Assembly: GCF_017377505.1 (NCBI RefSeq)
Contig: NZ_JAFREN010000010.1
Location: forward strand, 62,001-126,000
Direction of reading: 5' to 3'
Source: Enterococcus sp. DIV0212c
Lineage (GTDB): Bacteria; Bacillota; Bacilli; Lactobacillales; Enterococcaceae
Length of the DNA: 64,000 nt
Below the pieces are notes generated by a model, which did not search any database, had not been told where the DNA came from, and worked only from the letters and a program-made list of their open reading frames with translations. Positions within the stretch are counted from its first letter, which is position 1. Every line of letters begins with the position of its first letter. Below, piece after piece: positions 1 to 64,000 of the stretch. The position numbers and the translations under genes are program-made.

Positions 1-32
1 AATAATAAAATTTGCCACCATTGAATTGCCAT
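1..32 (-). CDS. PTS EIIC component, mannose/sorbose family (5' fragment)
   Basis: Only the first ten codons lie in the window, reading MAIQWWQILL on the minus strand, after a clear AGGAGG ribosome binding site (about 40-46). This start resembles that of mannose/sorbose/GalNAc-family EIIC permeases. The position downstream of an EIIB gene and a beta-galactosidase matches streptococcal bga-PTS operons. The gene runs off the left edge, so the call rests on a short peptide plus context. It is separated from EIIB by a ~360-bp repeat array. Confidence 0.6.
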   Translation of the reverse strand, partial: MAIQWWQILL

Positions 33-48
33 TGATATTCCTCCTAAT

Positions 49-405
49 TTAAAAGTGTAACGGGCTCATTTAGCTCTGACAGAAAAATAGGAAAAATTGA
101 TTGAGACGCTTTTTGTCTCACGCCATTTTTATCTTTTTTCCGAAGAGCTAGCCCGTGAAGCTAGATAATTTAAAAGTGTAACGGGCTCGTTCAGGCTCGA
201 CTGGAAAATAGGAAAAAATAACTGAGGTGCTTTTTGCCTCATTTATTTTTTATCTTTTTCCCGAGAGACTAGCCCGTGGAACTAGATAACATTAAAAACT
301 GCACAAGCTCGTCCAGCCTTGACTGGAAAATAGGAAAAAATGACTAAGACGCTTTTTGTCTCATTCAGGTTTTATCTTTTTCCCGAGAGGCTAGCCCGTA
401 ATGCT
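49..405. repeat. Tandem array of three ~121-bp structured repeats inside the PTS operon
   Basis: Three units start near 49, 170 and 292 and fill the gap between the EIIB stop codon and the EIIC ribosome binding site. Each unit is a long imperfect hairpin. Outer arms read CGGGCT and AGCCCG, a second helix follows (for example TAGCTCT with AGAGCTA), then A-rich and T-rich strands (AAAATAGGAAAA and TTTTATCTTTTT). The apical hairpin has a constant GCTTTTT-like loop. The apical stem differs between units yet stays paired (GAGAC/GTCTC in units 1 and, with one bulge, 3; GAGG/CCTC in unit 2). The same family recurs at 32409-32795 inside the trp operon. Confidence 0.9.
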
Positions 406-411
406 AAAGAT

Positions 412-888
412 TTATTTCAACAAACTCATAAAATCTTCTGATTTATCACTTGGAACCATTTGAGACACAAGTTTCACACCTGCAGCATCAATTTTTTTGA
501 AATCTTCAATATCGCTATCTAACACATTGATTGACTTAGTGATTGATTTTGAATGCTCACTCTGAGACATATTGCCAACATTTATTTCTTTGAGCGGCAC
601 GCCTAATTCAATTAGTTTTAGTAACCGATCTGGTTTTCTAGCGATGATTAATAGCCTTTGTGAATCATACTTTCCAGCTAAAATATTAGCAGCCGCTTTT
701 TCAATCGGTAAAACACTTAACTTTACACCAGCTGGCGTTGCTAATTTTAATCCACTTTTTTCTATCGCATTTTCTGACACTTCATCATCGACAACCATAA
801 TACGGCTAATGTCTAACTTGGTTGTCCAAAGATTAGCTACCTGACCATGAATCAATCTCCCATCAATTCTTACTGCAATAATACTCAT
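412..888 (-). CDS. PTS EIIB component, mannose/sorbose family
   Basis: This 158-residue protein is the phosphotransfer EIIB domain of a mannose-family PTS. It starts MSIIAVRIDGRLIHGQV, and the His in DGRLIHGQ (about residue 15) is the family's phosphorylated residue. The start at 888 has GGAG just upstream; a longer in-frame start would extend into the beta-galactosidase gene. It follows the GH35 gene by 8 bp on the same strand, so it probably belongs to an operon importing a galactoside that the GH35 enzyme then splits. The repeat array begins right after its stop codon. Confidence 0.92.
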   Translation of the reverse strand: MSIIAVRIDGRLIHGQVANLWTTKLDISRIMVVDDEVSENAIEKSGLKLATPAGVKLSVLPIEKAAANILAGKYDSQRLLIIARKPDRLLKLIELGVPLKEINVGNMSQSEHSKSITKSINVLDSDIEDFKKIDAAGVKLVSQMVPSDKSEDFMSLLK

Positions 889-896
889 CTTCTCCA

Positions 897-2678
897 CTAT
901 CCTTCCTGTGACTTTTTGTATTTCGGCTTTGGTTCCATCGTAATGTTTTCTGACCACTCTCCTTCGGTTTCAAAGATAACGATTTCATTTATTCCTTTTT
1001 TCAAAACAGCTGCTGGTACATACAACGAGAGTGTAGGCCCGCAATTCCAGAATCTACCTAAGTTAAGACCATTAACAATTACCACTCCTTTGCCAAATTT
1101 TTGTAAATCAATATACGCATCTCCGGGCTTTTCCACAGCAAGTTCATACTGATAAAATGCTGGTGTACCTTCGATCCAAGGTTGTTTATAATCAATACCG
1201 TCAAGCTTCGAAAAATCTAGACTGTACTGATCCCATTCACAAATGAAATGCAAATCTGACATAACTCCACTACGAATCCCTTTACGTTGCGTATCCGCTA
1301 ATAATTTATGTCCATAATTCACACGCCCCATATTTTCAACTAAAATATCCAGTTGATTTTGTTCTTCATTAGGTGTACAAAAAATTTTCTCTCCGATTTC
1401 ATCGCGATATTGTGTAGCAATTTTTGCTTGATTTAAAAAGAAATGAACTCGATCACTTGCATCAATCACTCGATAAAACTCTTCATCGGAGCGCTTAGGT
1501 ACCTTTGTTTGATAAAGTGTGTACCCGTAATTTTGATTTAGTTTTTCCATATTTTCAGGGTACTTGCTTGAATGATGCTGTGAGATCATTTCTACTATAG
1601 AGAATAAACTAACCTTTGCTTTTAGTTCAGCTACAGCAGGTTCTAATGCTGTTTTCTTAAGGGGTTCTGATTGTTCTATTTCAGGAAACAATTCATGAAC
1701 TTTTCTTTGGACTGAGAAAAACTTTTCAGTTGGATTTCCTTGTTCATCCAGCAATGCATCATAATCATACGATGTTACCTGAGGTAGATCTTTACGACCT
1801 CTTGCAGAACAACCATTCATAAATCCAAAATTCGTACCGCCATGAAACATGTATAAGTTGATACTACCTAGTTTTAACACCTCACCTACAGCTTCTGCTA
1901 ATTCCTCTGGGTCACGTCTGATGATTTCCTCTCCCCAACGGTTGAACCAACCATCCCAAAATTCCATACACATTAACGGCCACTTTTTCCTATGACGTTT
2001 GTGTAAATTACTTAATTGTGCAAAGTTCTCATTAGCTTTTGATCCAAAATTCCCAGTACTTAAAATATTTTTGTCCAAAAGCATTCCAGCAGTCTGTGCT
2101 TCATCCCAAGCACCGTCTGAGGTAAATAACGGAACTGTCACTTGATTTTCTAGCATTAACTCGTAAAGCGCCAATAAATACTCTTTATCCTCACCATACG
2201 ATCCATATTCATTTTCTAATTGCATCATGATGACAGGTCCACCTTGAGTCACTTGCAGTGGACTGATTTGCTTAAATAGTTCTTTATAATAATTAGCTAC
2301 TTTTTTTATAAACATTGGGTCAGAAGATCGAATTCGCATTTCACGATAATTCAATAACCACGCCGGCAATCCTCCAAACTCCCATTCTGCACAAATATAA
2401 GGTGATGGACGCAAAATAACGAATAATCCTAAATCTTCTGCTACTCGTACAAATTTTTGAATATCTAATTGTTCTTTAAAATCAAATTTTCCTTCCTCTT
2501 GCTCATGTAAATTCCAAGGAATGTACGTTTCCACTGTGTTAAAACCCAAAGCTTTTAGGTTATACAACGAGTGATACCAAGCTTCTGGTCTAATTCTAAA
2601 ATAATGAATGGCACCAGACATGATCTTAAATGGTTGCCCATCCAGTAAAAAATCCTCTTTCACTTCAAATGTATGCAT
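897..2678 (-). CDS. bgaC: GH35 beta-galactosidase
   Basis: A 593-residue glycoside hydrolase family 35 enzyme without a signal peptide, so cytoplasmic. The TIM barrel fills the N-terminal half: HYFRI and PWNLHE near residues 25-58, the acid/base Glu in LENEYGSYGE (about 157) and the nucleophile Glu in CMEFWDGW (about 239). Beta-sandwich domains follow. Length and PTS context match streptococcal BgaC, which acts on Gal-beta-1,3-GlcNAc units; that substrate is inferred. An AAAGGAGAGG ribosome binding site precedes the start. A cre-like site and an AT-rich palindrome lie upstream, so catabolite repression and GntR control are likely. Confidence 0.9.
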   Translation of the reverse strand: MHTFEVKEDFLLDGQPFKIMSGAIHYFRIRPEAWYHSLYNLKALGFNTVETYIPWNLHEQEEGKFDFKEQLDIQKFVRVAEDLGLFVILRPSPYICAEWEFGGLPAWLLNYREMRIRSSDPMFIKKVANYYKELFKQISPLQVTQGGPVIMMQLENEYGSYGEDKEYLLALYELMLENQVTVPLFTSDGAWDEAQTAGMLLDKNILSTGNFGSKANENFAQLSNLHKRHRKKWPLMCMEFWDGWFNRWGEEIIRRDPEELAEAVGEVLKLGSINLYMFHGGTNFGFMNGCSARGRKDLPQVTSYDYDALLDEQGNPTEKFFSVQRKVHELFPEIEQSEPLKKTALEPAVAELKAKVSLFSIVEMISQHHSSKYPENMEKLNQNYGYTLYQTKVPKRSDEEFYRVIDASDRVHFFLNQAKIATQYRDEIGEKIFCTPNEEQNQLDILVENMGRVNYGHKLLADTQRKGIRSGVMSDLHFICEWDQYSLDFSKLDGIDYKQPWIEGTPAFYQYELAVEKPGDAYIDLQKFGKGVVIVNGLNLGRFWNCGPTLSLYVPAAVLKKGINEIVIFETEGEWSENITMEPKPKYKKSQEG

Positions 2679-2692
2679 TTTGACCTCTCCTT

Positions 2693-2727
2693 TAAAGCGC
2701 TTCCAGTTAATATATTAACATATTAAC
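2693..2727 (-). promoter_or_regulatory. cre-like site and palindromic operator upstream of bgaC
   Basis: TGGAAGCGCTTTA (minus strand, 2705-2693) fits the CcpA cre consensus. Directly upstream is the perfect palindrome GTTAATATATTAAC (2706-2719), partly repeated in the following bases. It lies in the divergent region facing the GntR regulator gene and is a plausible GntR operator. The sites are seen; the proteins bound are inferred. Confidence 0.6.
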
Positions 2728-2909
2728 TTCTTTGCTTAGTATTTGTCAATAAATATCTTTTTATTTTATTTATTTAATTTTACAATGAATCTCCAGAATG
2801 AAGCGGCGTAAGTGATTAATCAGATTTTTCCTCTAGTAACGTTAAAAATCATGGCTATTTCTTCTCTTTTAACTTATTATATTAAGTAAGATGAATATGG
2901 AGGTGCACG

Positions 2910-3617
2910 ATGAAAATCCCAAAATATCAACAAATCAAAAACGACTTACTAAATAAAATAAAATCTGGCGAATTTGAGCATGGCGATCGTTTTTATAGTG
3001 AAAATGAGTTAATTAAATTATATAATGCTAGCTCGATCACAGTCATTAGAGCGATTCAGGAATTAGCATCAGAAGGCTATCTAGTACGTTATCAAGGAAA
3101 AGGAACTTATGTTTCTCGCTCTAGAAAAAGAAAATTAGTCGAATTTACAGATATTGAAATTTTTGCTGGTAAAACAGAAACCGTCCAGGTCCTTAGCATC
3201 ACAGAGGAATCTGAACCAAGAATACTTGCCGAATTAAACTTAGCTTCTGATCAAACCTACAGACGAATCACTCGGATTCGTAAAGTGGATGAGGTTTCTT
3301 TTATTTTGCATTTTACCTATTTGCCGAATCGATTTATTAATCCTGATATTCAAGACTTGAGCTACTACGATTCTATCTATGAACGCTTTAAAACAGAATT
3401 TGGGATTCATATGTATGACGAACACGCAACTGAAACAAATGAAATTTTATTTCCTACACCAAAAAAAGTTGCGAACCTTTTAGCTATTTCAGAGACTGAA
3501 CCAATCGTTTTCCAGAAAAAAAAGACTACGTTACAAGATGGAACCATTGCAGAATATGTTGAAAGTTATAAAAAATGGGACTATTACAAAATAGAGTTTT
3601 CAACGTTTAAGATGTAA
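2910..3617 (+). CDS. GntR-family regulator with UTRA domain (BgaR-like)
   Basis: A 235-residue HutC-subfamily regulator. The N-terminal winged helix (residues 1-70) carries the GntR signature ENELIKLYNASSITVIRAIQ and the wing GYLVRYQGKGTYV. A UTRA effector domain follows (about 90-230) and would bind a sugar phosphate. It is transcribed away from the beta-galactosidase/PTS operon, the arrangement of streptococcal bgaR, so it probably controls that operon. A GGAGGTG ribosome binding site precedes the ATG. An AT-rich dyad (CTTATTATATTAAG) lies in its own promoter region and may be a second operator. Confidence 0.88.
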   Translation: MKIPKYQQIKNDLLNKIKSGEFEHGDRFYSENELIKLYNASSITVIRAIQELASEGYLVRYQGKGTYVSRSRKRKLVEFTDIEIFAGKTETVQVLSITEESEPRILAELNLASDQTYRRITRIRKVDEVSFILHFTYLPNRFINPDIQDLSYYDSIYERFKTEFGIHMYDEHATETNEILFPTPKKVANLLAISETEPIVFQKKKTTLQDGTIAEYVESYKKWDYYKIEFSTFKM

Positions 3618-3688
3618 TGAGGGAATGCGCACGGATAAAAGAGTAGAACACGTTTTCTATTTTTTTATGTGGTATTTCCAAAGCGAAA

Positions 3689-3703
3689 ATGAAACCGCTT
3701 AAT
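3689..3703 (+). promoter_or_regulatory. cre-like site upstream of PfkB kinase gene
   Basis: ATGAAACCGCTTAAT fits the CcpA cre consensus and lies 35 bp before the PfkB-kinase start codon. It suggests glucose repression of this gene. No other promoter element was clear here. Confidence 0.45.
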
Positions 3704-3737
3704 ATTTTTTTCAATAAAATGTAAGGAGTTGTCCCAG

Positions 3738-4676
3738 ATGATCCATTTAATTTGTCCAAATCCAGCAATCGACCGTACACTTTTAGTAGAAGATTTTTCT
3801 GAAGCACTACCAAACCGACCTTATGATGTTCGTGAATTCGCAGGTGGAAAAAGCTTTAACGTCGCTTATGCAATGGATTTTGAAAAGCCATCTGTTCCTT
3901 ATTGTGTACACACCATTTTAGGCGGAAGAAATGGCGCATATTTGCAAGAATTGGCATTAAAAAAAGACATTCAGCTACAAACCACTACTGTGGATATCAA
4001 TACACGATTCTGTAATATTATTGTTGATACGAAAAATGAAAAAATTTATCCGATTTACGAAAATAGTTTTGTACTAGATGCCGCTTTATTAAAAACATTT
4101 ACTGATCAATTGCTTCATGCGATCCAACCCAAAGATACGGTTGTATTCTCTGGCTCATTGATGAAAGGAATGCCTGATGATTATATCGCTCAAATCCAAG
4201 CACAATTAAAAGGACAAGAGATTCGCTTTTTTGTTGATACGAGCGGACCTGCTTTAGTTGAAGCTTATAAAGAAAAACCTGAAGTGATCAAAATCAATGA
4301 TGAAGAATTATGCGATTTAGCTCCTGATTTCAGCTTCAACGCTCTAGCAGATTATGTCTCTTTCCTCAAATCAGAAGCGGCGGCTGCTATTCCATATTTC
4401 ATCGTCACATTAGGCTCCAAAGGCGTGATTGCCAAATTAAATAAACAAATCTATCATCTTTCCGTTCCTCCTGTGCATGCCAAAAATCCAATTGCCTGCG
4501 GTGACTTCTTTTTAGGCGGTTTGGTTAAATACCTGACATTAGGACAATTAGAAGATCTTGATGTCTTAAAAAAAGCAATCAGCTATTCAACAGCTAATGT
4601 GCTTAATTGGTTTCCTGAGATGAAGCAAGCTGACATTGATCGGATCAATCAAGAAATCCTCATCCAACACTTATAA
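3738..4676 (+). CDS. PfkB-family sugar-phosphate kinase (FruK/LacC type)
   Basis: A 312-residue ribokinase-like kinase of the 1-phosphofructokinase/tagatose-6-phosphate kinase group. It starts MIHLICPNPAIDRTL. Signature 1 is GGKSFNVAYAM (about residue 37), with Ser where this group usually has Gly. Signature 2 is ACGDFFLGG (about 254) and keeps the catalytic Asp. The ATG at 3738 is chosen because AAGGAG lies 9 bp before it; the TTG at 3729 sits directly on that ribosome binding site. Neighbouring galactoside genes make tagatose-6-phosphate or fructose-1-phosphate plausible substrates, but sequence alone does not settle it. Confidence 0.8.
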   Translation: MIHLICPNPAIDRTLLVEDFSEALPNRPYDVREFAGGKSFNVAYAMDFEKPSVPYCVHTILGGRNGAYLQELALKKDIQLQTTTVDINTRFCNIIVDTKNEKIYPIYENSFVLDAALLKTFTDQLLHAIQPKDTVVFSGSLMKGMPDDYIAQIQAQLKGQEIRFFVDTSGPALVEAYKEKPEVIKINDEELCDLAPDFSFNALADYVSFLKSEAAAAIPYFIVTLGSKGVIAKLNKQIYHLSVPPVHAKNPIACGDFFLGGLVKYLTLGQLEDLDVLKKAISYSTANVLNWFPEMKQADIDRINQEILIQHL

Positions 4677-4699
4677 CAAAATAAATTGAGTTCTTCCTC

Positions 4700-4728
4700 T
4701 TGACCTGATACGCGTTTCATACTTTATA
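4700..4728 (+). promoter_or_regulatory. Sigma-A promoter with operator in its spacer
   Basis: TTGACC (4700-4705) and TTTATA (4723-4728) are 17 bp apart. The spacer contains TGATACGCGTTTCA (4706-4719), a near-perfect dyad centred on CGCG, typical of LacI-family operators. The only LacI-type regulator nearby is the second gene of this unit, so autoregulation is the simplest reading. Confidence 0.65.
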
Positions 4729-4757
4729 GTTGAACAAAAGACAGGAGGAATCGATTT

Positions 4758-5048
4758 ATGATAAATGGAATGCTTGAATTGACCGATCATTTAGGCCTTG
4801 ATTACTACTTCGTTTCTTTATCTAATGAAAAGGATGTTCTTGTTATTCGTAGCTTGAATAACTATTGCAAACCGATCGATAAAGCAGTAGAATTGGCTGA
4901 AATAGAAGGACTAACGTTTGGAGAAGAAGGTGAGCTTGATTTCATTTGCTTTGATTATGAGGGTGAACACTATCACTTTATTGATTATGGCAATCATCTG
5001 ATGCCTTTTTTAAGCAGTATTTTGCGTCCTGTAAGCGTTAGTTACTAG
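4758..5048 (+). CDS. Hypothetical protein, 96 aa
   Basis: A small acidic soluble protein (MINGMLELTDHLGLDYYFVSL...), with no signal peptide or membrane segment. An AGGAGG ribosome binding site lies 8 bp before the ATG, and a good promoter with a probable LacI-type operator precedes it. It sits 18 bp upstream of the LacI-family gene, so the two are almost certainly co-transcribed. I do not recognise the family. Confidence 0.75.
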   Translation: MINGMLELTDHLGLDYYFVSLSNEKDVLVIRSLNNYCKPIDKAVELAEIEGLTFGEEGELDFICFDYEGEHYHFIDYGNHLMPFLSSILRPVSVSY

Positions 5049-5066
5049 GTTTGAAAGGAGTTACTT

Positions 5067-5993
5067 ATGGCAAATATTCGTGATATTGCCAAGTTATCTG
5101 GTTATTCAGTTGCTACCGTTTCTCGTGTTTTGAATAATCATCCTTATGTGTCAGAAGAAAAACGTGAAAATATCCTGAAAATCATGCATGAACTTGATTA
5201 TATACCCAACGCCAAAGCACGTGATTTAAGCAGTGGAAAATCAAAACATATTGCGGTCATGATCCCTTATGCCAACCATCCTTATTCTGATAAAATCGTC
5301 AGTGGTATCTTGAATGCAGCTTTTGAGGATGGCTATAAAGTGACCTTACTTCCAACTAACTATGATCCTAAAGTCGAGAAACACTATTTAGATGAACTAG
5401 CTGCGAAAGCTTGGGACGGAATGATTATTACTTCAAAGAAAGTTTCTTTTGCAACTATTGCACGTTATCTAAAATATGCGCCAATCGTTTGTTGTGAAGA
5501 TACGGGGGATTTCCCTATTTCCTGTGTTTCGATCAAACGTGAGACATCCTATGTCGATCTTTTTACTAGTTTGAAAAAACAAGGGTATCATAAAATTGGT
5601 TTAACAGTCGGACGTACTGAAAAAGAAAGTGCTAGTACTGGATTGGTTTTGCAAGCTTATAGCGATATCATCGGCTATTCGGATGAGTCAATGATTGTTA
5701 GAAACTGCCGTACATACGAAGATGGCATCCAAGCTGGGCTTCATTTTTCAAAGGTAAAGGAACTTGAAGTGATCGTTACTAATGGAGATGATGTCGCCGC
5801 TGGTATTTTGCAGCATGTTTCTCTAGATGAGGTGACTGTGATCGGTGAGGAAAATTTACTCTCTAGCAGACTCCTCAATTTCTCTACGATCGATCATCAT
5901 ATCGATCAGTGTGGTGAGGCGGCTTTTCATCTTTTATGGGAAGAAAAAAGTAGAACTGTATCAATTCCTTATACATTTATTGAACGAGGATAA
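5067..5993 (+). CDS. LacI-family transcriptional regulator
   Basis: A 308-residue regulator, slightly shorter than the usual ~330. The N-terminal HTH and hinge are typical: MANIRDIAKLSGYSVATVSRVLNNHPYVSEEKR (residues 1-33), then YIPNAKARDLSSGKS. A periplasmic-binding-like effector domain follows. GAAAGGAG precedes the ATG. The operator-like dyad in the promoter of this two-gene unit suggests it represses itself. Its ligand is unknown; neighbouring genes suggest a sugar or sugar phosphate. Confidence 0.9.
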   Translation: MANIRDIAKLSGYSVATVSRVLNNHPYVSEEKRENILKIMHELDYIPNAKARDLSSGKSKHIAVMIPYANHPYSDKIVSGILNAAFEDGYKVTLLPTNYDPKVEKHYLDELAAKAWDGMIITSKKVSFATIARYLKYAPIVCCEDTGDFPISCVSIKRETSYVDLFTSLKKQGYHKIGLTVGRTEKESASTGLVLQAYSDIIGYSDESMIVRNCRTYEDGIQAGLHFSKVKELEVIVTNGDDVAAGILQHVSLDEVTVIGEENLLSSRLLNFSTIDHHIDQCGEAAFHLLWEEKSRTVSIPYTFIERG

Positions 5994-6005
5994 TCTATAA
6001 TAAAT

Positions 6006-6051
6006 AAGGACTGTAAAATGCACCCATGAGCAGGTGTATTTTACAGTCCTT
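6006..6051. terminator. Hairpin terminator after LacI-type gene
   Basis: A strong stem with one mismatch, AAGGACTGTAAAAT paired with ATTTTACAGTCCTT through CACC/GGTG, sits between convergent genes. The U-run is weak on the plus strand; it may serve both directions. Confidence 0.8.
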
Positions 6052-6054
6052 CAT

Positions 6055-6453
6055 TTAACTTTTATGATAAGTCAATGCTCGTTCAATACAAAAAGTTAAT
6101 TCGTTCGTTGGTAATTCTGCTTTAGGATCAAGTACGATTGCGCGATTTTTTGAAAACTCAAAAACGTCGCTAAACAATGCTCTGAATTCCTCTACTAATG
6201 TTGTTTGACAATGAAAGAAAATAGCTATTTTATCAGTACCAAAACGATCGATACGGATTGGACTACCTGATTTGCTTACTTTCGTTGCATAAGATGGCTG
6301 ATTCCATTTTAAACTTTCTTCTAACTCCCCGACAACAGTTACATGTGATGCCGTATCAAAAATCAGTTCACGAACTGCCAATAGAGGTTTTCGATACTCT
6401 TCAGGATAATGTTCAAAGACAGTCGCTACACTTACATCTGTGATTTCTTTCAT
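6055..6453 (-). CDS. DUF1801 family protein
   Basis: A 132-residue soluble protein resembling the DUF1801 (YdhG-like) family, with the family-like stretches ESLKWNQPSYA and GTDKIAIFFH. No biochemical role is established for the family. An AGAGGG ribosome binding site precedes the start. It is 15 bp downstream of the effector-binding protein gene on the same strand, so the pair is probably one operon ending at the shared hairpin at 6006-6051. Confidence 0.78.
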   Translation of the reverse strand: MKEITDVSVATVFEHYPEEYRKPLLAVRELIFDTASHVTVVGELEESLKWNQPSYATKVSKSGSPIRIDRFGTDKIAIFFHCQTTLVEEFRALFSDVFEFSKNRAIVLDPKAELPTNELTFCIERALTYHKS

Positions 6454-6468
6454 TTTATCCCTCTTTTA

Positions 6469-6993
6469 CTATTTTATAGGAATCCATAATTCACACTGAT
6501 AATCTGCCGCTTCCATATCACCAAGCGGATAAAACTCAATCCTCGGAATCTCAGCATTCTCCAAAATCGACTCATCTGTCCACGGCGCTTGCGTATTTTG
6601 TTTTAGTTGCATCAAATGATTAAGCTCAAAAGGTTGGTTTTCATCGATTGCCTTAACTCCTGCTGAAATTGCGCCAATACACTCAAATACTGCCCAAGCT
6701 GACGCTGGAAATTGACGATCATTTAAATCGTTTTTAGCAGATTCCTCATGATTTGCGCTCGTTCCAATCGTATAGTTAAATTGTTCTTGTTGGCTCTCGT
6801 TGCTATCTGAAACACCTAATAACCCCATGACAGTGCCGTCTGAGACAGACACCAGCTGATTGATTTTTGCTTCAGTCAAATTTGACCAGAAGTGTGATAT
6901 TTCATAGAAATTTTCATCGCCTTCGATCTTAACCATTTCTTTTGTGTACCCTCTAACAGTGAATGCTGCTTTTTGTTCAACTCTATAATTCAT
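6469..6993 (-). CDS. GyrI-like/AraC effector-binding domain protein
   Basis: A 174-residue protein consisting of a single effector-binding (GyrI-like, SRPBCC-related) domain, starting MNYRVEQKAAFTVRGYTKEMVKI and ending GDMEAADYQCELWIPIK, as is usual for this superfamily. There is no DNA-binding domain. Such proteins bind small ligands, often as stand-alone sensors or sequestering proteins. The start at 6993 has GGGG 8 bp upstream; an upstream in-frame ATG at 7032 lacks a better site. Confidence 0.78.
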   Translation of the reverse strand: MNYRVEQKAAFTVRGYTKEMVKIEGDENFYEISHFWSNLTEAKINQLVSVSDGTVMGLLGVSDSNESQQEQFNYTIGTSANHEESAKNDLNDRQFPASAWAVFECIGAISAGVKAIDENQPFELNHLMQLKQNTQAPWTDESILENAEIPRIEFYPLGDMEAADYQCELWIPIK

Positions 6994-7079
6994 AGTATCA
7001 TCCCCTTTTATGTGATGACTATAAATTAACATGGAAATGATGACAACCTTATGTCAGCATTTCAACTATTTCTAAAGAA

Positions 7080-7805
7080 TTACACGTCAGCTGAGGTAAA
7101 AACTTCAGATACATCATCATCTTCTTCTAGTTTATCAATCAAAATTTGTAGTTGCTCTTGTTGTTCATCTTCCAATTCTACTAAAGTTTGCGGTATCATT
7201 GTCAATTCGGCTTGTGCCAACATATAGCCGTCTTTCTCCAAAGTATCTCTAACTGTGATAAAATCTTCTGGCGCTGTATAAATTTCAAACACTTCTTCAG
7301 ACGTTTCCAAATCCTCTGCCCCTGCTTCCAGCACATTTTCAAACATCGTATCTTCATCCACAGAAAGACCTGAACGCTCAATTGCGATATAGCCTTTACG
7401 ATCGAACATATAGCTCACGGAACCCGTTTCACCTAAAGAACCGCCATTTCTAGTAAAAGCAACTCGGACATTGGTTGCTGTGCGGTTACGATTATCTGTT
7501 AAAGCGTAAACTAAAATCGCCACACCATTCGGTCCATATCCTTCATAAGTAATCTCATCATAATGTTCATTTTCGCCTGCACTACTGGCTTTTTTTATGG
7601 CACGGTCGATATTATCATTTGGCATATTAGCAGCCTTGGCTTTATCCATTACTAGTCTTAATGCTGCATTCGTTGCAGGATCAGCACCTCCAGCTTTAGC
7701 TGCCATATAAATTTCTCTTGATAATTTTTGGAAAATCTTTCCTCGTTTTGCATCCTGCGCATTTTTTCGCCCTTGAATATTTTTCCACTTACTATGTCCC
7801 GCCAT
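7080..7805 (-). CDS. yebC: YebC/PmpR family protein
   Basis: A 241-residue YebC/TACO1-family protein. The hallmark start [23 protein letters not shown] is intact, followed by the [21 protein letters not shown] segment near residue 100. Members were long annotated as transcriptional regulators; YebC2 types help ribosomes through proline-rich stretches. Which role applies here cannot be told from sequence. The start at 7805 gives the canonical N-terminus and has AGGAG upstream. It stands alone, with a terminator-like hairpin upstream at 7948-7996. Confidence 0.95.
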
Positions 7806-7947
7806 TCGTTTTTCCTCCTCATGTTTAATGCTAAACGAACTCATTCATCCTTGAAAATTAGCTGTAAAGCTTGTTTACCTTCTATTTTACTATTGTTCTT
7901 AATAGTTGCAACTTTTACTCTTCTTCTAAATATTTCCTATAAAAAAC

Positions 7948-7996
7948 AAAAGTCAGATACAACAACGCTTTTCAGCAGCTGCCGTATCTAACTTTT
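7948..7996 (-). terminator. Terminator after small hypothetical gene
   Basis: AAAAGTcAGATAC pairs with GTATCTaACTTTT around a 23-nt loop. On the minus strand it is followed by a T-rich run, so it would stop transcription of the 8003-8212 gene before yebC. Confidence 0.75.
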
Positions 7997-8002
7997 ATTT
8001 TT

Positions 8003-8212
8003 TTAATTGGTAACAGACAAATAAAGATCTATGTCTCGTAGTTTAAACATTTCACCATCGTTGAGCGGAATCGTACATTCTTCTTGTTCTCCGCTCAGTA
8101 GTTGAATATTGATGCACTCAGTATCTGTAAAAATTCGATATGCAAGCATTCCTAGACTAGGGATTGTTGCTGTATCTCTTATTTTATTTTTATGAATCGT
8201 TAGCTTCTCCAT
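8003..8212 (-). CDS. Hypothetical protein, 69 aa
   Basis: A small soluble protein (MEKLTIHKNKIRDTATIPSL...) without a signal peptide or membrane segment. It has a GGGGAG ribosome binding site 7 bp upstream and its own terminator, so it is likely a real gene. I do not recognise the family. Confidence 0.6.
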   Translation of the reverse strand: MEKLTIHKNKIRDTATIPSLGMLAYRIFTDTECINIQLLSGEQEECTIPLNDGEMFKLRDIDLYLSVTN

Positions 8213-8291
8213 TTAATCACTCCCCAAATTCTATTATAGAAGAGTTTCTTTTAAATTTGACTATCGCCTCTATAAGAGTTTTTTCATTTAA

Positions 8292-8684
8292 CTACAATAA
8301 CGGAAGAACTTTCTTCGGCAAATCCTGTTCATTGATTTCTTCCCAGCTAAAAACACTTTGACCTTTTGCGGTTATTTTGAGGAATTTATCAGGCGCTAAT
8401 TGTTTCCCAAATGAGATATATTCGATTTTCCTTGCCTTTCCGTGTTGATTAAAACACGTTTGAACGTAGGCAAAGTTTTCTATTTTAGTGACTGAATCAG
8501 GGTATTTGTATTCATAGTTCTTAGTTGTCTTAGCATATAAAATTTCAGTTTTGACAAGCGGATTCAAACGATCGATCATAGCTGCCGCAGTTGACGTGTT
8601 ATTGTATGTGTATATTCTAAGCCCAATAATGCTGATTGCTAAGAACATCATTATCGCCAACATCGTTTTACAGAATCGTTTCAT
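8292..8684 (-). CDS. YxeA-like (DUF1093) secreted protein
   Basis: A 130-residue protein with one N-terminal membrane anchor or signal sequence (MLAIMMFLAISIIGLRIYTY). The soluble domain resembles the YxeA/DUF1093 family: KTEILYAKTTKNYEYKYPDS, then KIEYISFGKQLAPDKFLKIT. The family is small, exported and of unknown role, often in several copies in Firmicutes. GAGG lies 9 bp upstream of the ATG at 8684, better placed than for the in-frame ATG at 8699. Confidence 0.65.
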   Translation of the reverse strand: MKRFCKTMLAIMMFLAISIIGLRIYTYNNTSTAAAMIDRLNPLVKTEILYAKTTKNYEYKYPDSVTKIENFAYVQTCFNQHGKARKIEYISFGKQLAPDKFLKITAKGQSVFSWEEINEQDLPKKVLPLL

Positions 8685-8800
8685 CAGATATATCCTCATT
8701 TCTTTCAGCCTTCGTTACCTTGACCTACTTATCATAAAGTTTTTTCTGTCTACTTTCCTCCTGCTAAAGACCGATTTTTGAATTAAATTGAGAAAAAAAT

Positions 8801-8844
8801 AAAATAAAGAGCAACTATGTCTCGCATAATCCCTCTTTATTTTT
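8801..8844. terminator. Bidirectional terminator
   Basis: AAATAAAGAG pairs with CTCTTTATTT around a ~20-nt loop, with A-run and T-run on either side. It separates the VanZ-like gene from the YxeA-like gene. Confidence 0.7.
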
Positions 8845-8895
8845 TATAATTTTAATTTTTGTGATAAATAAAATAGAATCATTCTTTAACTATCA

Positions 8896-9399
8896 TTATT
8901 TTTTTCGCAATTTTTTAATGCTGATTACAACTAAACATAGAAGAACCGCAGTCAGTGCGCCTATAGAATCCAGCATTACGTCTTGAAATAGCGGTGTTCG
9001 GCCGCCTGTCAGCATTTGATGGTATTCATCCAGACCGGCATAACCTGTTGCTGTAAGCCATGCAACAACGCCGATCAAAAGTGGTTGTTTGATCTTCATG
9101 TTTAGTCCTATAAACCAGCTGCCGCCTAATAAAAAGTACGTGCCAAAATGGGCGCCTTTACGAATGAAAAATTCAATGAATTTTATGTAGCCTCTTGCTT
9201 GGATACTTACTTCACTCCCCGCGTAGCTAAACGAAATTCCTTTCAATTGTTCTTCAAATGGATGATTACTTAATAGTTTGTCTAATAGCCCAACTTGTGA
9301 TTGCTGCTCATAGGTTTGAGAGGAGCTGTAAAACAAAACAGCCATAATCAAGAATGCTACAACTATGTAAAAGTTACTATTTTTTAAATATTTTTTCAA
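8896..9399 (-). CDS. VanZ-family membrane protein
   Basis: A ~167-residue integral membrane protein with about four hydrophobic segments. The VanZ-like core is RKGAHFGTYFLLGG, then GYAGLDEYHQMLTGGRTPLFQDVMLDSIG. VanZ homologues are widespread; one confers low teicoplanin resistance in Tn1546, but most have no known role. The start is taken as TTG at 9399 because GAGGTG lies 6 bp upstream. An ATG at 9417 would add six residues and overlap this ribosome binding site. Confidence 0.85.
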   Translation of the reverse strand: MKKYLKNSNFYIVVAFLIMAVLFYSSSQTYEQQSQVGLLDKLLSNHPFEEQLKGISFSYAGSEVSIQARGYIKFIEFFIRKGAHFGTYFLLGGSWFIGLNMKIKQPLLIGVVAWLTATGYAGLDEYHQMLTGGRTPLFQDVMLDSIGALTAVLLCLVVISIKKLRKK

Positions 9400-9516
9400 T
9401 TCGTCACCTCGTTTCATTTACTATATTAGCCTTTTATTACAAAATAAACAATCACTCATTCTTTTTTTCTTATGATATACTAGAAGAAAAAAGATTTAAG
9501 AAAGAAGGAATCAGAT

Positions 9517-11322
9517 ATGACTTATTCGCTTGTTTGGGATTTAGATAGCATTTTTCCTGGCGGCAGCCATTCGGTACAACTGGAAGAACGCTTAAAAGAA
9601 TTGAAAGAGCAAAGCCAAACTTATCACCAGTTGATTGAACAATGGACACCAGAAAATGATGTTGATTATCAAGAATTACAACAAATTTTAACGTTACAAG
9701 GAAAAATTTCTGATGGTTTTTCACAATGCAGCAGCTTTATCACAGCCTTATCATCTGCTGATACAAAAGATAAAAAAGCTAAGATCTTATCTGGCGATCT
9801 CTTTTCACTATTACCTGCAATTCAGTTAGCAGAAACTATTTTTACTAAGAAATTGACAGAAATTTCTGATGAACATTGGCAAACTTTAACAGCTTTACCT
9901 GTATTCGAATCGATTGCGTTTCGTTTAAATGAAATTCGTCGCGATGGTATGCAGCTATTATCAGAGCAGGAAGAAAACATTATCAACACATTGACTTTAG
10001 ACGGACTTAACGCTTGGAGTAGCCATTACGATACAATCGTGGCAAGCATTTCGATTCCATTTACAGAAGACGGTCAAACACTATCTCTTTCAGCTGGACA
10101 AGCCTTTAATCGGATGATGAGCGATCCTAACTCAGAGGTTCGTGCACAACTATTCAACGAATGGGAAAAAGCTTGGAGCGAGAAAGCGCCTTTACTCGCA
10201 GATACCTTAAATCATTTGGACGGCTTCCGTTTAAGTGAATACAAACTACATGGAGTCACTGACTTCTTAGAAAAACCATTGAACTATAACCGTATGCAAA
10301 AAGAAACATTAGATGTTATGTGGGCAACCATCCAAAAGAATAAACAGCCCTTTATCGATTTCTTGACCCGTAAAGCACAATTATTCGGAAAAGATAAAAT
10401 GGACTGGCAAGATCAAGATGCACCGATCATTTTAGGTGATTTGAAAGAAAAATCTTATCCTTTTGATGAAGCTGCCGAATTTATTTTAGAGAATTTTGAA
10501 AAATTCAGTCCTAAAATGGCGACATTTGCAAAAGAAGCATTTGAAAAAAGCTGGATCGAAGCTGAAGATCGTCCTGATAAACGCCCCGGTGGATATTGTA
10601 CGGAACTTCCTGAAACGCAAGAATCCAGAATTTTCATGACGTTCGGAAATTCAATCAATGAAGTCGCAACACTTGCTCATGAACTAGGCCATGCCTTCCA
10701 TAGTAGCGTGATGTGGGATCTTCCAGTACTTGATCGGGAATATGCAATGAACGTTGCTGAAACTGCTAGTACGTTCGCAGAATTGATTGTTGCAGATGCT
10801 ACACTGAAAAAGGCAGAGACGACAGAAGAAAAAATCAATTTGTTGGATACGAAGATGCAAAATGCTATTGCAATGTTTATGAATATTCATTCTCGTTTTA
10901 TTTTTGAAAATAATTTTTACGAAGCACGTCAAAAAGGGTTATTAAGTGAAGATGAAATAACTGAACTGATGCTTGAAGCACAAAAAGAAAGCTATCAAGA
11001 TAGCTTGGGTAGCTACCATCCTCATTTTTGGGCAAGTAAATTGCATTTCTTCATTGATGATGTGCCGTTTTATAATTTCCCTTATACATTCGGTTATTTG
11101 TTTAGCATGGGTATTTACGCTTATGCAAACGAACAAGGTAGTGATTTTGAAGACCAATACATTGCCTTACTTCGAGATACTGCATCGATGACTTCAGAAG
11201 ATTTGGCTAAAAAACATCTTGGTGTTGATCTAACAAAACCAGATTTTTGGCAAGCTGGGATTGATCAAGTGATTAAAGATGTGAATGAGTTTATGGAATT
11301 AACAGAAGAATATATTAAATAG
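9517..11322 (+). CDS. pepF: Oligoendopeptidase F (M3 family)
   Basis: A 601-residue cytoplasmic zinc metallopeptidase. The zinc motif HELGHAFHSS starts near residue 388, and the third ligand lies downstream in YAMNVAETASTFAEL. Length and motif match PepF/M3B enzymes, which cleave oligopeptides of about 7-17 residues for amino-acid recovery. The promoter shows TATACT near 9478 and an AGAAGG ribosome binding site. It is a single-gene unit with a terminator at 11329-11364. Confidence 0.95.
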   Translation: MTYSLVWDLDSIFPGGSHSVQLEERLKELKEQSQTYHQLIEQWTPENDVDYQELQQILTLQGKISDGFSQCSSFITALSSADTKDKKAKILSGDLFSLLPAIQLAETIFTKKLTEISDEHWQTLTALPVFESIAFRLNEIRRDGMQLLSEQEENIINTLTLDGLNAWSSHYDTIVASISIPFTEDGQTLSLSAGQAFNRMMSDPNSEVRAQLFNEWEKAWSEKAPLLADTLNHLDGFRLSEYKLHGVTDFLEKPLNYNRMQKETLDVMWATIQKNKQPFIDFLTRKAQLFGKDKMDWQDQDAPIILGDLKEKSYPFDEAAEFILENFEKFSPKMATFAKEAFEKSWIEAEDRPDKRPGGYCTELPETQESRIFMTFGNSINEVATLAHELGHAFHSSVMWDLPVLDREYAMNVAETASTFAELIVADATLKKAETTEEKINLLDTKMQNAIAMFMNIHSRFIFENNFYEARQKGLLSEDEITELMLEAQKESYQDSLGSYHPHFWASKLHFFIDDVPFYNFPYTFGYLFSMGIYAYANEQGSDFEDQYIALLRDTASMTSEDLAKKHLGVDLTKPDFWQAGIDQVIKDVNEFMELTEEYIK

Positions 11323-11328
11323 TATTGT

Positions 11329-11364
11329 GAAGTTTCAACGGATTTTTCGTTGAAGCTTCTTTTT
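11329..11364 (+). terminator. Terminator of pepF
   Basis: GAAGtTTCAACG pairs with CGTTGAAgCTTC around a seven-base loop, followed by five T. Confidence 0.9.
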
Positions 11365-11380
11365 AATTTGCATACAAAAA

Positions 11381-11406
11381 AAGAACCAGACAACTGTCTG
11401 ATTCTT
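11381..11406 (-). terminator. Terminator of SagA-like gene
   Basis: On the minus strand AAGAATCAGACA pairs with TGTCTGGTTCTT and runs into seven T. It lies 20 bp past the stop codon. Confidence 0.88.
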
Positions 11407-11427
11407 AAATTATTAAGTTAAATTTGA

Positions 11428-12729
11428 TTACATACGTACAGCGAAACTTGGTGTAAATGAACCAACATTGCTGTATTCAACGCCTGTACTTTCGTTACCA
11501 GCGTGGATATAACCGCCGCCACCTGTAGCAATCGCTACGTGGTAAGAAGCACCTGGGCTACCCCAGAAGTATAAATCTCCAGCTTGAGCTTCACCTACAG
11601 AGATACGTGTACCAGCACTTTCTTGTGCAACTGTATAACCACCGACATTACGGCCAGTTGAGTTCATGAATGCGTAGTAGACTAAACCTGAACAGTCAAA
11701 GCTTCCTGGTCCTTTAGCACCCCAAACGTATGGTTTACCAACTTGTGCTGCTGCAACAGAGATTGCAGAACCGCCAGTTGATGGTGGTAAAATTGGTGTT
11801 TCTGGTTCTTTTGGAACCTCTGGTTGTTGTGGTTGTTCAGGTTGCTGTGGTTGCTCAGGTTGAACTGGTGTTACATTGCCAGAATCTGAACTTCCAGTTG
11901 ATGAACCTGTTGTACCAGATGTTGATGATTCTTCAGTAGATGAAGCAGTCGTTGTGCTTGGTGTTGTTGCTTTAGCCGTTTTAGCTTCTTCAGCCGCTTT
12001 TTTAGCATTTGCTGCAATTGCTTTTTCTTGTTCAGCAATACGTGCTTGTTCTGCGATTGCTGCTTCTTTTTCTTTCACTAAACCAGCTTTTTGATCTTCA
12101 GCAGTTGCTCTTTCAGCAGCTAAAGTTGTTTGTAATACATTCAAATCAGCTTCTGCTTTAACAAGATCGCCTTTTTGAGCTTCAAGTTCTACTTGGTTAT
12201 CTTGAAGTTCTTGAAGTTTTTCTTCGTTTTCAGCTTTTTTAGATTCTACTGATTTTTTATCTTGTTGTTGTTGTTTCACTAAATCATTATTTGCATTAAC
12301 GATCGTAGACATTGCTGTTACACGAGTAATAGCATCAGAAACTGATTTTGCATTTAATAATGCATCCATATAGCTTGTGCTGTTACCGTTAACTTGTACG
12401 TCACGTGCTTGGTTTTGGATAGCAACTTCACGTTTTTCGATACGTTTTGTTAATTGAGTGATTTCTTTTTCTAGGTTAGTAGATGTTGTTCTTAATTTGC
12501 CTTGTTCAGCTAATAAAGTTTCAGCTTTTTCGTTAATAGTAGCTACTTGGCTTTGTACTGCAGCTACTTGGCTTTGAGCATCCGCTTCTTTTGATTTCAA
12601 TCCAGAAATTGCTTGATCTTTTTGTTGAATTTTTGAATCCACTTCATCTGCTGATGCAAGTGCAGGTAATCCTACAGATGTAAGGGTTAATGTGCAAATC
12701 ATTAGTAATGGTAATATACTTTTTTTCAA
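11428..12729 (-). CDS. SagA-like NlpC/P60 peptidoglycan hydrolase
   Basis: A 433-residue secreted hydrolase. A signal peptide (to about LASA|DE, residue 27) is followed by a long coiled coil (about 30-245). A Ser/Thr linker and QPEQPQQPE repeats come next (to about 315). The NlpC/P60 domain shows Cys in FDCSGLVYYAF, His in YHVAIATGGG and a third polar residue in IHAGNES. The layout is that of enterococcal SagA, a secreted D,L-endopeptidase needed for daughter-cell separation. It shares its N-terminal half and promoter block with the next gene, and lies beside mreCD as pcsB-like genes often do. Confidence 0.93.
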   Translation of the reverse strand: MKKSILPLLMICTLTLTSVGLPALASADEVDSKIQQKDQAISGLKSKEADAQSQVAAVQSQVATINEKAETLLAEQGKLRTTSTNLEKEITQLTKRIEKREVAIQNQARDVQVNGNSTSYMDALLNAKSVSDAITRVTAMSTIVNANNDLVKQQQQDKKSVESKKAENEEKLQELQDNQVELEAQKGDLVKAEADLNVLQTTLAAERATAEDQKAGLVKEKEAAIAEQARIAEQEKAIAANAKKAAEEAKTAKATTPSTTTASSTEESSTSGTTGSSTGSSDSGNVTPVQPEQPQQPEQPQQPEVPKEPETPILPPSTGGSAISVAAAQVGKPYVWGAKGPGSFDCSGLVYYAFMNSTGRNVGGYTVAQESAGTRISVGEAQAGDLYFWGSPGASYHVAIATGGGGYIHAGNESTGVEYSNVGSFTPSFAVRM

Positions 12730-12798
12730 AATTCATTCCTCCGACTTTTTTACTTATCATATAATGGTTCATCTTTTGAGTAATTTTCATTCTTTTAT

Positions 12799-12855
12799 TA
12801 ACAACGAAGTCATTGTATCATAATCACATGTCATACATATAAAGATAATGTTACA
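12799..12855 (-). promoter_or_regulatory. Conserved promoter block of SagA-like gene
   Basis: On the minus strand a ~57-bp block, TGTAAC then TTTATATGTATGACAT then TATGATACAAT then a CGTTGTTAA tail, closely matches the block upstream of the paralogue (14409-14467). TATGAT is a plausible -10. The shared TGTAA element resembles half of a WalR site, which would fit a cell-wall hydrolase; this is inference. Confidence 0.6.
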
Positions 12856-12952
12856 GGAGTATTTCATTTTTGAAAGTTGACCGTAACCCGCTCAGGCATC
12901 CGCTTTCTTGCCTATGAATCAAATCCCTGTGTTTTCCGTCTACGCGACAAAA

Positions 12953-12987
12953 ACCAGCAGCGAAACTCGATGAAGTTTGCTGCTGGT
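12953..12987 (-). terminator. Terminator of second hydrolase gene
   Basis: ACCAGCAGC plus AAACT pairs with AGTTT plus GCTGCTGGT around a short loop. The minus strand continues into five T. Confidence 0.9.
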
Positions 12988-13007
12988 CATTTAACTTTTT
13001 GTTTTAA

Positions 13008-14342
13008 TTATCCTGGAAAGCGCCATACAACTGCTCTAAAGTTTGCTGCATAGGGGCTTGGTGTCCAACCTGTAGTTGTTGATACATAGCCGGAACCTGC
13101 TGGATTATTAGATTCAACGATCTGAACTGAACTACCGTTAACACCAACGACTAATACTGTATGAACGCCGTCTAACCAAGCATCAGGGCTAAGCGCGTTT
13201 TCATATTGAACAACATCGCCAACTTGAACATCAGACCAAGATACTTGAACCGCTCCTGATTGAGTATAGCCACTGTGAGGACCACCTGGTGAGAATCGAA
13301 CGCCAGCTGCATTCAGCCAGTTCTGTACCGCTACGATACACTCGCCACTTTGACCCCATCCTGTCGGATTCGTCTGTCCAACCGCATTTAAAGCGATTTG
13401 AGCTGCTCTTTTCTTCGCTTCTGATACGCCGCCAGTACCGATGCTGCTACCGCCACCAGTGTTACCACTAGGTTTTTCTACTGTTTTTTCAGGAACTGGT
13501 GCAGCTGGTGTTGTATTGGTCGTACCATTTTCTTCTACAACATTCGTTTTGGCAAGACCTGGATTTGCCGCTTGTGCTTCTGCTAATTTCATTGCAGCCT
13601 CAGCCTCAGCTTTTCTTTGAGCTTCTGCCTGTTTGGCTTGTTTAGCTTGTTCTTCTTCTAATTTCTTTTGAGCTGCTGCTTTTTGTTCAACATATTCAGA
13701 TTTTTTATTTTCTTCTGTTGAGCGTTGTGCTTCTAAATCATTTTTAGCAATCTCTTGTTGAAGTTTCAACGTATCTAAAGAAGCTTGTTTTTCATTTAAT
13801 TCTTTTGAAGAGGTTTCTAAAACAGAAATTTGTGTTTCTACTGTTTTGGTCTTTTTCTCTACCTCTTTTTTATCAGAAGTTTGTTGTTCTAATAAATCAT
13901 TATTCGCCTTAACAAGCGTTGTAATTCCTTGAACTCTGTTGATTGCGTCTGAGATTGATTCAGAGTTAAGGACAACATCTAAATAACTAGAGCTTGATCC
14001 GCTAACTTGAACATCGCGGGCTTGGTTGCGCATTTGAACTTCTCGTTTTTGAATACGAACATTCAAATCAGAAATCTCACCGTATAATGTTGTGATCTCA
14101 TCTTTAAGAGTCTTTTTTTGCTCAGTCAATTCATCGATTTTTGTTGCCGTAGTCAACATATCTGATTCAATCGCTGCTAGCTTAGTTGCCGCTTCTGTCT
14201 CTTTTGTTTTCAGTCCATTAATGATTTCGTTTTGCTGCTCGATCTTTGTATCATAGTCATCTGCAATTGCAGCACTAGGTAACGCAACTGATGTAAGGGT
14301 AACTGAACAAACCATCAATGCTGATAATATACTTTTTTTCAC
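13008..14342 (-). CDS. PcsB/SagA-type secreted hydrolase with CHAP-like domain
   Basis: A 444-residue secreted protein. The signal peptide (to about AIA|DD, residue 27) and coiled coil (to about 290) are close paralogues of the neighbouring gene, for example RDVQVSGSSSSYLDVVLNSESISDAI against RDVQVNGNSTSYMDALLN. The C-terminal domain is different: papain-like CHAP/NlpC type with Cys in GECIVAVQNW, His in DGVHTVLVVG and Asn in ESNNPAGS. It is probably a cell-separation peptidoglycan hydrolase. The pair arose by duplication with exchange of the catalytic domain. Confidence 0.88.
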   Translation of the reverse strand: MKKSILSALMVCSVTLTSVALPSAAIADDYDTKIEQQNEIINGLKTKETEAATKLAAIESDMLTTATKIDELTEQKKTLKDEITTLYGEISDLNVRIQKREVQMRNQARDVQVSGSSSSYLDVVLNSESISDAINRVQGITTLVKANNDLLEQQTSDKKEVEKKTKTVETQISVLETSSKELNEKQASLDTLKLQQEIAKNDLEAQRSTEENKKSEYVEQKAAAQKKLEEEQAKQAKQAEAQRKAEAEAAMKLAEAQAANPGLAKTNVVEENGTTNTTPAAPVPEKTVEKPSGNTGGGSSIGTGGVSEAKKRAAQIALNAVGQTNPTGWGQSGECIVAVQNWLNAAGVRFSPGGPHSGYTQSGAVQVSWSDVQVGDVVQYENALSPDAWLDGVHTVLVVGVNGSSVQIVESNNPAGSGYVSTTTGWTPSPYAANFRAVVWRFPG

Positions 14343-14408
14343 TCTTTATTCCTCCGGCATTTACTTTATGTATTTTATAATTTCTGAGTATTTTTAGTCT
14401 TAGTTTAA

Positions 14409-14467
14409 TTTGACAACGAGGTAATTGTAACATAGCAGTATGACATACAGATAAACAGGACATTACA
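14409..14467 (-). promoter_or_regulatory. Conserved promoter block of second hydrolase gene
   Basis: Minus-strand TGTAAT, then TTTATCTGTATGTCAT, then TATGTTACAAT, then CGTTGTCAA aligns with the block upstream of the first hydrolase at 12799-12855. Similarity is limited to the promoter region, which supports shared regulation. Confidence 0.6.
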
Positions 14468-14580
14468 AAAATGTTTCATACAGCATAATTAAATAACAAA
14501 CATAATTATTCAAAACTCAATAAAACATCCTTTTAAATAATACTAATCGTACTATCTCATATCTTGTTATTCATGTAAAA

Positions 14581-14609
14581 AGAGACTATTCGTTAGCGAA
14601 TAATCTCTT
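14581..14609 (-). terminator. Terminator overlapping mreD stop
   Basis: On the minus strand AGAGATTATTCG pairs with CGAATAGTCTCT around a four-base loop and ends in five T. The stem includes the last codons of mreD. Confidence 0.85.
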
Positions 14610-15101
14610 CAATGGATAAGCAAAAATAACAAATATTAGCATATTAAAAAGTAATGTCGGACCTAAAACTTTCGTGATAAATAATAATGGCGCCACATTT
14701 GATAGATGGAATATAATTTGCAAGCCAACTGCGATCAGTTCATAAGTGGTCACAAAAATAATCATTCCAAAAAATGCAGTCAATAGGTTCGTGTGCACCA
14801 CTCGCTGAAATCGATACATCATCATGACTGTCGCCGCTAATGCAACGGTATATATTCCAATAATTCCTATATAGTAACTATCAGAAATCAGACCCAAAAC
14901 TAAAGCTGTGATCAATAAATAGCGTTTAGATAGATTAGGCACTGCCATTAAAAAGGCCAGCAATAAAAAGTGAGCATTCGCAAAATAGACATTGTCTGTT
15001 AAATTACCTGCAGCTTGGGTCAGTTGACCATCGATCAACATCAATAAAAAGAAAATTACTGGCGCATAGTATTTAACATTTTCTTTCCGTATCATTTGCA
15101 T
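14586..15101 (-). CDS. mreD: Rod-shape determining protein MreD
   Basis: A 171-residue, very hydrophobic protein with about five membrane segments, matching MreD in size and topology. Together with MreC it organises sidewall/midcell peptidoglycan synthesis. Its ribosome binding site (GGGGGAG) lies within the last codons of mreC and the stop-to-start gap is one base, so translation is coupled. The ovococcal arrangement mreC-mreD followed by pcsB/sagA-type hydrolases is kept. Confidence 0.92.
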   Translation of the reverse strand: MQMIRKENVKYYAPVIFFLLMLIDGQLTQAAGNLTDNVYFANAHFLLLAFLMAVPNLSKRYLLITALVLGLISDSYYIGIIGIYTVALAATVMMMYRFQRVVHTNLLTAFFGMIIFVTTYELIAVGLQIIFHLSNVAPLLFITKVLGPTLLFNMLIFVIFAYPLKRLFANE

Positions 15102-15102
15102 C

Positions 15103-15963
15103 TTACTCCCCCGCTCCAGCTAATCTCTTGATAATAGTCACGACGGGTATATTATACATTTCAGCATACGGTTTAACATACACTTCTCGGTCTAATCCGT
15201 AACTGTCTGGTTTCACTTTTTGAACAACTCCAACCGGCAGATTCGCTGGTGAATTTTGCCCTAATCCAGATGTTTGAACAATATCGCCTTCTTTGATATC
15301 CATATCTCCTACTAATTGGCTGACAATCAACGTATTTTCTTTGTCATCGTAATTTTTTAATAGTCCATAGGAATCTCCTTTTTCAGAATTGATCTGAACT
15401 GGAAAATGATTAGAATTTTGATTTTTAGAGGTTAATAGTTCTACTTTTGATGTAGTTGCATTCACTTCGATCACTCGACCAATCAAACCCTTTTGAGCCA
15501 AAACTGCCATATTAGGTTCGATACCGTCATTTGAACCTCGATCGACGATCAATAAATCTTGCCACATATCAGGAGAACGAGTAACAACAGTTGCTGTCAC
15601 TTTTTCGTAATTTCCTAAAGTTTCGTTCAAAGATAGTTCTTTTTTTAATGCTTCATTTTCTTTTTTTAAGTTGTCATTTTGGATAGATAGTTCACCATAT
15701 CCGTCGATTCTTTCTTTTAAGCGGACATTTTCATCGTAGGTGTTAAAAAGTGTGCTGATTGACGACACTCCATTGCTAATGGCTTTGCCTGGAAATGCAA
15801 TAACTTTGTCGACAAACCCTACGCTGTCGTTGACTGCTGATTGACCAAGATTGGTTTTTCCGTCATTTGCTCTGTGAGCGGCGGTCAAACTAATGATCGT
15901 AACCACTATGATCACTAAGATCAGCGTGATAATTATATTTTTATTTGGATTAAATTTTTTCAC
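15103..15963 (-). CDS. mreC: Cell-shape protein MreC
   Basis: A 286-residue protein with one N-terminal membrane anchor (residues 9-28). A coiled coil follows (about 75-110, NVRLKERIDGYGELSIQNDNLKKENEALKKEL in two stretches), then the MreC beta-barrel region with SRSPDMW-type VTRSPDMWQDLLIVDRGSNDG. It acts outside the membrane with MreD and PBPs. The first gene of the mreCD unit; pnp ends about 190 bp upstream with its own terminator. Confidence 0.93.
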   Translation of the reverse strand: MKKFNPNKNIIITLILVIIVVTIISLTAAHRANDGKTNLGQSAVNDSVGFVDKVIAFPGKAISNGVSSISTLFNTYDENVRLKERIDGYGELSIQNDNLKKENEALKKELSLNETLGNYEKVTATVVTRSPDMWQDLLIVDRGSNDGIEPNMAVLAQKGLIGRVIEVNATTSKVELLTSKNQNSNHFPVQINSEKGDSYGLLKNYDDKENTLIVSQLVGDMDIKEGDIVQTSGLGQNSPANLPVGVVQKVKPDSYGLDREVYVKPYAEMYNIPVVTIIKRLAGAGE

Positions 15964-16085
15964 ATCGACACCCCGAATAATCTTTAGACTGATAGCAATA
16001 ATTTTACCACTAATTCAAGGCAAACAAAAGAGCTGTGGTACGTCTTTACCTATTTTTATTAAATAAAGTCATTTTCACAAAAAAA

Positions 16086-16111
16086 CAGAGTAGGCTCAAT
16101 GCCTTACTCTG
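16086..16111 (-). terminator. Terminator of pnp
   Basis: On the minus strand CAGAGTAAGGC pairs with GCCTACTCTG and is followed by seven T. Confidence 0.88.
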
Positions 16112-16149
16112 CTTAAAAAAAATGACTATTAAAAGCAAAATCCGATTGC

Positions 16150-18264
16150 TTATTTTTCTTTATTTTCTTCAGTTAATAACGCTTTGCGTGAAACATTGAC
16201 ACGACCTTGTTTGTCGATTTCAGTAACTTTTACAAGTACTTCATCGCCAAGTTTTACAACATCTTCAACGTTATTTACACGTTCATTCGCTAATTGAGAA
16301 ATATGAACTAGTCCGTCTTTTCCTTTAATCAAGTTAACAAACGCACCAAATTTTTCGATACGAACGACTTTACCAAGGTAAACTTGTCCAACTTCAACTT
16401 CTTTTGTTAATTCTTCAATGATCTTGATGGCTTTTTTGATCATATCTGCATCAGCAGAGGCAATACTTACATTACCTTCTTGATCGATATCGATCTTCAC
16501 GCCAGTTTCATCAATGATTCCGTTAATTGTTTCTCCACCTTTACCAATAACATCTTTGATTTTAGCTGGAGCGATTTGAATCATTTCGATTTTCGGTGCG
16601 TATTTGCTTAACTCTGGGCGAGGTTCAGCTAATGTTGATGTTAATTCAGCAAGAATTTCCATACGCGCTTTTTTCGCTTGAGTTAGTGCTTCTGTCAAGA
16701 TTTGTTCAGTGATTCCTTGGATTTTGATATCCATTTGTAAAGCTGTGATCCCATCTTTTGTACCTGCAACTTTAAAGTCCATGTCGCCTAAATGATCTTC
16801 TAAACCTTGGATATCTGTTAAAATTGTATAGTTTTCACCATCACTAACAAGTCCCATAGCGATTCCGGCAACTGGTGCTTTGATTGGCACACCAGCATCC
16901 ATCAAGGCTAAGATTCCAGCACAGATACTTGCTTGAGAAGAAGAACCATTTGATTCTAAAACTTCTGATACGACACGGATCATGTATGGGAAATCTGCTT
17001 CATCCGGAATAATTTGCGCCATTGCACGTTCACCTAAAGCACCATGACCGATTTCACGACGACCAGGTGATCCTGCACGACCTGTTGAACCAACAGAGAA
17101 TTGCGGGAAGTTATAATGGTGGATGAAACGTTTGCTGTCTTCCACACCTAAACCATCAATGATTTGGTGTTCGCCAAGCGGTGCTAATGTCACAACAGAC
17201 AACGCTTGTGTTTGTCCACGAGTGAATAAACCAGAACCATGAACACGAGGCAAAATACCAACTTCTGATGCCAATGGACGGATTTCGTCTAGCTTACGGC
17301 CATCAGGACGGATTTTGTCGATCGTGATCAATTCACGAACCACATCTTTTTCAAGATCTTCAGCAATTTGTTTTACTTCTTTTGCTACTTGGTCGGCATC
17401 TTCATGACCAGCAAATTTTTCAGCATACGCTTCTTTTAATTGATCTTTGATCGCATCGATATTCACTTCACGAGCTAATTTTTCTTCCGTCATAACTGCT
17501 TCTTTCATTGAAGCGTAGTAAGCCGCGAAGATTTCTTTTTTCAAATCAGCATCTACTTGTAATAATTTGATTTCCATTTTTTCTTTACCAACAGCGGCAA
17601 CGATTTCTTCTTGGAAAGCAACTAATTCTTTGATTGCATCAAAACCGAAAAGTAACGCACCAAGCATATCTTCTTCAGATACTTCTTTGGCACCACTTTC
17701 AACCATGTTGATTGCTTTTTTCGTTCCAGCAACGGTTAATTCGATATCTGTTTTTTCAGATTGTTCGACTGTTGGATTCAACACATATTCGCCATCCACA
17801 CGACCTACATCCACACCTGCGATTGGTCCATCAAATGGAATATCAGAAATTGCTAAAGCTAAAGATGAACCAAACATTGCTGCCATTTCTGGTGTACAAT
17901 CTTGTTCAACACTCATAACTGTATTCGTAATTTGAACTTCATTACGGAAGCCTTCAGCAAACATCGGACGAATTGGACGGTCAATTAGACGAGCAGTTAA
18001 TGTTGCACGTTCACTTGGACGACCTTCACGTTTGATAAATCCGCCTGGAATTTTACCTACAGCGTACATTTTTTCTTCGTAGTTAACTGTTAATGGAAAG
18101 AAATCGAAATCTCTCGCATCTTTTGAAGCAACAGCCGCACTTAATACGACAGTCTCTCCATAACGAACTAAGACTGCACCATTTGCTTGTTTGGCTAATT
18201 GGCCAACTTCAACTTGTAAAGGACGTCCACCCCAAGTTGTTTTAAACACTTGTTTTTCTGACAT
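16150..18264 (-). CDS. pnp: Polyribonucleotide nucleotidyltransferase (PNPase)
   Basis: A 704-residue phosphorolytic 3'-5' exoribonuclease. It has two RNase PH domains (about 10-240 and 310-545; the active-site region includes the stretch [20 protein letters not shown]), then a KH domain ([12 protein letters not shown], about 560) and an S1 domain (about 620-690). The start at 18264 ([11 protein letters not shown]) has AAAGGAG 8 bp upstream. A longer frame reaching into the leader would put the start inside a stable hairpin and lacks family support. It follows rpsO, the classical order. Confidence 0.97.
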
Positions 18265-18283
18265 ATATCTGTTCTCCTTTGCG

Positions 18284-18377
18284 CTTTGGAAAAGGGAATC
18301 GACTACTAAACAAATGAAAAGATTTAATGTTTTAAATCCTTTCATTTGGTTAGTAGAGTGAAAAGACCCTTCCAAAG
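18284..18377 (-). ncRNA. Long leader hairpin upstream of pnp
   Basis: A ~90-nt imperfect hairpin lies between rpsO and the pnp ribosome binding site. The base is CTTTGGAAaAGGG with CCCTTCCAAAG; the upper part is CTACTAAaCAAATGAAA with TTTCATTTGGTTAGTAG. A hairpin at this place is the RNase III/PNPase autoregulation target of E. coli pnp. A similar role here is inference from position and stability. Confidence 0.65.
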
Positions 18378-18410
18378 ACTTCTAAAATTTGGTATTTCTT
18401 TACATTACTA

Positions 18411-18441
18411 AAAAGTGAGATTCACTGGGAACCTCACTTTT
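18411..18441 (-). terminator. rpsO hairpin terminator
   Basis: AAAAGTGAG pairs with CTCACTTTT about 10 bp past the rpsO stop. The U-run is interrupted, so partial read-through into pnp is possible. Confidence 0.7.
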
Positions 18442-18451
18442 CTTTCTTTGA

Positions 18452-18721
18452 TTAACGACGTAATCCTAAGCGTTCGATCAATACGCGGTAACGTTGGATG
18501 TCAGTCTTACGTAAGTAAGCTAACAAGTTACGACGGTGACCAATTTTTTTCATTAGTCCACGGTAAGAATGATGATCTTTTTTGTGAACACGAGCATGTT
18601 CGTTCAAGTGGTTGATATCAGCAGTTAATACAGCGATCTGTACTTCTGGTGAACCAGTATCCCCCTCATGACGAGCGTATTCGCTAATGATTTCGTTTTT
18701 CTTTTCTTTTGACATTGCCAT
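18452..18721 (-). CDS. rpsO: 30S ribosomal protein S15
   Basis: An 89-residue S15 with the complete family sequence, including [26 protein letters not shown] and RRNLLAYLR. The start at 18721 (MAMSKEKK) has GAGGTG 8 bp upstream; the ATG two codons later is also possible. S15 binds 16S rRNA early in 30S assembly. It is followed by pnp. Confidence 0.97.
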
Positions 18722-19004
18722 GTTTTTCACCTCTTCTTTAATAGTCATCTTTCTACTGAGTAATGCGTTGGTGATTCGCACAACCAAGTAAAAGACGGTA
18801 TGATTTCATACAGGTACACTTTACAGGAAAATTGTAAAAAATGCAAGACTAAGCTGGCTCTAGTCGGTGTTTTTTGAACAATTTATCCCCATTATTAATG
18901 GTTTTATGATAAACTATATAGGCGAATACATACATTAATGAAAAGATCTACCGGCTAACTAAGATGAGTCTAGACTTTTGAATAATTAAAGGAGGAATTA
19001 TCCC

Positions 19005-19568
19005 ATGATCACCATGGAGGATATTATCCGTGAAGGAAACCCAACACTTAGAGAAGTAGCAAAAGAAGTAGCTGTGCCGCTTTCTGATGAAGATATTAAA
19101 TTAGGCGAAGACATGATGGAGTTCTTGAAAAATAGTCAAGATCCTGTCAAAGCAGAGGAATTGGCTTTGCGGGGAGGCGTTGGTTTAGCTGCTCCTCAAT
19201 TAGATATTTCTAAACGAATCATTGCAGTTCATGTGCCAAGCGGTGACTTGGAAAATCCAGAACCGACCTTAAGCGCAGTCATGTATAATCCTAAAATTTT
19301 GAGCCATTCTGTTCAAGATGCTTGTCTTGGCGAAGGGGAAGGTTGTTTATCTGTTGACCGTGAAGTGCCTGGATATGTAGTGCGCCATAACAAAATCACA
19401 CTTTCTTACGTGGATATTAAGGGTAACAAACAAAAAATCCGATTGAAGAACTATGAAGCAATCGTTGTTCAACATGAAATCGATCATTTAAATGGTGTTA
19501 TGTTTTACGATCATATCAACCAAGGAAATCCATTTGCTTTGAAAGATGGCGTTTTAGTGATCGAATAA
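19005..19568 (+). CDS. def: Peptide deformylase
   Basis: A 187-residue type-2 deformylase that removes the N-formyl group from nascent proteins. All three motifs are present: GVGLAAPQ (about 58), EGCLS (about 110) and HEIDHLNG (about 155), giving the Cys and two His metal ligands and catalytic Glu. The insertion between motifs is typical of Gram-positive type 2 enzymes. AAAGGAGG lies 9 bp before the start. It is a single gene with a terminator at 19608-19652. Confidence 0.97.
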
Positions 19569-19607
19569 CTACTTAACTATAGGAAGAAAATGTTAACTCC
19601 TTTAGAT

Positions 19608-19652
19608 AAAGCATTGTAGGCATAGAATTATTTCAGCCTACAATGCTTTTTT
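19608..19652 (+). terminator. Terminator of def
   Basis: AAAGCATTGTAGGC pairs perfectly with GCCTACAATGCTTT and is followed by a T-run. Confidence 0.92.
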
Positions 19653-19667
19653 TTGAACCTCTACTCT

Positions 19668-19916
19668 TTATTCCAATTCAATCGTTTTTTCAGTTTCGTT
19701 TTCTTCTTCTCCGAAAGTATATAATTGTTCTATGGTAACACCCAGCACTTCAGCAATATCGTGAATCAACAACAAAGAAGGATTTTGCTTATTTCTTTCG
19801 ATTTTAATAATTGTTTGTCTAGCAACTCCTACTTTTTCTGCTAATTCTCTTTGAGACATTCTCAAAACTGCCCGATAAACATGTATATGTACATCAACTA
19901 CTTTACTTTTCCCCAT
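19668..19916 (-). CDS. Xre-type HTH regulator, 82 aa
   Basis: A small Cro/C1-type regulator: the HTH spans about residues 14-66 (MSQRELAEKVGVARQTIIKIERNKQNPS), resembling YgzD/YozG-like proteins, with an acidic tail. The start at 19916 has AAGGAGAG at proper distance; upstream codons in frame contain no plausible start. The usual DUF2178 or membrane partner is not adjacent, so its target is unknown. Confidence 0.88.
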   Translation of the reverse strand: MGKSKVVDVHIHVYRAVLRMSQRELAEKVGVARQTIIKIERNKQNPSLLLIHDIAEVLGVTIEQLYTFGEEENETEKTIELE

Positions 19917-20077
19917 TCTTTCTCTCCTTTCCTGATTAGAATAATGAAAACTTGTTTTTATGCGATTCACACTAAGTTTCACCGCTAAAAAATTACAGCA
20001 TATTTGCCATAATGTCTTATTTATTTTATCAGAATGAGTACAAAATATATAGCAATTTTTGTTTGCGAAACAAAAAA

Positions 20078-20098
20078 ACTGCGGATATACTCCGCAGT
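20078..20098 (-). terminator. Terminator of HAD gene
   Basis: ACTGCGGA pairs with TCCGCAGT around TATAC; the minus strand ends in seven T. Confidence 0.9.
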
Positions 20099-20116
20099 CA
20101 TAAAACTTACTTATTC

Positions 20117-20893
20117 TTAAATAGCCTTTAGTTCCTTCAATGCTTTCCAAATACCATCATTATCATTCGTATCTGTCACAAGCTTTGCTTCTTGTTGAAT
20201 GTGAGGGAGTGCATTACCCATCGCCACACCAATTCCTGCTTCTCTCAACATTTCACGATCATTTTCACCATCACCGAATGTGATAATATTTTTACGGGCA
20301 ATCCCAACACGGTCTGCTAAATTAAGCAAAGTCGCCGCTTTAGACCCGTTTCTAGGTACAATATCTACACTTTCAGAATGCCAACGAATGAAACGGAATT
20401 TAGAGAATTCACTTTCAAATACGCCTTCTGAAGATTCATCATAAAAAGCCAATGCTTGATAGACATCATTTTCTTTTTGAAAATTCAAATCATATTCTGG
20501 AGCTTCAAAATCAATAGAACCCATTGCTTCAATCATTTGATCCTGGCGGTGATGGTTATTTTTTTTCACATCATCCAGCCCAACATAGGCTAAACCAATC
20601 TCTCTTTTCTCTACTTCAGAAGCAAAACGATGCAGTTCTTCCTGATCCAATAGATTTTGGTAATATTGTTCATGGTCCAAAAATGCTGCTGCACCATTAC
20701 AAAGTACATAATTGGAAAAATCTAAGTCTAAAATAATATCTTGCGCCATAAAACGGCTGCGCCCTGTTGCAATCGTTACTAGATGTCCTTGTTTTCTCAA
20801 CATCTTCAATGCTTCTCGTGTACTTTCTAACGGTTGTCGATCCGTTCCCAACAATGTTCCATCAATATCAAATGCAAAAAGTTTTCTTTCCAT
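20117..20893 (-). CDS. Cof-type HAD-IIB sugar-phosphatase
   Basis: A 258-residue HAD-superfamily phosphatase. Motif I is FDIDGTLL (residues 8-15), motif II is TIATGRS (about 41), and motif IV is FGDGENDREM (about 206) near the C-terminus, with a C2B cap between. Such proteins dephosphorylate sugar phosphates or flavin intermediates with loose specificity. Its upstream neighbour, AlkD-like, lies 22 bp away on the same strand and is likely co-transcribed. Confidence 0.9.
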   Translation of the reverse strand: MERKLFAFDIDGTLLGTDRQPLESTREALKMLRKQGHLVTIATGRSRFMAQDIILDLDFSNYVLCNGAAAFLDHEQYYQNLLDQEELHRFASEVEKREIGLAYVGLDDVKKNNHHRQDQMIEAMGSIDFEAPEYDLNFQKENDVYQALAFYDESSEGVFESEFSKFRFIRWHSESVDIVPRNGSKAATLLNLADRVGIARKNIITFGDGENDREMLREAGIGVAMGNALPHIQQEAKLVTDTNDNDGIWKALKELKAI

Positions 20894-20915
20894 GGCGTAA
20901 TAACTCGCTCACTTT

Positions 20916-21563
20916 CTATGGTTTTGGCAAATACTTACTGCCTTCTCTAACAGCTAATCGACTTAATTCAGTCTCCTTGATCAATTTTTGGACCCATTTA
21001 GAATCAGTTTTGCTATATTGACGCAAGGACCAGCCAATCGCTTTTTGAATAAAGAACTCATCTGTAGTTTTATCATAAATAATGGCTTTTTTCAATAACA
21101 CAAGGTTTGTTTTTTCTTTATATAACAGTTGCAGATTGATTGCAATCCGTCTATGCCAGAAGTCTTCTTCTCCAAAAAATGCTTCAAATAACTGAGGCAT
21201 TTCGTCTAGATGATCGTGTCCCCAAAGCCCAAAAAACTTACGCCAAGCATCTACGCTATCCCACCAAGCTTTTTCGATCACGAAAGGTTTGAAGCGTAAC
21301 ATTTCTTCAAAAGAAAAGCGTTTGACATTAACTGTTGCTAAATCGATTGCCAAATACTGATATTCCCGCTCAGGTTTATGATAGTAAAAATCCACTAACT
21401 CGAATAACACATCGAATGGCAGTTTTTTGCTAGCTTTCAAAAGTTCTTTCTCCACCACAGCACGTTCTGGTGCCGCAACACCTGCAAAAGGAAATAAATT
21501 TTTCATGTAAGCTGCCATTTGTTCAGCTTTTTCTTCATTTTTCGGAAAAACTACTTTATCCAT
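20916..21563 (-). CDS. AlkD-like DNA alkylation repair protein
   Basis: A 215-residue, all-helical HEAT-like repeat protein of the DNA alkylation repair (AlkC/AlkD) family. Typical segments are FYYHKPEREYQYLAIDL, WWDSVDAW and RRIAINLQLLYKEKTN, with FFIQKAIGWSLRQYSKTD near the end. AlkD enzymes remove bulky N3/N7-alkylpurines. Ribosome binding site AAAGGAG lies upstream. It is probably in a two-gene operon with the downstream HAD phosphatase. Confidence 0.88.
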   Translation of the reverse strand: MDKVVFPKNEEKAEQMAAYMKNLFPFAGVAAPERAVVEKELLKASKKLPFDVLFELVDFYYHKPEREYQYLAIDLATVNVKRFSFEEMLRFKPFVIEKAWWDSVDAWRKFFGLWGHDHLDEMPQLFEAFFGEEDFWHRRIAINLQLLYKEKTNLVLLKKAIIYDKTTDEFFIQKAIGWSLRQYSKTDSKWVQKLIKETELSRLAVREGSKYLPKP

Positions 21564-21624
21564 TTTATTACTCCTTTTTCTTCTTTCCTATATTTTACTT
21601 CAATCAGCTGCAGACAGCAAAAAA

Positions 21625-21649
21625 GCTGAAACGGGAAACCCGCCTCAGC
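21625..21649 (-). terminator. Terminator of FNT gene
   Basis: GCTGA and CGGG pair with CCCG and TCAGC; the minus strand ends in six T. Confidence 0.85.
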
Positions 21650-21660
21650 CTCTAAATTGT

Positions 21661-22458
21661 TTAATCTAAATAACTTGTATCTGCATTATTCAACCATGCA
21701 TAGCCCAAGCCCATCACTAAGCCACCGCCGATAAAGTTACCGATCAGTGCAAAGAATAGATTGTGTGCCACGCTGCCGACTGTCATTGCCGCCATTGTTC
21801 CATGAGAAGCGAAATACGCTAAACTGAATGCAGGGAAATTGGCGATAACGTGTTCATAGCCTAAGAAAGCGAAGATAAAGATAATGAAAATGATTGCCGC
21901 AACTTTACCAGCATCATCTTTCATACGCATACTTACTAATACAGCTGTATTTACTACAATATTAGCAAACATTCCTTCAACTAAAATTTGTGTCGTTGTT
22001 TTATCTAATTTACCAGCAATCGATGTAAAGAAAAAGCTATCAGCAGGTAAATCTTGGAAAGGAACTGTCAACGAAATCAAGTAGCCAAAAAGTACGCCAC
22101 CGACTAAATTAAAGAAAATACATGCAACTAAAATTTTCGCTGCAAAAGAAAAGTTGATCTTTTTACGATAAACGCCGACTGTCATATAAAGCATATTCGA
22201 TGTTCCAAGTTCTGCATTCATATAAAGAATCATAACAAGTGACCAGCTGAACATAAAGGCATATAGAATTTTGCCTAAGCCGTGTACCATTCCTTCACCT
22301 TTGATTGCAATCGCAAAGGCAACTGCCGTTCCTAATGTTAAAAACATACAAGCAAGCATTGCACGAAAAGCGTAACGCATAAAACTACTTTGGAATAAGT
22401 TCATTTTTTTACTAATTGATTTGTCGATCTGCTCAAATAATGGCGATACAGGTTTCAT
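21661..22458 (-). CDS. Formate/nitrite transporter family channel
   Basis: A 265-residue pentameric FNT (FocA/NirC) channel subunit with six membrane segments. Recognisable stretches are MYMNAELGTSNMLYM-like LYMNAELGTSNMLY, FGYEHVIANF-type LGYEHVIANFPAFSLAY and the GNFIGGG end motif. The start at 22458 (MKPVSPLF) has AAAAGGAG upstream. It stands alone, so formate, nitrite or another small anion cannot be told apart by context. Confidence 0.9.
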   Translation of the reverse strand: MKPVSPLFEQIDKSISKKMNLFQSSFMRYAFRAMLACMFLTLGTAVAFAIAIKGEGMVHGLGKILYAFMFSWSLVMILYMNAELGTSNMLYMTVGVYRKKINFSFAAKILVACIFFNLVGGVLFGYLISLTVPFQDLPADSFFFTSIAGKLDKTTTQILVEGMFANIVVNTAVLVSMRMKDDAGKVAAIIFIIFIFAFLGYEHVIANFPAFSLAYFASHGTMAAMTVGSVAHNLFFALIGNFIGGGLVMGLGYAWLNNADTSYLD

Positions 22459-22617
22459 TGTGTTTCTCCTTTTCAATTTGTTTTCATCTAATATTTTCAA
22501 AAAACATCCTTTACCATTCTAAAGACCAACAGGGGTTTTGTCTAGTGCTTTTTCATACAAAGTACCACTTTTTTTTATTTAGTAAAAGAAATAACCTGCT
22601 TATTCTCTTAAAAACAC

Positions 22618-22841
22618 TTGAGTTATCACCTATTCTGCGGTATACTAAACCTCGTGTAAAATAATGCAGCAGAAAAATAATAGGCTCGTCAACATTTCAT
22701 TGCCTTGATTGCTTCGGCTTTCAGGTTCAACTGCGTAACCACGGCTGCAAAGGGCGAAGGTTGAAGAATGAACTGAACGAATATGAATTTTTCAGAAGAT
22801 TATTTTACTCCAAAAAACTTATTTTATTGGAGGAATTTTTA
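22618..22841 (+). promoter_or_regulatory. rpsD promoter and structured leader
   Basis: TTGAGT (22618) and TATACT (22641-22646) are 17 bp apart. The ~190-nt leader is GC-richer than its surroundings and can fold (for example GCTTCGGC and CCACGGCTGC segments, about 22710-22750). Autonomous rpsD genes of Firmicutes carry an S4-binding leader, so autoregulation is likely; the exact fold was not derived. Confidence 0.6.
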
Positions 22842-23453
22842 ATGTCACGTTATACAGGACCATCATGGAAAATCTCTCGTCGTCTAGGTATCTCTCTATC
22901 AGGAACTGGTAAAGAACTAGCACGTCGCCCATACAAACCAGGACAACACGGACCAAACAGCCGTGGTAAAGTTTCTGAATACGGTATGCAATTAACTGAA
23001 AAACAAAAATTACGTCATATGTACGGTATGAACGAACGTCAATTCGTTAACTTGTTTATTAAAGCAAGCAAGATCAAAGAAGGTAAACACGGTGTTAACT
23101 TCATGATCTTACTAGAACAACGTTTAGATAACGTCGTTTACCGTTTAGGTCTTGCAACTACTCGTCGTCAAGCACGTCAATTAGTTAACCACGGTCACGT
23201 TACCGTAGATGGCAAACGCGTAGATATCCCTTCATACCACGTTGAAGTTGGTCAAGTGATTTCTGTTCGTGAAAAATCTCAAAACATCGTAACTTTAAAA
23301 GAAGCTGTTGAAGCAACTGTTGGACGTCCAGCATTCGTAAGCTTTGACACTGAAAAATTAGAAGGTAGCTTCACTCGTTTACCAGAACGTGATGAGTTAT
23401 ATCCTGATATCGACGAAGCTCTTGTCGTTGAATACTACAACCAAAAACTTTAA
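22842..23453 (+). CDS. rpsD: 30S ribosomal protein S4
   Basis: A 203-residue S4 with all typical features: [16 protein letters not shown], a S4 RNA-binding domain ([30 protein letters not shown], in about residues 92-122) and [12 protein letters not shown]. The start at 22842 is fixed by TTGGAGGAA 9 bp upstream. S4 nucleates 30S assembly and typically represses its own synthesis. A stand-alone gene, as in other Firmicutes. Confidence 0.97.
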
Positions 23454-23487
23454 GATTCTCTTGCTTTTATGCATTATGGATCTTTCG

Positions 23488-23526
23488 AAAAAAAGCTTGT
23501 ACAGCTCTGCTGTACAAGCTTTTTTT
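23488..23526. terminator. Terminator between rpsD and hrtA-like gene
   Basis: AAAAGCTTGTACAG pairs perfectly with CTGTACAAGCTTTT around five bases, with T-run on plus and A-run/T-run on minus. It serves convergent genes and overlaps the ABC-gene stop codon. Confidence 0.92.
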
Positions 23527-24199
23527 ATGTTCTTTGTTTTTCCAATACTCCGTCTCTCATCACAAATACTTCATCGCAATGTTCAATCAAGCGTTGATCG
23601 TGTGTCACCATGATTGTCGCTTTGTTTTTTTCTTTCGTTTCTCTCGCTAATATCTTTACAACTTCAAACGCTCGATCCGAATCCAAACTTGCTGTAGGTT
23701 CATCTGCTAAAATGATCGATGGATCATTATACAAAGCCCGAGCAATTGCCACTCGCTGACGTTCTCCTCCAGAAATTTCATCTGGATATTTTTTCTTCAA
23801 CTTCTCAATTCCTAGTTCTGTTAATAACTTATTGACTTTATCCACATCCGTCTTTTCTTTTTTGACTTTATCCACCAAACGTAATTGTTTTTCCACAGTT
23901 AGAAATGGAACTAAATTCGACGCTTGCAGAATAAAACCAATTTCGGAGAAACGGATCTTAGAACGTGTTTTTTCATTTTCTTTACTAAATGCTTCATTAT
24001 TTATTTTAACTTCGCCATTCGTTGGAGTTTGTAAGCCACCAGCAAGTGTTAGAAACGTACTTTTACCTGAACCACTTGGGCCGATCACTGCAACAAATTG
24101 CCCTTTTTCCACAGAAAAATCTGTGGATTTCAATGCTTCGATCGTCGTATCTCCATCTAAAAACTGCTTATCCACAGATAAAAATTCGATTGCCTTCAT
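23525..24199 (-). CDS. hrtA: ABC transporter ATPase, HrtA-like
   Basis: A 224-residue MacB/LolD-type ATPase: Walker A GPSGSGKST (about residue 40), signature SGGERQR (about 143) and Walker B IILADEPT (about 163). It pairs with the FtsX-like permease 17 bp upstream on the same strand. Size, the permease's sequence and the palindrome in the promoter resemble HrtBA, which expels excess heme from the membrane. Without the fhtR regulator in view, export of another compound is possible. Confidence 0.82.
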   Translation of the reverse strand: MKAIEFLSVDKQFLDGDTTIEALKSTDFSVEKGQFVAVIGPSGSGKSTFLTLAGGLQTPTNGEVKINNEAFSKENEKTRSKIRFSEIGFILQASNLVPFLTVEKQLRLVDKVKKEKTDVDKVNKLLTELGIEKLKKKYPDEISGGERQRVAIARALYNDPSIILADEPTASLDSDRAFEVVKILARETKEKNKATIMVTHDQRLIEHCDEVFVMRDGVLEKQRT

Positions 24200-24216
24200 T
24201 TTAAACTAGCCCCTTT

Positions 24217-25302
24217 CTATCCAATTGCCTTTAGCGGATCAATTTTAACAATCGTCCGAACCGAGAACAGCGCGCCTAATACCGCAATAACTAACATTAT
24301 GCCGCCAATCGATAAGAAGAATAACCAATTCGTTTGGAAAGGAACGGCTGTCGGCAATACGAATGATGTACCTACTGTGCCAAGCAAACCTAAAGCTATG
24401 CCAAAAATCGCTAAAACAAAGGTTTGAATAATCACAGAAACAGCGATATAAAAACCAGAAATCCCTTGTGCTTTCATGATGCCGAAAATAGTTGCCTTTT
24501 GCATAGTCAAAACATAGATAAAAATACCAATAACGATTGCAGCAATCACAATCAAAAATCCAATCATAAAACCGAATGTCAGTACTTGAGCATTGTATCC
24601 CGGCAATTCGTTAATGAATTTTTTGATACTGTAACTAGTCAAATCATCCTCTTTTAAGTGAACATTTTTTAATGATCCCTCTTTTGCCCGGAAGACAATA
24701 GCATTTACTCGAGCATTTTCTGAGGTGTCTGATTTTTCAAAGCGAATTTCTTGAAATGCCGCTGTCGATACATATAAAACGGGCGCAACATTAAATTTAG
24801 CATTATCTGTAAAGCCTACGACTTTAAGCTTTTTATCACTGCCAGCTAATTTTATTGTGTCTCCAAGTTTGAGGTCATTTTCTTTTTTCAAACTGTTATC
24901 CGCAACTGTTTCGTTTTCATTCGTGAATGATTTTCCTTCAATGATATTTGGCATTAGAAATTCATCTTTATTAATACCGAAAAAGCTGGCATTGATTTTT
25001 TCAGTATTCTTTTTGTCTAATTGAATCACAGCTGCCGTTTGCCCTAATGACGCTTTTTCTTTTGCTTCGACTTCATCCATGGACTTAATTGGAATCATCG
25101 ACATATTGATATTGGTATTCGATTCATCGGACAATACAATGCCGTCCGCTTGCCATTTGTCCACAGCCGTTCGATTGTCTTCCGCCAAACCATACGCCAA
25201 GCCTGTTAAAAAAAAGACCAGATATGAAATTAAAAACATCACACTTATGATCAACGCGTAACGTAATTTTGAACGGGTGATTTCATTCCAAGCTAAAAAC
25301 AT
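24217..25302 (-). CDS. hrtB: FtsX-like permease, HrtB-like
   Basis: A 361-residue permease with one N-terminal membrane helix (YALIISVMFLISYLVFFLTGLAYGL), an extracytoplasmic MacB-like domain (about 45-225) and three C-terminal helices, the MacB/FtsX fold with four spans. The start MFLAWNEITRSKLRYAL resembles HrtB proteins. GGAGGAGGGG precedes the ATG, and a perfect palindrome lies right upstream of this ribosome binding site. Acts with the adjacent ATPase, likely as a heme exporter. Confidence 0.8.
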   Translation of the reverse strand: MFLAWNEITRSKLRYALIISVMFLISYLVFFLTGLAYGLAEDNRTAVDKWQADGIVLSDESNTNINMSMIPIKSMDEVEAKEKASLGQTAAVIQLDKKNTEKINASFFGINKDEFLMPNIIEGKSFTNENETVADNSLKKENDLKLGDTIKLAGSDKKLKVVGFTDNAKFNVAPVLYVSTAAFQEIRFEKSDTSENARVNAIVFRAKEGSLKNVHLKEDDLTSYSIKKFINELPGYNAQVLTFGFMIGFLIVIAAIVIGIFIYVLTMQKATIFGIMKAQGISGFYIAVSVIIQTFVLAIFGIALGLLGTVGTSFVLPTAVPFQTNWLFFLSIGGIMLVIAVLGALFSVRTIVKIDPLKAIG

Positions 25303-25316
25303 AGTTTCCCCTCCTC

Positions 25317-25332
25317 CTTATCGATCGATAAG
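25317..25332 (-). promoter_or_regulatory. Palindromic operator at hrtBA-like promoter
   Basis: CTTATCGATCGATAAG is a perfect 16-bp palindrome ending at the hrtB ribosome binding site. It resembles, from memory, the palindrome bound by the TetR-type heme sensor FhtR before E. faecalis hrtBA. Binding by FhtR is inference. Confidence 0.6.
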
Positions 25333-25494
25333 TTCTGTAAAAAGTATAGCAAAATTTAGAATTGACAACAAAATATCTGCTTTAGAAATTCTCTTACATG
25401 TTAAATAATCCACAAAATTGTCTAATTTTCTTCTTATTTGCTCGATTTATTCTGGTATACTAGTAAGAAATAATAAGTAAAAAGGAGTTTATTT

Positions 25495-26040
25495 ATGAAA
25501 AAGAAACATGGTACGCTTTATACGGTAATACAGTTTGCAATGATTTTGCTATTTGTGGTTTTCTTGAGGAAATTTGTTTTGACACCCATAGAAGTTGTTG
25601 GCAGTTCGATGGAGCCAACTTATCATGAATCGGATCGTTTGTGGCAAACCTCTTTAGTCAGTCCAAAACGCTTTGACATAGCGACTTTTCCCAGCCCACG
25701 AAATGGAAAAAGAATCGTAAAGCGTGTTGTTGGATTGCCTGGGGATACGATTAGGATGGAAAATGATCAATTATATATCAATGACAAAAAATATGACGAA
25801 CCTTATTTGGATGAATTTAAAGCGGCGTTGGAAGATAATATGCCTTTAACTGCCGATTTTACTTTAGCCAATAGTGCCGCAGGTCCTGCCACTGTTGTTC
25901 CTGATGGGAAATATTTTGTATTGGGAGATAATCGGCGGAAAGCAGATGATAGCCGTTATTTTGGCTTTGTAGATGAAGAAGATATTGTGGGCGTTGTTTA
26001 TTTTCGATATTATCCACTGAATAAGATCGGTGTACAATAG
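25495..26040 (+). CDS. lepB: Type I signal peptidase
   Basis: A 181-residue membrane-anchored S26 signal peptidase: N-terminal anchor (residues 9-26), Ser in VVGSSMEPT (about 38), Lys in RIVKRVVGLPGD (about 76) and the GDNRRKADDSRYFG box near residue 140. Both catalytic residues are present, so it is expected to be active in general secretion, unlike the divergent homologue at 50252. An AAAGGAG ribosome binding site and extended -10 TGGTATACT precede it. Confidence 0.94.
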   Translation: MKKKHGTLYTVIQFAMILLFVVFLRKFVLTPIEVVGSSMEPTYHESDRLWQTSLVSPKRFDIATFPSPRNGKRIVKRVVGLPGDTIRMENDQLYINDKKYDEPYLDEFKAALEDNMPLTADFTLANSAAGPATVVPDGKYFVLGDNRRKADDSRYFGFVDEEDIVGVVYFRYYPLNKIGVQ

Positions 26041-26185
26041 TTTATTTTTAGTCTATAAAAATTGACTATTGTACTAAAAATTCCTTCCAGCTTAAATAAT
26101 TAAATCCAGAACGAAGCCGTGAAAGAAGTGTATACCTCTGATAAATAAGATCATGGTACTGCTTCTGCTTATTCGTATTTAGAGT

Positions 26186-26220
26186 GTGAGGTAAAAAGTA
26201 GATTTTACTTTTTGCCTCAC
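26186..26220 (+). terminator. Hairpin downstream of lepB
   Basis: GTGAGGtAAAAAGTA pairs with TTACTTTTTgCCTCAC. It is about 145 bp past lepB and marks the left edge of the toxin-like block. Confidence 0.6.
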
Positions 26221-26263
26221 GCTCGTTTTCCGCCCAAAAAGAAAGCGTTTTATCTCCGTTTAA

Positions 26264-26383
26264 TTATAACCGTATTAAAAAATTCAATATTTTCTCATAC
26301 ATGTATTCCACAAATAGTATAGCTACCACTATCAAACCAGTGTAAAATGACTTGGAAATAGCGCTAACAATTTCTACTTTCAT
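26264..26383 (-). CDS. Possible 39-aa membrane peptide
   Basis: An ATG-initiated frame encoding MKVEIVSAISKSFYTGLIVV followed by AILFVEYMYEKILNFLIRL, one membrane helix with a charged tail. Size and hydrophobicity recall type I toxin peptides or small membrane regulators. No strong ribosome binding site is seen (AGGTAAAG about 13 bp upstream), so it may be chance. The rest of 26041-26560 holds no other recognisable gene. Confidence 0.25.
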   Translation of the reverse strand: MKVEIVSAISKSFYTGLIVVAILFVEYMYEKILNFLIRL

Positions 26384-26572
26384 ACTTCGATAATACTTTA
26401 CCTGACATAAATATAACGACTGTGAGTGGACAGAGTCATATTCAACTCACATGGAATCTGGATAAATGGTGGGAGCAGAAGCAATCACTTCTTCCCCAAC
26501 CTCTTAAAAATAAAATATCAAAAAGATAAATTAGCTTATTCTAGACAGAGCTTTTTAAATATATATCTTATC

Positions 26573-26666
26573 AGGAGGTGTTAAGAAGAAGAATATCATC
26601 AATTATATTAAAGCTCTATTTTTAGGCAAAAAATTATTTCAACTTTTAGAGGAGGAAAAAGCATGA
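26573..26666 (+). other. Strong ribosome binding site with startless small frame
   Basis: AGGAGG (26573-26578) is followed at the right distance by a frame reading KKNIINYIKALFLG then KKLFQLLEEEKA. It ends in TGA overlapping the ATG of the toxin-like gene (ATGA). No ATG, GTG or TTG lies in this frame; an AAG stands where a start is expected. It may be a decayed leader peptide coupled to the toxin gene, or may use a rare start. Confidence 0.4.
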
Positions 26667-27613
26667 AACTGAAACGTATTTTATTTGCTGCTACTTTTTT
26701 CGTATTTAGCTCAATGTGTACTTCTAGTTTATCAAGTGCTCATGCAGAGCAATTAACTGATGATACTGTTCATAGTTCACCTGAATTCAACCAGATATTA
26801 AAAGAACATCTTGGAAAATTTGGTTGGCAATTAGGTTTATTTTATGGTAAAAATGGTACGTTGCCTTCGGGGGCAATCCCTTTGTTTGATTACAAATTAC
26901 CTGGTATAGATGTTTCCAACCCAGAAGTAAGCGCCAACATTTTAAACCGTAGCGAACTAGAGCCTTTACATGCTGGGGAAGCGACTTTTACTAACAATAG
27001 TGATGAGAAACAAGATTATCAGTCACAGGAATTTCAAAAAACTTTCGAAACTTCTGTCACTACGACAACAACTCATACAGTTGGTTTTGGCTTCGAAGCC
27101 TCTGGTAAAATAGGAATCCCTATCGTTGCGGAGGGAGGTATCAAACTTTCTGCTAAATATGATTTTTCTACAAGCCGTTCTCAAATAGAAAAATCAGCAG
27201 ATGTTTATACAATGAAGTCGCAAAAAGTCTCAGTGCCGCCTAAAAGAAAGTACCTCATTCAAGCTAAGCTTTTTGTAGGAAAAGCCACCGGTCAGTTGAA
27301 TTTAGCCAGCACTGTAACTGGAGAGGTATTCTATGCAAAAGCATTACAAGGGGATAAACTATACGCTCAATCCGTAGGGAAAACCATATCTGATTATCAA
27401 AAAAATATAAACGATCTCCCTTCCCAATACTTCTTAAAATATTGGCAATACAAACCTGAACTAGGCGATGCAGCAAATGCTAGACTAGGGCTTGCAGATT
27501 TCACAGCTCAGTACGGAAGTCATATGGAGGTAGAAACATATGATGTAACAGATGGTGATCCGGTATTCATTAAATCTGAAAAAGCAGAATTTGCAAAAGT
27601 TTCAAACTCATAA
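26663..27613 (+). CDS. Secreted ETX/MTX2-type aerolysin-like pore-forming protein
   Basis: A 316-residue secreted protein with a signal peptide cleaved near AHA|EQ (residues 1-28). Residues ~105-210 look like the ETX/MTX2 aerolysin-like core: TFTNNSDEKQDYQSQEF, a Ser/Thr-rich stretch TSVTTTTTHTVGFGF and a Gly-rich IGIPIVAEGGIKLSAKYDFS. This alternating Ser/Thr region is the part that inserts as a beta-hairpin in the family. The ribosome binding site AGAGGAGG is strong. Two secreted paralogues follow on the same strand, suggesting a multi-component factor. Target cells are unknown. Confidence 0.75.
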   Translation: MKLKRILFAATFFVFSSMCTSSLSSAHAEQLTDDTVHSSPEFNQILKEHLGKFGWQLGLFYGKNGTLPSGAIPLFDYKLPGIDVSNPEVSANILNRSELEPLHAGEATFTNNSDEKQDYQSQEFQKTFETSVTTTTTHTVGFGFEASGKIGIPIVAEGGIKLSAKYDFSTSRSQIEKSADVYTMKSQKVSVPPKRKYLIQAKLFVGKATGQLNLASTVTGEVFYAKALQGDKLYAQSVGKTISDYQKNINDLPSQYFLKYWQYKPELGDAANARLGLADFTAQYGSHMEVETYDVTDGDPVFIKSEKAEFAKVSNS

Positions 27614-27705
27614 GAGAGCATTAAAATTTTAAGACAGTTTATTCACACAGAAATATTTTTAACATACTTTTCGACTATATTATTTGGAAATGGAGTGAAT
27701 AATTA

Positions 27706-28299
27706 ATGAAAAAATATATACTAGGAATCCTAGTCGGACTTACAGGGCTTATAGGACTCACCTTTCCTTCGGTTTCTTTAGCCGCAGATTCTCCACCACT
27801 CACAATTACTGGGGAACGTGTAAAGTTTAATACACCTTATTATTTAAAAGATCGTAACGAAAATTATGGCGGTGCTACTTTCCAAGTACATGCAAGCTAT
27901 GATTATGTAATTTTCACTAACGATAAAACATCATTAGGAACACCCATTATTTTTGAGGCACAAGATATGAGAGACGGCGATATTAACGTTGATGATCTTG
28001 TAACAATTAAATCAGCAAATGCTAATTGGCCTGGTTGGAATTACTGGAAGTGTACGGGAGATGCTAACGTTTATCTATCTAATAAAGCTTCTTACGAGCA
28101 TAAATTATCTAGTGATTCTTACTCACGAACAACAGGGATTGGGCTAATGTGGGATTCAAGCGCTAAAGTTGGAATATATTGGTCTGAGTATTATATAAAT
28201 ACCGGGAGCACCCCTTGGATGAAGATAAAGGTAAACCAAAACGGAAAAAACAATATACAAGAAAGGTCAACCCCTTTCGTCCTAATCAAAGCAAATTAA
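27706..28299 (+). CDS. Secreted protein of unknown fold, paralogue 1
   Basis: A 197-residue exported protein; signal peptide cleaved near SLA|AD (residue 26). The mature part is rich in aromatic residues: ITGERVKFNTPYYLKDRNE, DMRDGDINVDDLV and NANWPGWNYW. It is clearly paralogous with the next gene. I do not recognise the family; a lectin-like or partner-binding beta domain is a guess. It lies 92 bp after the aerolysin-like gene and has a GGAG ribosome binding site. Confidence 0.7.
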   Translation: MKKYILGILVGLTGLIGLTFPSVSLAADSPPLTITGERVKFNTPYYLKDRNENYGGATFQVHASYDYVIFTNDKTSLGTPIIFEAQDMRDGDINVDDLVTIKSANANWPGWNYWKCTGDANVYLSNKASYEHKLSSDSYSRTTGIGLMWDSSAKVGIYWSEYYINTGSTPWMKIKVNQNGKNNIQERSTPFVLIKAN

Positions 28300-28370
28300 T
28301 TGTCAGACCAACTAAATGCGATTCCCTGATAAATAAGCAATAAAACAAAATAGGTAAGGAGAAAATTCAA

Positions 28371-28973
28371 ATGAAAAAGTATTTAATAAGCTTTGTAGTA
28401 AGTTCTATCGTCCTGCTATGTATGCCAAGTATTTCATTAGCTGCTGACAGTCATCCAATGACAATAACTGGGGAACAGGTAAAATATAATACCCCCTACT
28501 ATTTAAAAGATGCTAATGAAAACTATGGTGGTGTAAGCTTTTGGCCCTATGCAAGTTATGATTATGTCTTTTTTCATAAAGATAAATATGTAAATGGTAC
28601 AAAAATCGTCTTTGAAGCTAAGGATATGAGAGACGGCGTGATTAGGCTAGGTGATTTAGTAGGAATTAAAATGCTTAATGCTAATTGGCCTGGTTGGAAT
28701 TACTGGACGTCCAGTAATGGCTCACTTTCTAATACGGGTATTTATTTGAACAATGAAACATGGGTCCAACATGAACTGTATAGTGATTCAAATACACACT
28801 CCTTAGGCATCGGAATAACATATAATTGGGATCATACAAAAGTATTTAGTCAGTATTATATTGACAGTTCTTCTTGGTTGTATAGAGATGTTCATGTAGC
28901 TGCCGATGGTGGTCCAGATATGTCCAATATAGCCAACAGAAATACGCCTTTTAAAGTGATTGAAGCAAAATAA
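28371..28973 (+). CDS. Secreted protein of unknown fold, paralogue 2
   Basis: A 200-residue exported protein; signal peptide to about SLA|AD (residue 25). Shared with paralogue 1: MTITGEQVKYNTPYYLKDANE, YASYDYVFF, DMRDGVIRLGDLV and NANWPGWNYW. The middle and C-terminus have diverged, so the two copies may bind different partners. TAAGGAGA precedes the ATG. The unit ends at the hairpin 29063-29103. Confidence 0.7.
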   Translation: MKKYLISFVVSSIVLLCMPSISLAADSHPMTITGEQVKYNTPYYLKDANENYGGVSFWPYASYDYVFFHKDKYVNGTKIVFEAKDMRDGVIRLGDLVGIKMLNANWPGWNYWTSSNGSLSNTGIYLNNETWVQHELYSDSNTHSLGIGITYNWDHTKVFSQYYIDSSSWLYRDVHVAADGGPDMSNIANRNTPFKVIEAK

Positions 28974-29062
28974 TTAGAAATCTATAGTCCGCCAGCAAAA
29001 ACTACAGTATTAAAAATACCATAATAGATTTACAAGTGAATTCTAGTTTCTAAAATTGAACG

Positions 29063-29103
29063 GAGTGAGGCAATCGTCATTTTTATATGACATTGCCTCA
29101 CTC
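29063..29103. terminator. Terminator closing toxin-like block
   Basis: GAGTGAGGCAAT and GTCAT pair with ATGAC and ATTGCCTCACTC, a long stem between convergent genes. Confidence 0.85.
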
Positions 29104-29125
29104 TTATTAATCCAACTAGCTTAAC

Positions 29126-29749
29126 TTACTCTGCCTCCTGCAACCCAATCGCCAACTGATACAAAGGCAATAGTTCCTCATAAGTTTGCAACATATACGC
29201 ACGCGCTTTTTCAGGATCACGCAACAAATCATCTGTTTTTTTAATGATTCGTCCAATTTGAAATTCTCCTTTTTTCACATCGCGAAAACGAGTTAAATGT
29301 TTCTCCAAATCAGACTCGTTCAAGCGTTCAATCTCAGGCTGTGTATGATCGATCGACAGATAAAAGTCGTCATCCAACTGCTCAAATAACGCTGGATTAT
29401 CTAAAAAAGCTTGAGCAATTTCCTTCTCTTTTTTAGGATTATCAATCAAAGATAACCACATGAAAAGATAGTCTGGCCAAATGCCTAACTGAAAATGAGC
29501 TTCCATTTTATAGCCGCGTTTTTTCTGACTTAATGCTGACCATGTATTTTCCGGTGGGTAAACAGTTCTACGGCGATGTTGGGCGATATGAACAAAAAAT
29601 TCGGTTTCTAATTTTTCACCTAATCTTTCAGCAAAATAATCATCTAATTCTTGAAATTTTGGTTGGATCGTCGAACGAATGCCAGCCATTCTTGGGTCTA
29701 AGCCTTCTATCGTAAAAACATCAAAATCTTTTTCAGTAAACATCAACAT
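29126..29749 (-). CDS. DUF1054 family protein
   Basis: A 207-residue soluble protein of the DUF1054 (YktB-like) family: FTEKDFDVFTIEGLDPRMAGIR at the start, then VHIAQHRRRTVYPPENTWSA and FRDVKKGEFQIGR. No function is established. AGAGGAG lies about 11 bp before the ATG at 29749. It is 32 bp from the GNAT gene on the same strand and may be co-transcribed. Confidence 0.82.
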   Translation of the reverse strand: MLMFTEKDFDVFTIEGLDPRMAGIRSTIQPKFQELDDYFAERLGEKLETEFFVHIAQHRRRTVYPPENTWSALSQKKRGYKMEAHFQLGIWPDYLFMWLSLIDNPKKEKEIAQAFLDNPALFEQLDDDFYLSIDHTQPEIERLNESDLEKHLTRFRDVKKGEFQIGRIIKKTDDLLRDPEKARAYMLQTYEELLPLYQLAIGLQEAE

Positions 29750-29781
29750 GTATTCAATTCTCCTCTGAGCAATTCTGTAGT

Positions 29782-30351
29782 TTAGTTAGGCAATTTTTGC
29801 CATTCTTCTAACGTGATACCGCGAATAATATCTGTAACGACTTTTCCTTTCCACATCCGAGCATTTGGGATATTGCCTTCTATTTTCATGCCAATTTTCT
29901 CCATTACACGGCCAGATTTAGGATTATCAATATCATGCGTTGCAAAAATACGCATCAATTTTAGCTCTTCAAAGCCTAAACGAAGTAATTCATGTGCCGC
30001 TTCCGGCACATAGCCGTGGCCCCAAAACGCCTTGTTTAAAGAATAACCGATTTCTGCAATATTATGCTGATCGACTACACGTAAATCGATTGTTCCGATA
30101 AATTTACCGGTTGCTTTTAACTCGATACCATATTTTCCAAGCGGCGCTGCCATAAAATAGTTTGCAATGCTTTCTTTGGTGTCCTTAAAAGACTGATGGA
30201 TTGGGAAAACATAGGTGACCGTTTCGTCATCGGATGCATATTCGTGCATATCATTGGCATCACTTAATGTTACTGGACGTAACTTCAAACGTTCGGTTTC
30301 CAAATATTGGTTTTCTGCAAAAATCAAATTGCGATTGATAACAATTTCCAT
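29782..30351 (-). CDS. GNAT acetyltransferase, RimJ/RimL type
   Basis: A 189-residue acetyltransferase of the RimJ/RimL group: ETERLKLRPVTLSDANDMHEY at the start and the acetyl-CoA region EIGYSLNKAFWGHGYVPEAAHELL (in about residues 98-121), then DNPKSGRVMEKIGMKIEG. Likely acetylates a protein N-terminus or small amine; substrate unknown. It follows trpA by 82 bp on the same strand; no clear terminator was seen between them, so trp read-through is possible. Confidence 0.85.
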   Translation of the reverse strand: MEIVINRNLIFAENQYLETERLKLRPVTLSDANDMHEYASDDETVTYVFPIHQSFKDTKESIANYFMAAPLGKYGIELKATGKFIGTIDLRVVDQHNIAEIGYSLNKAFWGHGYVPEAAHELLRLGFEELKLMRIFATHDIDNPKSGRVMEKIGMKIEGNIPNARMWKGKVVTDIIRGITLEEWQKLPN

Positions 30352-30433
30352 AATTCCACCTGCTTTTTATACTACTTTACAGAAAGAAGTGCTCAGAGGC
30401 AAGAAGAAAAATAAAAAAATAAGAAATCTAAAA

Positions 30434-31201
30434 TTAGTTATTCACTGCTTCTTTGATGAAGGCACTGACTTCTGTTTGTTTCCCTTCACTAAGCAGCTGA
30501 ACGATTTTGCTGCCTACGATCACGCCCGCACAATTTTTCCTAAAACGTTCTACATGTTCTTTAGATGATACGCCAAATCCTGCTAAAACTGGTTTATCAC
30601 TGACTTTTTGAATATAGGCTAAATGTTCATCCAATGTTTCTTGATAATTTCGTCCAGTTCCTGTTACACCATTGACTGCTACTGCATAAATAAATCCTTC
30701 TCCCGATTCTACCAATTCGGGGATTCGCTCTTTGGGCGTGGTTAAAGCAATCAAGGGAATCAACGAAATATCACTGTCTTTTAGCAACGGAGTGAGTAAT
30801 TCTTGATGCTCATAAGGCAAATCTGGAACGATCAGCCCTTTGACATCTGTTTTAGCTAACTCTTGAATAAATATTTCTAAACCATAACTAAAAATCGGAT
30901 TAAAATAAGTCATGATCACCAAAGGCGTTGCCGTTTTGATTTGTTTTAGCTGCTGGATTATTTTTTTCAGTGTTACTTTATTTTCTAATGCTCTTAGACC
31001 AGCAGCTTGGATTACAGGACCATCTGCAACTGGATCTGAAAACGGAATGCCTAATTCGATTGCACTGGCTCCAGCCTCTGTTAGTAACTGGATTTCATCA
31101 ACTAATTGATCTAAGCCTTGTGCGCCTGCCATGATATAAGGTACAAAAATCGTTTCATTTGCTTGTTGTTTTGCCTTTAGTTGCTTCGTTAATGATTTCA
31201 T
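30434..31201 (-). CDS. trpA: Tryptophan synthase alpha subunit
   Basis: A 255-residue TIM-barrel enzyme that splits indole-3-glycerol phosphate to indole. Conserved [25 protein letters not shown] (with the catalytic Asp) and GVTGTGRN are present; the catalytic Glu falls in ASAIELGIP. The start overlaps the trpB stop by four bases (ATGA), so the two subunits are translationally coupled. Last gene of the trp operon. Confidence 0.96.
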
Positions 31202-32391
31202 TGGGATGCCTCCTGTTCAAATAATTCTTTGATTTGTTGTACATCTTTATCCCCACGGCCTGAAAGGCAAACAATAATTTGTTTATCTGGTCCAAGTTCT
31301 TTTGCAACTTTGAGCGCATGACTAACGGCATGAGAACTTTCTAAAGCTGGGATGATCCCTTCTGTTTGACATAAAATTTTAAAAGCATCTAGCGCTTCTT
31401 GATCAGTTACTGATTCATAACTTGCTCTTTGCGTTTCGTTTAAATGACAATGCTCTGGTCCAAGCCCTGGATAATCTAAGCCAGCTGAAATCGAGAAGGC
31501 TTCTAAAATTTGGCCATCATCATCTTGTAATAGTTTCATCATTGCCCCATGAAGTACGCCTGTTTTCCCTTTGGTGATCGATGCCGCATGTGAGGTTGTA
31601 TCTAATCCTAAGCCGGCTGCTTCAACACCAATCAACGCAACCTCATCATTGATAAAGGGATAAAAAATCCCCATGGCATTACTACCACCGCCCACACAAG
31701 CAACGATGGCATCAGGTAATTTGTTTTCTACCTCTAAAAATTGACGTCTCGCTTCAATTCCGATAATGCTTTGATAATCTCGAACGATTTCTGGAAATGG
31801 ATGAGGACCTAAAACCGATCCCATCACATAATGAGTATCTTCAACATTGGCCACCCAAAAACGCAACGCTTCATTGACTGCATCTTTTAATGTTTTACTT
31901 CCAGAAGTCACACTTTCAACTTTTGCTCCTAATAATTCCATCCGGAAAACATTCAGTGATTGACGTGCTACATCGACTGCTCCCATAAAAATCGTACATT
32001 CCATTCCAAACAAAGCCGCCACTGTAGCTGTTGCTACACCATGTTGCCCTGCACCTGTTTCAGCAACGACTTTTTTCTTACCCATTTTTTTCGCTAATAA
32101 AATTTGACCGATCGTATTGTTGATTTTGTGGGCACCAGTGTGATTCAAATCTTCTCTTTTTAGGTAGATCTTAGCCCCACCAGCAAAATCTGTTAAACGT
32201 TCCGCAAAGTACAGTGGATTTTCCCGTCCAACGTATTGTTTTAAATAATAATTCAACTCCTTTTGAAATGCCTCATCCGTTTTTGACGCTTCATAAACTT
32301 CCTCTAATTCTTTAACGGCATACATCAATGTTTCTGGGACGAATTGTCCACCAAAATCTCCGTAAAATCCTTGGTTTGGTTGATTATACAT
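31198..32391 (-). CDS. trpB: Tryptophan synthase beta subunit
   Basis: A 397-residue PLP enzyme condensing indole with serine. Key segments: [12 protein letters not shown], the PLP lysine in [15 protein letters not shown] (about 88), [10 protein letters not shown] and the phosphate loop [15 protein letters not shown] precedes the ATG. It is the only trp gene not overlapping its upstream neighbour; a ~390-bp structured repeat array separates it from trpF. Confidence 0.97.
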
Positions 32392-32408
32392 AATTTTCCT
32401 CCTTATAA

Positions 32409-32795
32409 TTAAAGCTGAATGAGCCGCTTAACATCGATGAAAAATAGGAAAACATGAGGGTGGTGCTTTTTGCCACATTCAGGTTTTATCTTTTTTCCGA
32501 GATGTTGGCTCATGAAGCTAGATAGCATTAAAGCTGAACGGGCTCGTTTAGCCTTGACTGAAAAATAGGAAAATATGTTTGTGACGCTTTTTGTCACAGG
32601 CATATTTTATCTTTTTTCCGAAAGGCTAGCCCGCGAAGCTAGATAACATTAAAGCTGAACGGGCTCGTTTAGGTTCGACAAGAAAATAGGAAAAATTGAC
32701 TGTGACGCTTTTTGTCACTTTCCATTTTTATCTTTTTCTCGAGAACCTAGCCCGTGAAGCTAGATAGCATTAAAGCTGAACAGGCTAGCCCATAA
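32409..32795. repeat. Tandem array of structured ~120-bp repeats inside trp operon
   Basis: Three full units start near 32409, 32528 and 32649 and a partial fourth at 32770, filling the gap between the trpF stop and the trpB ribosome binding site. They belong to the same family as 49-405. Helices covary: outer CGGGCT/AGCCCG becomes TGAGCC/GGCTCA in unit 1; the second helix is TTTAGCC/GGCTA-type, TAGGTTC/GAACCTA or AACATC/GATGTT; the apical stem is GTGAC/GTCAC or GTGG/CCAC. Loop GCTTTTT and the A-rich and T-rich strands stay constant. Confidence 0.92.
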
Positions 32796-33386
32796 CTAGG
32801 TCGCTTTCTTTAGAAAAGCAATGATTTTTTTGGGATCTTTTACTCCATTTGTTTCAACTCCGCTGGATACATCAACTGCATATGGGTTGAACTTTTGTTT
32901 AGCTAGTTGGACATTTTCTGGGGTTAGGCCGCCAGCGATAATGATTTTTTTATTTTTGATAGAGCTTGTATCTAATTGCTGCCAATCGAATACTTCACCA
33001 TTGCCTCCGACAAATTGTTTGGGTGGGGCATCGAAGAGCAGAAATTCTGCGCTTGTTTCTTTAATGTATTTTTCTTGATCTACTCCGTTAACTGGAATTG
33101 CTCGAATTAGCGGAACAGTGTAGTTTTCTGTTGTCAAATCGCCATGGATTTGCACCATATCTAGTCCAGCTTGTTGGATGATTACCTCTACTTCTGATTG
33201 GATTGGTGAAACAAAGACCCCCACTTTTTTAACTTCTTTTGGTACATTTTTCGTGATTTCTTTGGCTTTTTCAGGGGTGATTTGACGTTTACTTTCTGCA
33301 AAGACAAAACCAAGATAATCTGCACCATGCGCCACTGCTACGTCTACCTGCTCTTTAGTTTTCAATCCACAAATTTTCACTTTCAT
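32796..33386 (-). CDS. trpF: Phosphoribosylanthranilate isomerase
   Basis: A 196-residue TIM-barrel isomerase, third step of the pathway. Active-site Cys lies in VKICGLKT (residue 5) and Asp in YAVDVSSGVE (about 172); LGFVFAESKRQ and VQIHGD are conserved. The start overlaps the trpC stop by four bases. Its stop codon abuts the repeat array. Confidence 0.95.
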   Translation of the reverse strand: MKVKICGLKTKEQVDVAVAHGADYLGFVFAESKRQITPEKAKEITKNVPKEVKKVGVFVSPIQSEVEVIIQQAGLDMVQIHGDLTTENYTVPLIRAIPVNGVDQEKYIKETSAEFLLFDAPPKQFVGGNGEVFDWQQLDTSSIKNKKIIIAGGLTPENVQLAKQKFNPYAVDVSSGVETNGVKDPKKIIAFLKKAT

Positions 33387-34141
33387 CGCAAGACCTGCAA
33401 TGCTTTGACTTTATCTTTCGGATCATTTTCCCGCATCAATCCTTCTCCAACTAAAACAGCTTGATAGTTTTCTTTCACAAGAGCGACTTGTTCGCTCGTT
33501 GAAAAACCGGATTCACTGATATACACAGCATCTGTTTTTTGTTTTTCCCCCAACGTTTGGCTCACTCCAATCGAAACACCAAACGTTTTTAAATTTCGGT
33601 TATTTACACCAATCAATTGTGCCGATAACACTTCAGCAATCCGCAGTTCCTCTTTATCATGAACTTCTACTAAAACTTCCAGACCCAATGCCGTTGCTTT
33701 TTGATATAGTTCTGCCAATTTTTGTTTGGACAAAGCTGATACGATCAGTAAAATAATCGTTGCTCCAGCATTTCTTGCACGAATTAGTTGTTTTTCATCA
33801 ATGATAAAATCTTTGCATAATACAGGAATGTTCACTTCTGATGTTACTTGCCTTAAATCTTCGATCGAACCTTTAAAGAAAACTTCATCTGTCAATACAG
33901 AAATTGCTGTGACGCCTGCTTGTTCATACGCTTTCGCTTGTTCGATCACGTTGACGGATAAATTGATTGCGCCTTTAGACGGAGACGCTCGTTTGACTTC
34001 TCCGATGATATGCATTTTTTCAGGATAATCTTTGACTTGCTGATAAAATGAGTATGTTTCTCTTAGTGGCTGAACAGTTTCTAACGGCATGCCTTTCACT
34101 TCTTGTTTTTTTTCATTGATAATTTTTTCTAAAAAATCCAT
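33383..34141 (-). CDS. trpC: Indole-3-glycerol phosphate synthase
   Basis: A 252-residue enzyme cyclising carboxyphenylaminodeoxyribulose phosphate. Conserved EVKRASPSKGAI (catalytic Lys), SVLTDEVFFKGS, LCKDFIID and IGVNNRNLKTF are present, with ISESGF near the end. It directly follows trpD and overlaps trpF by four bases. Confidence 0.96.
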   Translation of the reverse strand: MDFLEKIINEKKQEVKGMPLETVQPLRETYSFYQQVKDYPEKMHIIGEVKRASPSKGAINLSVNVIEQAKAYEQAGVTAISVLTDEVFFKGSIEDLRQVTSEVNIPVLCKDFIIDEKQLIRARNAGATIILLIVSALSKQKLAELYQKATALGLEVLVEVHDKEELRIAEVLSAQLIGVNNRNLKTFGVSIGVSQTLGEKQKTDAVYISESGFSTSEQVALVKENYQAVLVGEGLMRENDPKDKVKALQVLR

Positions 34142-35155
34142 TTAAGCAACCTCCTTTTGTACTTGGATCAGCTGTTGTAGTTTATCCAAAGCCGCACCGC
34201 TCGCCACACAATCTTTCGCCAATACGATTCCTGCTTGCACAGTTGATACTTTTCCATTGCTGAAAAAACCTAGCCCTGCATTCAATAAAACTGTATCCAA
34301 ATAGGGACTTGCTTGATTTTTCAAAATCGACAACAGAATCTCAGTATTTTGCTCAGCTTTACCGCCACGAATTGCTTCTATCGGAAGTCGAGCAAAACCA
34401 AACTCTTCGGGTTCGATCGTATGCATCGTGATCAACCCTTTTTCCAACAAAGCAAAATGTGTCGTTCCAGCAAGAGAGGCTTCATCCAATCCGCCTGAAC
34501 CATTGACCACTACCGCCCGTTTGCGTCCTAATTCTCCTAATGTTTTCGCTGTTTCTTCCAGCAAGTCTCGGCGATAGGTTCCCATTAATTGTGAGTTCAA
34601 AAGTACTGGATTCGTTAACGGACCGATTAAATTTAGGATGGTTGGCGTCCCTAATTCTTTGCGAACTTTCATGACATATTTCATTTTGGGGTGCATATGA
34701 GGCGCAAAGAGAAAGGCCAATCCAACTTCATTCAATACTGTACTTAATTTATCTGGTGAAAGGGCAATATCTACACCTAAACATTCAAATATATCCGCAC
34801 TGCCCGATTTACTGGAAATACTGCGATTGCCATGTTTAGCCACAGTTACGCCCCCTGCTGCCAAAACGAAGGCTGCAGTTGTACTAATATTAAAGCTATT
34901 TGATTGATCGCCACCGGTTCCACAATTATCCATGACATTTTCTTTTTGACAATCAATGGTCACTGCTTTTCGCTGGATTGTTTCAGCAATTCCCGCCATT
35001 TCTTCAGCCGTTTCTCCATTACATTTTAGTGCTGTTAAAAAAGCTGCGATTTGACTATCGGTTAGTTGGCCTTCAAAGATTTTTTCTGCTACTTGTTGTG
35101 CCTCTACACGCGACAAATGTTCATTTCTAAAAACTTTCTCAAATAGATTTTTCAT
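34142..35155 (-). CDS. trpD: Anthranilate phosphoribosyltransferase
   Basis: A 337-residue enzyme transferring phosphoribose to anthranilate. The PRPP-binding GTGGDQSNSFNISTTAAFVLA (about 80-100) and KHGNRSISSKSGSAD motifs are intact. Its start overlaps the end of trpG by 17 bases in another frame, so coupling is likely. A separate gene here, not fused to trpG. Confidence 0.96.
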   Translation of the reverse strand: MKNLFEKVFRNEHLSRVEAQQVAEKIFEGQLTDSQIAAFLTALKCNGETAEEMAGIAETIQRKAVTIDCQKENVMDNCGTGGDQSNSFNISTTAAFVLAAGGVTVAKHGNRSISSKSGSADIFECLGVDIALSPDKLSTVLNEVGLAFLFAPHMHPKMKYVMKVRKELGTPTILNLIGPLTNPVLLNSQLMGTYRRDLLEETAKTLGELGRKRAVVVNGSGGLDEASLAGTTHFALLEKGLITMHTIEPEEFGFARLPIEAIRGGKAEQNTEILLSILKNQASPYLDTVLLNAGLGFFSNGKVSTVQAGIVLAKDCVASGAALDKLQQLIQVQKEVA

Positions 35156-35732
35156 ATCGTTGTTCCTCCATTAGTTGGATAAAATTTTTAATGATTGCCT
35201 TACCGATTGGTGTTCCGATCGATTCCGGATGAAATTGAAGACCAAAAACGGGATAAGTTTGGTGTTCGATCGCCATTATTTCCTGATCGTCTGCCGCTGT
35301 TGCTGTGACTATGAATTCTTTCGGTAGTGTTTTTCGATCAATTACTAGTGAGTGATACCGCATAACTAAACCTTCATCGACGCTTCCTTTAAAAAGTCGG
35401 CTGACTTTCTCTGTTGTAATAGTGGATTGTTTACCATGACGAATTTCTTTGGCTGTTATCACTTTAGCGCCAAATACCTCACCGATTGTTTGATGTCCTA
35501 AACAAATACCTAATAATGGTTTCTGTTGGTAAAATTGCTGGATCACTTCTTTTACAGAGCCTGTTTCTGCTGGCGTTCCAGGACCCGGAGAAATCACGAT
35601 TGCATCCGCTTGTTCTGCTAAATGAAAAATATCATCTGAATCATTTCGAGCGATTACTACATCGTGACCTGTCCCAATCATTTGAGCAAGATTATGTGTA
35701 AACGAATCATAATTATCGATCAGTAAAATCAT
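35139..35732 (-). CDS. trpG: Anthranilate synthase glutamine amidotransferase subunit
   Basis: A 197-residue class-I glutamine amidotransferase providing ammonia to TrpE. Nucleophile Cys in LLGICLGHQ (about 77), His and Glu in GLQFHPES (about 171-173); IDNYDSFTHNL at the start is typical. A dual role in folate (PabA) is possible since no separate pab genes are in view. It overlaps trpE by four bases. Confidence 0.95.
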   Translation of the reverse strand: MILLIDNYDSFTHNLAQMIGTGHDVVIARNDSDDIFHLAEQADAIVISPGPGTPAETGSVKEVIQQFYQQKPLLGICLGHQTIGEVFGAKVITAKEIRHGKQSTITTEKVSRLFKGSVDEGLVMRYHSLVIDRKTLPKEFIVTATAADDQEIMAIEHQTYPVFGLQFHPESIGTPIGKAIIKNFIQLMEEQRYEKSI

Positions 35733-37093
35733 TTTCCCACCTCCAAAAGTGCTTTGGCTTTTTGTAGTGTTTCTTCATATTCTTTCGTAGGATCAGAATC
35801 ATAAACAATACCCGCTCCTGCTTGTACGTAGACTTTATTTTTATGGATGACCATTGTTCTTATCGCAATGGCAAAATCGGCTTGATCATTTTTAGATAGA
35901 TAACCGACAGCACCTGCGTAGATATTCCGTTTTACAGGTTCAATTTCGTAAATACGTTGCATCGCTCGGATTTTTGGCGCACCGCTCACTGTTCCAGCAG
36001 GTAGTGTTGCCTTTAACGCATCCATCGCGGTCAATCCTTTTTTTAGTTTTCCTGTCACAACTGAAACTAAATGCATTACAAAGCGATACTTTTCAACAAT
36101 CATATAAACAGGGACGTCAACTGAGCCCACTTCACTAACTTTTCCTATATCATTTCGGCCTAAATCAATCAACATTAAATGCTCTGCACGTTCTTTTTCA
36201 TCTGTGAGTAGCTCTTGTTCTAAAAACAAATCTTGTTCCACCGTTTGCCCTCGTTTACGTGTTCCTGCAATTGGATTTGTTGTTACGATTCGGTTTTTGA
36301 CACTGACTAGACTTTCTGGAGATGATCCGATCACGTATGTTTCGCCAAAATCTAGAAAATACAGATAAGTTGATGGATTAGTGACCCTTAATCTGCGGTA
36401 ATAATCGAAAGGTTCTTCTTCAAAATCAGCTGTTAAACGTTGTGAGGGAACCATTTGGAACATGTCTCCTTGCTTGATATAATCTTTTACTGTCGTAACT
36501 ACTTGTTCAAAGCTTTCTTTGGTAAAGTTGCTTTGATAAGCCAATTTTTTTAGCTGAATTTCTTTTTTTTCTTCTTCGTTTGGTGTTTGTAATTCATTTA
36601 CTTTCTGTCTGATTGCTTCATTTAAAGCTTCTTCGCTTCGTTTTGAGTAAGTGTCTGCCTCGACCAAAAAGATTTTTTCACCGACATGATCGAAAATCAA
36701 ATAAGAATCGAATAGATAAAAGTGGATATCAGGAACATTTAATTCATCAAATGGCAGCTTGCCTAAATCTTCATAGCAGGCAATCACATCATAACCGACA
36801 TAACCGATTGCACCACCTTGGAAAGGAAGTTCTTTTATAAGTTCTTCTCTCTTCAATACCTGTTTTTCGATTTCTTTTAATGGATCTTTTACCATATTCG
36901 TTTGCCCATCTATCGTGAGTTTTTGACCCAAGCAAGTAATTTCGGAAACAGCATCCCAAGCAATGATTGAATAACGTCCTTTGCTTTTATCTCTAGGAAT
37001 GCTTTCTAAAAGGCATTTGTTTGTTCCTTGAATTCTTAAAAATGCGGATATCGCCGTTAGATAATCTGCTTGGATTTCCTTGATTAATTGCAT
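35729..37093 (-). CDS. trpE: Anthranilate synthase component I
   Basis: A 454-residue chorismate-using enzyme, first step of tryptophan synthesis. C-terminal signatures: PIAGTRKRG, DLGRNDIGKVS, LKATLPAGTVSGAPK and GAVGYLSKN. AAAGAGG precedes the ATG. First gene of trpEGDCFBA; all junctions up to trpF are overlapping or abutting. Upstream lie tandem T-boxes, so expression should follow tRNA-Trp charging. Confidence 0.96.
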   Translation of the reverse strand: MQLIKEIQADYLTAISAFLRIQGTNKCLLESIPRDKSKGRYSIIAWDAVSEITCLGQKLTIDGQTNMVKDPLKEIEKQVLKREELIKELPFQGGAIGYVGYDVIACYEDLGKLPFDELNVPDIHFYLFDSYLIFDHVGEKIFLVEADTYSKRSEEALNEAIRQKVNELQTPNEEEKKEIQLKKLAYQSNFTKESFEQVVTTVKDYIKQGDMFQMVPSQRLTADFEEEPFDYYRRLRVTNPSTYLYFLDFGETYVIGSSPESLVSVKNRIVTTNPIAGTRKRGQTVEQDLFLEQELLTDEKERAEHLMLIDLGRNDIGKVSEVGSVDVPVYMIVEKYRFVMHLVSVVTGKLKKGLTAMDALKATLPAGTVSGAPKIRAMQRIYEIEPVKRNIYAGAVGYLSKNDQADFAIAIRTMVIHKNKVYVQAGAGIVYDSDPTKEYEETLQKAKALLEVGK

Positions 37094-37152
37094 GTGATTT
37101 CCTCTTTTCTAGTTTTTTTGTTTAAGAGTCTGATAGAATATGTGATTCTCTA

Positions 37153-37229
37153 GTAATGAAACTTCTCTCGCTTTGCTCGCCAAGTACTGTTCATCATCTA
37201 CTCTGGCATAACCAGTCGTAGTGATTCAC
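37153..37229 (-). repeat. Leader repeat family 2, short copy before trpE
   Basis: A ~75-bp element directly after the T-run of the second trp T-box terminator. It matches the three copies at 40786-41130 before oppA, for example the shared core CGCCAAGTACTGTTCATC on the plus strand. In transcript sense it starts GTGAATCACTACGA and forms a CTAC/GTAG plus TGGT/GCCA hairpin. Confidence 0.8.
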
Positions 37230-37237
37230 AGCAAAAA

Positions 37238-37440
37238 GCCCTCACAAAACAGACCTCGATCTGTTTTGTGAGGGCGAATAATAGTATCCACGGTACCACC
37301 TCAATGAAAAAAATTCTTTATCGTAACCTTGGAATCGCTGTTCACCATTGATCATTTGGGATCAGAGTGTTTGGTGATTCCTAGTATAGTTACTTCTCTC
37401 TCCTTAACACAGCTTTTATTGTAAACCACTTTTTTTCACG
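37238..37440 (-). ncRNA. Second (compact) T-box leader of trp operon
   Basis: In transcript sense the T-box core TGAGGTGGTACCGTGG (37304-37289) is followed by the terminator stem GCCCTCACAAAACAG with CTGTTTTGTGAGGGC and T-run. Stem I is short: GCTGT pairs with ACAGC and only a small hairpin (TGATC/GATCA) lies inside. A TGG is present just before the closing ACAGC but is followed by T, not the usual purine. Its specifier is therefore less certain than that of the first T-box. Confidence 0.8.
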
Positions 37441-37455
37441 CTTTACAATAAAATA

Positions 37456-37715
37456 AGCCCTCAAACCACACAAAATCTGTGGTTTGAGGGCGAAAAATTC
37501 ACGGTGCCACCTCAAGTTTGAAAGAAATTCTTTCCTCTTATCAGTCGTCTATCAACGACCTTACTCTATAACGGGAGTTCCCGAAAATGCCTACTAAGAT
37601 TCAACATTTCGCTCGAAAGTCCATTCACAACCCATCCCTTACTGATTCGCAGTCCCATCAGCTCTCTGAAAAGTTCCAGTGTTGTTACTCCTCTTTCTCA
37701 AAGCTTTGCTATTGA
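37456..37715 (-). ncRNA. First T-box riboswitch of trp operon, UGG specifier
   Basis: A full-length T-box leader in transcript sense. Stem I base GAAAG pairs with CTTTC; AGGAGTA marks the specifier loop, and the specifier TGG (37623-37621) is followed by A. AGAGAG and GGATGGGTTGTG fit the distal bulge/loop region; AGTAGG follows stem I. The T-box core is TTGAGGTGGCACCGTG (about 37514-37499). The terminator is GCCCTCAAACCACA with TGTGGTTTGAGGGC. Uncharged tRNA-Trp would allow read-through. Confidence 0.92.
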
Positions 37716-37720
37716 GGACA

Positions 37721-37749
37721 ATCATATTAGAAAACTCTAATCTTGTCAA
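37721..37749 (-). promoter_or_regulatory. trp operon promoter
   Basis: Minus-strand TTGACA (37749-37744), a 17-bp spacer and TATGAT (37726-37721): a near-consensus sigma-A promoter just before the first T-box. Strong initiation suits control by attenuation. Confidence 0.88.
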
Positions 37750-37780
37750 CTATTTTTCATTTAAAAATTGACTTTTTCTA

Positions 37781-39016
37781 TTAAACTCTTGATTTACTCG
37801 TATTTTCTTTAATGATTTCTACGATTGTTTTTGCAGCTAATTCCATTGACTCTAATGTAATAAACTCATATTGCCCATGGAAATTTTCTCCACCTGTAAA
37901 CAAATTAGGTGTTGGGATTCCCATAAACGAGATTTTCGATCCATCTGTTCCACCACGAAAGGGTTGGATATCTGGTTTGATTCCTAGATTTTTCATTGCT
38001 TTAACAGCAAGTTCTACAGGCGTCATATCTTTTTCGATGATCTCTTTCATATTATAATACTGATCTAGAAAATCAATCCTGATCCGTTCTTTGTCGAATG
38101 ATTTATTTAATTCACTGACGATATCCACAAGCTGTTGTTTTCTTTGTTGGAAAAGGTTCTTGTCATGATCCCGAATGATATACGTCAACTCAGCATGGTC
38201 TAAGCTTCCAACAAATTTTGTCAGTAAATAAAATCCTTCATGTCCACGTGTTTTTTCCGGAACCTCTGCTTGTGGTAATTGAGCATCTATTTTCTCACCC
38301 AATTTGATTGCATTGACCATCGTGCCATAGGCTGTTCCCGGATGGACACTTGTCCCTTCGATCGTGATCACAGCTTGTGCCGCATTAAACGTTTCATATT
38401 CAAAGCAACCGACTCTGCCACTATCGATTGTATACGCAAATTTCGCTGGAAAATTCGCTGCATCAAACCGATCTGCGCCACGTCCAATTTCTTCGTCAGG
38501 TCCAAAAGCAAGCAAGACTTTGCCATGAGGAATTTCAGGATGAGCCAACAAATATTCAACCGCATCTAAAATCTCAACAATTCCAGCTTTATCATCAGCA
38601 CCTAATAAGGTGGTTCCATCTGTGGTGATCAGCGTTTGACCAACATAGTCTTTCAAGTTAGGAAATTCTTCTGTCTCCATGATAATTCCAAGTTTTTCAT
38701 TCAGCACAACATCTTGACCATCATAATTTGAAAAAATAGTTGGTTGAATGTTCTCAGCGTTATAATCGGCTGTATCTAAATGAGCAATAAATCCAATCGT
38801 CGGTACATCCTCCTCAGTTGTTGCAGGTAAAACAGCTGTTAAAAAACCATTTTTTTCATTGTAGTGAATGTCAGAAAGTCCGATTTTAGCTAATTCTTCT
38901 TCTATGATTCGTGCAAAATCCACTTGTCCTTGCGTTGTTGGAACTGTCTGACTAGCTGCATCAGAGCGTGTATTGACTTTGACATAACGGATAAATCGTT
39001 CTAATAATTGAGACAT
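37781..39016 (-). CDS. pepT: Peptidase T (tripeptidase)
   Basis: A 411-residue M20B zinc aminotripeptidase: metal ligands in IGFIAHLDTAD, LLGADDKAG, FGPDEEIGRG and, near the end, PFRGGTDGSKIS, with SVHPGTAYG. It releases the N-terminal residue from tripeptides in the cytoplasm. GAGGAGG precedes the start. It lies 43 bp downstream of oppA on the same strand, so peptide uptake and cleavage are probably co-expressed from the T-box leader. Confidence 0.96.
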   Translation of the reverse strand: MSQLLERFIRYVKVNTRSDAASQTVPTTQGQVDFARIIEEELAKIGLSDIHYNEKNGFLTAVLPATTEEDVPTIGFIAHLDTADYNAENIQPTIFSNYDGQDVVLNEKLGIIMETEEFPNLKDYVGQTLITTDGTTLLGADDKAGIVEILDAVEYLLAHPEIPHGKVLLAFGPDEEIGRGADRFDAANFPAKFAYTIDSGRVGCFEYETFNAAQAVITIEGTSVHPGTAYGTMVNAIKLGEKIDAQLPQAEVPEKTRGHEGFYLLTKFVGSLDHAELTYIIRDHDKNLFQQRKQQLVDIVSELNKSFDKERIRIDFLDQYYNMKEIIEKDMTPVELAVKAMKNLGIKPDIQPFRGGTDGSKISFMGIPTPNLFTGGENFHGQYEFITLESMELAAKTIVEIIKENTSKSRV

Positions 39017-39059
39017 TGTGTACCTCCTCAGTTCAAATATGCCACCTACAAAGCGTTTT

Positions 39060-40706
39060 CTATTCTTCTAAATAAGCCGTTCTTAGATTGAAATAATCAC
39101 CATACAAGTGATAACTGATTCCTTTGATTTTCGGATTAATCAAGTAGTTAGACGCACTTTGATAAAGCGGCACTTGGGCAGCATCTTGATCCAATAAAAT
39201 ATCTTCGGCTTTTTTATAGTCATCAAACTGTTTATTTGGTGTATTTGCATTAACTGTACGTGCATCTGTAATCAACTTATCATAGTCAACATTTTTGTAT
39301 GAACCATAGTTATACGCAGATTCTCCAGCATATAAGTTAAAATAAGAATCTAAATCACTACTACCAGCAATCCAGCCAGACAATGACAGTTCATAGTTTT
39401 TATCTTTACGTGTTTGTAAGACATTGTTTTTTGGTTGCGCATTGATAGTAATTTCTAGGCCTTTTAAGTTTTCTTGCAATTGACTTTGCACATATTCAGA
39501 GATTTTCTTCCCATTATCGTCATCAGAAACTAAAAGGGATAGCTTGATTTTATCACCTAGATCCGCTTTAGCCTTTTCCCATTCAGCTTGGGCCTTTTTC
39601 ACATCGTATACTGAATGATCACCACTGAATTTTCTGAAATCCTCAGAAGTTTCGGGATTTTTATAGAGCCCACTTGGAATCAAACCGTTCAATGGTTTTG
39701 AGCCATCGTTAAGTACACTTTTTGTTAAGGCATCTTTGTCGATTGATTGAGCGATTGCTTTTCGTAAATGACTATTCGCAAGAGCTGTCCCTTCTTTTTT
39801 ATTGAAATCCAAATAATTATTTGCTACATCTGAATGCGTTACGTAACCTGCATCGTCGCTGTATTGTTGAACGTATTGACCGCTGATTCGAGTCAAATCT
39901 AATTCATTTGATTGATATAAATTGATTCCTGTATTCTCTTCTTTAATTGTATTCACTTTGACTTCTTCTAATTTCACTTTATCAGCATCATAATATTCAG
40001 GATTTTGTTTTAATGTCCATGTATCAGATGAAGCATCCCAATCCGTTAAGATAAATGGTCCGCTGTATATTAAATGGTCACTATCTGCAGCATACTCTTT
40101 TCCTTGTTTCTCAACATAAGCCTGATTTTGCGGTGCTAACCAACCGATTGAAACAACTGCTAAAAAGGATGGTTGCGCCTGTTCTAATGTGACTTCAAAT
40201 TCTTTATCACTTGGTGCTGAAAGCCCAATTTCGTCAACCGATTTCTCCCCATTGCGGATTGCTTTGCTGTTTTTCACGTTGTCTAGCAAATAAGCATTTG
40301 GACCGATTGTTGCAGGTGTTACTAGTTTTTTCCAAGAATAAAGGAAATCCTGTGCGGTGATCGGTTCGCCATTGCTCCATTTTATATTATCTTTCAATGT
40401 AAATTTATACGTTAAACCATCTTCGCTGATATTGACTTTTTCTGCCAATCCTGGAATCGGCGTACTATCATCATCAAAACGATACAGACCTTCAAAAAGA
40501 TGTTGAACGATCGTAAAAGTGTTTTTATCCATTGTTTGTGTTGTATCTAATGTTGAAAGTGGTGCGGGTGAACTGATTTCGATTTTTTGACTTGCTGCGA
40601 TTGTCCCGTCTTCGCTTTTAGTCGTTTCTTTTTTGTCGTTGCCCCCGCATGCTGTTAGTAATAATCCCGTTAATACTGCACTTACGACTAATAATTTTTT
40701 CTTCAT
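39060..40706 (-). CDS. oppA: Oligopeptide-binding lipoprotein (OppA-like)
   Basis: A 548-residue family-5 solute-binding lipoprotein. Lipobox LLTACGG (Cys about 20), then the SBP_bac_5 signature region EGLYRFDDDSTPIPGLAEKVNISEDGLTY and YKFTLKDNIKWSNGEPITAQDF in succession. It would capture peptides for an Opp importer; no permease or ATPase genes are nearby, so it is an orphan receptor. A T-box and repeat family 2 precede it, tying expression to tRNA charging. Confidence 0.92.
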   Translation of the reverse strand: MKKKLLVVSAVLTGLLLTACGGNDKKETTKSEDGTIAASQKIEISSPAPLSTLDTTQTMDKNTFTIVQHLFEGLYRFDDDSTPIPGLAEKVNISEDGLTYKFTLKDNIKWSNGEPITAQDFLYSWKKLVTPATIGPNAYLLDNVKNSKAIRNGEKSVDEIGLSAPSDKEFEVTLEQAQPSFLAVVSIGWLAPQNQAYVEKQGKEYAADSDHLIYSGPFILTDWDASSDTWTLKQNPEYYDADKVKLEEVKVNTIKEENTGINLYQSNELDLTRISGQYVQQYSDDAGYVTHSDVANNYLDFNKKEGTALANSHLRKAIAQSIDKDALTKSVLNDGSKPLNGLIPSGLYKNPETSEDFRKFSGDHSVYDVKKAQAEWEKAKADLGDKIKLSLLVSDDDNGKKISEYVQSQLQENLKGLEITINAQPKNNVLQTRKDKNYELSLSGWIAGSSDLDSYFNLYAGESAYNYGSYKNVDYDKLITDARTVNANTPNKQFDDYKKAEDILLDQDAAQVPLYQSASNYLINPKIKGISYHLYGDYFNLRTAYLEE

Positions 40707-40785
40707 TTTTGTTTCCCCCTTCAGTATCTATATACATTAACTACTCCTACCTTGTTGTGCAGATGTCAGAAAAGCTGAACATAGA

Positions 40786-41130
40786 TGTAACTTCTCTCTT
40801 TAGTCGCCAAGTACTGTTCATCATCCACTCTGGCTGAGCCATTCGTGGTCCTTCATTTCTAATAGCTTTAGCTCTTAGAAATTGATGAGATCGAAACGAA
40901 GTGCAGTGATTCACTAGTACGGTAATTTCTCTCCCTTTGGTCGCCAAGTATTGTTCATCATCTACTCTGGCGAAGCCAATCGTGGTCCTTTAATTCTTAG
41001 AGCTTTAGCTCTTAGAAATTGATGAGATCGAAACGAAGTGCAGTGATTCACTAGTACGGTAACTTCTCTCCCTTTGGTCGCCAAGTATTGTTCATCATCT
41101 ACTCTGGCGGAGCCAATCGTAGTGATTCAC
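40786..41130 (-). repeat. Leader repeat family 2, three tandem copies before oppA
   Basis: Units start near 40786, 40922 and 41059 (periods 136 and 137). The first two are long; the third lacks an internal ~60-bp piece containing the palindrome TTCTAAGAGCT AAAGCTCTTAGAA-like hairpin and matches the short copy at 37153-37229. Each unit in transcript sense has a GGCTCCGCC-type hairpin and ends GGGAGAGAAGTTACCGTACTAG, similar to part of the second trp T-box (GGAGAGAGAAGTAAC...TACTAG). The array lies between the T-box terminator and the oppA ribosome binding site. Confidence 0.85.
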
Positions 41131-41134
41131 AACA

Positions 41135-41392
41135 AAAAGCTCTCATCCTATAAAAGGACGAGAGCTTTAAACTTTCGCGGTACCACCTTCAATTGACTCA
41201 ATTAATAAGCCCACTCTTTCAGTACAAACATACTGAGGCGCTGTAACAGGCGCACCTGAATTGATCTCAACGCGTTCGATCAATTTGTTCAAAGGCCATT
41301 TTCTTTTCCATGTTCACTGTCTCTTCCCACCAATCGAGACTCTCTTTGAGTTATCTGGAAAATACTTTCCTCATCTTCACATTTAATTTTAA
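41135..41392 (-). ncRNA. T-box riboswitch upstream of oppA-pepT
   Basis: T-box core GAAGGTGGTACCGCG (about 41191-41177) in transcript sense, then terminator AAAGCTCTCGTCC with GGATGAGAGCTTT and a T-run. Stem I shows GGAAAGTATTTTCC, AGAGAG and GATTGGTGGGAAG in order. The specifier region reads AAAATGGCC; pairing of GAGG with CCTT favours ATG (Met) followed by G, but TGG (Trp) cannot be excluded. Amino-acid starvation would raise peptide uptake. Confidence 0.88.
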
Positions 41393-41684
41393 TAGATAAT
41401 GTATTATATGGATTGTAGCATAAAAAATTAGTGAGAGTCAACAGTGATTTTTATCACTTTAGTTTAACTAGCAAGCTTGTAACCTCTCCCATATCAAATC
41501 AAACGCAATCTACATTTCCACTTTTATATGTAACTATTATTTGACACATGAACCAAAATTCATGACTTTGTTCTCTATTTCTTATAAAATAAATCCTTTT
41601 TTTGATAAAACGCTCCATCTTGTTAATGATATACTTTAATTGGTACCAAAATAATTTGATACTATCTTAGGAGGAGAAGAGAAA

Positions 41685-42935
41685 ATGAAAAAAAACAAAA
41701 GATTTGCTAGTTTGGCGTTGGTTACTCTACTAGCACCAACATTATTGAATGCACAACATGTATTCGCTGAAGAAGCACCGTCAGTTCCTTCAGAACAACA
41801 AGAGGTAGTTCCAGAAAAAGAACAACCTGAAGCTGAAAAAGAAGTTGAAGCTGAAAAACAACCCGAAACAGAAACAGAAGCAAAACCTGAAACACCATCA
41901 GAAGAAACTAAACCTGAAAGCAAACCAGAAAAAGACTCTGAAAAAGAAGTGTCTAAACCTGAAGCTGAAAAGGAAGTAAACGAAAAAGAAGAACCTAAAG
42001 AAGAAAAAGCTGATACTAATGTAACTGTTAATATTAGCCTTATAGATCAGACAACAGGCTCAACCCAAAGTCTTTCTATTACTGGCGAAGTAGGCACAAC
42101 TCAAAATGTTCAGTTACCTTTAGCAGCAGGACAGTATGAATTTGTTTCCACTTCAGATGGAATGGCAATCCCTATTGCAGATGCTACAGGACAACTTGGT
42201 TTACAGCTAACATTCCCTAACTCTGCCTCAGGCACTCACAGTATTTCTGTTACTGTTAAACAACTTGATGGTATTACTGCTGGAAATGTCTATGTTGTTC
42301 ATCTTGACGATTTAGGAAATGAATTAACTGATGCTGTAACTATTTTAGGTGGATTTATTGGTGATACCTATACAACTACACCAAAAAATATCCCAGGTTA
42401 CACGTTAGTAAACACACCGGAGAACCATAATGGTTCATTCATAGAAACTGATCAACGTGTTATTTATAGCTATGATCGTATTCAAACAACGGTTAGCGTC
42501 GTTTGTGCTGATGAAAATGGCGTGCCACTAGGTGACGTTGTTTCCCAAGCTGGTAAATTTAAGGATACATTTACTATTACGGCTCCTGAATTAGCAGGCT
42601 ATGAATATTTAGGTCTTTCTCAAGCAATTTACTCAAATGCGTCTTCAACTCTTGATGGAACATTTGGCTTAGAGGATCAACATTTTGTTGCTACCTATAG
42701 AAAAATAATTACTGTTCCTACTACTCCAGAAGATCCAACAGCAAACATTCAAAAATCAACAATTCCAAATCTTTTACAAACTCCTGTGAAAACAGATCTT
42801 TCTAAAAAAGACAATAAAAGTCTACCTGAAACAGGTGAAACAGAAATTAATGCTACAATGACTTCTATTGGTTTAGTAATAGTTGCAGCTGTTTATTTCA
42901 CTAAGAAAAAAAGAGAAAATGAATTTAGCTTATAA
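41685..42935 (+). CDS. LPXTG surface protein with MucBP domains
   Basis: A 416-residue cell-wall protein. Signal peptide (to about VFA|EE, residue 28), a Glu/Lys/Pro-rich repetitive stalk (about 30-110), a beta domain, then two MucBP-like modules (GNVYVVHLDDLGNELTDAVTI from about 204; TTVSVVCADENGVPLGDVV from about 268). The C-terminus has LPETGE, a membrane helix and a KKKRE tail for sortase anchoring. GGAGGAG precedes the start and TATACT near 41630 is a likely -10. Probably an adhesin to mucin or host glycans. Confidence 0.9.
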   Translation: MKKNKRFASLALVTLLAPTLLNAQHVFAEEAPSVPSEQQEVVPEKEQPEAEKEVEAEKQPETETEAKPETPSEETKPESKPEKDSEKEVSKPEAEKEVNEKEEPKEEKADTNVTVNISLIDQTTGSTQSLSITGEVGTTQNVQLPLAAGQYEFVSTSDGMAIPIADATGQLGLQLTFPNSASGTHSISVTVKQLDGITAGNVYVVHLDDLGNELTDAVTILGGFIGDTYTTTPKNIPGYTLVNTPENHNGSFIETDQRVIYSYDRIQTTVSVVCADENGVPLGDVVSQAGKFKDTFTITAPELAGYEYLGLSQAIYSNASSTLDGTFGLEDQHFVATYRKIITVPTTPEDPTANIQKSTIPNLLQTPVKTDLSKKDNKSLPETGETEINATMTSIGLVIVAAVYFTKKKRENEFSL

Positions 42936-42960
42936 TCTACTCATATTACATTAAAATGAT

Positions 42961-43003
42961 AGTGGGACGATAGTCAGAGAAAAATCTGATTATCGTTCCA
43001 CTT
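42961..43003 (+). terminator. Terminator of LPXTG gene
   Basis: AGTGGgACGATAgTCAGA pairs with TCTGAtTATCGTtCCACT about 25 bp past the stop codon. Confidence 0.85.
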
Positions 43004-43180
43004 ATTTTGATTTTGTAGTACACAAGATCACACAGCCTTATAAGGTTAAAATACGGAAACAAAAAAATGCTATCGAATTTTGTGGGGAACATGGGGCAAA
43101 GATTGAAAATGATCTGGCTCTGATGATCTTAGTTTTCTTAAATTTAAATAATTATATGGTAAGGAAAGTTATGCAGAATA

Positions 43181-43228
43181 AAGAAACAAGTCTGATTTTG
43201 ATGATCATCAAAATCAGACTTGTTTCTT
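43181..43228. repeat. Perfect 48-bp palindrome
   Basis: Two 24-bp arms (AAGAAACAAGTCTGATTTTG plus ATGA, and its exact complement) meet with no spacer. On the minus strand T residues follow (TTTCTTTATT), so it may be a terminator hairpin for the CAP-domain gene or of the T-box fragment just upstream. The remainder of 43004-43366 holds no gene I can support. Confidence 0.85.
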
Positions 43229-43252
43229 GTTTGGAAAAAGAGCTATTGTCTC

Positions 43253-43288
43253 ACTCTCTTTGAGCTATCTGAAAAATACTTTCCTTCT
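43253..43288 (-). ncRNA. T-box stem I fragment
   Basis: This stretch matches 41339-41374 of the oppA T-box (two mismatches over the first ~34 bp), covering GGAAAGTA, the stem strand and CAAAGAGAG in transcript sense. No T-box core follows; instead comes the 48-bp palindrome. It looks like a decayed or partial T-box leader. Confidence 0.6.
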
Positions 43289-43366
43289 ATTCCAATTTAC
43301 TTTTTAAAAATAGCTCACTCATATACTGGATTTTAAATGCCTTTAAAAAAAGAATTATTTGAAATC

Positions 43367-45442
43367 TTATCGAACGGTTACTTCACAGATATCAGTCTTT
43401 TTACCATTATGACTTACTACTGTAATGGTGGTTTTACCTTTTGATTTTGCCTCAAAAGTAGCTGATGACTGTTTTAGTTCTTTCCGATCTTGAACGATAT
43501 CTTTATCACTAGACAAATAACTAACATATTTACTTGCTGCATTTGCTGGTGTAATTGCGTGAGTAAGTGTAAATTTTTCTCCAACAGCTACTTCTATTTT
43601 CTTTTTATCTAATGTTACACTTTCAACGGGAATACGGTGTTGGTAACCACTAGTTGAACCACCAAATCCCGGACCTACATCTATCAAGTAGCACACAATA
43701 CTATCTCCAGTATTGAAATTTCCATCAGCTGATTTCATCCAAACCCAGTACTGTCCTCGTTTAGAAGCTTTGAATGTTTTTTTCTGATTATCAATCGTTA
43801 TAAAAGCCTCATCTTTAGGCATACCAAAAAATGTATACTCTTTATTAGTAGCATTCTCAGGAAAGACAAAAGCATATAATTTAAATTCCTCATTCACATT
43901 AATATTATAATAGTGTTCGTAAACAGGGAACAGGCTCTCAACTAAGATTGGTCCTGCAACAACTTCTATTTCAGCTGAATTAGCAACTTTTCCGTTCTGA
44001 GCACTAGCTGTTATGGTTACTTTTCCAGCTCCAACGGCCGTCACTTTTCCCGAAGAATCTACTGTAGCTATTTGGGGATTTTCACTCTGCCAATCTAGAG
44101 TGCTTCCTTCAGCTTCTTTAGGTGAAATAACAGAAGATAGTACTTTTTTTTCTCCTATTGCCAACTTGTTTTTCTTCGGAGTCACTGTAATTTCAGTAAC
44201 TTGTTCTTTATCCGCTTCATAATGATCATACATGCCTACAAGACGAGTATTATATTGATAATCAATTGTTTTTCCTTCTTTTTGGATACCTAAAATTTTT
44301 ACTGTATATAGTGTATCTTTCTTGACTACATAGTCATTGTTCGGTCTAAATGAGATAGTATCAAAACCAGATGAAACAGAAGGTCTAGATATATCTTCAA
44401 CAGTTAATTCTCCGTCATTATTATCTGTCTTCATTTCAGTTTCAATACCAGATTCATTATCAATCAAAAATACTCTGATTTCAGACTCTGGCAAATAGTA
44501 GCCATTTTGGTGCAGAAAAACTGACCAGCGCATATTTTTCTCATATTTTGCTCGCTCACTTGGATCTTTATGGTCTTTATAATATGTTCCCGCATAAGGG
44601 TTGTCTTTGTTATAAGCTTCATAAGGAAAATTCTCTGCTGTTGGCCATTGTACAATTTTCTCTTCGTCATATTCGCTAAACGCTTTATACGTTGTCTTTT
44701 TATACAAAGTTGTATAATATTGATACTCAGTTTCTTTAGGTGTCTTCGCATAGCCTACTCCTAAAGAGTCTGCTGTCAAAGAAAGGATTCCGCTTCTATG
44801 ACCTACACTTTTATTGGTATCTCCGTAATCTATCATAAAAGCATTAGCATGATGATCAAATGTTTGCTCTTCAATAGACGAATGGATATTAGAACTGTTT
44901 GTAGCTACACAAGCCTTCTTCCAAAACTCCTCTGACATATCTTCTGGTTTTTCAAATTTCTCAATAAAATGAGTTTGTTGACCAATAGCTGCCATTCCCA
45001 TAGCTCCATGTTGAGCAATATCATCTGCTTCATTTGTATAAGGAATTGCTTTCACTCCAGCTAATGTTCGATAAAAGTTGATTTGTTTTTCAATACTTGT
45101 TCGTTGATCCTCTTTTAAAACACCTAACTGATATACACCATTTGATAATACAGGTTTTGTGGAATATTTCTCTCCCATCGGAAGATTATCAAAAACTAGC
45201 CGATAATTTTTCTGCAATTGTTGAATATTTTCTAATTCTTCTTTCGGTACAAAAGTTCTGGAATTCACTGCAGTACTAGATTTTTTGCTGTTCTTTTTTC
45301 TGGGAACCTCACTCGGCTGCAGCATATTTTCGTCAACATTCACCTCTTCGATATGCTCTTCGGCTTCTGCATATTGACTATTCACTCCGAACATTACTGC
45401 TACCAACATTATGAACGATACTGCCTTTTTCTTTCCAACCAT
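43367..45442 (-). CDS. Secreted CAP-domain protein with Ig-like repeats
   Basis: A 691-residue exported protein; signal peptide to about AEA|EE (residue 27). A CAP/SCP-like domain spans about 100-270 (EKQINFYRTLAGVKAIPYTNEADDIAQHGA in two stretches, QQTHFIEKF, VGHRSGILSLTADSLGVGYA). Two BIG_2 Ig-like modules follow (ITVTPKKNKLAIGEKK from about 405; VESVTLDKKKIEVAVGEKF near 610). No LPXTG or lipobox is present, so it is released or held non-covalently. AAAAGGAG fixes the start at 45442. Confidence 0.85.
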   Translation of the reverse strand: MVGKKKAVSFIMLVAVMFGVNSQYAEAEEHIEEVNVDENMLQPSEVPRKKNSKKSSTAVNSRTFVPKEELENIQQLQKNYRLVFDNLPMGEKYSTKPVLSNGVYQLGVLKEDQRTSIEKQINFYRTLAGVKAIPYTNEADDIAQHGAMGMAAIGQQTHFIEKFEKPEDMSEEFWKKACVATNSSNIHSSIEEQTFDHHANAFMIDYGDTNKSVGHRSGILSLTADSLGVGYAKTPKETEYQYYTTLYKKTTYKAFSEYDEEKIVQWPTAENFPYEAYNKDNPYAGTYYKDHKDPSERAKYEKNMRWSVFLHQNGYYLPESEIRVFLIDNESGIETEMKTDNNDGELTVEDISRPSVSSGFDTISFRPNNDYVVKKDTLYTVKILGIQKEGKTIDYQYNTRLVGMYDHYEADKEQVTEITVTPKKNKLAIGEKKVLSSVISPKEAEGSTLDWQSENPQIATVDSSGKVTAVGAGKVTITASAQNGKVANSAEIEVVAGPILVESLFPVYEHYYNINVNEEFKLYAFVFPENATNKEYTFFGMPKDEAFITIDNQKKTFKASKRGQYWVWMKSADGNFNTGDSIVCYLIDVGPGFGGSTSGYQHRIPVESVTLDKKKIEVAVGEKFTLTHAITPANAASKYVSYLSSDKDIVQDRKELKQSSATFEAKSKGKTTITVVSHNGKKTDICEVTVR

Positions 45443-45580
45443 TTCACCACTCCTTTTAATTATTAATCTGCCTAAATATTTAAAAAAACATATCAACAGT
45501 AACTTAATTATATCAAAAAAAATCATTAAATACTCATTTTTTTGTATAAAATATATTATTTAATTATTTGAAATAAAAAA

Positions 45581-45608
45581 AGAGAAAGTATTTTTCAATA
45601 CGCTCTCT
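45581..45608 (-). terminator. Terminator of siderophore importer operon
   Basis: AGAG and GTATT pair with AATAC and CTCT in an imperfect stem; minus strand ends in seven T. Confidence 0.85.
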
Positions 45609-45617
45609 TTTTTTACG

Positions 45618-46583
45618 TTATTTCAATGCTTTTTGTACATCTTCAATCATCAAGTGCGTTGACTCTAATCCACCACCACTTAAGTACCAAACGTCTGGTT
45701 GTAATGAGATTACTTTACCGTTTTTACCAGCATTCGTTTGTTTTACTAATTCGTTATTTTCTACATTATCATTTGTATCATCGCCACCGATTGCTTTCGT
45801 ACGGTCAACAACAAACAAGATATCTGGATTTTTTTCTAAGACATATTCATATGAAACGCTTTGACCATGAGTTGAGGCTTCGATGGCATCATCTGCTTGT
45901 TTGAAACCGAATGTATCATGAACGATACCGAAACGAGAACCTTTGCCATAGGCTGAAAGTTGTCCTTCATTCACTAAAACAACTAAGGCTTTTTCATCAC
46001 TTGCTTCAGCTTTTTCTTTTACATCTGAAATTTCTTTTTCTAAATCAGCAATTTTAGTCTTAGCTTCATCTTTTTTATCAAAAATTTCTGCTAAAGTTTC
46101 GATATTTTTCTTCGTAGAATTCCATGTATCTTTGGCATCTACTGATAAATAAATTGTTGGAGCGATTTTGCTTAATTTGTCTTGGAAATCTTTTTGACGT
46201 CCTGAAATAATGATCATATCTGGTTTTAGTTGGTTGATTTTTTCTAAATCAGGCTCTTTGATTCCGCCAGCAGATTCTACTTTTTTGTAGTCAGACAAGT
46301 ATTTTGGTAAATTCTTTGTTGGCGCACCAACTACTGTATCACCGACACCTAATGCATCGATTGTATCTAATGAGCCATTATCAAATACAACAACTTTTTT
46401 AGGATTTTTCGGCACTTCAATTGAACCGTTTGAATCTTTTACTGTAATTGTTGTTGCTGCATCTGAAGTTGACTCTTTAGATGCTGAACCATCTGTAGCT
46501 TTTTTTCCGTTGTTTCCACACGCACCTAAAGTCAATAATGCGATCATTGATACCGTTGCAACTGCTAAAAATTTCTTTTTCAT
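45618..46583 (-). CDS. Siderophore-binding lipoprotein (FatB/YclQ-like)
   Basis: A 321-residue periplasmic-binding-protein-2 (TroA/FecB fold) lipoprotein with lipobox LTLGACGN (Cys 22). VPKNPKKVVVFDNGSLDTIDALG starts the binding domain and IISGRQKDFQDKLSKIAPTIYL is typical of catechol-siderophore receptors. It is last in the order permease-permease-ATPase-receptor, as in B. subtilis yclNOPQ. A ~110-bp gap with a small hairpin separates it from the ATPase gene. Confidence 0.92.
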   Translation of the reverse strand: MKKKFLAVATVSMIALLTLGACGNNGKKATDGSASKESTSDAATTITVKDSNGSIEVPKNPKKVVVFDNGSLDTIDALGVGDTVVGAPTKNLPKYLSDYKKVESAGGIKEPDLEKINQLKPDMIIISGRQKDFQDKLSKIAPTIYLSVDAKDTWNSTKKNIETLAEIFDKKDEAKTKIADLEKEISDVKEKAEASDEKALVVLVNEGQLSAYGKGSRFGIVHDTFGFKQADDAIEASTHGQSVSYEYVLEKNPDILFVVDRTKAIGGDDTNDNVENNELVKQTNAGKNGKVISLQPDVWYLSGGGLESTHLMIEDVQKALK

Positions 46584-46691
46584 TTTATTTCCTCCAGTTT
46601 AATTAAGGTTTTTAAATTTTTTCTACCATGGGTTAAAGTGTTTTTTCTGCTTTTCTTGTAATCTAGCTTCGAGCGTTAGCTCTCAGCTTTT

Positions 46692-47450
46692 CTAGTTAAA
46701 ATACATACAAAATCTTTTTCCTTCTATTTCACAAATTCGGATGTTCATATCATAAAGCTTATTCAACACTTCTGATTGGATAATGTCGTCTGTGCTTCCA
46801 TGCGTAAATAATCGGCCATCTTTCATTGCTACGATTTCATCAGCATAGCTAGCAGCAAAATTGATATCATGTAATACGATCACTACTGTTTTACCAAATT
46901 CATCTACTAAGCGTCGCAATGTCTGCATCATTTGAACTGCAAAATTCATATCTAAGTTATTCAATGGCTCATCCAGCAAAATATAATCTGTATCCTGAGC
47001 TAAAACCATAGCAATATAAACTCGCTGCAATTGTCCGCCTGACAAAGTATCGATCAATTCATCTGCCAAATCCAACAAACCAAGATTCTTCATTGCTTCT
47101 TCGACTTTTTCATGATCTTCTTTTTTCAAACGCCCTTTACTATAAGGAAAACGACCAAAATTCACTAACTCTCTGACTGTGATTTTTAAATTGATGCCGT
47201 TTGTTTGCTTTAGAATCGATAGTTTTTTAGATAATTCACTTTGTTTCCATGTTTTTACTTCGTTATGATCTAAATAAATTTCACCAGTGTCTTTAGGAAT
47301 CAAGCGACTCATCATTGAAAGCAGCGTACTTTTCCCTGCCCCATTTGGACCGATAAAAGCGGTCAACTTTTGCTCTGTAATTGGCAATTGAACTTCTGAA
47401 ACAACAATCTTTTCACCATATCTTTTTGATACATTTTTGATTTCAATCAT
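46692..47450 (-). CDS. Siderophore ABC importer ATPase
   Basis: A 252-residue FepC/YclP-like ATPase: Walker A GPNGAGKST (about 33), signature LSGGQLQR (about 135) and Walker B YILLDEPLNNLD (about 157). It powers the two adjacent BtuC-type permeases. The start overlaps the upstream permease stop by four bases. Confidence 0.94.
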   Translation of the reverse strand: MIEIKNVSKRYGEKIVVSEVQLPITEQKLTAFIGPNGAGKSTLLSMMSRLIPKDTGEIYLDHNEVKTWKQSELSKKLSILKQTNGINLKITVRELVNFGRFPYSKGRLKKEDHEKVEEAMKNLGLLDLADELIDTLSGGQLQRVYIAMVLAQDTDYILLDEPLNNLDMNFAVQMMQTLRRLVDEFGKTVVIVLHDINFAASYADEIVAMKDGRLFTHGSTDDIIQSEVLNKLYDMNIRICEIEGKRFCMYFN

Positions 47451-48415
47451 CCGCGCTGCTTCCTTTCACTAATAATTTTACCAACGAAATATAATCCGCC
47501 GCTAAATTCGATCACAATACTTAACGTCGTATTCAGCTGAAAAACTTGCTCCACAAGGAACTGTCCTAAAACCAACAAGACAATCGACAACAAGCTTCCA
47601 CCTAAAAATAACTCACGATGCCTATAAGTGCCCATCAACTGATAGCTCATATTCGCTACAATAAATCCAAGAAACGTCACAGGTCCTACTAAAGCTGTAG
47701 ATAATCCAATCAAAGCGCTGATAACAGTTAATAACACAAACTGAAATCTAGGCACGTTGATCCCTAAACTAGTCGCTTGCTCATTTCCTAAATGCAGCAC
47801 ATCTAAAGCATGACTTTTCACCCACAAGAATCCTGCTAAAAAGGTAATCAAAATACCTGCAATCAGTAAATGCTGACTATTCACATTCCCAAAGCTTGCA
47901 AATAATTTTCCTTGAAGCAGATCATACTCATTCGGGTCCATCACTACTTGTAAAAAAGTACTGATACTATTGAAAAACGTTCCTAAAATAATACCGACCA
48001 TTAACAATAAAAACAGGTCATTACTGCCTTTTTTCAATAAGAACCGCGACAAAACAATACTAGCCGCAACCATCAATAATACATTAAAAAGAAATGTCGG
48101 AATGGTCTCATTTCCTAAAAGTTGCTGACCGCCTAAAAAAAAGAACAGCAAGGTTTGAATAAAGACATACAATGAATCCAGCCCTAAAATATTTGGGGTA
48201 AGAAAATGATTTTGAGTCATTGTTTGAAAACTAATCGTTGAAAATGTTGCAGCGATCCCGACAAATACAAATGCCAGTAGTTTTTTCCCTCTAAGCTCTA
48301 AAGCGAAATCCCAGTTCCCGTAGGTTTTATAAGATAAATACAAGGCACAAATACTAATCACTGCAATCAATAATAAAATAATTTTTACTGCTGAGGATTG
48401 GAAGAATTTTTTCAT
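47447..48415 (-). CDS. Siderophore ABC importer permease 2
   Basis: A 322-residue FecCD/BtuC-type permease with about nine membrane segments; VGPVTFLGFIVANMSYQLMGTYRHRELFLGG carries the coupling-helix region (given here in position about 240-275). It pairs with the upstream permease as a heterodimer. Four-base overlaps occur at both ends, showing tight coupling. Confidence 0.92.
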   Translation of the reverse strand: MKKFFQSSAVKIILLLIAVISICALYLSYKTYGNWDFALELRGKKLLAFVFVGIAATFSTISFQTMTQNHFLTPNILGLDSLYVFIQTLLFFFLGGQQLLGNETIPTFLFNVLLMVAASIVLSRFLLKKGSNDLFLLLMVGIILGTFFNSISTFLQVVMDPNEYDLLQGKLFASFGNVNSQHLLIAGILITFLAGFLWVKSHALDVLHLGNEQATSLGINVPRFQFVLLTVISALIGLSTALVGPVTFLGFIVANMSYQLMGTYRHRELFLGGSLLSIVLLVLGQFLVEQVFQLNTTLSIVIEFSGGLYFVGKIISERKQRG

Positions 48416-49359
48416 GCTGTTTTCCTCCTCATCAATAATGTGATAAAGATGAAACTACCCAATACGCCGACGACAACACTGACGGGGACTTCATAAGGTG
48501 CAATCACAACTCGTGCTAAAACATCACATGCCAGTAAAAAGATACTTCCTCCAACTGCTGTGATTGCTAGTGTATTTTTCATATGATCCCCATAACGCAT
48601 CGATACGATATTAGGAACAATCACGCCCAAGAATGGAATATTTCCAACCATGATTAACACCACCGCACTTGATAACGCTACGATCCCTAAACCAAATAAT
48701 TGAATGCGTTGATAATTCAAGCCCAGATTTGTCGCCATGTCTTCCCCCATACCAACTACTGTAAATCGGTAGGCAAACAGATACGTGATGATCAGTAACG
48801 GAATCGTTAGATAAAGCAGTTCATAATTGCCTTTCATCACTGTAGAAAAATTCCCCTGCAGCCAAGAAGACATATTTTGAACTAATTGAAACTGATAAGC
48901 AAAAAAGGTTGCTACTGAACCAATGATATTACCAAACATTACACCGATAAGCGGAATCATCACTTGATTTTTAGCTGGTAAAAACCGTGTGAGATAAATA
49001 AAAATCAATGTTCCACCAAAAGCAAATAAAAATGCGACAAATGACCGAAATAATAACGGTGCACTAGGAAATAGGATCATCACAACTAAAATCCCTAACC
49101 GAGCGCTGTCCATCGTACCTGCCGTACTTGGCGAAACGAATTTATTTTGCGTTAAATGCTGCATGATCAATCCAGAAATACTGATCGTACTTCCAGCAAT
49201 CACTAAACTAATCGTTCGAGGAATCCTCGTTGTTAACAATACTAATTGTTGCTGTGAATCCCATTGAAATAATTGTGCCAGGGATATATCTTTCACCCCG
49301 ACAAAAATCGATGATACAATCAAAAGGAGTAAGAGAACAAATAGGCCTATTTTTTTCAT
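48412..49359 (-). CDS. Siderophore ABC importer permease 1
   Basis: A 315-residue FecCD-type permease with hydrophobic segments throughout; typical TRIPRTISLVIAGSTISISG near residue 45 and GNIPFLGVIVPNIVSM about 220. The start at 49359 (MKKIGLFV) has GGAGCG 6 bp upstream; an upstream in-frame ATG at 49398 is less well placed. First gene of the iron-uptake operon, behind a Fur box. Confidence 0.9.
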   Translation of the reverse strand: MKKIGLFVLLLLLIVSSIFVGVKDISLAQLFQWDSQQQLVLLTTRIPRTISLVIAGSTISISGLIMQHLTQNKFVSPSTAGTMDSARLGILVVMILFPSAPLLFRSFVAFLFAFGGTLIFIYLTRFLPAKNQVMIPLIGVMFGNIIGSVATFFAYQFQLVQNMSSWLQGNFSTVMKGNYELLYLTIPLLIITYLFAYRFTVVGMGEDMATNLGLNYQRIQLFGLGIVALSSAVVLIMVGNIPFLGVIVPNIVSMRYGDHMKNTLAITAVGGSIFLLACDVLARVVIAPYEVPVSVVVGVLGSFIFITLLMRRKTA

Positions 49360-49492
49360 ATACTCGCTCCATTTTTCTACTTGCTGGAATGAAGTCATTC
49401 AATGCTATGATTCAGCTTTAAAAGCTAACTTTCTCAACAATTAAACGCCTGACTCACTCAAAAGTTAAGTGAACTTATTCAACTTTTCTAAT

Positions 49493-49513
49493 TGAGAATG
49501 ATTTTCATTCTTA
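49493..49513 (-). promoter_or_regulatory. Fur box
   Basis: TGAGAATGATTTTCATTCTTA is close to the 19-bp Fur consensus GATAATGATAATCATTATC and lies 134 bp upstream of the first permease start. Iron-dependent repression of the importer is expected. Confidence 0.85.
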
Positions 49514-49669
49514 CTTATTAGTCTATGCGAAACTTGAAAGAAAAGCAATACTTTTTTGTCATTTATTCACTCCTAATCCCTTAAAAATCAGCTTTTCCAA
49601 GAGTTTTGTATTTCGTTATATGCTATAATTCAAGATAAGACTATAAAACGGAAGTAGGTTAGATAATTA

Positions 49670-50119
49670 ATGGCTCAAGATGACTTACAAAAACATTTAG
49701 ATAATGCAATGTATGGCACCCCACAGCTCAAACCAGAAGAACAACGCAAATACATGGGAACATTTCGTGAACGATGCTATTTAACGATGACGATTACGCA
49801 GATGAAAAATGCTGAGGATAAAGAAAATTTCTTGAAAGAAATGACACTGCATCCTGATGCTACTGTCTTGTTAAATGGAGCGATGGAAATTACTTTACAG
49901 TCGACTTATATTAAATTAATCAACGAACGAAAAGTAAAATTCACAGTGGTCAATGATTTTGTTGAGAATAAACCAGACGCTTTAGGGCTAGTTTTAACTG
50001 CAAAAGAAGCAGTTAATGAGGAAGTTATTGATGTTGAAGAGAAGTATCCTACACGAGTCATGGCAACTCCAAAGGTAGAACAATCGAAGAAAAACTTCTG
50101 GCATAGATTATTTCATTGA
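49670..50119 (+). CDS. DUF1694/YueI family protein
   Basis: A 149-residue soluble protein of the YueI (DUF1694) family, with LQKHLDNAMYGTPQLKPEEQRKYMGTFRERCYLTMT at the start (two stretches) and NERKVKFTVVNDF in the middle. No function is known. The ribosome binding site (AAGTAGG) is weak. It ends in a perfect palindromic terminator. Confidence 0.85.
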   Translation: MAQDDLQKHLDNAMYGTPQLKPEEQRKYMGTFRERCYLTMTITQMKNAEDKENFLKEMTLHPDATVLLNGAMEITLQSTYIKLINERKVKFTVVNDFVENKPDALGLVLTAKEAVNEEVIDVEEKYPTRVMATPKVEQSKKNFWHRLFH

Positions 50120-50195
50120 TAGCTCCTAAATACTAAGGAGACTGAGCAACTTTTTCAATCTAAAAAAATATAAAAACAGCATTTATTGAGGTTTA

Positions 50196-50233
50196 AAGAG
50201 CGTGATAAACTGTTAACAGTTTATCACGCTCTT
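50196..50233. terminator. Perfect palindromic terminator between convergent genes
   Basis: AAGAGCGTGATAAACTGTT and its exact complement form 19-bp arms, with T-rich sequence on the plus side. Serves yueI-like gene and the WxL operon. Confidence 0.85.
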
Positions 50234-50251
50234 CGCTTTTTTATACACACA

Positions 50252-50827
50252 TTAAAAAACTTGAATATCATTAATAGGAAAAATTTTTACTGTTACTCTT
50301 CCAATCACATTTTTCGTTGCAAGCAATCCATAATGTCGACTATCAGTCGCGTAAGGGCGATTATCTCCTAGCACAAGATAAAAACCTTCTGGTATTATTC
50401 GAGCACCTTCATCATTTCCGCTGAAAAAATCTTCCGTATAATTACGTCCATTTCGCTGAGTTTCATTCACTTCATCTACTAAGAATTTTTCATCTATAGG
50501 CTCGTTATTTACATACAACGTATCTTCTTGATAGCGAATCTTTTCACCAGGCAATCCAATCACTCGACGAATTTGTTGTTTCATCCCCAAATCAAAAAGA
50601 ATCAAATCAAAACGTTTTACCGTTTTTGTTTTTTTGATTATCACAACGTCTTGATCATACAGTGTCGGCCTCATACTGTAACCTGCTACTTTTGTCCAAC
50701 GAAAAAAGAATAAACTAACAACGATTACTAACAAAAGACTGCAAAGACAAGCGAGACACAATTCTTTTAGGTAGATAAAATAAAGATTTTTTTTTCGTTT
50801 TTTCATTCGTTTCTTTTTTGCTACCAT
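50252..50827 (-). CDS. Type I signal peptidase homologue of WxL locus (Lys replaced by Arg)
   Basis: A 191-residue S26 signal-peptidase homologue with a basic N-terminus and one anchor (about 22-43). Ser is kept in GYSMRPTLYD (about 51) and the box LGDNRPYATDSRHYG (about 153) is intact. At the general-base position, QQIRRVIGLPGE has Arg where active enzymes have Lys (KRVVGLPGD in the homologue at 25495). It is the last gene of the WxL operon, 9 bp after its neighbour. It may be a chaperone-like or specialised partner, not a normal peptidase. Confidence 0.85.
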   Translation of the reverse strand: MVAKKKRMKKRKKNLYFIYLKELCLACLCSLLLVIVVSLFFFRWTKVAGYSMRPTLYDQDVVIIKKTKTVKRFDLILFDLGMKQQIRRVIGLPGEKIRYQEDTLYVNNEPIDEKFLVDEVNETQRNGRNYTEDFFSGNDEGARIIPEGFYLVLGDNRPYATDSRHYGLLATKNVIGRVTVKIFPINDIQVF

Positions 50828-50836
50828 TTATTTTGC

Positions 50837-51511
50837 TCACTTTTCTTTTTCAAATGCTGCTTGACTTACTTTATAATAGTTAAAGGCCTCTTTTTCATAG
50901 GATTCTGCTTTTTTGATATCTGCTAAAAAATCATCTACCACATTTGCATTCCCGTAAAAATTTTTTGTTTGTGTACTAGCATTCATACCTAATTGTTTCA
51001 CACTATTATAATATCTATTTAAAATCAATTGTCCTTCTTCTGTATTGATTGCACTAGCTTTTTTTACCCCTTGACTTGCCATCGATGTTGCTAAATATCG
51101 AATGTTTTGCTGTACTTTATCTTCATCGTCTCCTTGATTTTTAGCAGTAGTTATTTCTTTCTCAAAGTCCCTAAGCAAATAATAACATTTAACAACTACA
51201 TCTGAATCGTTAGAACTTAGATTCATAGACTGATAGTACGACAAATAACTGATACCACCAGCAAGCAAACCAGCAAACATACTGGATAAAATAAATCCTT
51301 TCAACTGTCTTTTCTGATCTTTTTTCAGCCTATTGCGCTGCTGAAAAATTCGCTTGTTCCTTTTTTTATTTTTCCCTTTTTTTGGTAATTGCTTTATTTT
51401 CCTTTTGGTTCGGACATTTTGAATAAGAAAATAGGCAGTTAGAAAAAGCAACACAATAACAATTGCTGCTCCAATAATAAATAACTGATCTAAAACAGTC
51501 ACATCATTCAA
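50837..51511 (-). CDS. WxL-locus membrane protein of unknown function
   Basis: A 224-residue protein with an N-terminal membrane helix (about 10-31), a very basic cytoplasmic stretch (KKGKNKKRNKRIFQQRNRLKK), a second helix (about 70-90) and an extracytoplasmic helical domain. It is three bases from the DUF916 gene and 9 bp from the signal-peptidase homologue, so it belongs to the WxL operon. I do not recognise the family. Confidence 0.75.
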   Translation of the reverse strand: MNDVTVLDQLFIIGAAIVIVLLFLTAYFLIQNVRTKRKIKQLPKKGKNKKRNKRIFQQRNRLKKDQKRQLKGFILSSMFAGLLAGGISYLSYYQSMNLSSNDSDVVVKCYYLLRDFEKEITTAKNQGDDEDKVQQNIRYLATSMASQGVKKASAINTEEGQLILNRYYNSVKQLGMNASTQTKNFYGNANVVDDFLADIKKAESYEKEAFNYYKVSQAAFEKEK

Positions 51512-51514
51512 CCC

Positions 51515-52645
51515 CTATCTGCTTTTCTTTTTATTCATAGCCGTATTAGACTTCTTTGCTTGTTTTCCAATTTTGTTTGCTTTTCGGATTTTTTCCTTAC
51601 GTTTACGTGAGAATACAAGTAATGAAAAAATAACTGAAATAACGCCAATGAGCCCCCCAGCAATTAAACCAATCAGTTGCCAATCCATCCCTTTTTCTTG
51701 AACTAAACCTACATCTCGTTCATTAAATTTATCTGCGTCTTTTTTTGTAATTTCAAATTCTTTCATCCATGTCCATTTTTGGTCATTAGACCCCGTCACT
51801 AAAATTTTGGCTTCATACTTACCAGATATCATCTTTTCTCCATTCATACTGACTGGAAAATTGATAAATGTATTTGGTGCCATACGCATGGCCGTTTGTT
51901 TCCGTTCATACAAGACAGTCTCTTTCCCTTTTGGGGTTACTTGAACCTCTACTGCCATATCATTTAGGTAAGTAGCAACCACATTGGAAAAATTTACAAA
52001 TATAGCATTACGAGCATTATCTTGATCAGCTTTAACTTGATTTAATTCTAATTCTGGTATTAATGCCTGGTCTGTTTCTTGCAATAGAATAGCAATGACA
52101 TAGGCATATTCATTGATAATCTTAGAGCCACCTTCTTCAGTAGCATCATCTTTATTTTTACGCATGAGCTGAACACCACCTGCAATGCTGCCATCATAAC
52201 TTGTTTCAGGCATCTGAATTGCCAATTCAAGATTTTTGGTTTCCCCTGGCTCTAAATCTACTGACTTTGGACCTGTTACGATATCTGTAAAATCGAATTT
52301 CAACGAGGCATCATTTTCAATAGTTGAATTACCATATTCAAGCACACCATTTTGATTTGTTTTTGCGCCATTTATACCTACATCCACAGTAATTTTCTTT
52401 TTCCCAGGATTATTTAACCTGATATTCAGCATTTGGTGATCATTAGGCGTCATTTTTAATTTATAATAACCGATATTTTCTTCTATTTGATTATCTGGAA
52501 AAGCGAGTTGATAGGTAAACCCTGTTGCTCCCCCTGGATCTGCTTCTTTAGCAAATCCCTCTTCACTTATAATATTTCCAGCAAACAAAATGTTAAGTGC
52601 CACAACAAATGACAGCCATATCTTTTTTCTTTTTTTGATTTTCAT
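51515..52645 (-). CDS. DUF916/DUF3324 protein (WxL-interacting protein)
   Basis: A 376-residue cell-surface protein: signal peptide (about 1-32), DUF916 domain (FTYQLAFPDNQIEENIGYYKL, in about 42-160), DUF3324 domain (about 165-310), one membrane helix (about 325-345) and a Lys/Arg-rich tail. Proteins of this layout occur in nearly every WxL cluster and bind WxL proteins and peptidoglycan. A hairpin at 52720-52754 separates it from the WxL gene upstream. Confidence 0.92.
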   Translation of the reverse strand: MKIKKRKKIWLSFVVALNILFAGNIISEEGFAKEADPGGATGFTYQLAFPDNQIEENIGYYKLKMTPNDHQMLNIRLNNPGKKKITVDVGINGAKTNQNGVLEYGNSTIENDASLKFDFTDIVTGPKSVDLEPGETKNLELAIQMPETSYDGSIAGGVQLMRKNKDDATEEGGSKIINEYAYVIAILLQETDQALIPELELNQVKADQDNARNAIFVNFSNVVATYLNDMAVEVQVTPKGKETVLYERKQTAMRMAPNTFINFPVSMNGEKMISGKYEAKILVTGSNDQKWTWMKEFEITKKDADKFNERDVGLVQEKGMDWQLIGLIAGGLIGVISVIFSLLVFSRKRKEKIRKANKIGKQAKKSNTAMNKKKSR

Positions 52646-52719
52646 AACTCACCTCTTGTTTTTCCTTCAATCAATTATGTATTATTTTATTTAGTATTTT
52701 TTATAGAAACATTGAAAAA

Positions 52720-52754
52720 GTAAGCTGATGAAAAAAATTGATTCATCAGCTTAC
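52720..52754 (-). terminator. Internal hairpin of WxL operon
   Basis: GTAAGCTGATGAA pairs perfectly with TTCATCAGCTTAC; the minus strand continues with five T. As no promoter is obvious downstream, it probably lowers expression of the last three genes relative to the WxL genes. Confidence 0.8.
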
Positions 52755-52774
52755 TTCACACTTAGATTACCCTT

Positions 52775-53584
52775 CTATTCGGCTGCAACGATTTTCCAAG
52801 TTACTGTAGCTGTATATGTGTCAAGAGTCATATTTGAAGCTGTTGACGCAGGTACAGATAGTTTCACAGAGGTACTATCAGTTCCTTTATCTTCCGGTCC
52901 TAGATTCCCTTTAGGTGCTCCTTCTCCTGGTATATAGTCTTTACTTTGACCAAATTCCATTACATAAGTTCCTTTACCTTCTTCTGCAACTTTATTTGCT
53001 ACTACAACATCTTTCGCTCCACCCTCAAAAGCTAATTGGAAACCTGTTGCTACATTAGATGGCACTTTGTTTTTATTCGCAGAATCTGCAACAGCCATTC
53101 CATTCATGTAATCAATTGTTGAATTTGATAATATTCTGTTTGAATCTTTAGCAGCAGTAAATTGTTTAGTTAATTCCGCTGTTATAGTATAACCATAAGC
53201 TCCACCACGAATATCTGACCAACCTAAAATAGCACCACGTGTTCCAGTTCCTGCTGGTGTTGCTTTGGATAAATCAATTGGAGCCGCATAGGCTTCAACA
53301 TCTTTACTTGATGTTTTAATTGTCCCAAAATCTAAATTAGAAACTTGATCGATCATCAATGCTCCAGCAGTATCATTTGGAGTAATTTCAGGATGATCTG
53401 GTAATTTTTGATCTGGTTTTTCCGGATCAGGAGTTTTTCCCCTACCAGGATCTCCCCCTTCTTCTACAACTACTTTGCCTTCTGATGGCAATTCAGTTGC
53501 TACTGCAAACGCTTGTGTTCCTCCTACTAATGATGCACCTAACAGGGCAACTAATGTCATTGTACATAAACTTCTTACTTTCAT
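52775..53584 (-). CDS. WxL-domain surface protein, 269 aa
   Basis: A secreted WxL protein: signal peptide to about AFA|VA (residue 27), a Pro/Asp-rich linker (DPGRGKTPDPEKPDQKLPDH), then the WxL domain from about residue 85 (VSNLDFGTIKTS) to the end TYTATVTWKIVAAE. The first WxL motif is altered (GAYGYTITAEL), the second is WKI. WxL domains bind the wall non-covalently. It follows a sister gene by 33 bp. Confidence 0.92.
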   Translation of the reverse strand: MKVRSLCTMTLVALLGASLVGGTQAFAVATELPSEGKVVVEEGGDPGRGKTPDPEKPDQKLPDHPEITPNDTAGALMIDQVSNLDFGTIKTSSKDVEAYAAPIDLSKATPAGTGTRGAILGWSDIRGGAYGYTITAELTKQFTAAKDSNRILSNSTIDYMNGMAVADSANKNKVPSNVATGFQLAFEGGAKDVVVANKVAEEGKGTYVMEFGQSKDYIPGEGAPKGNLGPEDKGTDSTSVKLSVPASTASNMTLDTYTATVTWKIVAAE

Positions 53585-53617
53585 TTTTTAACTTCCTTTC
53601 TATTTTTCATTAATTTA

Positions 53618-54433
53618 TTAAGGCAACTCGGCTAATATCCAAGTTAACTTCGTTTCGTATTGCACCGGATAGATTTTTGTCGTTTCTGGTACAGTTAAAG
53701 TGACCGCAGAATTGGTCTGAGCTGGTTTTTGATACTCTTCATCCAATATTGCTTTTCCTTCTTTATCCACAAGGGGTTGCAAGGTAGTAGGCTGATTATC
53801 ACTATTTGTTTTAGATGCTCCAAAAGCAATCGTCCAAACGCCTCTTCCAGCACCTTTATTGGCTGTGGCAACCTCATAAGCTGTATCCATGGCATTTATG
53901 GCAATCGTTTCTCTCGTAACGGTCGGGGCTAAACTGTCACTGCTGGACTTGGCCCAGCCTTTATCTAATGACAAGTACGCGCCAACTAATTCTTGCTCTT
54001 CTCTATTCTGAATTACAGGGTTACGAAACTGTGTTTGCTGTTTCACTTGAAGTGACCAACCGGTTGATACTCCTCGTTGATCGGTGAGTTGCACATAGCT
54101 TCCTCGTGCTTCTGTTTCATCAAAAAATTGTTGAGCTAACGCTAGGTACTTCCGATCACTTTTTTTGGTTTCAGCCTTACCAAAATTCAATGCAGAGACA
54201 AAATCGATTCTTAAAGGGCCAGTCGTATACGGACTTTCTCCAGGATTAGCAGGCTTCTCAGGATTTTCTGGATCAACGATGTCTGAACGATCACTTCCTG
54301 TTACTTTGACTGTACCAGCTCCATCTATTGTATCTGGTGAATCAGCATAAGACGGTTTTTCAAATCCAATGAAACTTGTCAGAAAAATCAACAAGCTTAA
54401 TGTAGATACAAATCTCTTTGATCGTACCATCAC
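53618..54433 (-). CDS. WxL-domain surface protein, 271 aa
   Basis: Signal peptide to about SYA|DS (residue 31), a linker with EKPANPGES, then a WxL domain: VSALNFGKAETKK, GWSLQVKQQTQF (first WxL motif) and YETKLTWILAELP (second). The start overlaps the stop of the small LPXTG gene (ATGA). Non-covalent wall attachment is expected. Confidence 0.92.
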   Translation of the reverse strand: MMVRSKRFVSTLSLLIFLTSFIGFEKPSYADSPDTIDGAGTVKVTGSDRSDIVDPENPEKPANPGESPYTTGPLRIDFVSALNFGKAETKKSDRKYLALAQQFFDETEARGSYVQLTDQRGVSTGWSLQVKQQTQFRNPVIQNREEQELVGAYLSLDKGWAKSSSDSLAPTVTRETIAINAMDTAYEVATANKGAGRGVWTIAFGASKTNSDNQPTTLQPLVDKEGKAILDEEYQKPAQTNSAVTLTVPETTKIYPVQYETKLTWILAELP

Positions 54434-54762
54434 TGTGCCTCCCTTCTATACTTACGTAGAAAGAAGAAAAAGAGACCTATGATCATAAGAACTAAGATGA
54501 TCCATCCATATTTCTGAATGAGTTCTCCCGTTTGTGGAAATCTTCCTTTTGGCTTCACTACTTTGGGTTCATCAGGGGAACTTTCCGAACTATCTTTAAT
54601 CGGAGTACTTGATTCTGTCGTCTCTTCGTAAAAGATAATCTTTCCCCCTCTATTTACTTGCCCGTCACCACCTTCGACAGCTTGAGCAGAAGGCCCATTT
54701 CCAAAAACACTGCATAGGATAACCACAAAAAGGAGTAATAGTTTTATTTTTTTATTTTTCAA
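54430..54762 (-). CDS. Small LPXTG-type protein of WxL locus
   Basis: A 110-residue protein: signal peptide (LLLLFVVILCSVFGNGPSAQA), a short mature part and a C-terminal sorting signal FPQTGE with membrane helix and RKYRREAQ tail, a variant LPXTG. TTG at 54762 is the likely start because AAAGGAG lies 8 bp upstream; an ATG 42 bp earlier overlaps the previous gene and lacks a site. Small LPXTG proteins accompany DUF916 and WxL genes in many clusters. Confidence 0.85.
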   Translation of the reverse strand: MKNKKIKLLLLFVVILCSVFGNGPSAQAVEGGDGQVNRGGKIIFYEETTESSTPIKDSSESSPDEPKVVKPKGRFPQTGELIQKYGWIILVLMIIGLFFFFLRKYRREAQ

Positions 54763-54776
54763 TATTTCTCTCCTTT

Positions 54777-57497
54777 CTATGGTTGTCCTTGCATGAGTTT
54801 CCATGTAATCGTTCCAGTATAATTTCCAGTGTATACAATATCAGAGGAACCGATTTTTAGTTTGATTCCATCCGTCCCTTCGGTTTTACCCCAAGTACTA
54901 CTAACAACAACCTTGTCGTTTTTGCCTTCAGTATTTTCATAAATAGACGCTGCAGCTTCTCCTAATATTTTTTCGTTCCCTTTATTCACATAACGTAAAG
55001 CATCTACTAATTCTTGTCCTTTTTCATTCATCATCGGTTTCGTTAATGTCGCTGTTAGATGCCAACCTTCCGAACGATTTGAACGACTATCTAGAACAAC
55101 TAGTTGCTCATTATATGTGGGATTTTCTAAGGTTTGGTCTTTTGCGTCATACGTTAAAGTTCCAAAATCTAAGGTCTTAGGTGACGAAACTAATTGTAGA
55201 ACTCCATCTAAAGTCAGGGTTTCTATATTAGACTCTAAACCTTCACTATCAGTTGCATAGACACTTATAATATGAGGTCCATAAGATAAATCTTCTGCAC
55301 TGATAGTAAATTCATACGGAAGATTCGTATTCTTCGGATCATTTTTATATACCGGAGATATTGCGGTGGCAAGTCCACCGTCAATTTTATACCACAGTGT
55401 AACCGATTCTGACTCTTTATCATTGAATGTTCCTGTCAGTTTTTTTGCCGTACCATCTGATTCACCAGTTTTTTCATTCAAGGTAATCTTTGGTGCTGTA
55501 TTTTCTTCCACTTGTTCAGGCAACAAAGCATTAGCTGAACTATTCAATGGATTATTGGATGAATCAAAACCATCAGCATAAATCCAGTTATCAATCATTT
55601 TTCCATTACCTGAAAAATTGATTTTGGCTGAAAAACTGATTTTTAAATCAGTTGACTCTCCTACTGCAATGTCTTGTTTTGGCAAACTCAATTTACGGTT
55701 ACTGGCATTATAATATTCCGGGTGATCGGTTGTTATACCATCTTTGCTCACTTTAATCGTGCTCGTATCGATATCTAAATAAGATTGGATTTCATCGTAG
55801 ATATTCACATCTTTCCAGATATTTGTTGGGACGATCGAAAGATTTTTAACTTCCATTTCATAGTTTAAAATATCACCAACTTTTGCTTTCGCTCCTGGTG
55901 GACGTGTTTCATCCTCTTTAGCTGACTTATTAACAACTGTTTTAGAAACATACGGCTGCACCATTTCAGCTGATTTTATTTTTACTTTAGCTGTATTACT
56001 AGAAACAACTTTTTCTTTCGCTCCATTAGTAGCTATCGTATCTGTATAATGTAGTTCCGCTCTATTGGGTATAACGAATGCTTGTTCAATCGCCGAGTAC
56101 GTTTCTCGAAGCGCTGCTGGATTTTCTTTGTTCAAAACACCTTTAATATCCATTGCAAACATTGCACCATACATCGATTGATCTTTCATAAATTGTTCAG
56201 TAAATTCAACTCGAATAACATCTCTGACACTTGCTAGCTCAGCTTCAACACCATTTTCAAAATCAGCTGGAACTGCTGGCACATTTACATTAGGATCAAT
56301 CGTGATATTATAATAACTTTTAGGCAATTCTTGGTTTGTTTGTGCCAATTTAATTTTAATATCACTATCTTTATTTTTGATCTTGATTGCGTTATGTACC
56401 GGATCTGTCCAGATAAAGGAATTATAGCGATAATTTTTCCCATTATTTGGTGTATATTGATAGATAGAATATTCTACATTATCCTTTTCATCTGTGTTGT
56501 CATTATCATATCCAATTTTATTGGGATTATCTGTTTCAAATGGCAGTAATCCTTCATTGTCAACTGCTGTTGTACTATCTGACATTCGTAGAATTAGGTT
56601 ATAACTGCTAGTCGGCCCAAAAGTATATGCCGCCCAAGATTTTTTAGCTATTTCTCGATGCTCTTCACCATCTGGAGCATTTACACCTGGTATTGTTGGC
56701 ATAATATGTAGCAATCCATCAGTCATTTTATAACTTAGCAAAGTGCCTTGTGGAACGATTATATCTTGTAAATTCATCTGCTCTTCATTCAATAATATGC
56801 TTTCACGATAATCCACATCAGCAAAAACATTATAACCAGTTACTTCGATTTTATTTTCTGTTCCATGCTCAAGATACTCATATTTCAATTCAACATTAGG
56901 ATACAATCTTTCTTGTGTATGATTTTTTGCTCTTGTCAAACGAACTTGATTAAAGTATCCACTACTTCCACCTATCAGCAGTCCTGGATAGGTATTTCTA
57001 TTGTTAAAACCATCAGCTAAATCCATTTTTTCAACAGTAATTCGCATGTCTATCCATTTACCTTTAAACAAACCCACCTTCGTGTATGTCAACTTAGATC
57101 GTTTATTAGCTACAGCGTCATCTGGTGAATAATAATAAGTATTTCCAGCAAATCCTTCATCCGGGGCTGATACCAATGCAAAGTCTGTGGTTTTCACTAT
57201 AGTATCTGATGTCCAACGCGGAATGAAACTGTATTTGCTTTCTAAAGAAGTCTTCGTTGGATTCTCTAAATTAATAGCTTTACTGTGTCCTGACAATAAT
57301 TTATCACGACCAGTAGTAGGATCATCTGTCAAATAGGGCTGCATGAGTTTGTTATTTTTGCTCTCACTAGCTACTCCGCTCTCTGTTTCCTTTGCTTGAA
57401 GGTTGTAACCATTCATAAAACCACTTTGGAAAAGAGCCAAGATAAATACAAGACATATTATTGCTACTGCTAGCAATTGAATTTTTTTCTTTTTCAA
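54777..57497 (-). CDS. Large WxL-domain surface protein, 906 aa
   Basis: Signal peptide/anchor (residues 5-27), a long N-terminal region of unrecognised beta structure (about 60-480), a DUF11/isopeptide-like module (VSKTVVNKSAKEDETRPPGA, about 518-650), an Ig-like module (APKITLNEKTGESDGTAKKL, about 670-765) and a C-terminal WxL domain: TLDFGTLTYD, GWHLTATLTKPM and TGTITWKLMQGQP. Probably the largest surface-exposed adhesin of the locus. Starts 85 bp after the beta-helix gene, behind a hairpin. Confidence 0.9.
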   Translation of the reverse strand: MKKKKIQLLAVAIICLVFILALFQSGFMNGYNLQAKETESGVASESKNNKLMQPYLTDDPTTGRDKLLSGHSKAINLENPTKTSLESKYSFIPRWTSDTIVKTTDFALVSAPDEGFAGNTYYYSPDDAVANKRSKLTYTKVGLFKGKWIDMRITVEKMDLADGFNNRNTYPGLLIGGSSGYFNQVRLTRAKNHTQERLYPNVELKYEYLEHGTENKIEVTGYNVFADVDYRESILLNEEQMNLQDIIVPQGTLLSYKMTDGLLHIMPTIPGVNAPDGEEHREIAKKSWAAYTFGPTSSYNLILRMSDSTTAVDNEGLLPFETDNPNKIGYDNDNTDEKDNVEYSIYQYTPNNGKNYRYNSFIWTDPVHNAIKIKNKDSDIKIKLAQTNQELPKSYYNITIDPNVNVPAVPADFENGVEAELASVRDVIRVEFTEQFMKDQSMYGAMFAMDIKGVLNKENPAALRETYSAIEQAFVIPNRAELHYTDTIATNGAKEKVVSSNTAKVKIKSAEMVQPYVSKTVVNKSAKEDETRPPGAKAKVGDILNYEMEVKNLSIVPTNIWKDVNIYDEIQSYLDIDTSTIKVSKDGITTDHPEYYNASNRKLSLPKQDIAVGESTDLKISFSAKINFSGNGKMIDNWIYADGFDSSNNPLNSSANALLPEQVEENTAPKITLNEKTGESDGTAKKLTGTFNDKESESVTLWYKIDGGLATAISPVYKNDPKNTNLPYEFTISAEDLSYGPHIISVYATDSEGLESNIETLTLDGVLQLVSSPKTLDFGTLTYDAKDQTLENPTYNEQLVVLDSRSNRSEGWHLTATLTKPMMNEKGQELVDALRYVNKGNEKILGEAAASIYENTEGKNDKVVVSSTWGKTEGTDGIKLKIGSSDIVYTGNYTGTITWKLMQGQP

Positions 57498-57532
57498 TAT
57501 TTTATCCTCCTTTCTTTAATATTCTTTACTTA

Positions 57533-57566
57533 ATTTTAAGACTGAGAAAATTCTCAGTCTTAAAAT
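57533..57566 (-). terminator. Hairpin between beta-helix and large WxL genes
   Basis: ATTTTAAGACTGAGAA pairs perfectly with TTCTCAGTCTTAAAAT. No U-run follows, so it may be an attenuator or RNA-stabilising stem. Confidence 0.6.
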
Positions 57567-57582
57567 ATTTCAAATGATTAAA

Positions 57583-58872
57583 TTATGTTCTTGATGCCCA
57601 AAGAGTAATTTTACCAAAGTTTTGAACTTGAAATTCTTTATTAAATTCATCATTTTCGGATGAAACTGATGTTGTCGCACCATTGACAACAGATACAGTT
57701 GCGTCAGTTAATATCCAATCTTTGTATAAGGTATTGTAATCGCTGAAACCTTTAACCCCTTTTTCATTTTTGAAATCAAGAGTGATATTTCCTGTACCCT
57801 TCTTAGTATTGAAAATCGGTGCACCAATCGTTTTGTTTCCTAATTCAAATGTTCTTGCACCATCTACATTAATTGAAGAATTTGTTGATGAAAAAATTAC
57901 TCCCTCAGAACCTTCACCTGTAATATACACATATGAACCCTCAGCAGCATTCACTTGAGAACCTGGCTGTTCAAGATTCAATGCTGGTTTAGTTCCTTTA
58001 TCAGATCCGTTAGAATGAATTTCAAATTCAGCATTTTCTCCAACATTTAAAGCTGGAGCTGTTTTATGTTGTAATGATTTATCAAATGCTAAACCAGTTC
58101 CTTCAGTTTCAATTCTCAAAATTGAGTCATTTTGTAAATTGATTTGATTGATTTTCCCATTAAAAGCTGAACGTGCTTTGTTCTTCACTTTTAAGTTAAC
58201 TTCTGCTCCAGTTTCAACTGTTGCAGTTCCCTGCCAGCCGTTTTCATAAGTTCCTTTAAATTTGAATGCACTGCGATCATGTCCGCTATTCGCTGCAACC
58301 CCGTTTAAAACAGAAGCATCTTTAAAGACAACATGAGCAACCCAGCCGATCTCATCTTCTGTATCGATTGTGTTTGTTCCTTCAAAACTCAATGTTCCAT
58401 TATTCAATTGAACTAATGTCTCACCATCAAATGTATTGTCTTTTGATACAAAGTCCCAGCCATTGCTAGCTTTTAAGAAAGTACCTAAAGAACGACTTCC
58501 GACAACATTCAAGTTTTCCAATGTAAATGTTGCTTTTTCTTTGCTTGAAGTTTTAGCGCTGATATGGTATTTCCCAAGATCAATTTTTGCACCTTCTGCA
58601 GAGTAGACTTTGACATCTCTGCTTGGAACACCAGTGATTGATCTAGAAAACGTAATATCTTCAGTTACTTCGATTACAGATACAGACACATCTGCCAATG
58701 TTGCTTTCAACTCTTCATAGGTACTTACTTGTGTAGCACCTTCTATTGGTGATACTGCTGTAACTGCGACATTTCCTTCTGCTTGCGCTGCTAATGGTAA
58801 AACAGTGGGTGCAATCAAGGCTCCAAGTACTACCGCTTTTGTTACTGTTGATTTAAATGATACTTTCTTCAT
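57583..58872 (-). CDS. Secreted pectate-lyase-like beta-helix adhesin
   Basis: A 429-residue secreted protein: signal peptide to about AQA|EG (residue 31), then repeated short beta-strand units typical of right-handed beta-helix domains (VEVTEDITFSRSI-like IEVTEDITFSRSI, KATFTLENLNVVGSRSLG, NNGTLSFEGTNTID). It resembles the pectate-lyase-like adhesive domains found in WxL clusters; no lyase active site is claimed. It lacks an obvious WxL or LPXTG signal. AGGAGG precedes the start. Confidence 0.8.
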   Translation of the reverse strand: MKKVSFKSTVTKAVVLGALIAPTVLPLAAQAEGNVAVTAVSPIEGATQVSTYEELKATLADVSVSVIEVTEDITFSRSITGVPSRDVKVYSAEGAKIDLGKYHISAKTSSKEKATFTLENLNVVGSRSLGTFLKASNGWDFVSKDNTFDGETLVQLNNGTLSFEGTNTIDTEDEIGWVAHVVFKDASVLNGVAANSGHDRSAFKFKGTYENGWQGTATVETGAEVNLKVKNKARSAFNGKINQINLQNDSILRIETEGTGLAFDKSLQHKTAPALNVGENAEFEIHSNGSDKGTKPALNLEQPGSQVNAAEGSYVYITGEGSEGVIFSSTNSSINVDGARTFELGNKTIGAPIFNTKKGTGNITLDFKNEKGVKGFSDYNTLYKDWILTDATVSVVNGATTSVSSENDEFNKEFQVQNFGKITLWASRT

Positions 58873-58911
58873 TACAATCTATTCCTCCTAAAAAAATTTT
58901 ATTATATATTA

Positions 58912-58931
58912 AACAGTCATCGCTGACTGTT
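58912..58931 (-). promoter_or_regulatory. Palindrome between regulator and beta-helix gene
   Basis: AACAGTCA and TGACTGTT form a perfect dyad around four bases. On the minus strand it lies between TTGAAC and TAATAT (17-bp spacing), a possible promoter for the structural genes, so it could be an operator; it could also be a weak terminator of the regulator gene. Confidence 0.5.
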
Positions 58932-58962
58932 CAATAACTGATTTTGATTATTTATTTAAGGA

Positions 58963-59673
58963 TTAACAAACTAGCATATACCCCTTAGAACGAACTGTTT
59001 TGATGTACTTAGGAGCTTTTTCATCTTTCTCAATCTTTTTACGCAAATGAAAAATCAAGTTTGACACTCGGTATTTACGGGCACCCACATCATCTTTCCA
59101 AACATTTTGATAAATTTTTTCATAACTGACCGCTCGTCCAATATTTTGATAAAGATACTCCATCGTTAAATATTCTAATTTTGTCAGGTCAATTTCGTTG
59201 TGATCTATTAACACACTAAAATTGCTTGATACAAGTTTTAGGGTTGCTGGTTCATTCATTTGATATTCATTTCGTGTCTGCAATGATTGCTCTGTAGGAA
59301 AGTCTGATGTGTTTTTCTGACGATTCAGTGCATTAGTAATTAGTTGAACCAATTCATCCGGTTCACATTCATCCCCAACAACTCCATCAGCTCCTAATCT
59401 AGGATAAACACGACGGTTGGCTTTAGTTAAATGTTCTGAAACAATCCAAACTAATGTAGTAGAACATTTTCTTAAATGAACAATCATTTCACAAACATTT
59501 CCTATATAATGATTTTCATCATCTTGAATGATGATTGCATCTAAGTCATCCTGTTTTTTTGTCATCACTTGTTCTTGCTCAATATTATGGACATTCTTAT
59601 ATGTAGCTTTAAGTGTATTCACGTAATCTTTTTCTGTTGCAGCAGATAATGAAACGTATCCAATTTTGTACAT
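58963..59673 (-). CDS. Winged-helix regulator with degenerate receiver domain
   Basis: A 236-residue OmpR/PhoB-like regulator. The N-terminal half looks like a receiver fold (DLDAIIIQDDENH, TTLVWIVSEHLT, LGADGVVGDECEPDEL), but the usual Lys is missing, so phosphorylation is doubtful. The C-terminal DNA-binding domain is typical (VSYEKIYQNVWKDDVGARKYRVSNLIFHLRKKIE, in two parts, about 180-220). No histidine kinase is adjacent. It heads the WxL locus and lies next to the invertible element. Start at 59673 is the best fit; the ribosome binding site AAAGGAG is about 12 bp away. Confidence 0.85.
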   Translation of the reverse strand: MYKIGYVSLSAATEKDYVNTLKATYKNVHNIEQEQVMTKKQDDLDAIIIQDDENHYIGNVCEMIVHLRKCSTTLVWIVSEHLTKANRRVYPRLGADGVVGDECEPDELVQLITNALNRQKNTSDFPTEQSLQTRNEYQMNEPATLKLVSSNFSVLIDHNEIDLTKLEYLTMEYLYQNIGRAVSYEKIYQNVWKDDVGARKYRVSNLIFHLRKKIEKDEKAPKYIKTVRSKGYMLVC

Positions 59674-59843
59674 AACACATCTTTCTCCTTTCAACCAACT
59701 TAAATAAAATCAAGCATCATTCATATTCTTTTTATTTTTTATTAAAGAAAGTTATAATGAGGTACATCCTACCTTGTTCATAGTATGTATATCCCCCATT
59801 GCTTTCTTCTATTTACAGAAATGTCAACAAAGTACACAAATCT

Positions 59844-59874
59844 AAACATATCTTGAAACTACTTCTTTCAAGAT
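59844..59874 (+). repeat. Left inverted repeat/crossover-like site
   Basis: The 25 bp at 59844-59868 recur exactly, inverted, at 61376-61400. The core (59850-59874) is a perfect dyad: arm ATCTTGAAA, 7-bp spacer CTACTTC, arm TTTCAAGAT. This matches the layout of tyrosine-recombinase crossover sites. It lies ~170 bp upstream of the WxL regulator start. Confidence 0.85.
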
Positions 59875-59887
59875 AAGTCTATTTTTT

Positions 59888-59900
59888 CCTTTATATACCA
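59888..59900 (-). promoter_or_regulatory. Possible extended -10 promoter inside the invertible segment
   Basis: Minus-strand TGGTATATAAAGG lies 14 bp inside the left site and points through it towards the WxL regulator. An almost identical TGGTATATAATGG lies outside the right site (61511-61523). No good -35 is seen, so this is a candidate only. Confidence 0.35.
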
Positions 59901-60002
59901 GTAAATTTTAAAGATGTTGACCATCTTACTGACGGTTTAAAACAAATAAAATTATAGTAAATCATCAAGAATTTACTAAAAAAATGAGCTTAGAATAAAA
60001 AA

Positions 60003-60024
60003 ATCCACTCGTTTAAGAGTGGAT
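60003..60024 (-). terminator. Terminator of recombinase gene
   Basis: ATCCACTC pairs with GAGTGGAT around six bases; the minus strand ends in seven T. The stem overlaps the recombinase stop codon. Confidence 0.9.
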
Positions 60025-61125
60025 GCTCAATCTTTTATCGATAATACTTATTGCAGCTTTTCTATTTTCCCATAGTGAATCTGTATATGTATCCAAGGTC
60101 ATTTTTATTGATGAGTGACCCAATATCTTACTCAAAGTAGCAATATCAATGCCTTCTTCCACACATCGGGTAGCAAACGTATGTCTTAACGTATGAAAAT
60201 GAATATCGTCTATTTGTGCTTGGACAACATTTTTTTTAAATCTGTAGTTGATGATTCTTGGTTCCGTAAAACTACCTCTACAATTTACAACATACTCACT
60301 CGTTGTATCTTTCTTCCAACTCATTAAATACTCTTTTAAATTTACAGCAAGAGGAATTACTCTTAAGGAACTTTTGGTTTTAGGTGTATCAATCATTATT
60401 TCCGTTTTCCCGTTGATTGTAGGAGAAGGGATTCTAGAGATTGTACGCCGAACGTGAATAATATCTTTTTCCATGTCAATGTCAGACCATTTCAGACCGC
60501 TGATTTCACCGATTCTCATTCCTGTATACAATGCGATAATTTCTCCCGAACACTCTTTTTTCTTTAAAGCAGCTTGCTCTAAACGTTTTTGTGCATATAA
60601 TGTTAACGCAGAAATTTCTGTTTTTTGTGTGGTCGGTAATACAATTTTAGTGCATGGATCACTAGCTATTTTTCCATCAAATTCTGCTTTTTTCAGTGAA
60701 CTTTTTAAAATAGCAACAATGCTACGAATCGTACTGCCGGCTAAATTCATAGTATTTAAATAGTGAATAAACGATTCAATATCTTCTGATTTCAACTCGC
60801 TTAACTTTTTCTTTCCTAAATAAGGCAAAATATATTTATCTATCTTTCCTTTGTAGTTTGAATAAGAGGATGCTTTAATTTTACTTTTCATTAGAATGTC
60901 TAGCCAATAATCAAACCATTGCTCTAATGTACCTGAAAAAGAAGTAATTTTTTTATTTGAAGAAATATACTGCGCTTTTTTTACCGCTAATTTTTCTTTG
61001 ACTTCTAAATATTGTTTGCCATAGACATATCCATAAATAATTCGATGGTCGATTGTTCGTCCCTTGATATAACGCCCTTCCCAGCGACCGTCTTTTCTTT
61101 TATAAATATTTTCACCTTTTCTCAC
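60013..61125 (-). CDS. Tyrosine recombinase (Tn916-type integrase family)
   Basis: A 370-residue site-specific recombinase: N-terminal arm-binding domain (about 1-60, KRKDGRWEGRYIKG), SAM-like core-binding domain (about 65-155) and catalytic domain with Arg in ALYTGMRIGEISG (about 205), HTLRHTFATR (about 315) and Tyr in SSIKMTLDTYTDS (about 347). All catalytic residues are present. Instead of an integrated element with direct repeats, it is flanked by inverted crossover-like sites at 59850-59874 and 61370-61394. This suggests it inverts its own ~1.5-kb segment. Confidence 0.92.
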   Translation of the reverse strand: MRKGENIYKRKDGRWEGRYIKGRTIDHRIIYGYVYGKQYLEVKEKLAVKKAQYISSNKKITSFSGTLEQWFDYWLDILMKSKIKASSYSNYKGKIDKYILPYLGKKKLSELKSEDIESFIHYLNTMNLAGSTIRSIVAILKSSLKKAEFDGKIASDPCTKIVLPTTQKTEISALTLYAQKRLEQAALKKKECSGEIIALYTGMRIGEISGLKWSDIDMEKDIIHVRRTISRIPSPTINGKTEIMIDTPKTKSSLRVIPLAVNLKEYLMSWKKDTTSEYVVNCRGSFTEPRIINYRFKKNVVQAQIDDIHFHTLRHTFATRCVEEGIDIATLSKILGHSSIKMTLDTYTDSLWENRKAAISIIDKRLSIHS

Positions 61126-61157
61126 TGACTAAATCCCCTCCAGTTTGTGTAAAATAA

Positions 61158-61178
61158 TGACGGCTACCTTGACGGCTA
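61158..61178. repeat. Direct repeats upstream of recombinase (possible arm sites)
   Basis: TGACGGCTA occurs at 61158-61166 and 61170-61178; related copies are ACGGCTA at 61317-61323 and TGACGGTTTA at 59930-59939 near the left site. Short repeats like these could be arm-type sites for the recombinase's N-terminal domain. They are few, so chance is possible. Confidence 0.4.
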
Positions 61179-61369
61179 ATAATATCCTTTTTTTTGCTAA
61201 TAACGTATGATTCCGATGTTTTTTAGTTACAGATTAATTAGAATAAAAGAGATAATAACAATTTTTTCACATTTTTCTCAATTTTTATTGTAATACAAGA
61301 AAAAAATGAAACAAAAACGGCTAGACGAATCAAAATAAATGCTTTAGACTAATATAAGTAAAGTATTTC

Positions 61370-61400
61370 ATCTCAAAAGAAGTAGTTTCAAGATATGTTT
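61370..61400 (-). repeat. Right inverted repeat/crossover-like site
   Basis: On the minus strand it carries the same 25 bp as the left site. The core (61394-61370) has arm ATCTTGAAA, spacer CTACTTC and arm TTTTGAGAT (two changes from perfect dyad). The spacer is identical and inverted relative to the left site. The region 61401-61629 beyond is AT-rich and holds no gene I can support. Confidence 0.85.
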
Positions 61401-61629
61401 GTTTCAAATTAAATAACTAATAACTACTTTTTATATATCAAAATAATTCGATTCTCTGTCCTTATTTATCGACAAACATCTATCATATACTTGATTTATA
61501 CATTCCCTATCCATTATATACCAAAAAGAATGAATTTAGTTACCATTAAAGATATTTTGTACAAATAAACATAAAATATAACTCTTTTTCATATCTTTAT
61601 GCTACTTATTTCCTATTATTCTAACTAAA

Positions 61630-61668
61630 AAAAGATCATCCGATTGCATAACAATCGGATGATCTTTT
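61630..61668 (-). terminator. Terminator of gshF
   Basis: AAAAGATCATCCGATTG pairs perfectly with CAATCGGATGATCTTTT around five bases, ending in T-run on the minus strand. Confidence 0.92.
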
Positions 61669-61715
61669 ACTCTAGAGTTTGAGATAAAAATGTGCTCAAC
61701 CTCTTCTATATTTTA

Positions 61716-63986
61716 TTATTCAAAAACTTCTGGATAAAGCATTTTTAACACATCCATCGTCAAATGACGTCCCTTACCAGAATGTGGATATGCATGCATA
61801 TGCATCGCAGGATTAAAGTTTGCTTCTATAATTCCATAAGTCTTACTATTCTTAGTTCCTTTTATCGATTTATCTGGAACAATCAAGTCGATTCCACAGA
61901 TTTTTGCTCCTAAGGCTTGAACTGCTTCAACTGCAATTTGTTTATAGCTTTCATCAAAACTATCTGTGACATCAATGGAATCTCCACCCGTGCTGACATT
62001 TGAATTTTCTCGCAAATAAACGATTTGATCTTTTTCTGGAACTGATGTTATTAATAAATTTTGTTCTTTCAACATCAAACGTTCCACATCGCCTAGCTGG
62101 ATCAACTCTAATGGCGAGCGATGATGCGTTCCTCTCAATGGATCTAGATTTTTTTCTGCTACCAATGCTTCAACAGATCGAATCCCGTCACCAACAACAT
62201 TGGCTGGCACACGTAGCATAATTGCTTTCACTTGGTCATCTAAAACAAAGAAACGGTACTCAGTCCCTGGCAAGAACTCTTCTATTAAAACAGCTGAATC
62301 TTCTTTAAATGCCAAGTTTAGCGCTTCTGTATAATCAGTCAGCGAAGCTCCTTCTTTAAAAATCGTAATCCCCAAACCATAGTTTGTTGTCTTTGGTTTG
62401 ATCACAAAGGCTTTTTCTGCATATTTCACATAAGCTTGCTCTGCCCGCTCAATCGTATCAAATTCATCGCCAGCAGGCACCGTAAACCCAGCTTCTGCCA
62501 AGACTTTTTTAGTGACTGTCTTATTTTCCATGATCAAAGGAACAACATAGCTATCTTTGCTAGTCATATTCGCGTTTTTGACATATTCAATGTGGTCGTT
62601 ATGTTTGAGTTTTAAAAATTGTTCTTGCTCATCCAATATTTCCACTTCTACACCTTTTTGAATGATATCAAATAAGAACAGTTGCGTAGATAACTCCATA
62701 TTTCTAAAACCTGCTAGTTGATAGGGATGTTCAAATGCCATTCCTTGATATTCTTTACCAAAAACAATTCCTAATTCTTGATTAGAATTGCTTTCAATGA
62801 TTGTCCACATTTTTCCAGCGATCGTTAAATCGGGTGTTCTTAGCTGTGCTCGATGAATTTCTACTGATTTTTTAAATCTAAACAGACCTAAAGCTTCGAT
62901 CATTTCATCCATTTCAGCAAATATCCGATCCCCTTCTGCTAAAAGTTTTACTTGAGCAAAAGGGTGACCTAAAGCAACTTGTTCATTTAAAAAGTCTCCA
63001 GTAGCAACCCAGTCATTCGGTGCTTCTTTTTCATCTGTCCACAATAAATACAACATAAACAAATGAATGAACTCAAGTGATTCTTCATCTACACCTAAAG
63101 GAGCAAATGGATTTAAATCTAAATTTCTTAGTTCAATATAACGAACACCAGTTTTAGGCAAATCAGCCATCTGTTGTCCACCGCGTAGTCTAACAGCTGA
63201 ATAAAACTCTTTTTCTTCTGATAAGATGCCATTTTCAACCATTCGATGAATATCGTTGATGTAATGTTGTAATGATTCATAAGACACTTTGACATCTTCA
63301 TTATTTTTATAACCGAATGAACTGTTACGCAAACTTCTGACTGGTACATTCGGACGTTCTTCTCGTTCAGTAAAGTAACCAGACTCAGCAACTGGAGATG
63401 CACCGAATAGATATGTGATCAGCCAACGGTAACGTAAATAATTCCGTGATACTTTCATATATAGAATGTTTTTGAATTCTTCAATCGTTTCGTATTCTGC
63501 TTGTTCTGAAAAGAGCTGTTGAACCAATTCGATCGCATATTCAAAATTAAAATGGATCCCACTGACCATCTGCTTACGTTTGCCATATTCTCTTGCCAAA
63601 TAACGACGATAAAGTATTCCTTCAAACTGATCAAGTTTGGCTATTTTGATGTCTTCATCTTTTAGTGGTAGTTTTGGCGGCATACTTAGCGGCCAAAGCA
63701 TTTCATTTTTATTCATCGAACGTATCGCTACATCGTGGATCGCTGCAAGATAGCGCAACATTTCATTGATTGAATTCGCCACAGGTGTAATCAATTCCAT
63801 TTGTGTTTCGCTGAAATCTGTTTGAATATATGGATGATACGAACGATTCCCAAAAATTTCTGGATGGTCGGTCAATGCTAATTGACCATCAAATGTCGTA
63901 CGTTGACTTTCTTTTTCTAATCCAAAACGTGCAGCCATGACATATGGACGTACACTTTTTTTCTGTAACAACTCTCTAAATTTCAT
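61716..63986 (-). CDS. gshF: Bifunctional glutathione synthetase GshF (GshAB)
   Basis: A 756-residue fusion enzyme making glutathione in two steps. The N-terminal half is glutamate-cysteine ligase (GLEKESQRTTFDGQLALTDHP and QTDFSETQMELITP near residues 22-70; GGQQMADLPKTGVRYIELRNLDLNPF in pieces about 270-295). The C-terminal half is an ATP-grasp glutathione synthetase (VIKPKTTNYGLGITIF about 527; EFLPGTEYRFFVLD; IDLIVPDKS; EANFNPAMHMH near the end). Length matches the enterococcal/streptococcal enzyme. AAAGGCGAC precedes the ATG; the gene is complete. Confidence 0.96.
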   Translation of the reverse strand: MKFRELLQKKSVRPYVMAARFGLEKESQRTTFDGQLALTDHPEIFGNRSYHPYIQTDFSETQMELITPVANSINEMLRYLAAIHDVAIRSMNKNEMLWPLSMPPKLPLKDEDIKIAKLDQFEGILYRRYLAREYGKRKQMVSGIHFNFEYAIELVQQLFSEQAEYETIEEFKNILYMKVSRNYLRYRWLITYLFGASPVAESGYFTEREERPNVPVRSLRNSSFGYKNNEDVKVSYESLQHYINDIHRMVENGILSEEKEFYSAVRLRGGQQMADLPKTGVRYIELRNLDLNPFAPLGVDEESLEFIHLFMLYLLWTDEKEAPNDWVATGDFLNEQVALGHPFAQVKLLAEGDRIFAEMDEMIEALGLFRFKKSVEIHRAQLRTPDLTIAGKMWTIIESNSNQELGIVFGKEYQGMAFEHPYQLAGFRNMELSTQLFLFDIIQKGVEVEILDEQEQFLKLKHNDHIEYVKNANMTSKDSYVVPLIMENKTVTKKVLAEAGFTVPAGDEFDTIERAEQAYVKYAEKAFVIKPKTTNYGLGITIFKEGASLTDYTEALNLAFKEDSAVLIEEFLPGTEYRFFVLDDQVKAIMLRVPANVVGDGIRSVEALVAEKNLDPLRGTHHRSPLELIQLGDVERLMLKEQNLLITSVPEKDQIVYLRENSNVSTGGDSIDVTDSFDESYKQIAVEAVQALGAKICGIDLIVPDKSIKGTKNSKTYGIIEANFNPAMHMHAYPHSGKGRHLTMDVLKMLYPEVFE

Positions 63987-64000
63987 ACTGTCGCCTTTCT

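Follow-up and report, generated by a model that had tools for sequence, protein, structure and literature searches.

Phase variation by inversion of a promoter is the principle of the E. coli fim switch. The invertible Hin segment carries an outward promoter, and Hin itself, which belongs to the serine recombinases, acts together with Fis and an enhancer. The integrases of lambda and of the Tn916-Tn1549 elements join or excise elements at unlike sites, and arm-type direct repeats are a feature of the lambda and Tn916 systems. We know of no arm sites for FimB/E and RecV.

The accessible passages of a read-based survey report one inversion signature among 22 Bacilli samples, several invertible sites in C. 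difficile, some of which need RecV, and the location of the hin gene inside the Salmonella invertible segment (PMC5903667). In the accessible text of PMC9779914, phase variation of E. faecalis is described for restriction-modification systems. A literature search that had little reach into subscription journals, and that consisted mostly of titles, starts of abstracts and passages, gave no report in enterococci of cassettes of the kind described below.

The segment studied here lies near the right end of the window, by which we mean the whole stretch of 64,000 nucleotides from Enterococcus sp. DIV0212c that was analyzed, and it belongs to a family of related cassettes. Like the fim and RecV switches, the cassettes are short segments with a predicted promoter, inverted repeats and a tyrosine recombinase, and surface genes are among their targets. 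Unlike in those switches, the recombinase gene lies inside the segment, one per cassette, its product has an extra N-terminal domain, and paired arm-like repeats are present; moreover, each cassette has a private spacer, and the orientation is nearly fixed in assemblies. The cassettes share with the Salmonella Hin (H) segment the presence of both a recombinase gene and a predicted outward promoter within the invertible segment, but their recombinase is of the tyrosine type and has core and arm-like sites, and a serine catalytic domain was not found. The recombinase, INT, resembles the lambda and Tn916-Tn1549 integrases in its fold, its catalytic set, its predicted β-β-β-α N-terminus and the direct repeats on both sides; in contrast to these systems, the two core sites are inverted and nearly identical to each other, and the integrase gene is the only gene in the segment. 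Inversion of DNA by a tyrosine recombinase is described in the Lactobacillales for Streptococcus pneumoniae PsrA/CreX, which, according to the accessible text of PMC7096588 and PMC4948785, acts on methylase specificity genes (hsdS) and, unlike the cassettes, does not move a promoter.

On the sequence evidence assembled below we consider it quite probable that positions 59844-61400 form a self-contained promoter-inversion switch, likely assembled in the OFF state, whose predicted promoter would face the regulator of the WxL locus only after a flip.

The segment, its crossover sites and its recombinase

The segment is bounded by a pair of inverted repeats of 31 nt, found by repeat finding in the window (94% complementary; Table 1), of which the outer 25 bp (59844-59868 and 61376-61400) are perfect. 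The left site reads ATCTTGAAA-CTACTTC-TTTCAAGAT (59850-59874), with arms that are complementary at 9 of 9 positions, and the right site, read on the minus strand, is ATCTTGAAA-CTACTTC-TTTTGAGAT (61394-61370), with two mismatches in its inner arm. The inverted repeats at the two ends of the segment thus have the same crossover spacer. The original prediction had placed a tyrosine recombinase gene between 25-bp perfect inverted repeats, and both were found as stated; it had also given both sites 9-bp arms around the same 7-bp spacer, which is right for the spacer in both sites and for exact arms in the left site only. Its distance of ~170 bp between the left site and the regulator agrees with ~150 bp to the TTG start at 59694 and ~170 bp to the next ATG. 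Exact copies of a 16-bp core of the site occur twice in the 3.54-Mb host genome, both at this segment. A chance origin of such repeats was rejected, since 99 of 111 distinct relatives score at least 12 with one finder, against 1 of 111 when the flanks are base-shuffled.

Table 1. Features of the window in and around the segment (window positions)
Feature	Position	Strand	Basis or detail
WxL-interacting protein (WxLIP PGBD + HBD)	51515..52645	-	Pfam
WxL protein	52775..53584	-	Pfam
WxL protein	53618..54433	-	Pfam
Small protein, LPXTG-like C-terminal anchor FPQTGE	54430..54804	-	read by eye
Large protein with C-terminal WxL domain	54777..57497	-	Pfam
Surface protein, pectate-lyase-like adhesive domain	57583..58872	-	Pfam
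OmpR/PhoB-type winged-helix regulator, predicted target	58963..59694	-	Trans_reg_C (Pfam)
Left (3'-side) crossover site	59844..59874	.	outer repeat; arms 59850-59858 and 59866-59874; spacer CTACTTC 59859-59865
3' arm-type pair CGTCA / GGTCA, 12-bp period, ~45-60 bp inside left site	59918..59934	-	sequence
Intrinsic-terminator-like hairpin overlapping INT stop	60003..60024	-	sequence scan
Tyrosine recombinase INT, 370 aa, GTG start	60013..61125	-	Pfam, alignment of 41 members, predicted structure
5' arm-type pair CGTCA-N7-CGTCA, 12-bp period, just upstream of INT start	61158..61174	-	sequence
Predicted outward promoter TTCACA-17-TGTAAT	61266..61294	+	family-wide enrichment; divergent from INT, points away from WxL locus as assembled
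Right (5'-side) crossover site, inverted	61370..61400	.	spacer 61379-61385
Bifunctional glutathione-synthesis-type gene (Glu_cys_ligase + ATP-grasp)	61716..63986	-	Pfam

The regulator and the WxL operon lie to the left of the segment and run in one direction. No Pfam match to a receiver domain was found in the regulator. On the right, the glutathione-synthesis-type gene and the predicted outward promoter converge in the assembled orientation.

INT matches the Pfam families Phage_integrase (2e-27) and Phage_int_SAM_3 as well as the phage-integrase family PHROG 1 (8e-69), and close named relatives of it are from Enterococcus. All 41 aligned INT members have a Phage_integrase (tyrosine) domain, and no serine-recombinase model is among the Pfam families shown for INT. 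Within this alignment R204, H311, R314, H337 and Y347 are invariant and K249 is nearly so; we take R204/K249/H311-x-x-R314/H337/Y347 to be the R, K, H-x-x-R, H, Y catalytic set of tyrosine recombinases. The predicted structure (41 sequences, pLDDT 86.6) has a β-β-β-α arrangement at residues 7-56, and the top Foldseek matches of the model include Tn1549 Int (6en2) and lambda Int (1z1b). The matched Tn1549 structures start only at residue 82 of Tn1549 Int, and the Pfam families shown for INT include no arm-binding model. The hairpin at the end of the gene would keep INT transcripts from entering the regulator; by a strict test, a terminator-like hairpin follows INT in 41 of 162 family copies and in none of the shuffled sequences.

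Arm-like repeats are a general property of the cassettes. The INT strand has the motif CGTCA in the 5' inner region of 118 of 119 cassettes and in the 3' inner region of 116 of 119, compared to 4 and 7 after shuffling, and on the strand opposite INT it is present in 6 (5') and 8 (3') of the 119. Pairs with 12-bp spacing were found by a looser pattern in 76/119 (5') and 49/119 (3') cassettes, usually at a distance of 30-52 bp upstream of INT and of 45-62 bp inward of the 3' site. Repeats of the arm type thus appear to lie on either side of the region that recombines. Together with the predicted β-β-β-α N-terminus, the CGTCA pairs suggest a lambda/Tn916-type arm-binding integrase turned invertase. 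In the mechanism that we propose, INT would bind the two core sites and, through its modeled N-terminal domain, the paired CGTCA repeats.

A family of cassettes with private spacers

Relatives of INT (E-value of at most 1e-40) are present in 37 of 105 genomes of the host's family, with 2 to 27 matches per positive genome and 9 in the genome of the window; the listings of the 37 genomes sum to 144 + 105 + 90 matches, fragments included. We examined 195 distinct copies, in which higher-scoring copies are over-represented. Own inverted repeats (score of at least 12) were found in 154 of the 178 distinct copies with at least 450 bp on both sides, by a finder that needs an 8-base seed and so favors identity somewhere, not at the dyad center. 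The 24 copies of these 178 without a repeat at the threshold include one of the nine in the window's genome (L094). In an even draw of 395 genomes of the order (E-value of at most 1e-50), six genomes outside the family had a single INT relative each; repeats scoring at least 19 and CGTCA motifs, recorded without a shuffled control, accompany five of the six, two of which have a broken recombinase frame.

What do the cassettes face? Those of the window's own genus mostly face a regulator and a WxL-type operon. Several cassettes of the E. avium group (c19/c20/c26) face LPXTG operons that are pilus-like by sequence reading, one annotated E. raffinosus copy faces an accessory Sec locus, and one E. 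gilvus copy faces a WxL locus. The idea of a switch in front of a WxL-locus regulator therefore fits the layout in the window but was too narrow in scope, as the relatives number in the hundreds and also stand before pilus-like and accessory-Sec loci.

Individual copies have features of their own. Two E. raffinosus alleles (L219, positions 5000-8600, and L220) are ~99% identical in the flank, ~79% in the recombinase cassette and ~89% in the accessory-Sec operon, as if cassette and operon had been exchanged as a single module. In one of three near-identical strains, the recombinase match on the E. raffinosus HG-5 plasmid (L221) is split in two, probably by a frameshift, and sequence searches reported one in-frame stop in L095 and in similar recombinase copies of genomes G071, G074, G077, G081 and G087. 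The copy L094 (contig C23 of the window's genome, 9232-10353 in coordinates with INT on the plus strand) has no repeats at a useful score; immediately downstream of it no regulator was recognized, and upstream there is a gene of the WxLIP cluster. In L108 (5189-6337 and 15505-16833) and in L199, a WxL operon stands between two recombinases that are ~10 kb apart, and one recombinase of these pairs is without a clear partner site, perhaps reflecting a nested arrangement. In part of the avium group, the first gene after the cassette encodes a protein of 290-307 aa whose sequence has MFGFGKQK(K/R)D or VFGFGKQKKD at its start or close to it (L301, L302 and L303; also L172, L174 and L186), and the module that holds this gene is also present on a 76-kb contig of G014.

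When the two sites of each cassette were aligned on the dyad, the central 7 bp were 100% identical, the arms were less so, and identity beyond the arms was at background. The spacer was the same in both sites in 86/86 cassettes with a clear dyad, a count that omits the 33 of 119 cassettes without a clear even-centered dyad, and these 86 cassettes have 63 different spacers; the left spacer of one cassette and the right spacer of another agree at 40%. Within each of seven genomes, which together hold 51 listed cassettes with usable repeats, all spacers differ. Two of the sites in G074 have 24 of 25 bases in common, and the difference falls in the spacer. We propose that INT would exchange strands within the 7-bp spacer, and private spacers would then prevent the copies of one genome from recombining with each other.

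The membership of INT in a phage-integrase family and its resemblance to the Tn1549 and lambda integrases would also suit a small mobile element, a remnant with a phage- or ICE-type integrase whose repeats are the halves of attachment sites for integration and excision, and some copies are indeed located on megaplasmids or plasmid-like contigs. However, the sites are inverted and not direct, the copies repeatedly precede regulators and surface operons in one orientation, and in 193 pairs of copies both flanks match and the orientation is the same. Near-identical inverted sites at conserved positions are not what an enzyme that integrates or excises an element between unlike sites would be expected to use, and we give the mobile-element explanation hardly any credence.

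Orientation of the cassettes in relatives

Opposite orientations of a cassette were found at three places in relatives, so that both orientations do occur there. The window copy was seen in a single orientation, in its own assembly and in G074 (84% identity), the sole close orthologue found. At the first place, the cassette of G076 is in the opposite orientation to those of G090 and G083, with both flanks conserved. The alignment of G076 and G090 has the cassette at 85% identity on one strand, from site to site, and the flanks at 80-84% over 5.5 and 4.2 kb on the other strand, beginning ~130 and ~850 bp outside the sites. At the second place, G077 differs from G074, from G084 and from a copy in the window's own genome (contig C8), again with the cassette on one strand and both flanks on the other. 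Because the flank alignments start at such distances (~130-850 bp or more) outside the repeats, the change at these two loci is bounded by the alignment of the cassette and not by that of the flanks. The third place is the copy on contig C9 of G014, the 76-kb contig, where the operon side matches contig C70 of G006 over 8.5 kb at 95% on the opposite strand, right up to the site, and the cassette matches at 87% on the same strand. The other flank is alike for only 89 bp, and the module therefore stands elsewhere in G014.

A further trace comes from the draft genome G082. Its contig C23 starts at the first base of the 5' site of a cassette, and the first 97 bp of contig C81 are identical to the inner 3' end and site of C23 and continue into a different flank. 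Two such junctions in one assembly may be the trace that a mixed culture would leave; a partial duplication is a possible origin of the C81 junction. No orthologous locus to place the C81 flank was found among the loci examined. In a list assembled by hand from the loci examined, 20 cassettes lie near a contig end, and in 6 of them the contig does not extend past a site; this is suggestive only, because any contig cut inside a site is bound to be scored as lacking outside bases. Two pattern searches in G006 and one in G013, with hits partly inspected, made out no further alternative junctions.

The orientation relative to the target is far from random. A target at most 900 bp away was recognized on the 3' side in 127 of 164 copies and on the 5' side in 2, and none was recognized in 35, among them the G014 C9 copy; placement on the 3' side (127/129 classifiable copies) is a strong bias. 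The 509 pairs with recombinases at least 60% identical, which are not independent of each other, comprise 378 with the same and 13 with the opposite orientation, the rest being uninformative. A comparison of orientation among strains, suggested along with the original prediction, thus gave a divided answer: besides the three places in opposite orientation there are four E. raffinosus strains that share one orientation, and 378/391 informative pairs agree. Free 50:50 flipping was rejected on the 127:2 distribution in assemblies. Geometry alone gives no bias, because the arm-like repeats lie in the segment and turn with it. The single-contig genome G076 has a cassette in the rare, predicted ON orientation (L235, C1 2296279-2297373).

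Some apparent cases of inversion were discarded. The copies L011 and L008, one of the 13 opposite pairs, share the cassette only in nucleotide comparison, and both are located in one E. raffinosus genome. Of three further exceptions, L117 and L119 are due to short back-pointing ORFs (95 and 93 aa), and only L144 is a true inversion.

Could the cassettes be static devices, in which INT binds at the repeats and arm repeats to regulate its own and neighboring transcription, without strand exchange in most copies today? The 127:2 bias, the agreement of the E. raffinosus strains and the fact that the arm pairs cover the INT leader are all consistent with this explanation. We nevertheless consider it very unlikely in view of the three places in opposite orientation, the two junctions in the G082 assembly, the spacers that are identical in every scorable pair and yet differ between cassettes, and the catalytic residues that are invariant in 41/41 aligned members, with the lysine nearly so. 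The capacity of the family to invert is well supported, and from it we infer inversion of the window copy; the claim of inversion as opposed to static repeats accordingly stands for the relatives.

The predicted promoter and the surface of enterococci

Clustering at 70% left 66 representatives, in which we scored a promoter model against dinucleotide shuffles. Across the family there is enrichment for a promoter that reads outward from the 5' inner end and diverges from INT (mean z 2.24, 61% at p ≤ 0.05, n = 66), and the enrichment holds irrespective of whether the upstream gene points towards the cassette (n = 37, z 2.28), points away from it (n = 13, z 2.33) or was not found (n = 16, z 2.08). 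The promoter spacer is 17 bp in 58/66 representatives versus 22/65 and 32/66 in controls, with a score that itself favors 17. There was no enrichment at the 3' inner end (z -0.23, with 5% at p ≤ 0.05, the chance rate, in 65 representatives), in 150 bp outside the 3' site (z -0.3) or in the direction of INT itself (z -0.10; in-gene control, 0.03), and no conserved INT promoter was found in the family. The flank before the 5' site has a slight enrichment towards the cassette (z 0.41). The outward promoter of the window is a weak match (TGTAAT), and its orthologue in G074 reads TTCATA-17-TATAAT. A consensus promoter scan of the window region gave 11 hits compared to 11.8 expected, which is no excess, and the promoter in Table 1 is absent from its list.

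The predicted promoter points away from the WxL regulator as assembled, and the assembled orientation is therefore probably OFF, an assignment that rests on the promoter statistics. A flip of the segment would likely switch the WxL locus ON: transcription from the INT-divergent promoter would then cross the site and enter the gene of the regulator, the presumed activator of the surface operon.

The original prediction had assigned the two states the other way round, with an extended -10 inside the segment that points through the left site to the regulator and that flipping would remove. Such a sequence does exist (extended -10-like TGnTATATA at ~59892-59900, minus strand), and a switch with this promoter at its 3' end would be ON as assembled, in what is the common orientation, and OFF after the flip. 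The hairpin at the end of INT is no argument against it, because the hairpin lies upstream of the proposed -10. However, the family-wide test found no enrichment at the 3' inner end or beyond the site and placed the conserved promoter at the opposite, right (5') end. We therefore rejected a 3'-end promoter as the driver and consider a switch of this polarity unlikely; an inversion switch that is OFF as assembled and would be turned ON by a flip remains the reading that we prefer.

For the family as a whole we lean, with moderate confidence, towards the view that many enterococci and their kin may carry a battery of separately addressed flip switches, with up to 27 recombinase relatives per genome. 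These would be domesticated lambda-type arm-binding integrases with private 7-bp spacers, mostly OFF, so that rare cells would turn on single WxL, pilus-like or accessory-Sec loci and a clone would explore combinatorial surfaces. Such cassettes would be a dense addition to the inversion systems of the Bacilli and would show that an integrase with arm-type sites can serve as a dedicated inverter. Their near-identical natural sites, which differ in the spacer, may also provide a ready set of orthogonal recombinases. If many surface loci do sit behind switches that are rarely ON, laboratory cultures would be mostly OFF and would miss adhesins that are relevant in the host.
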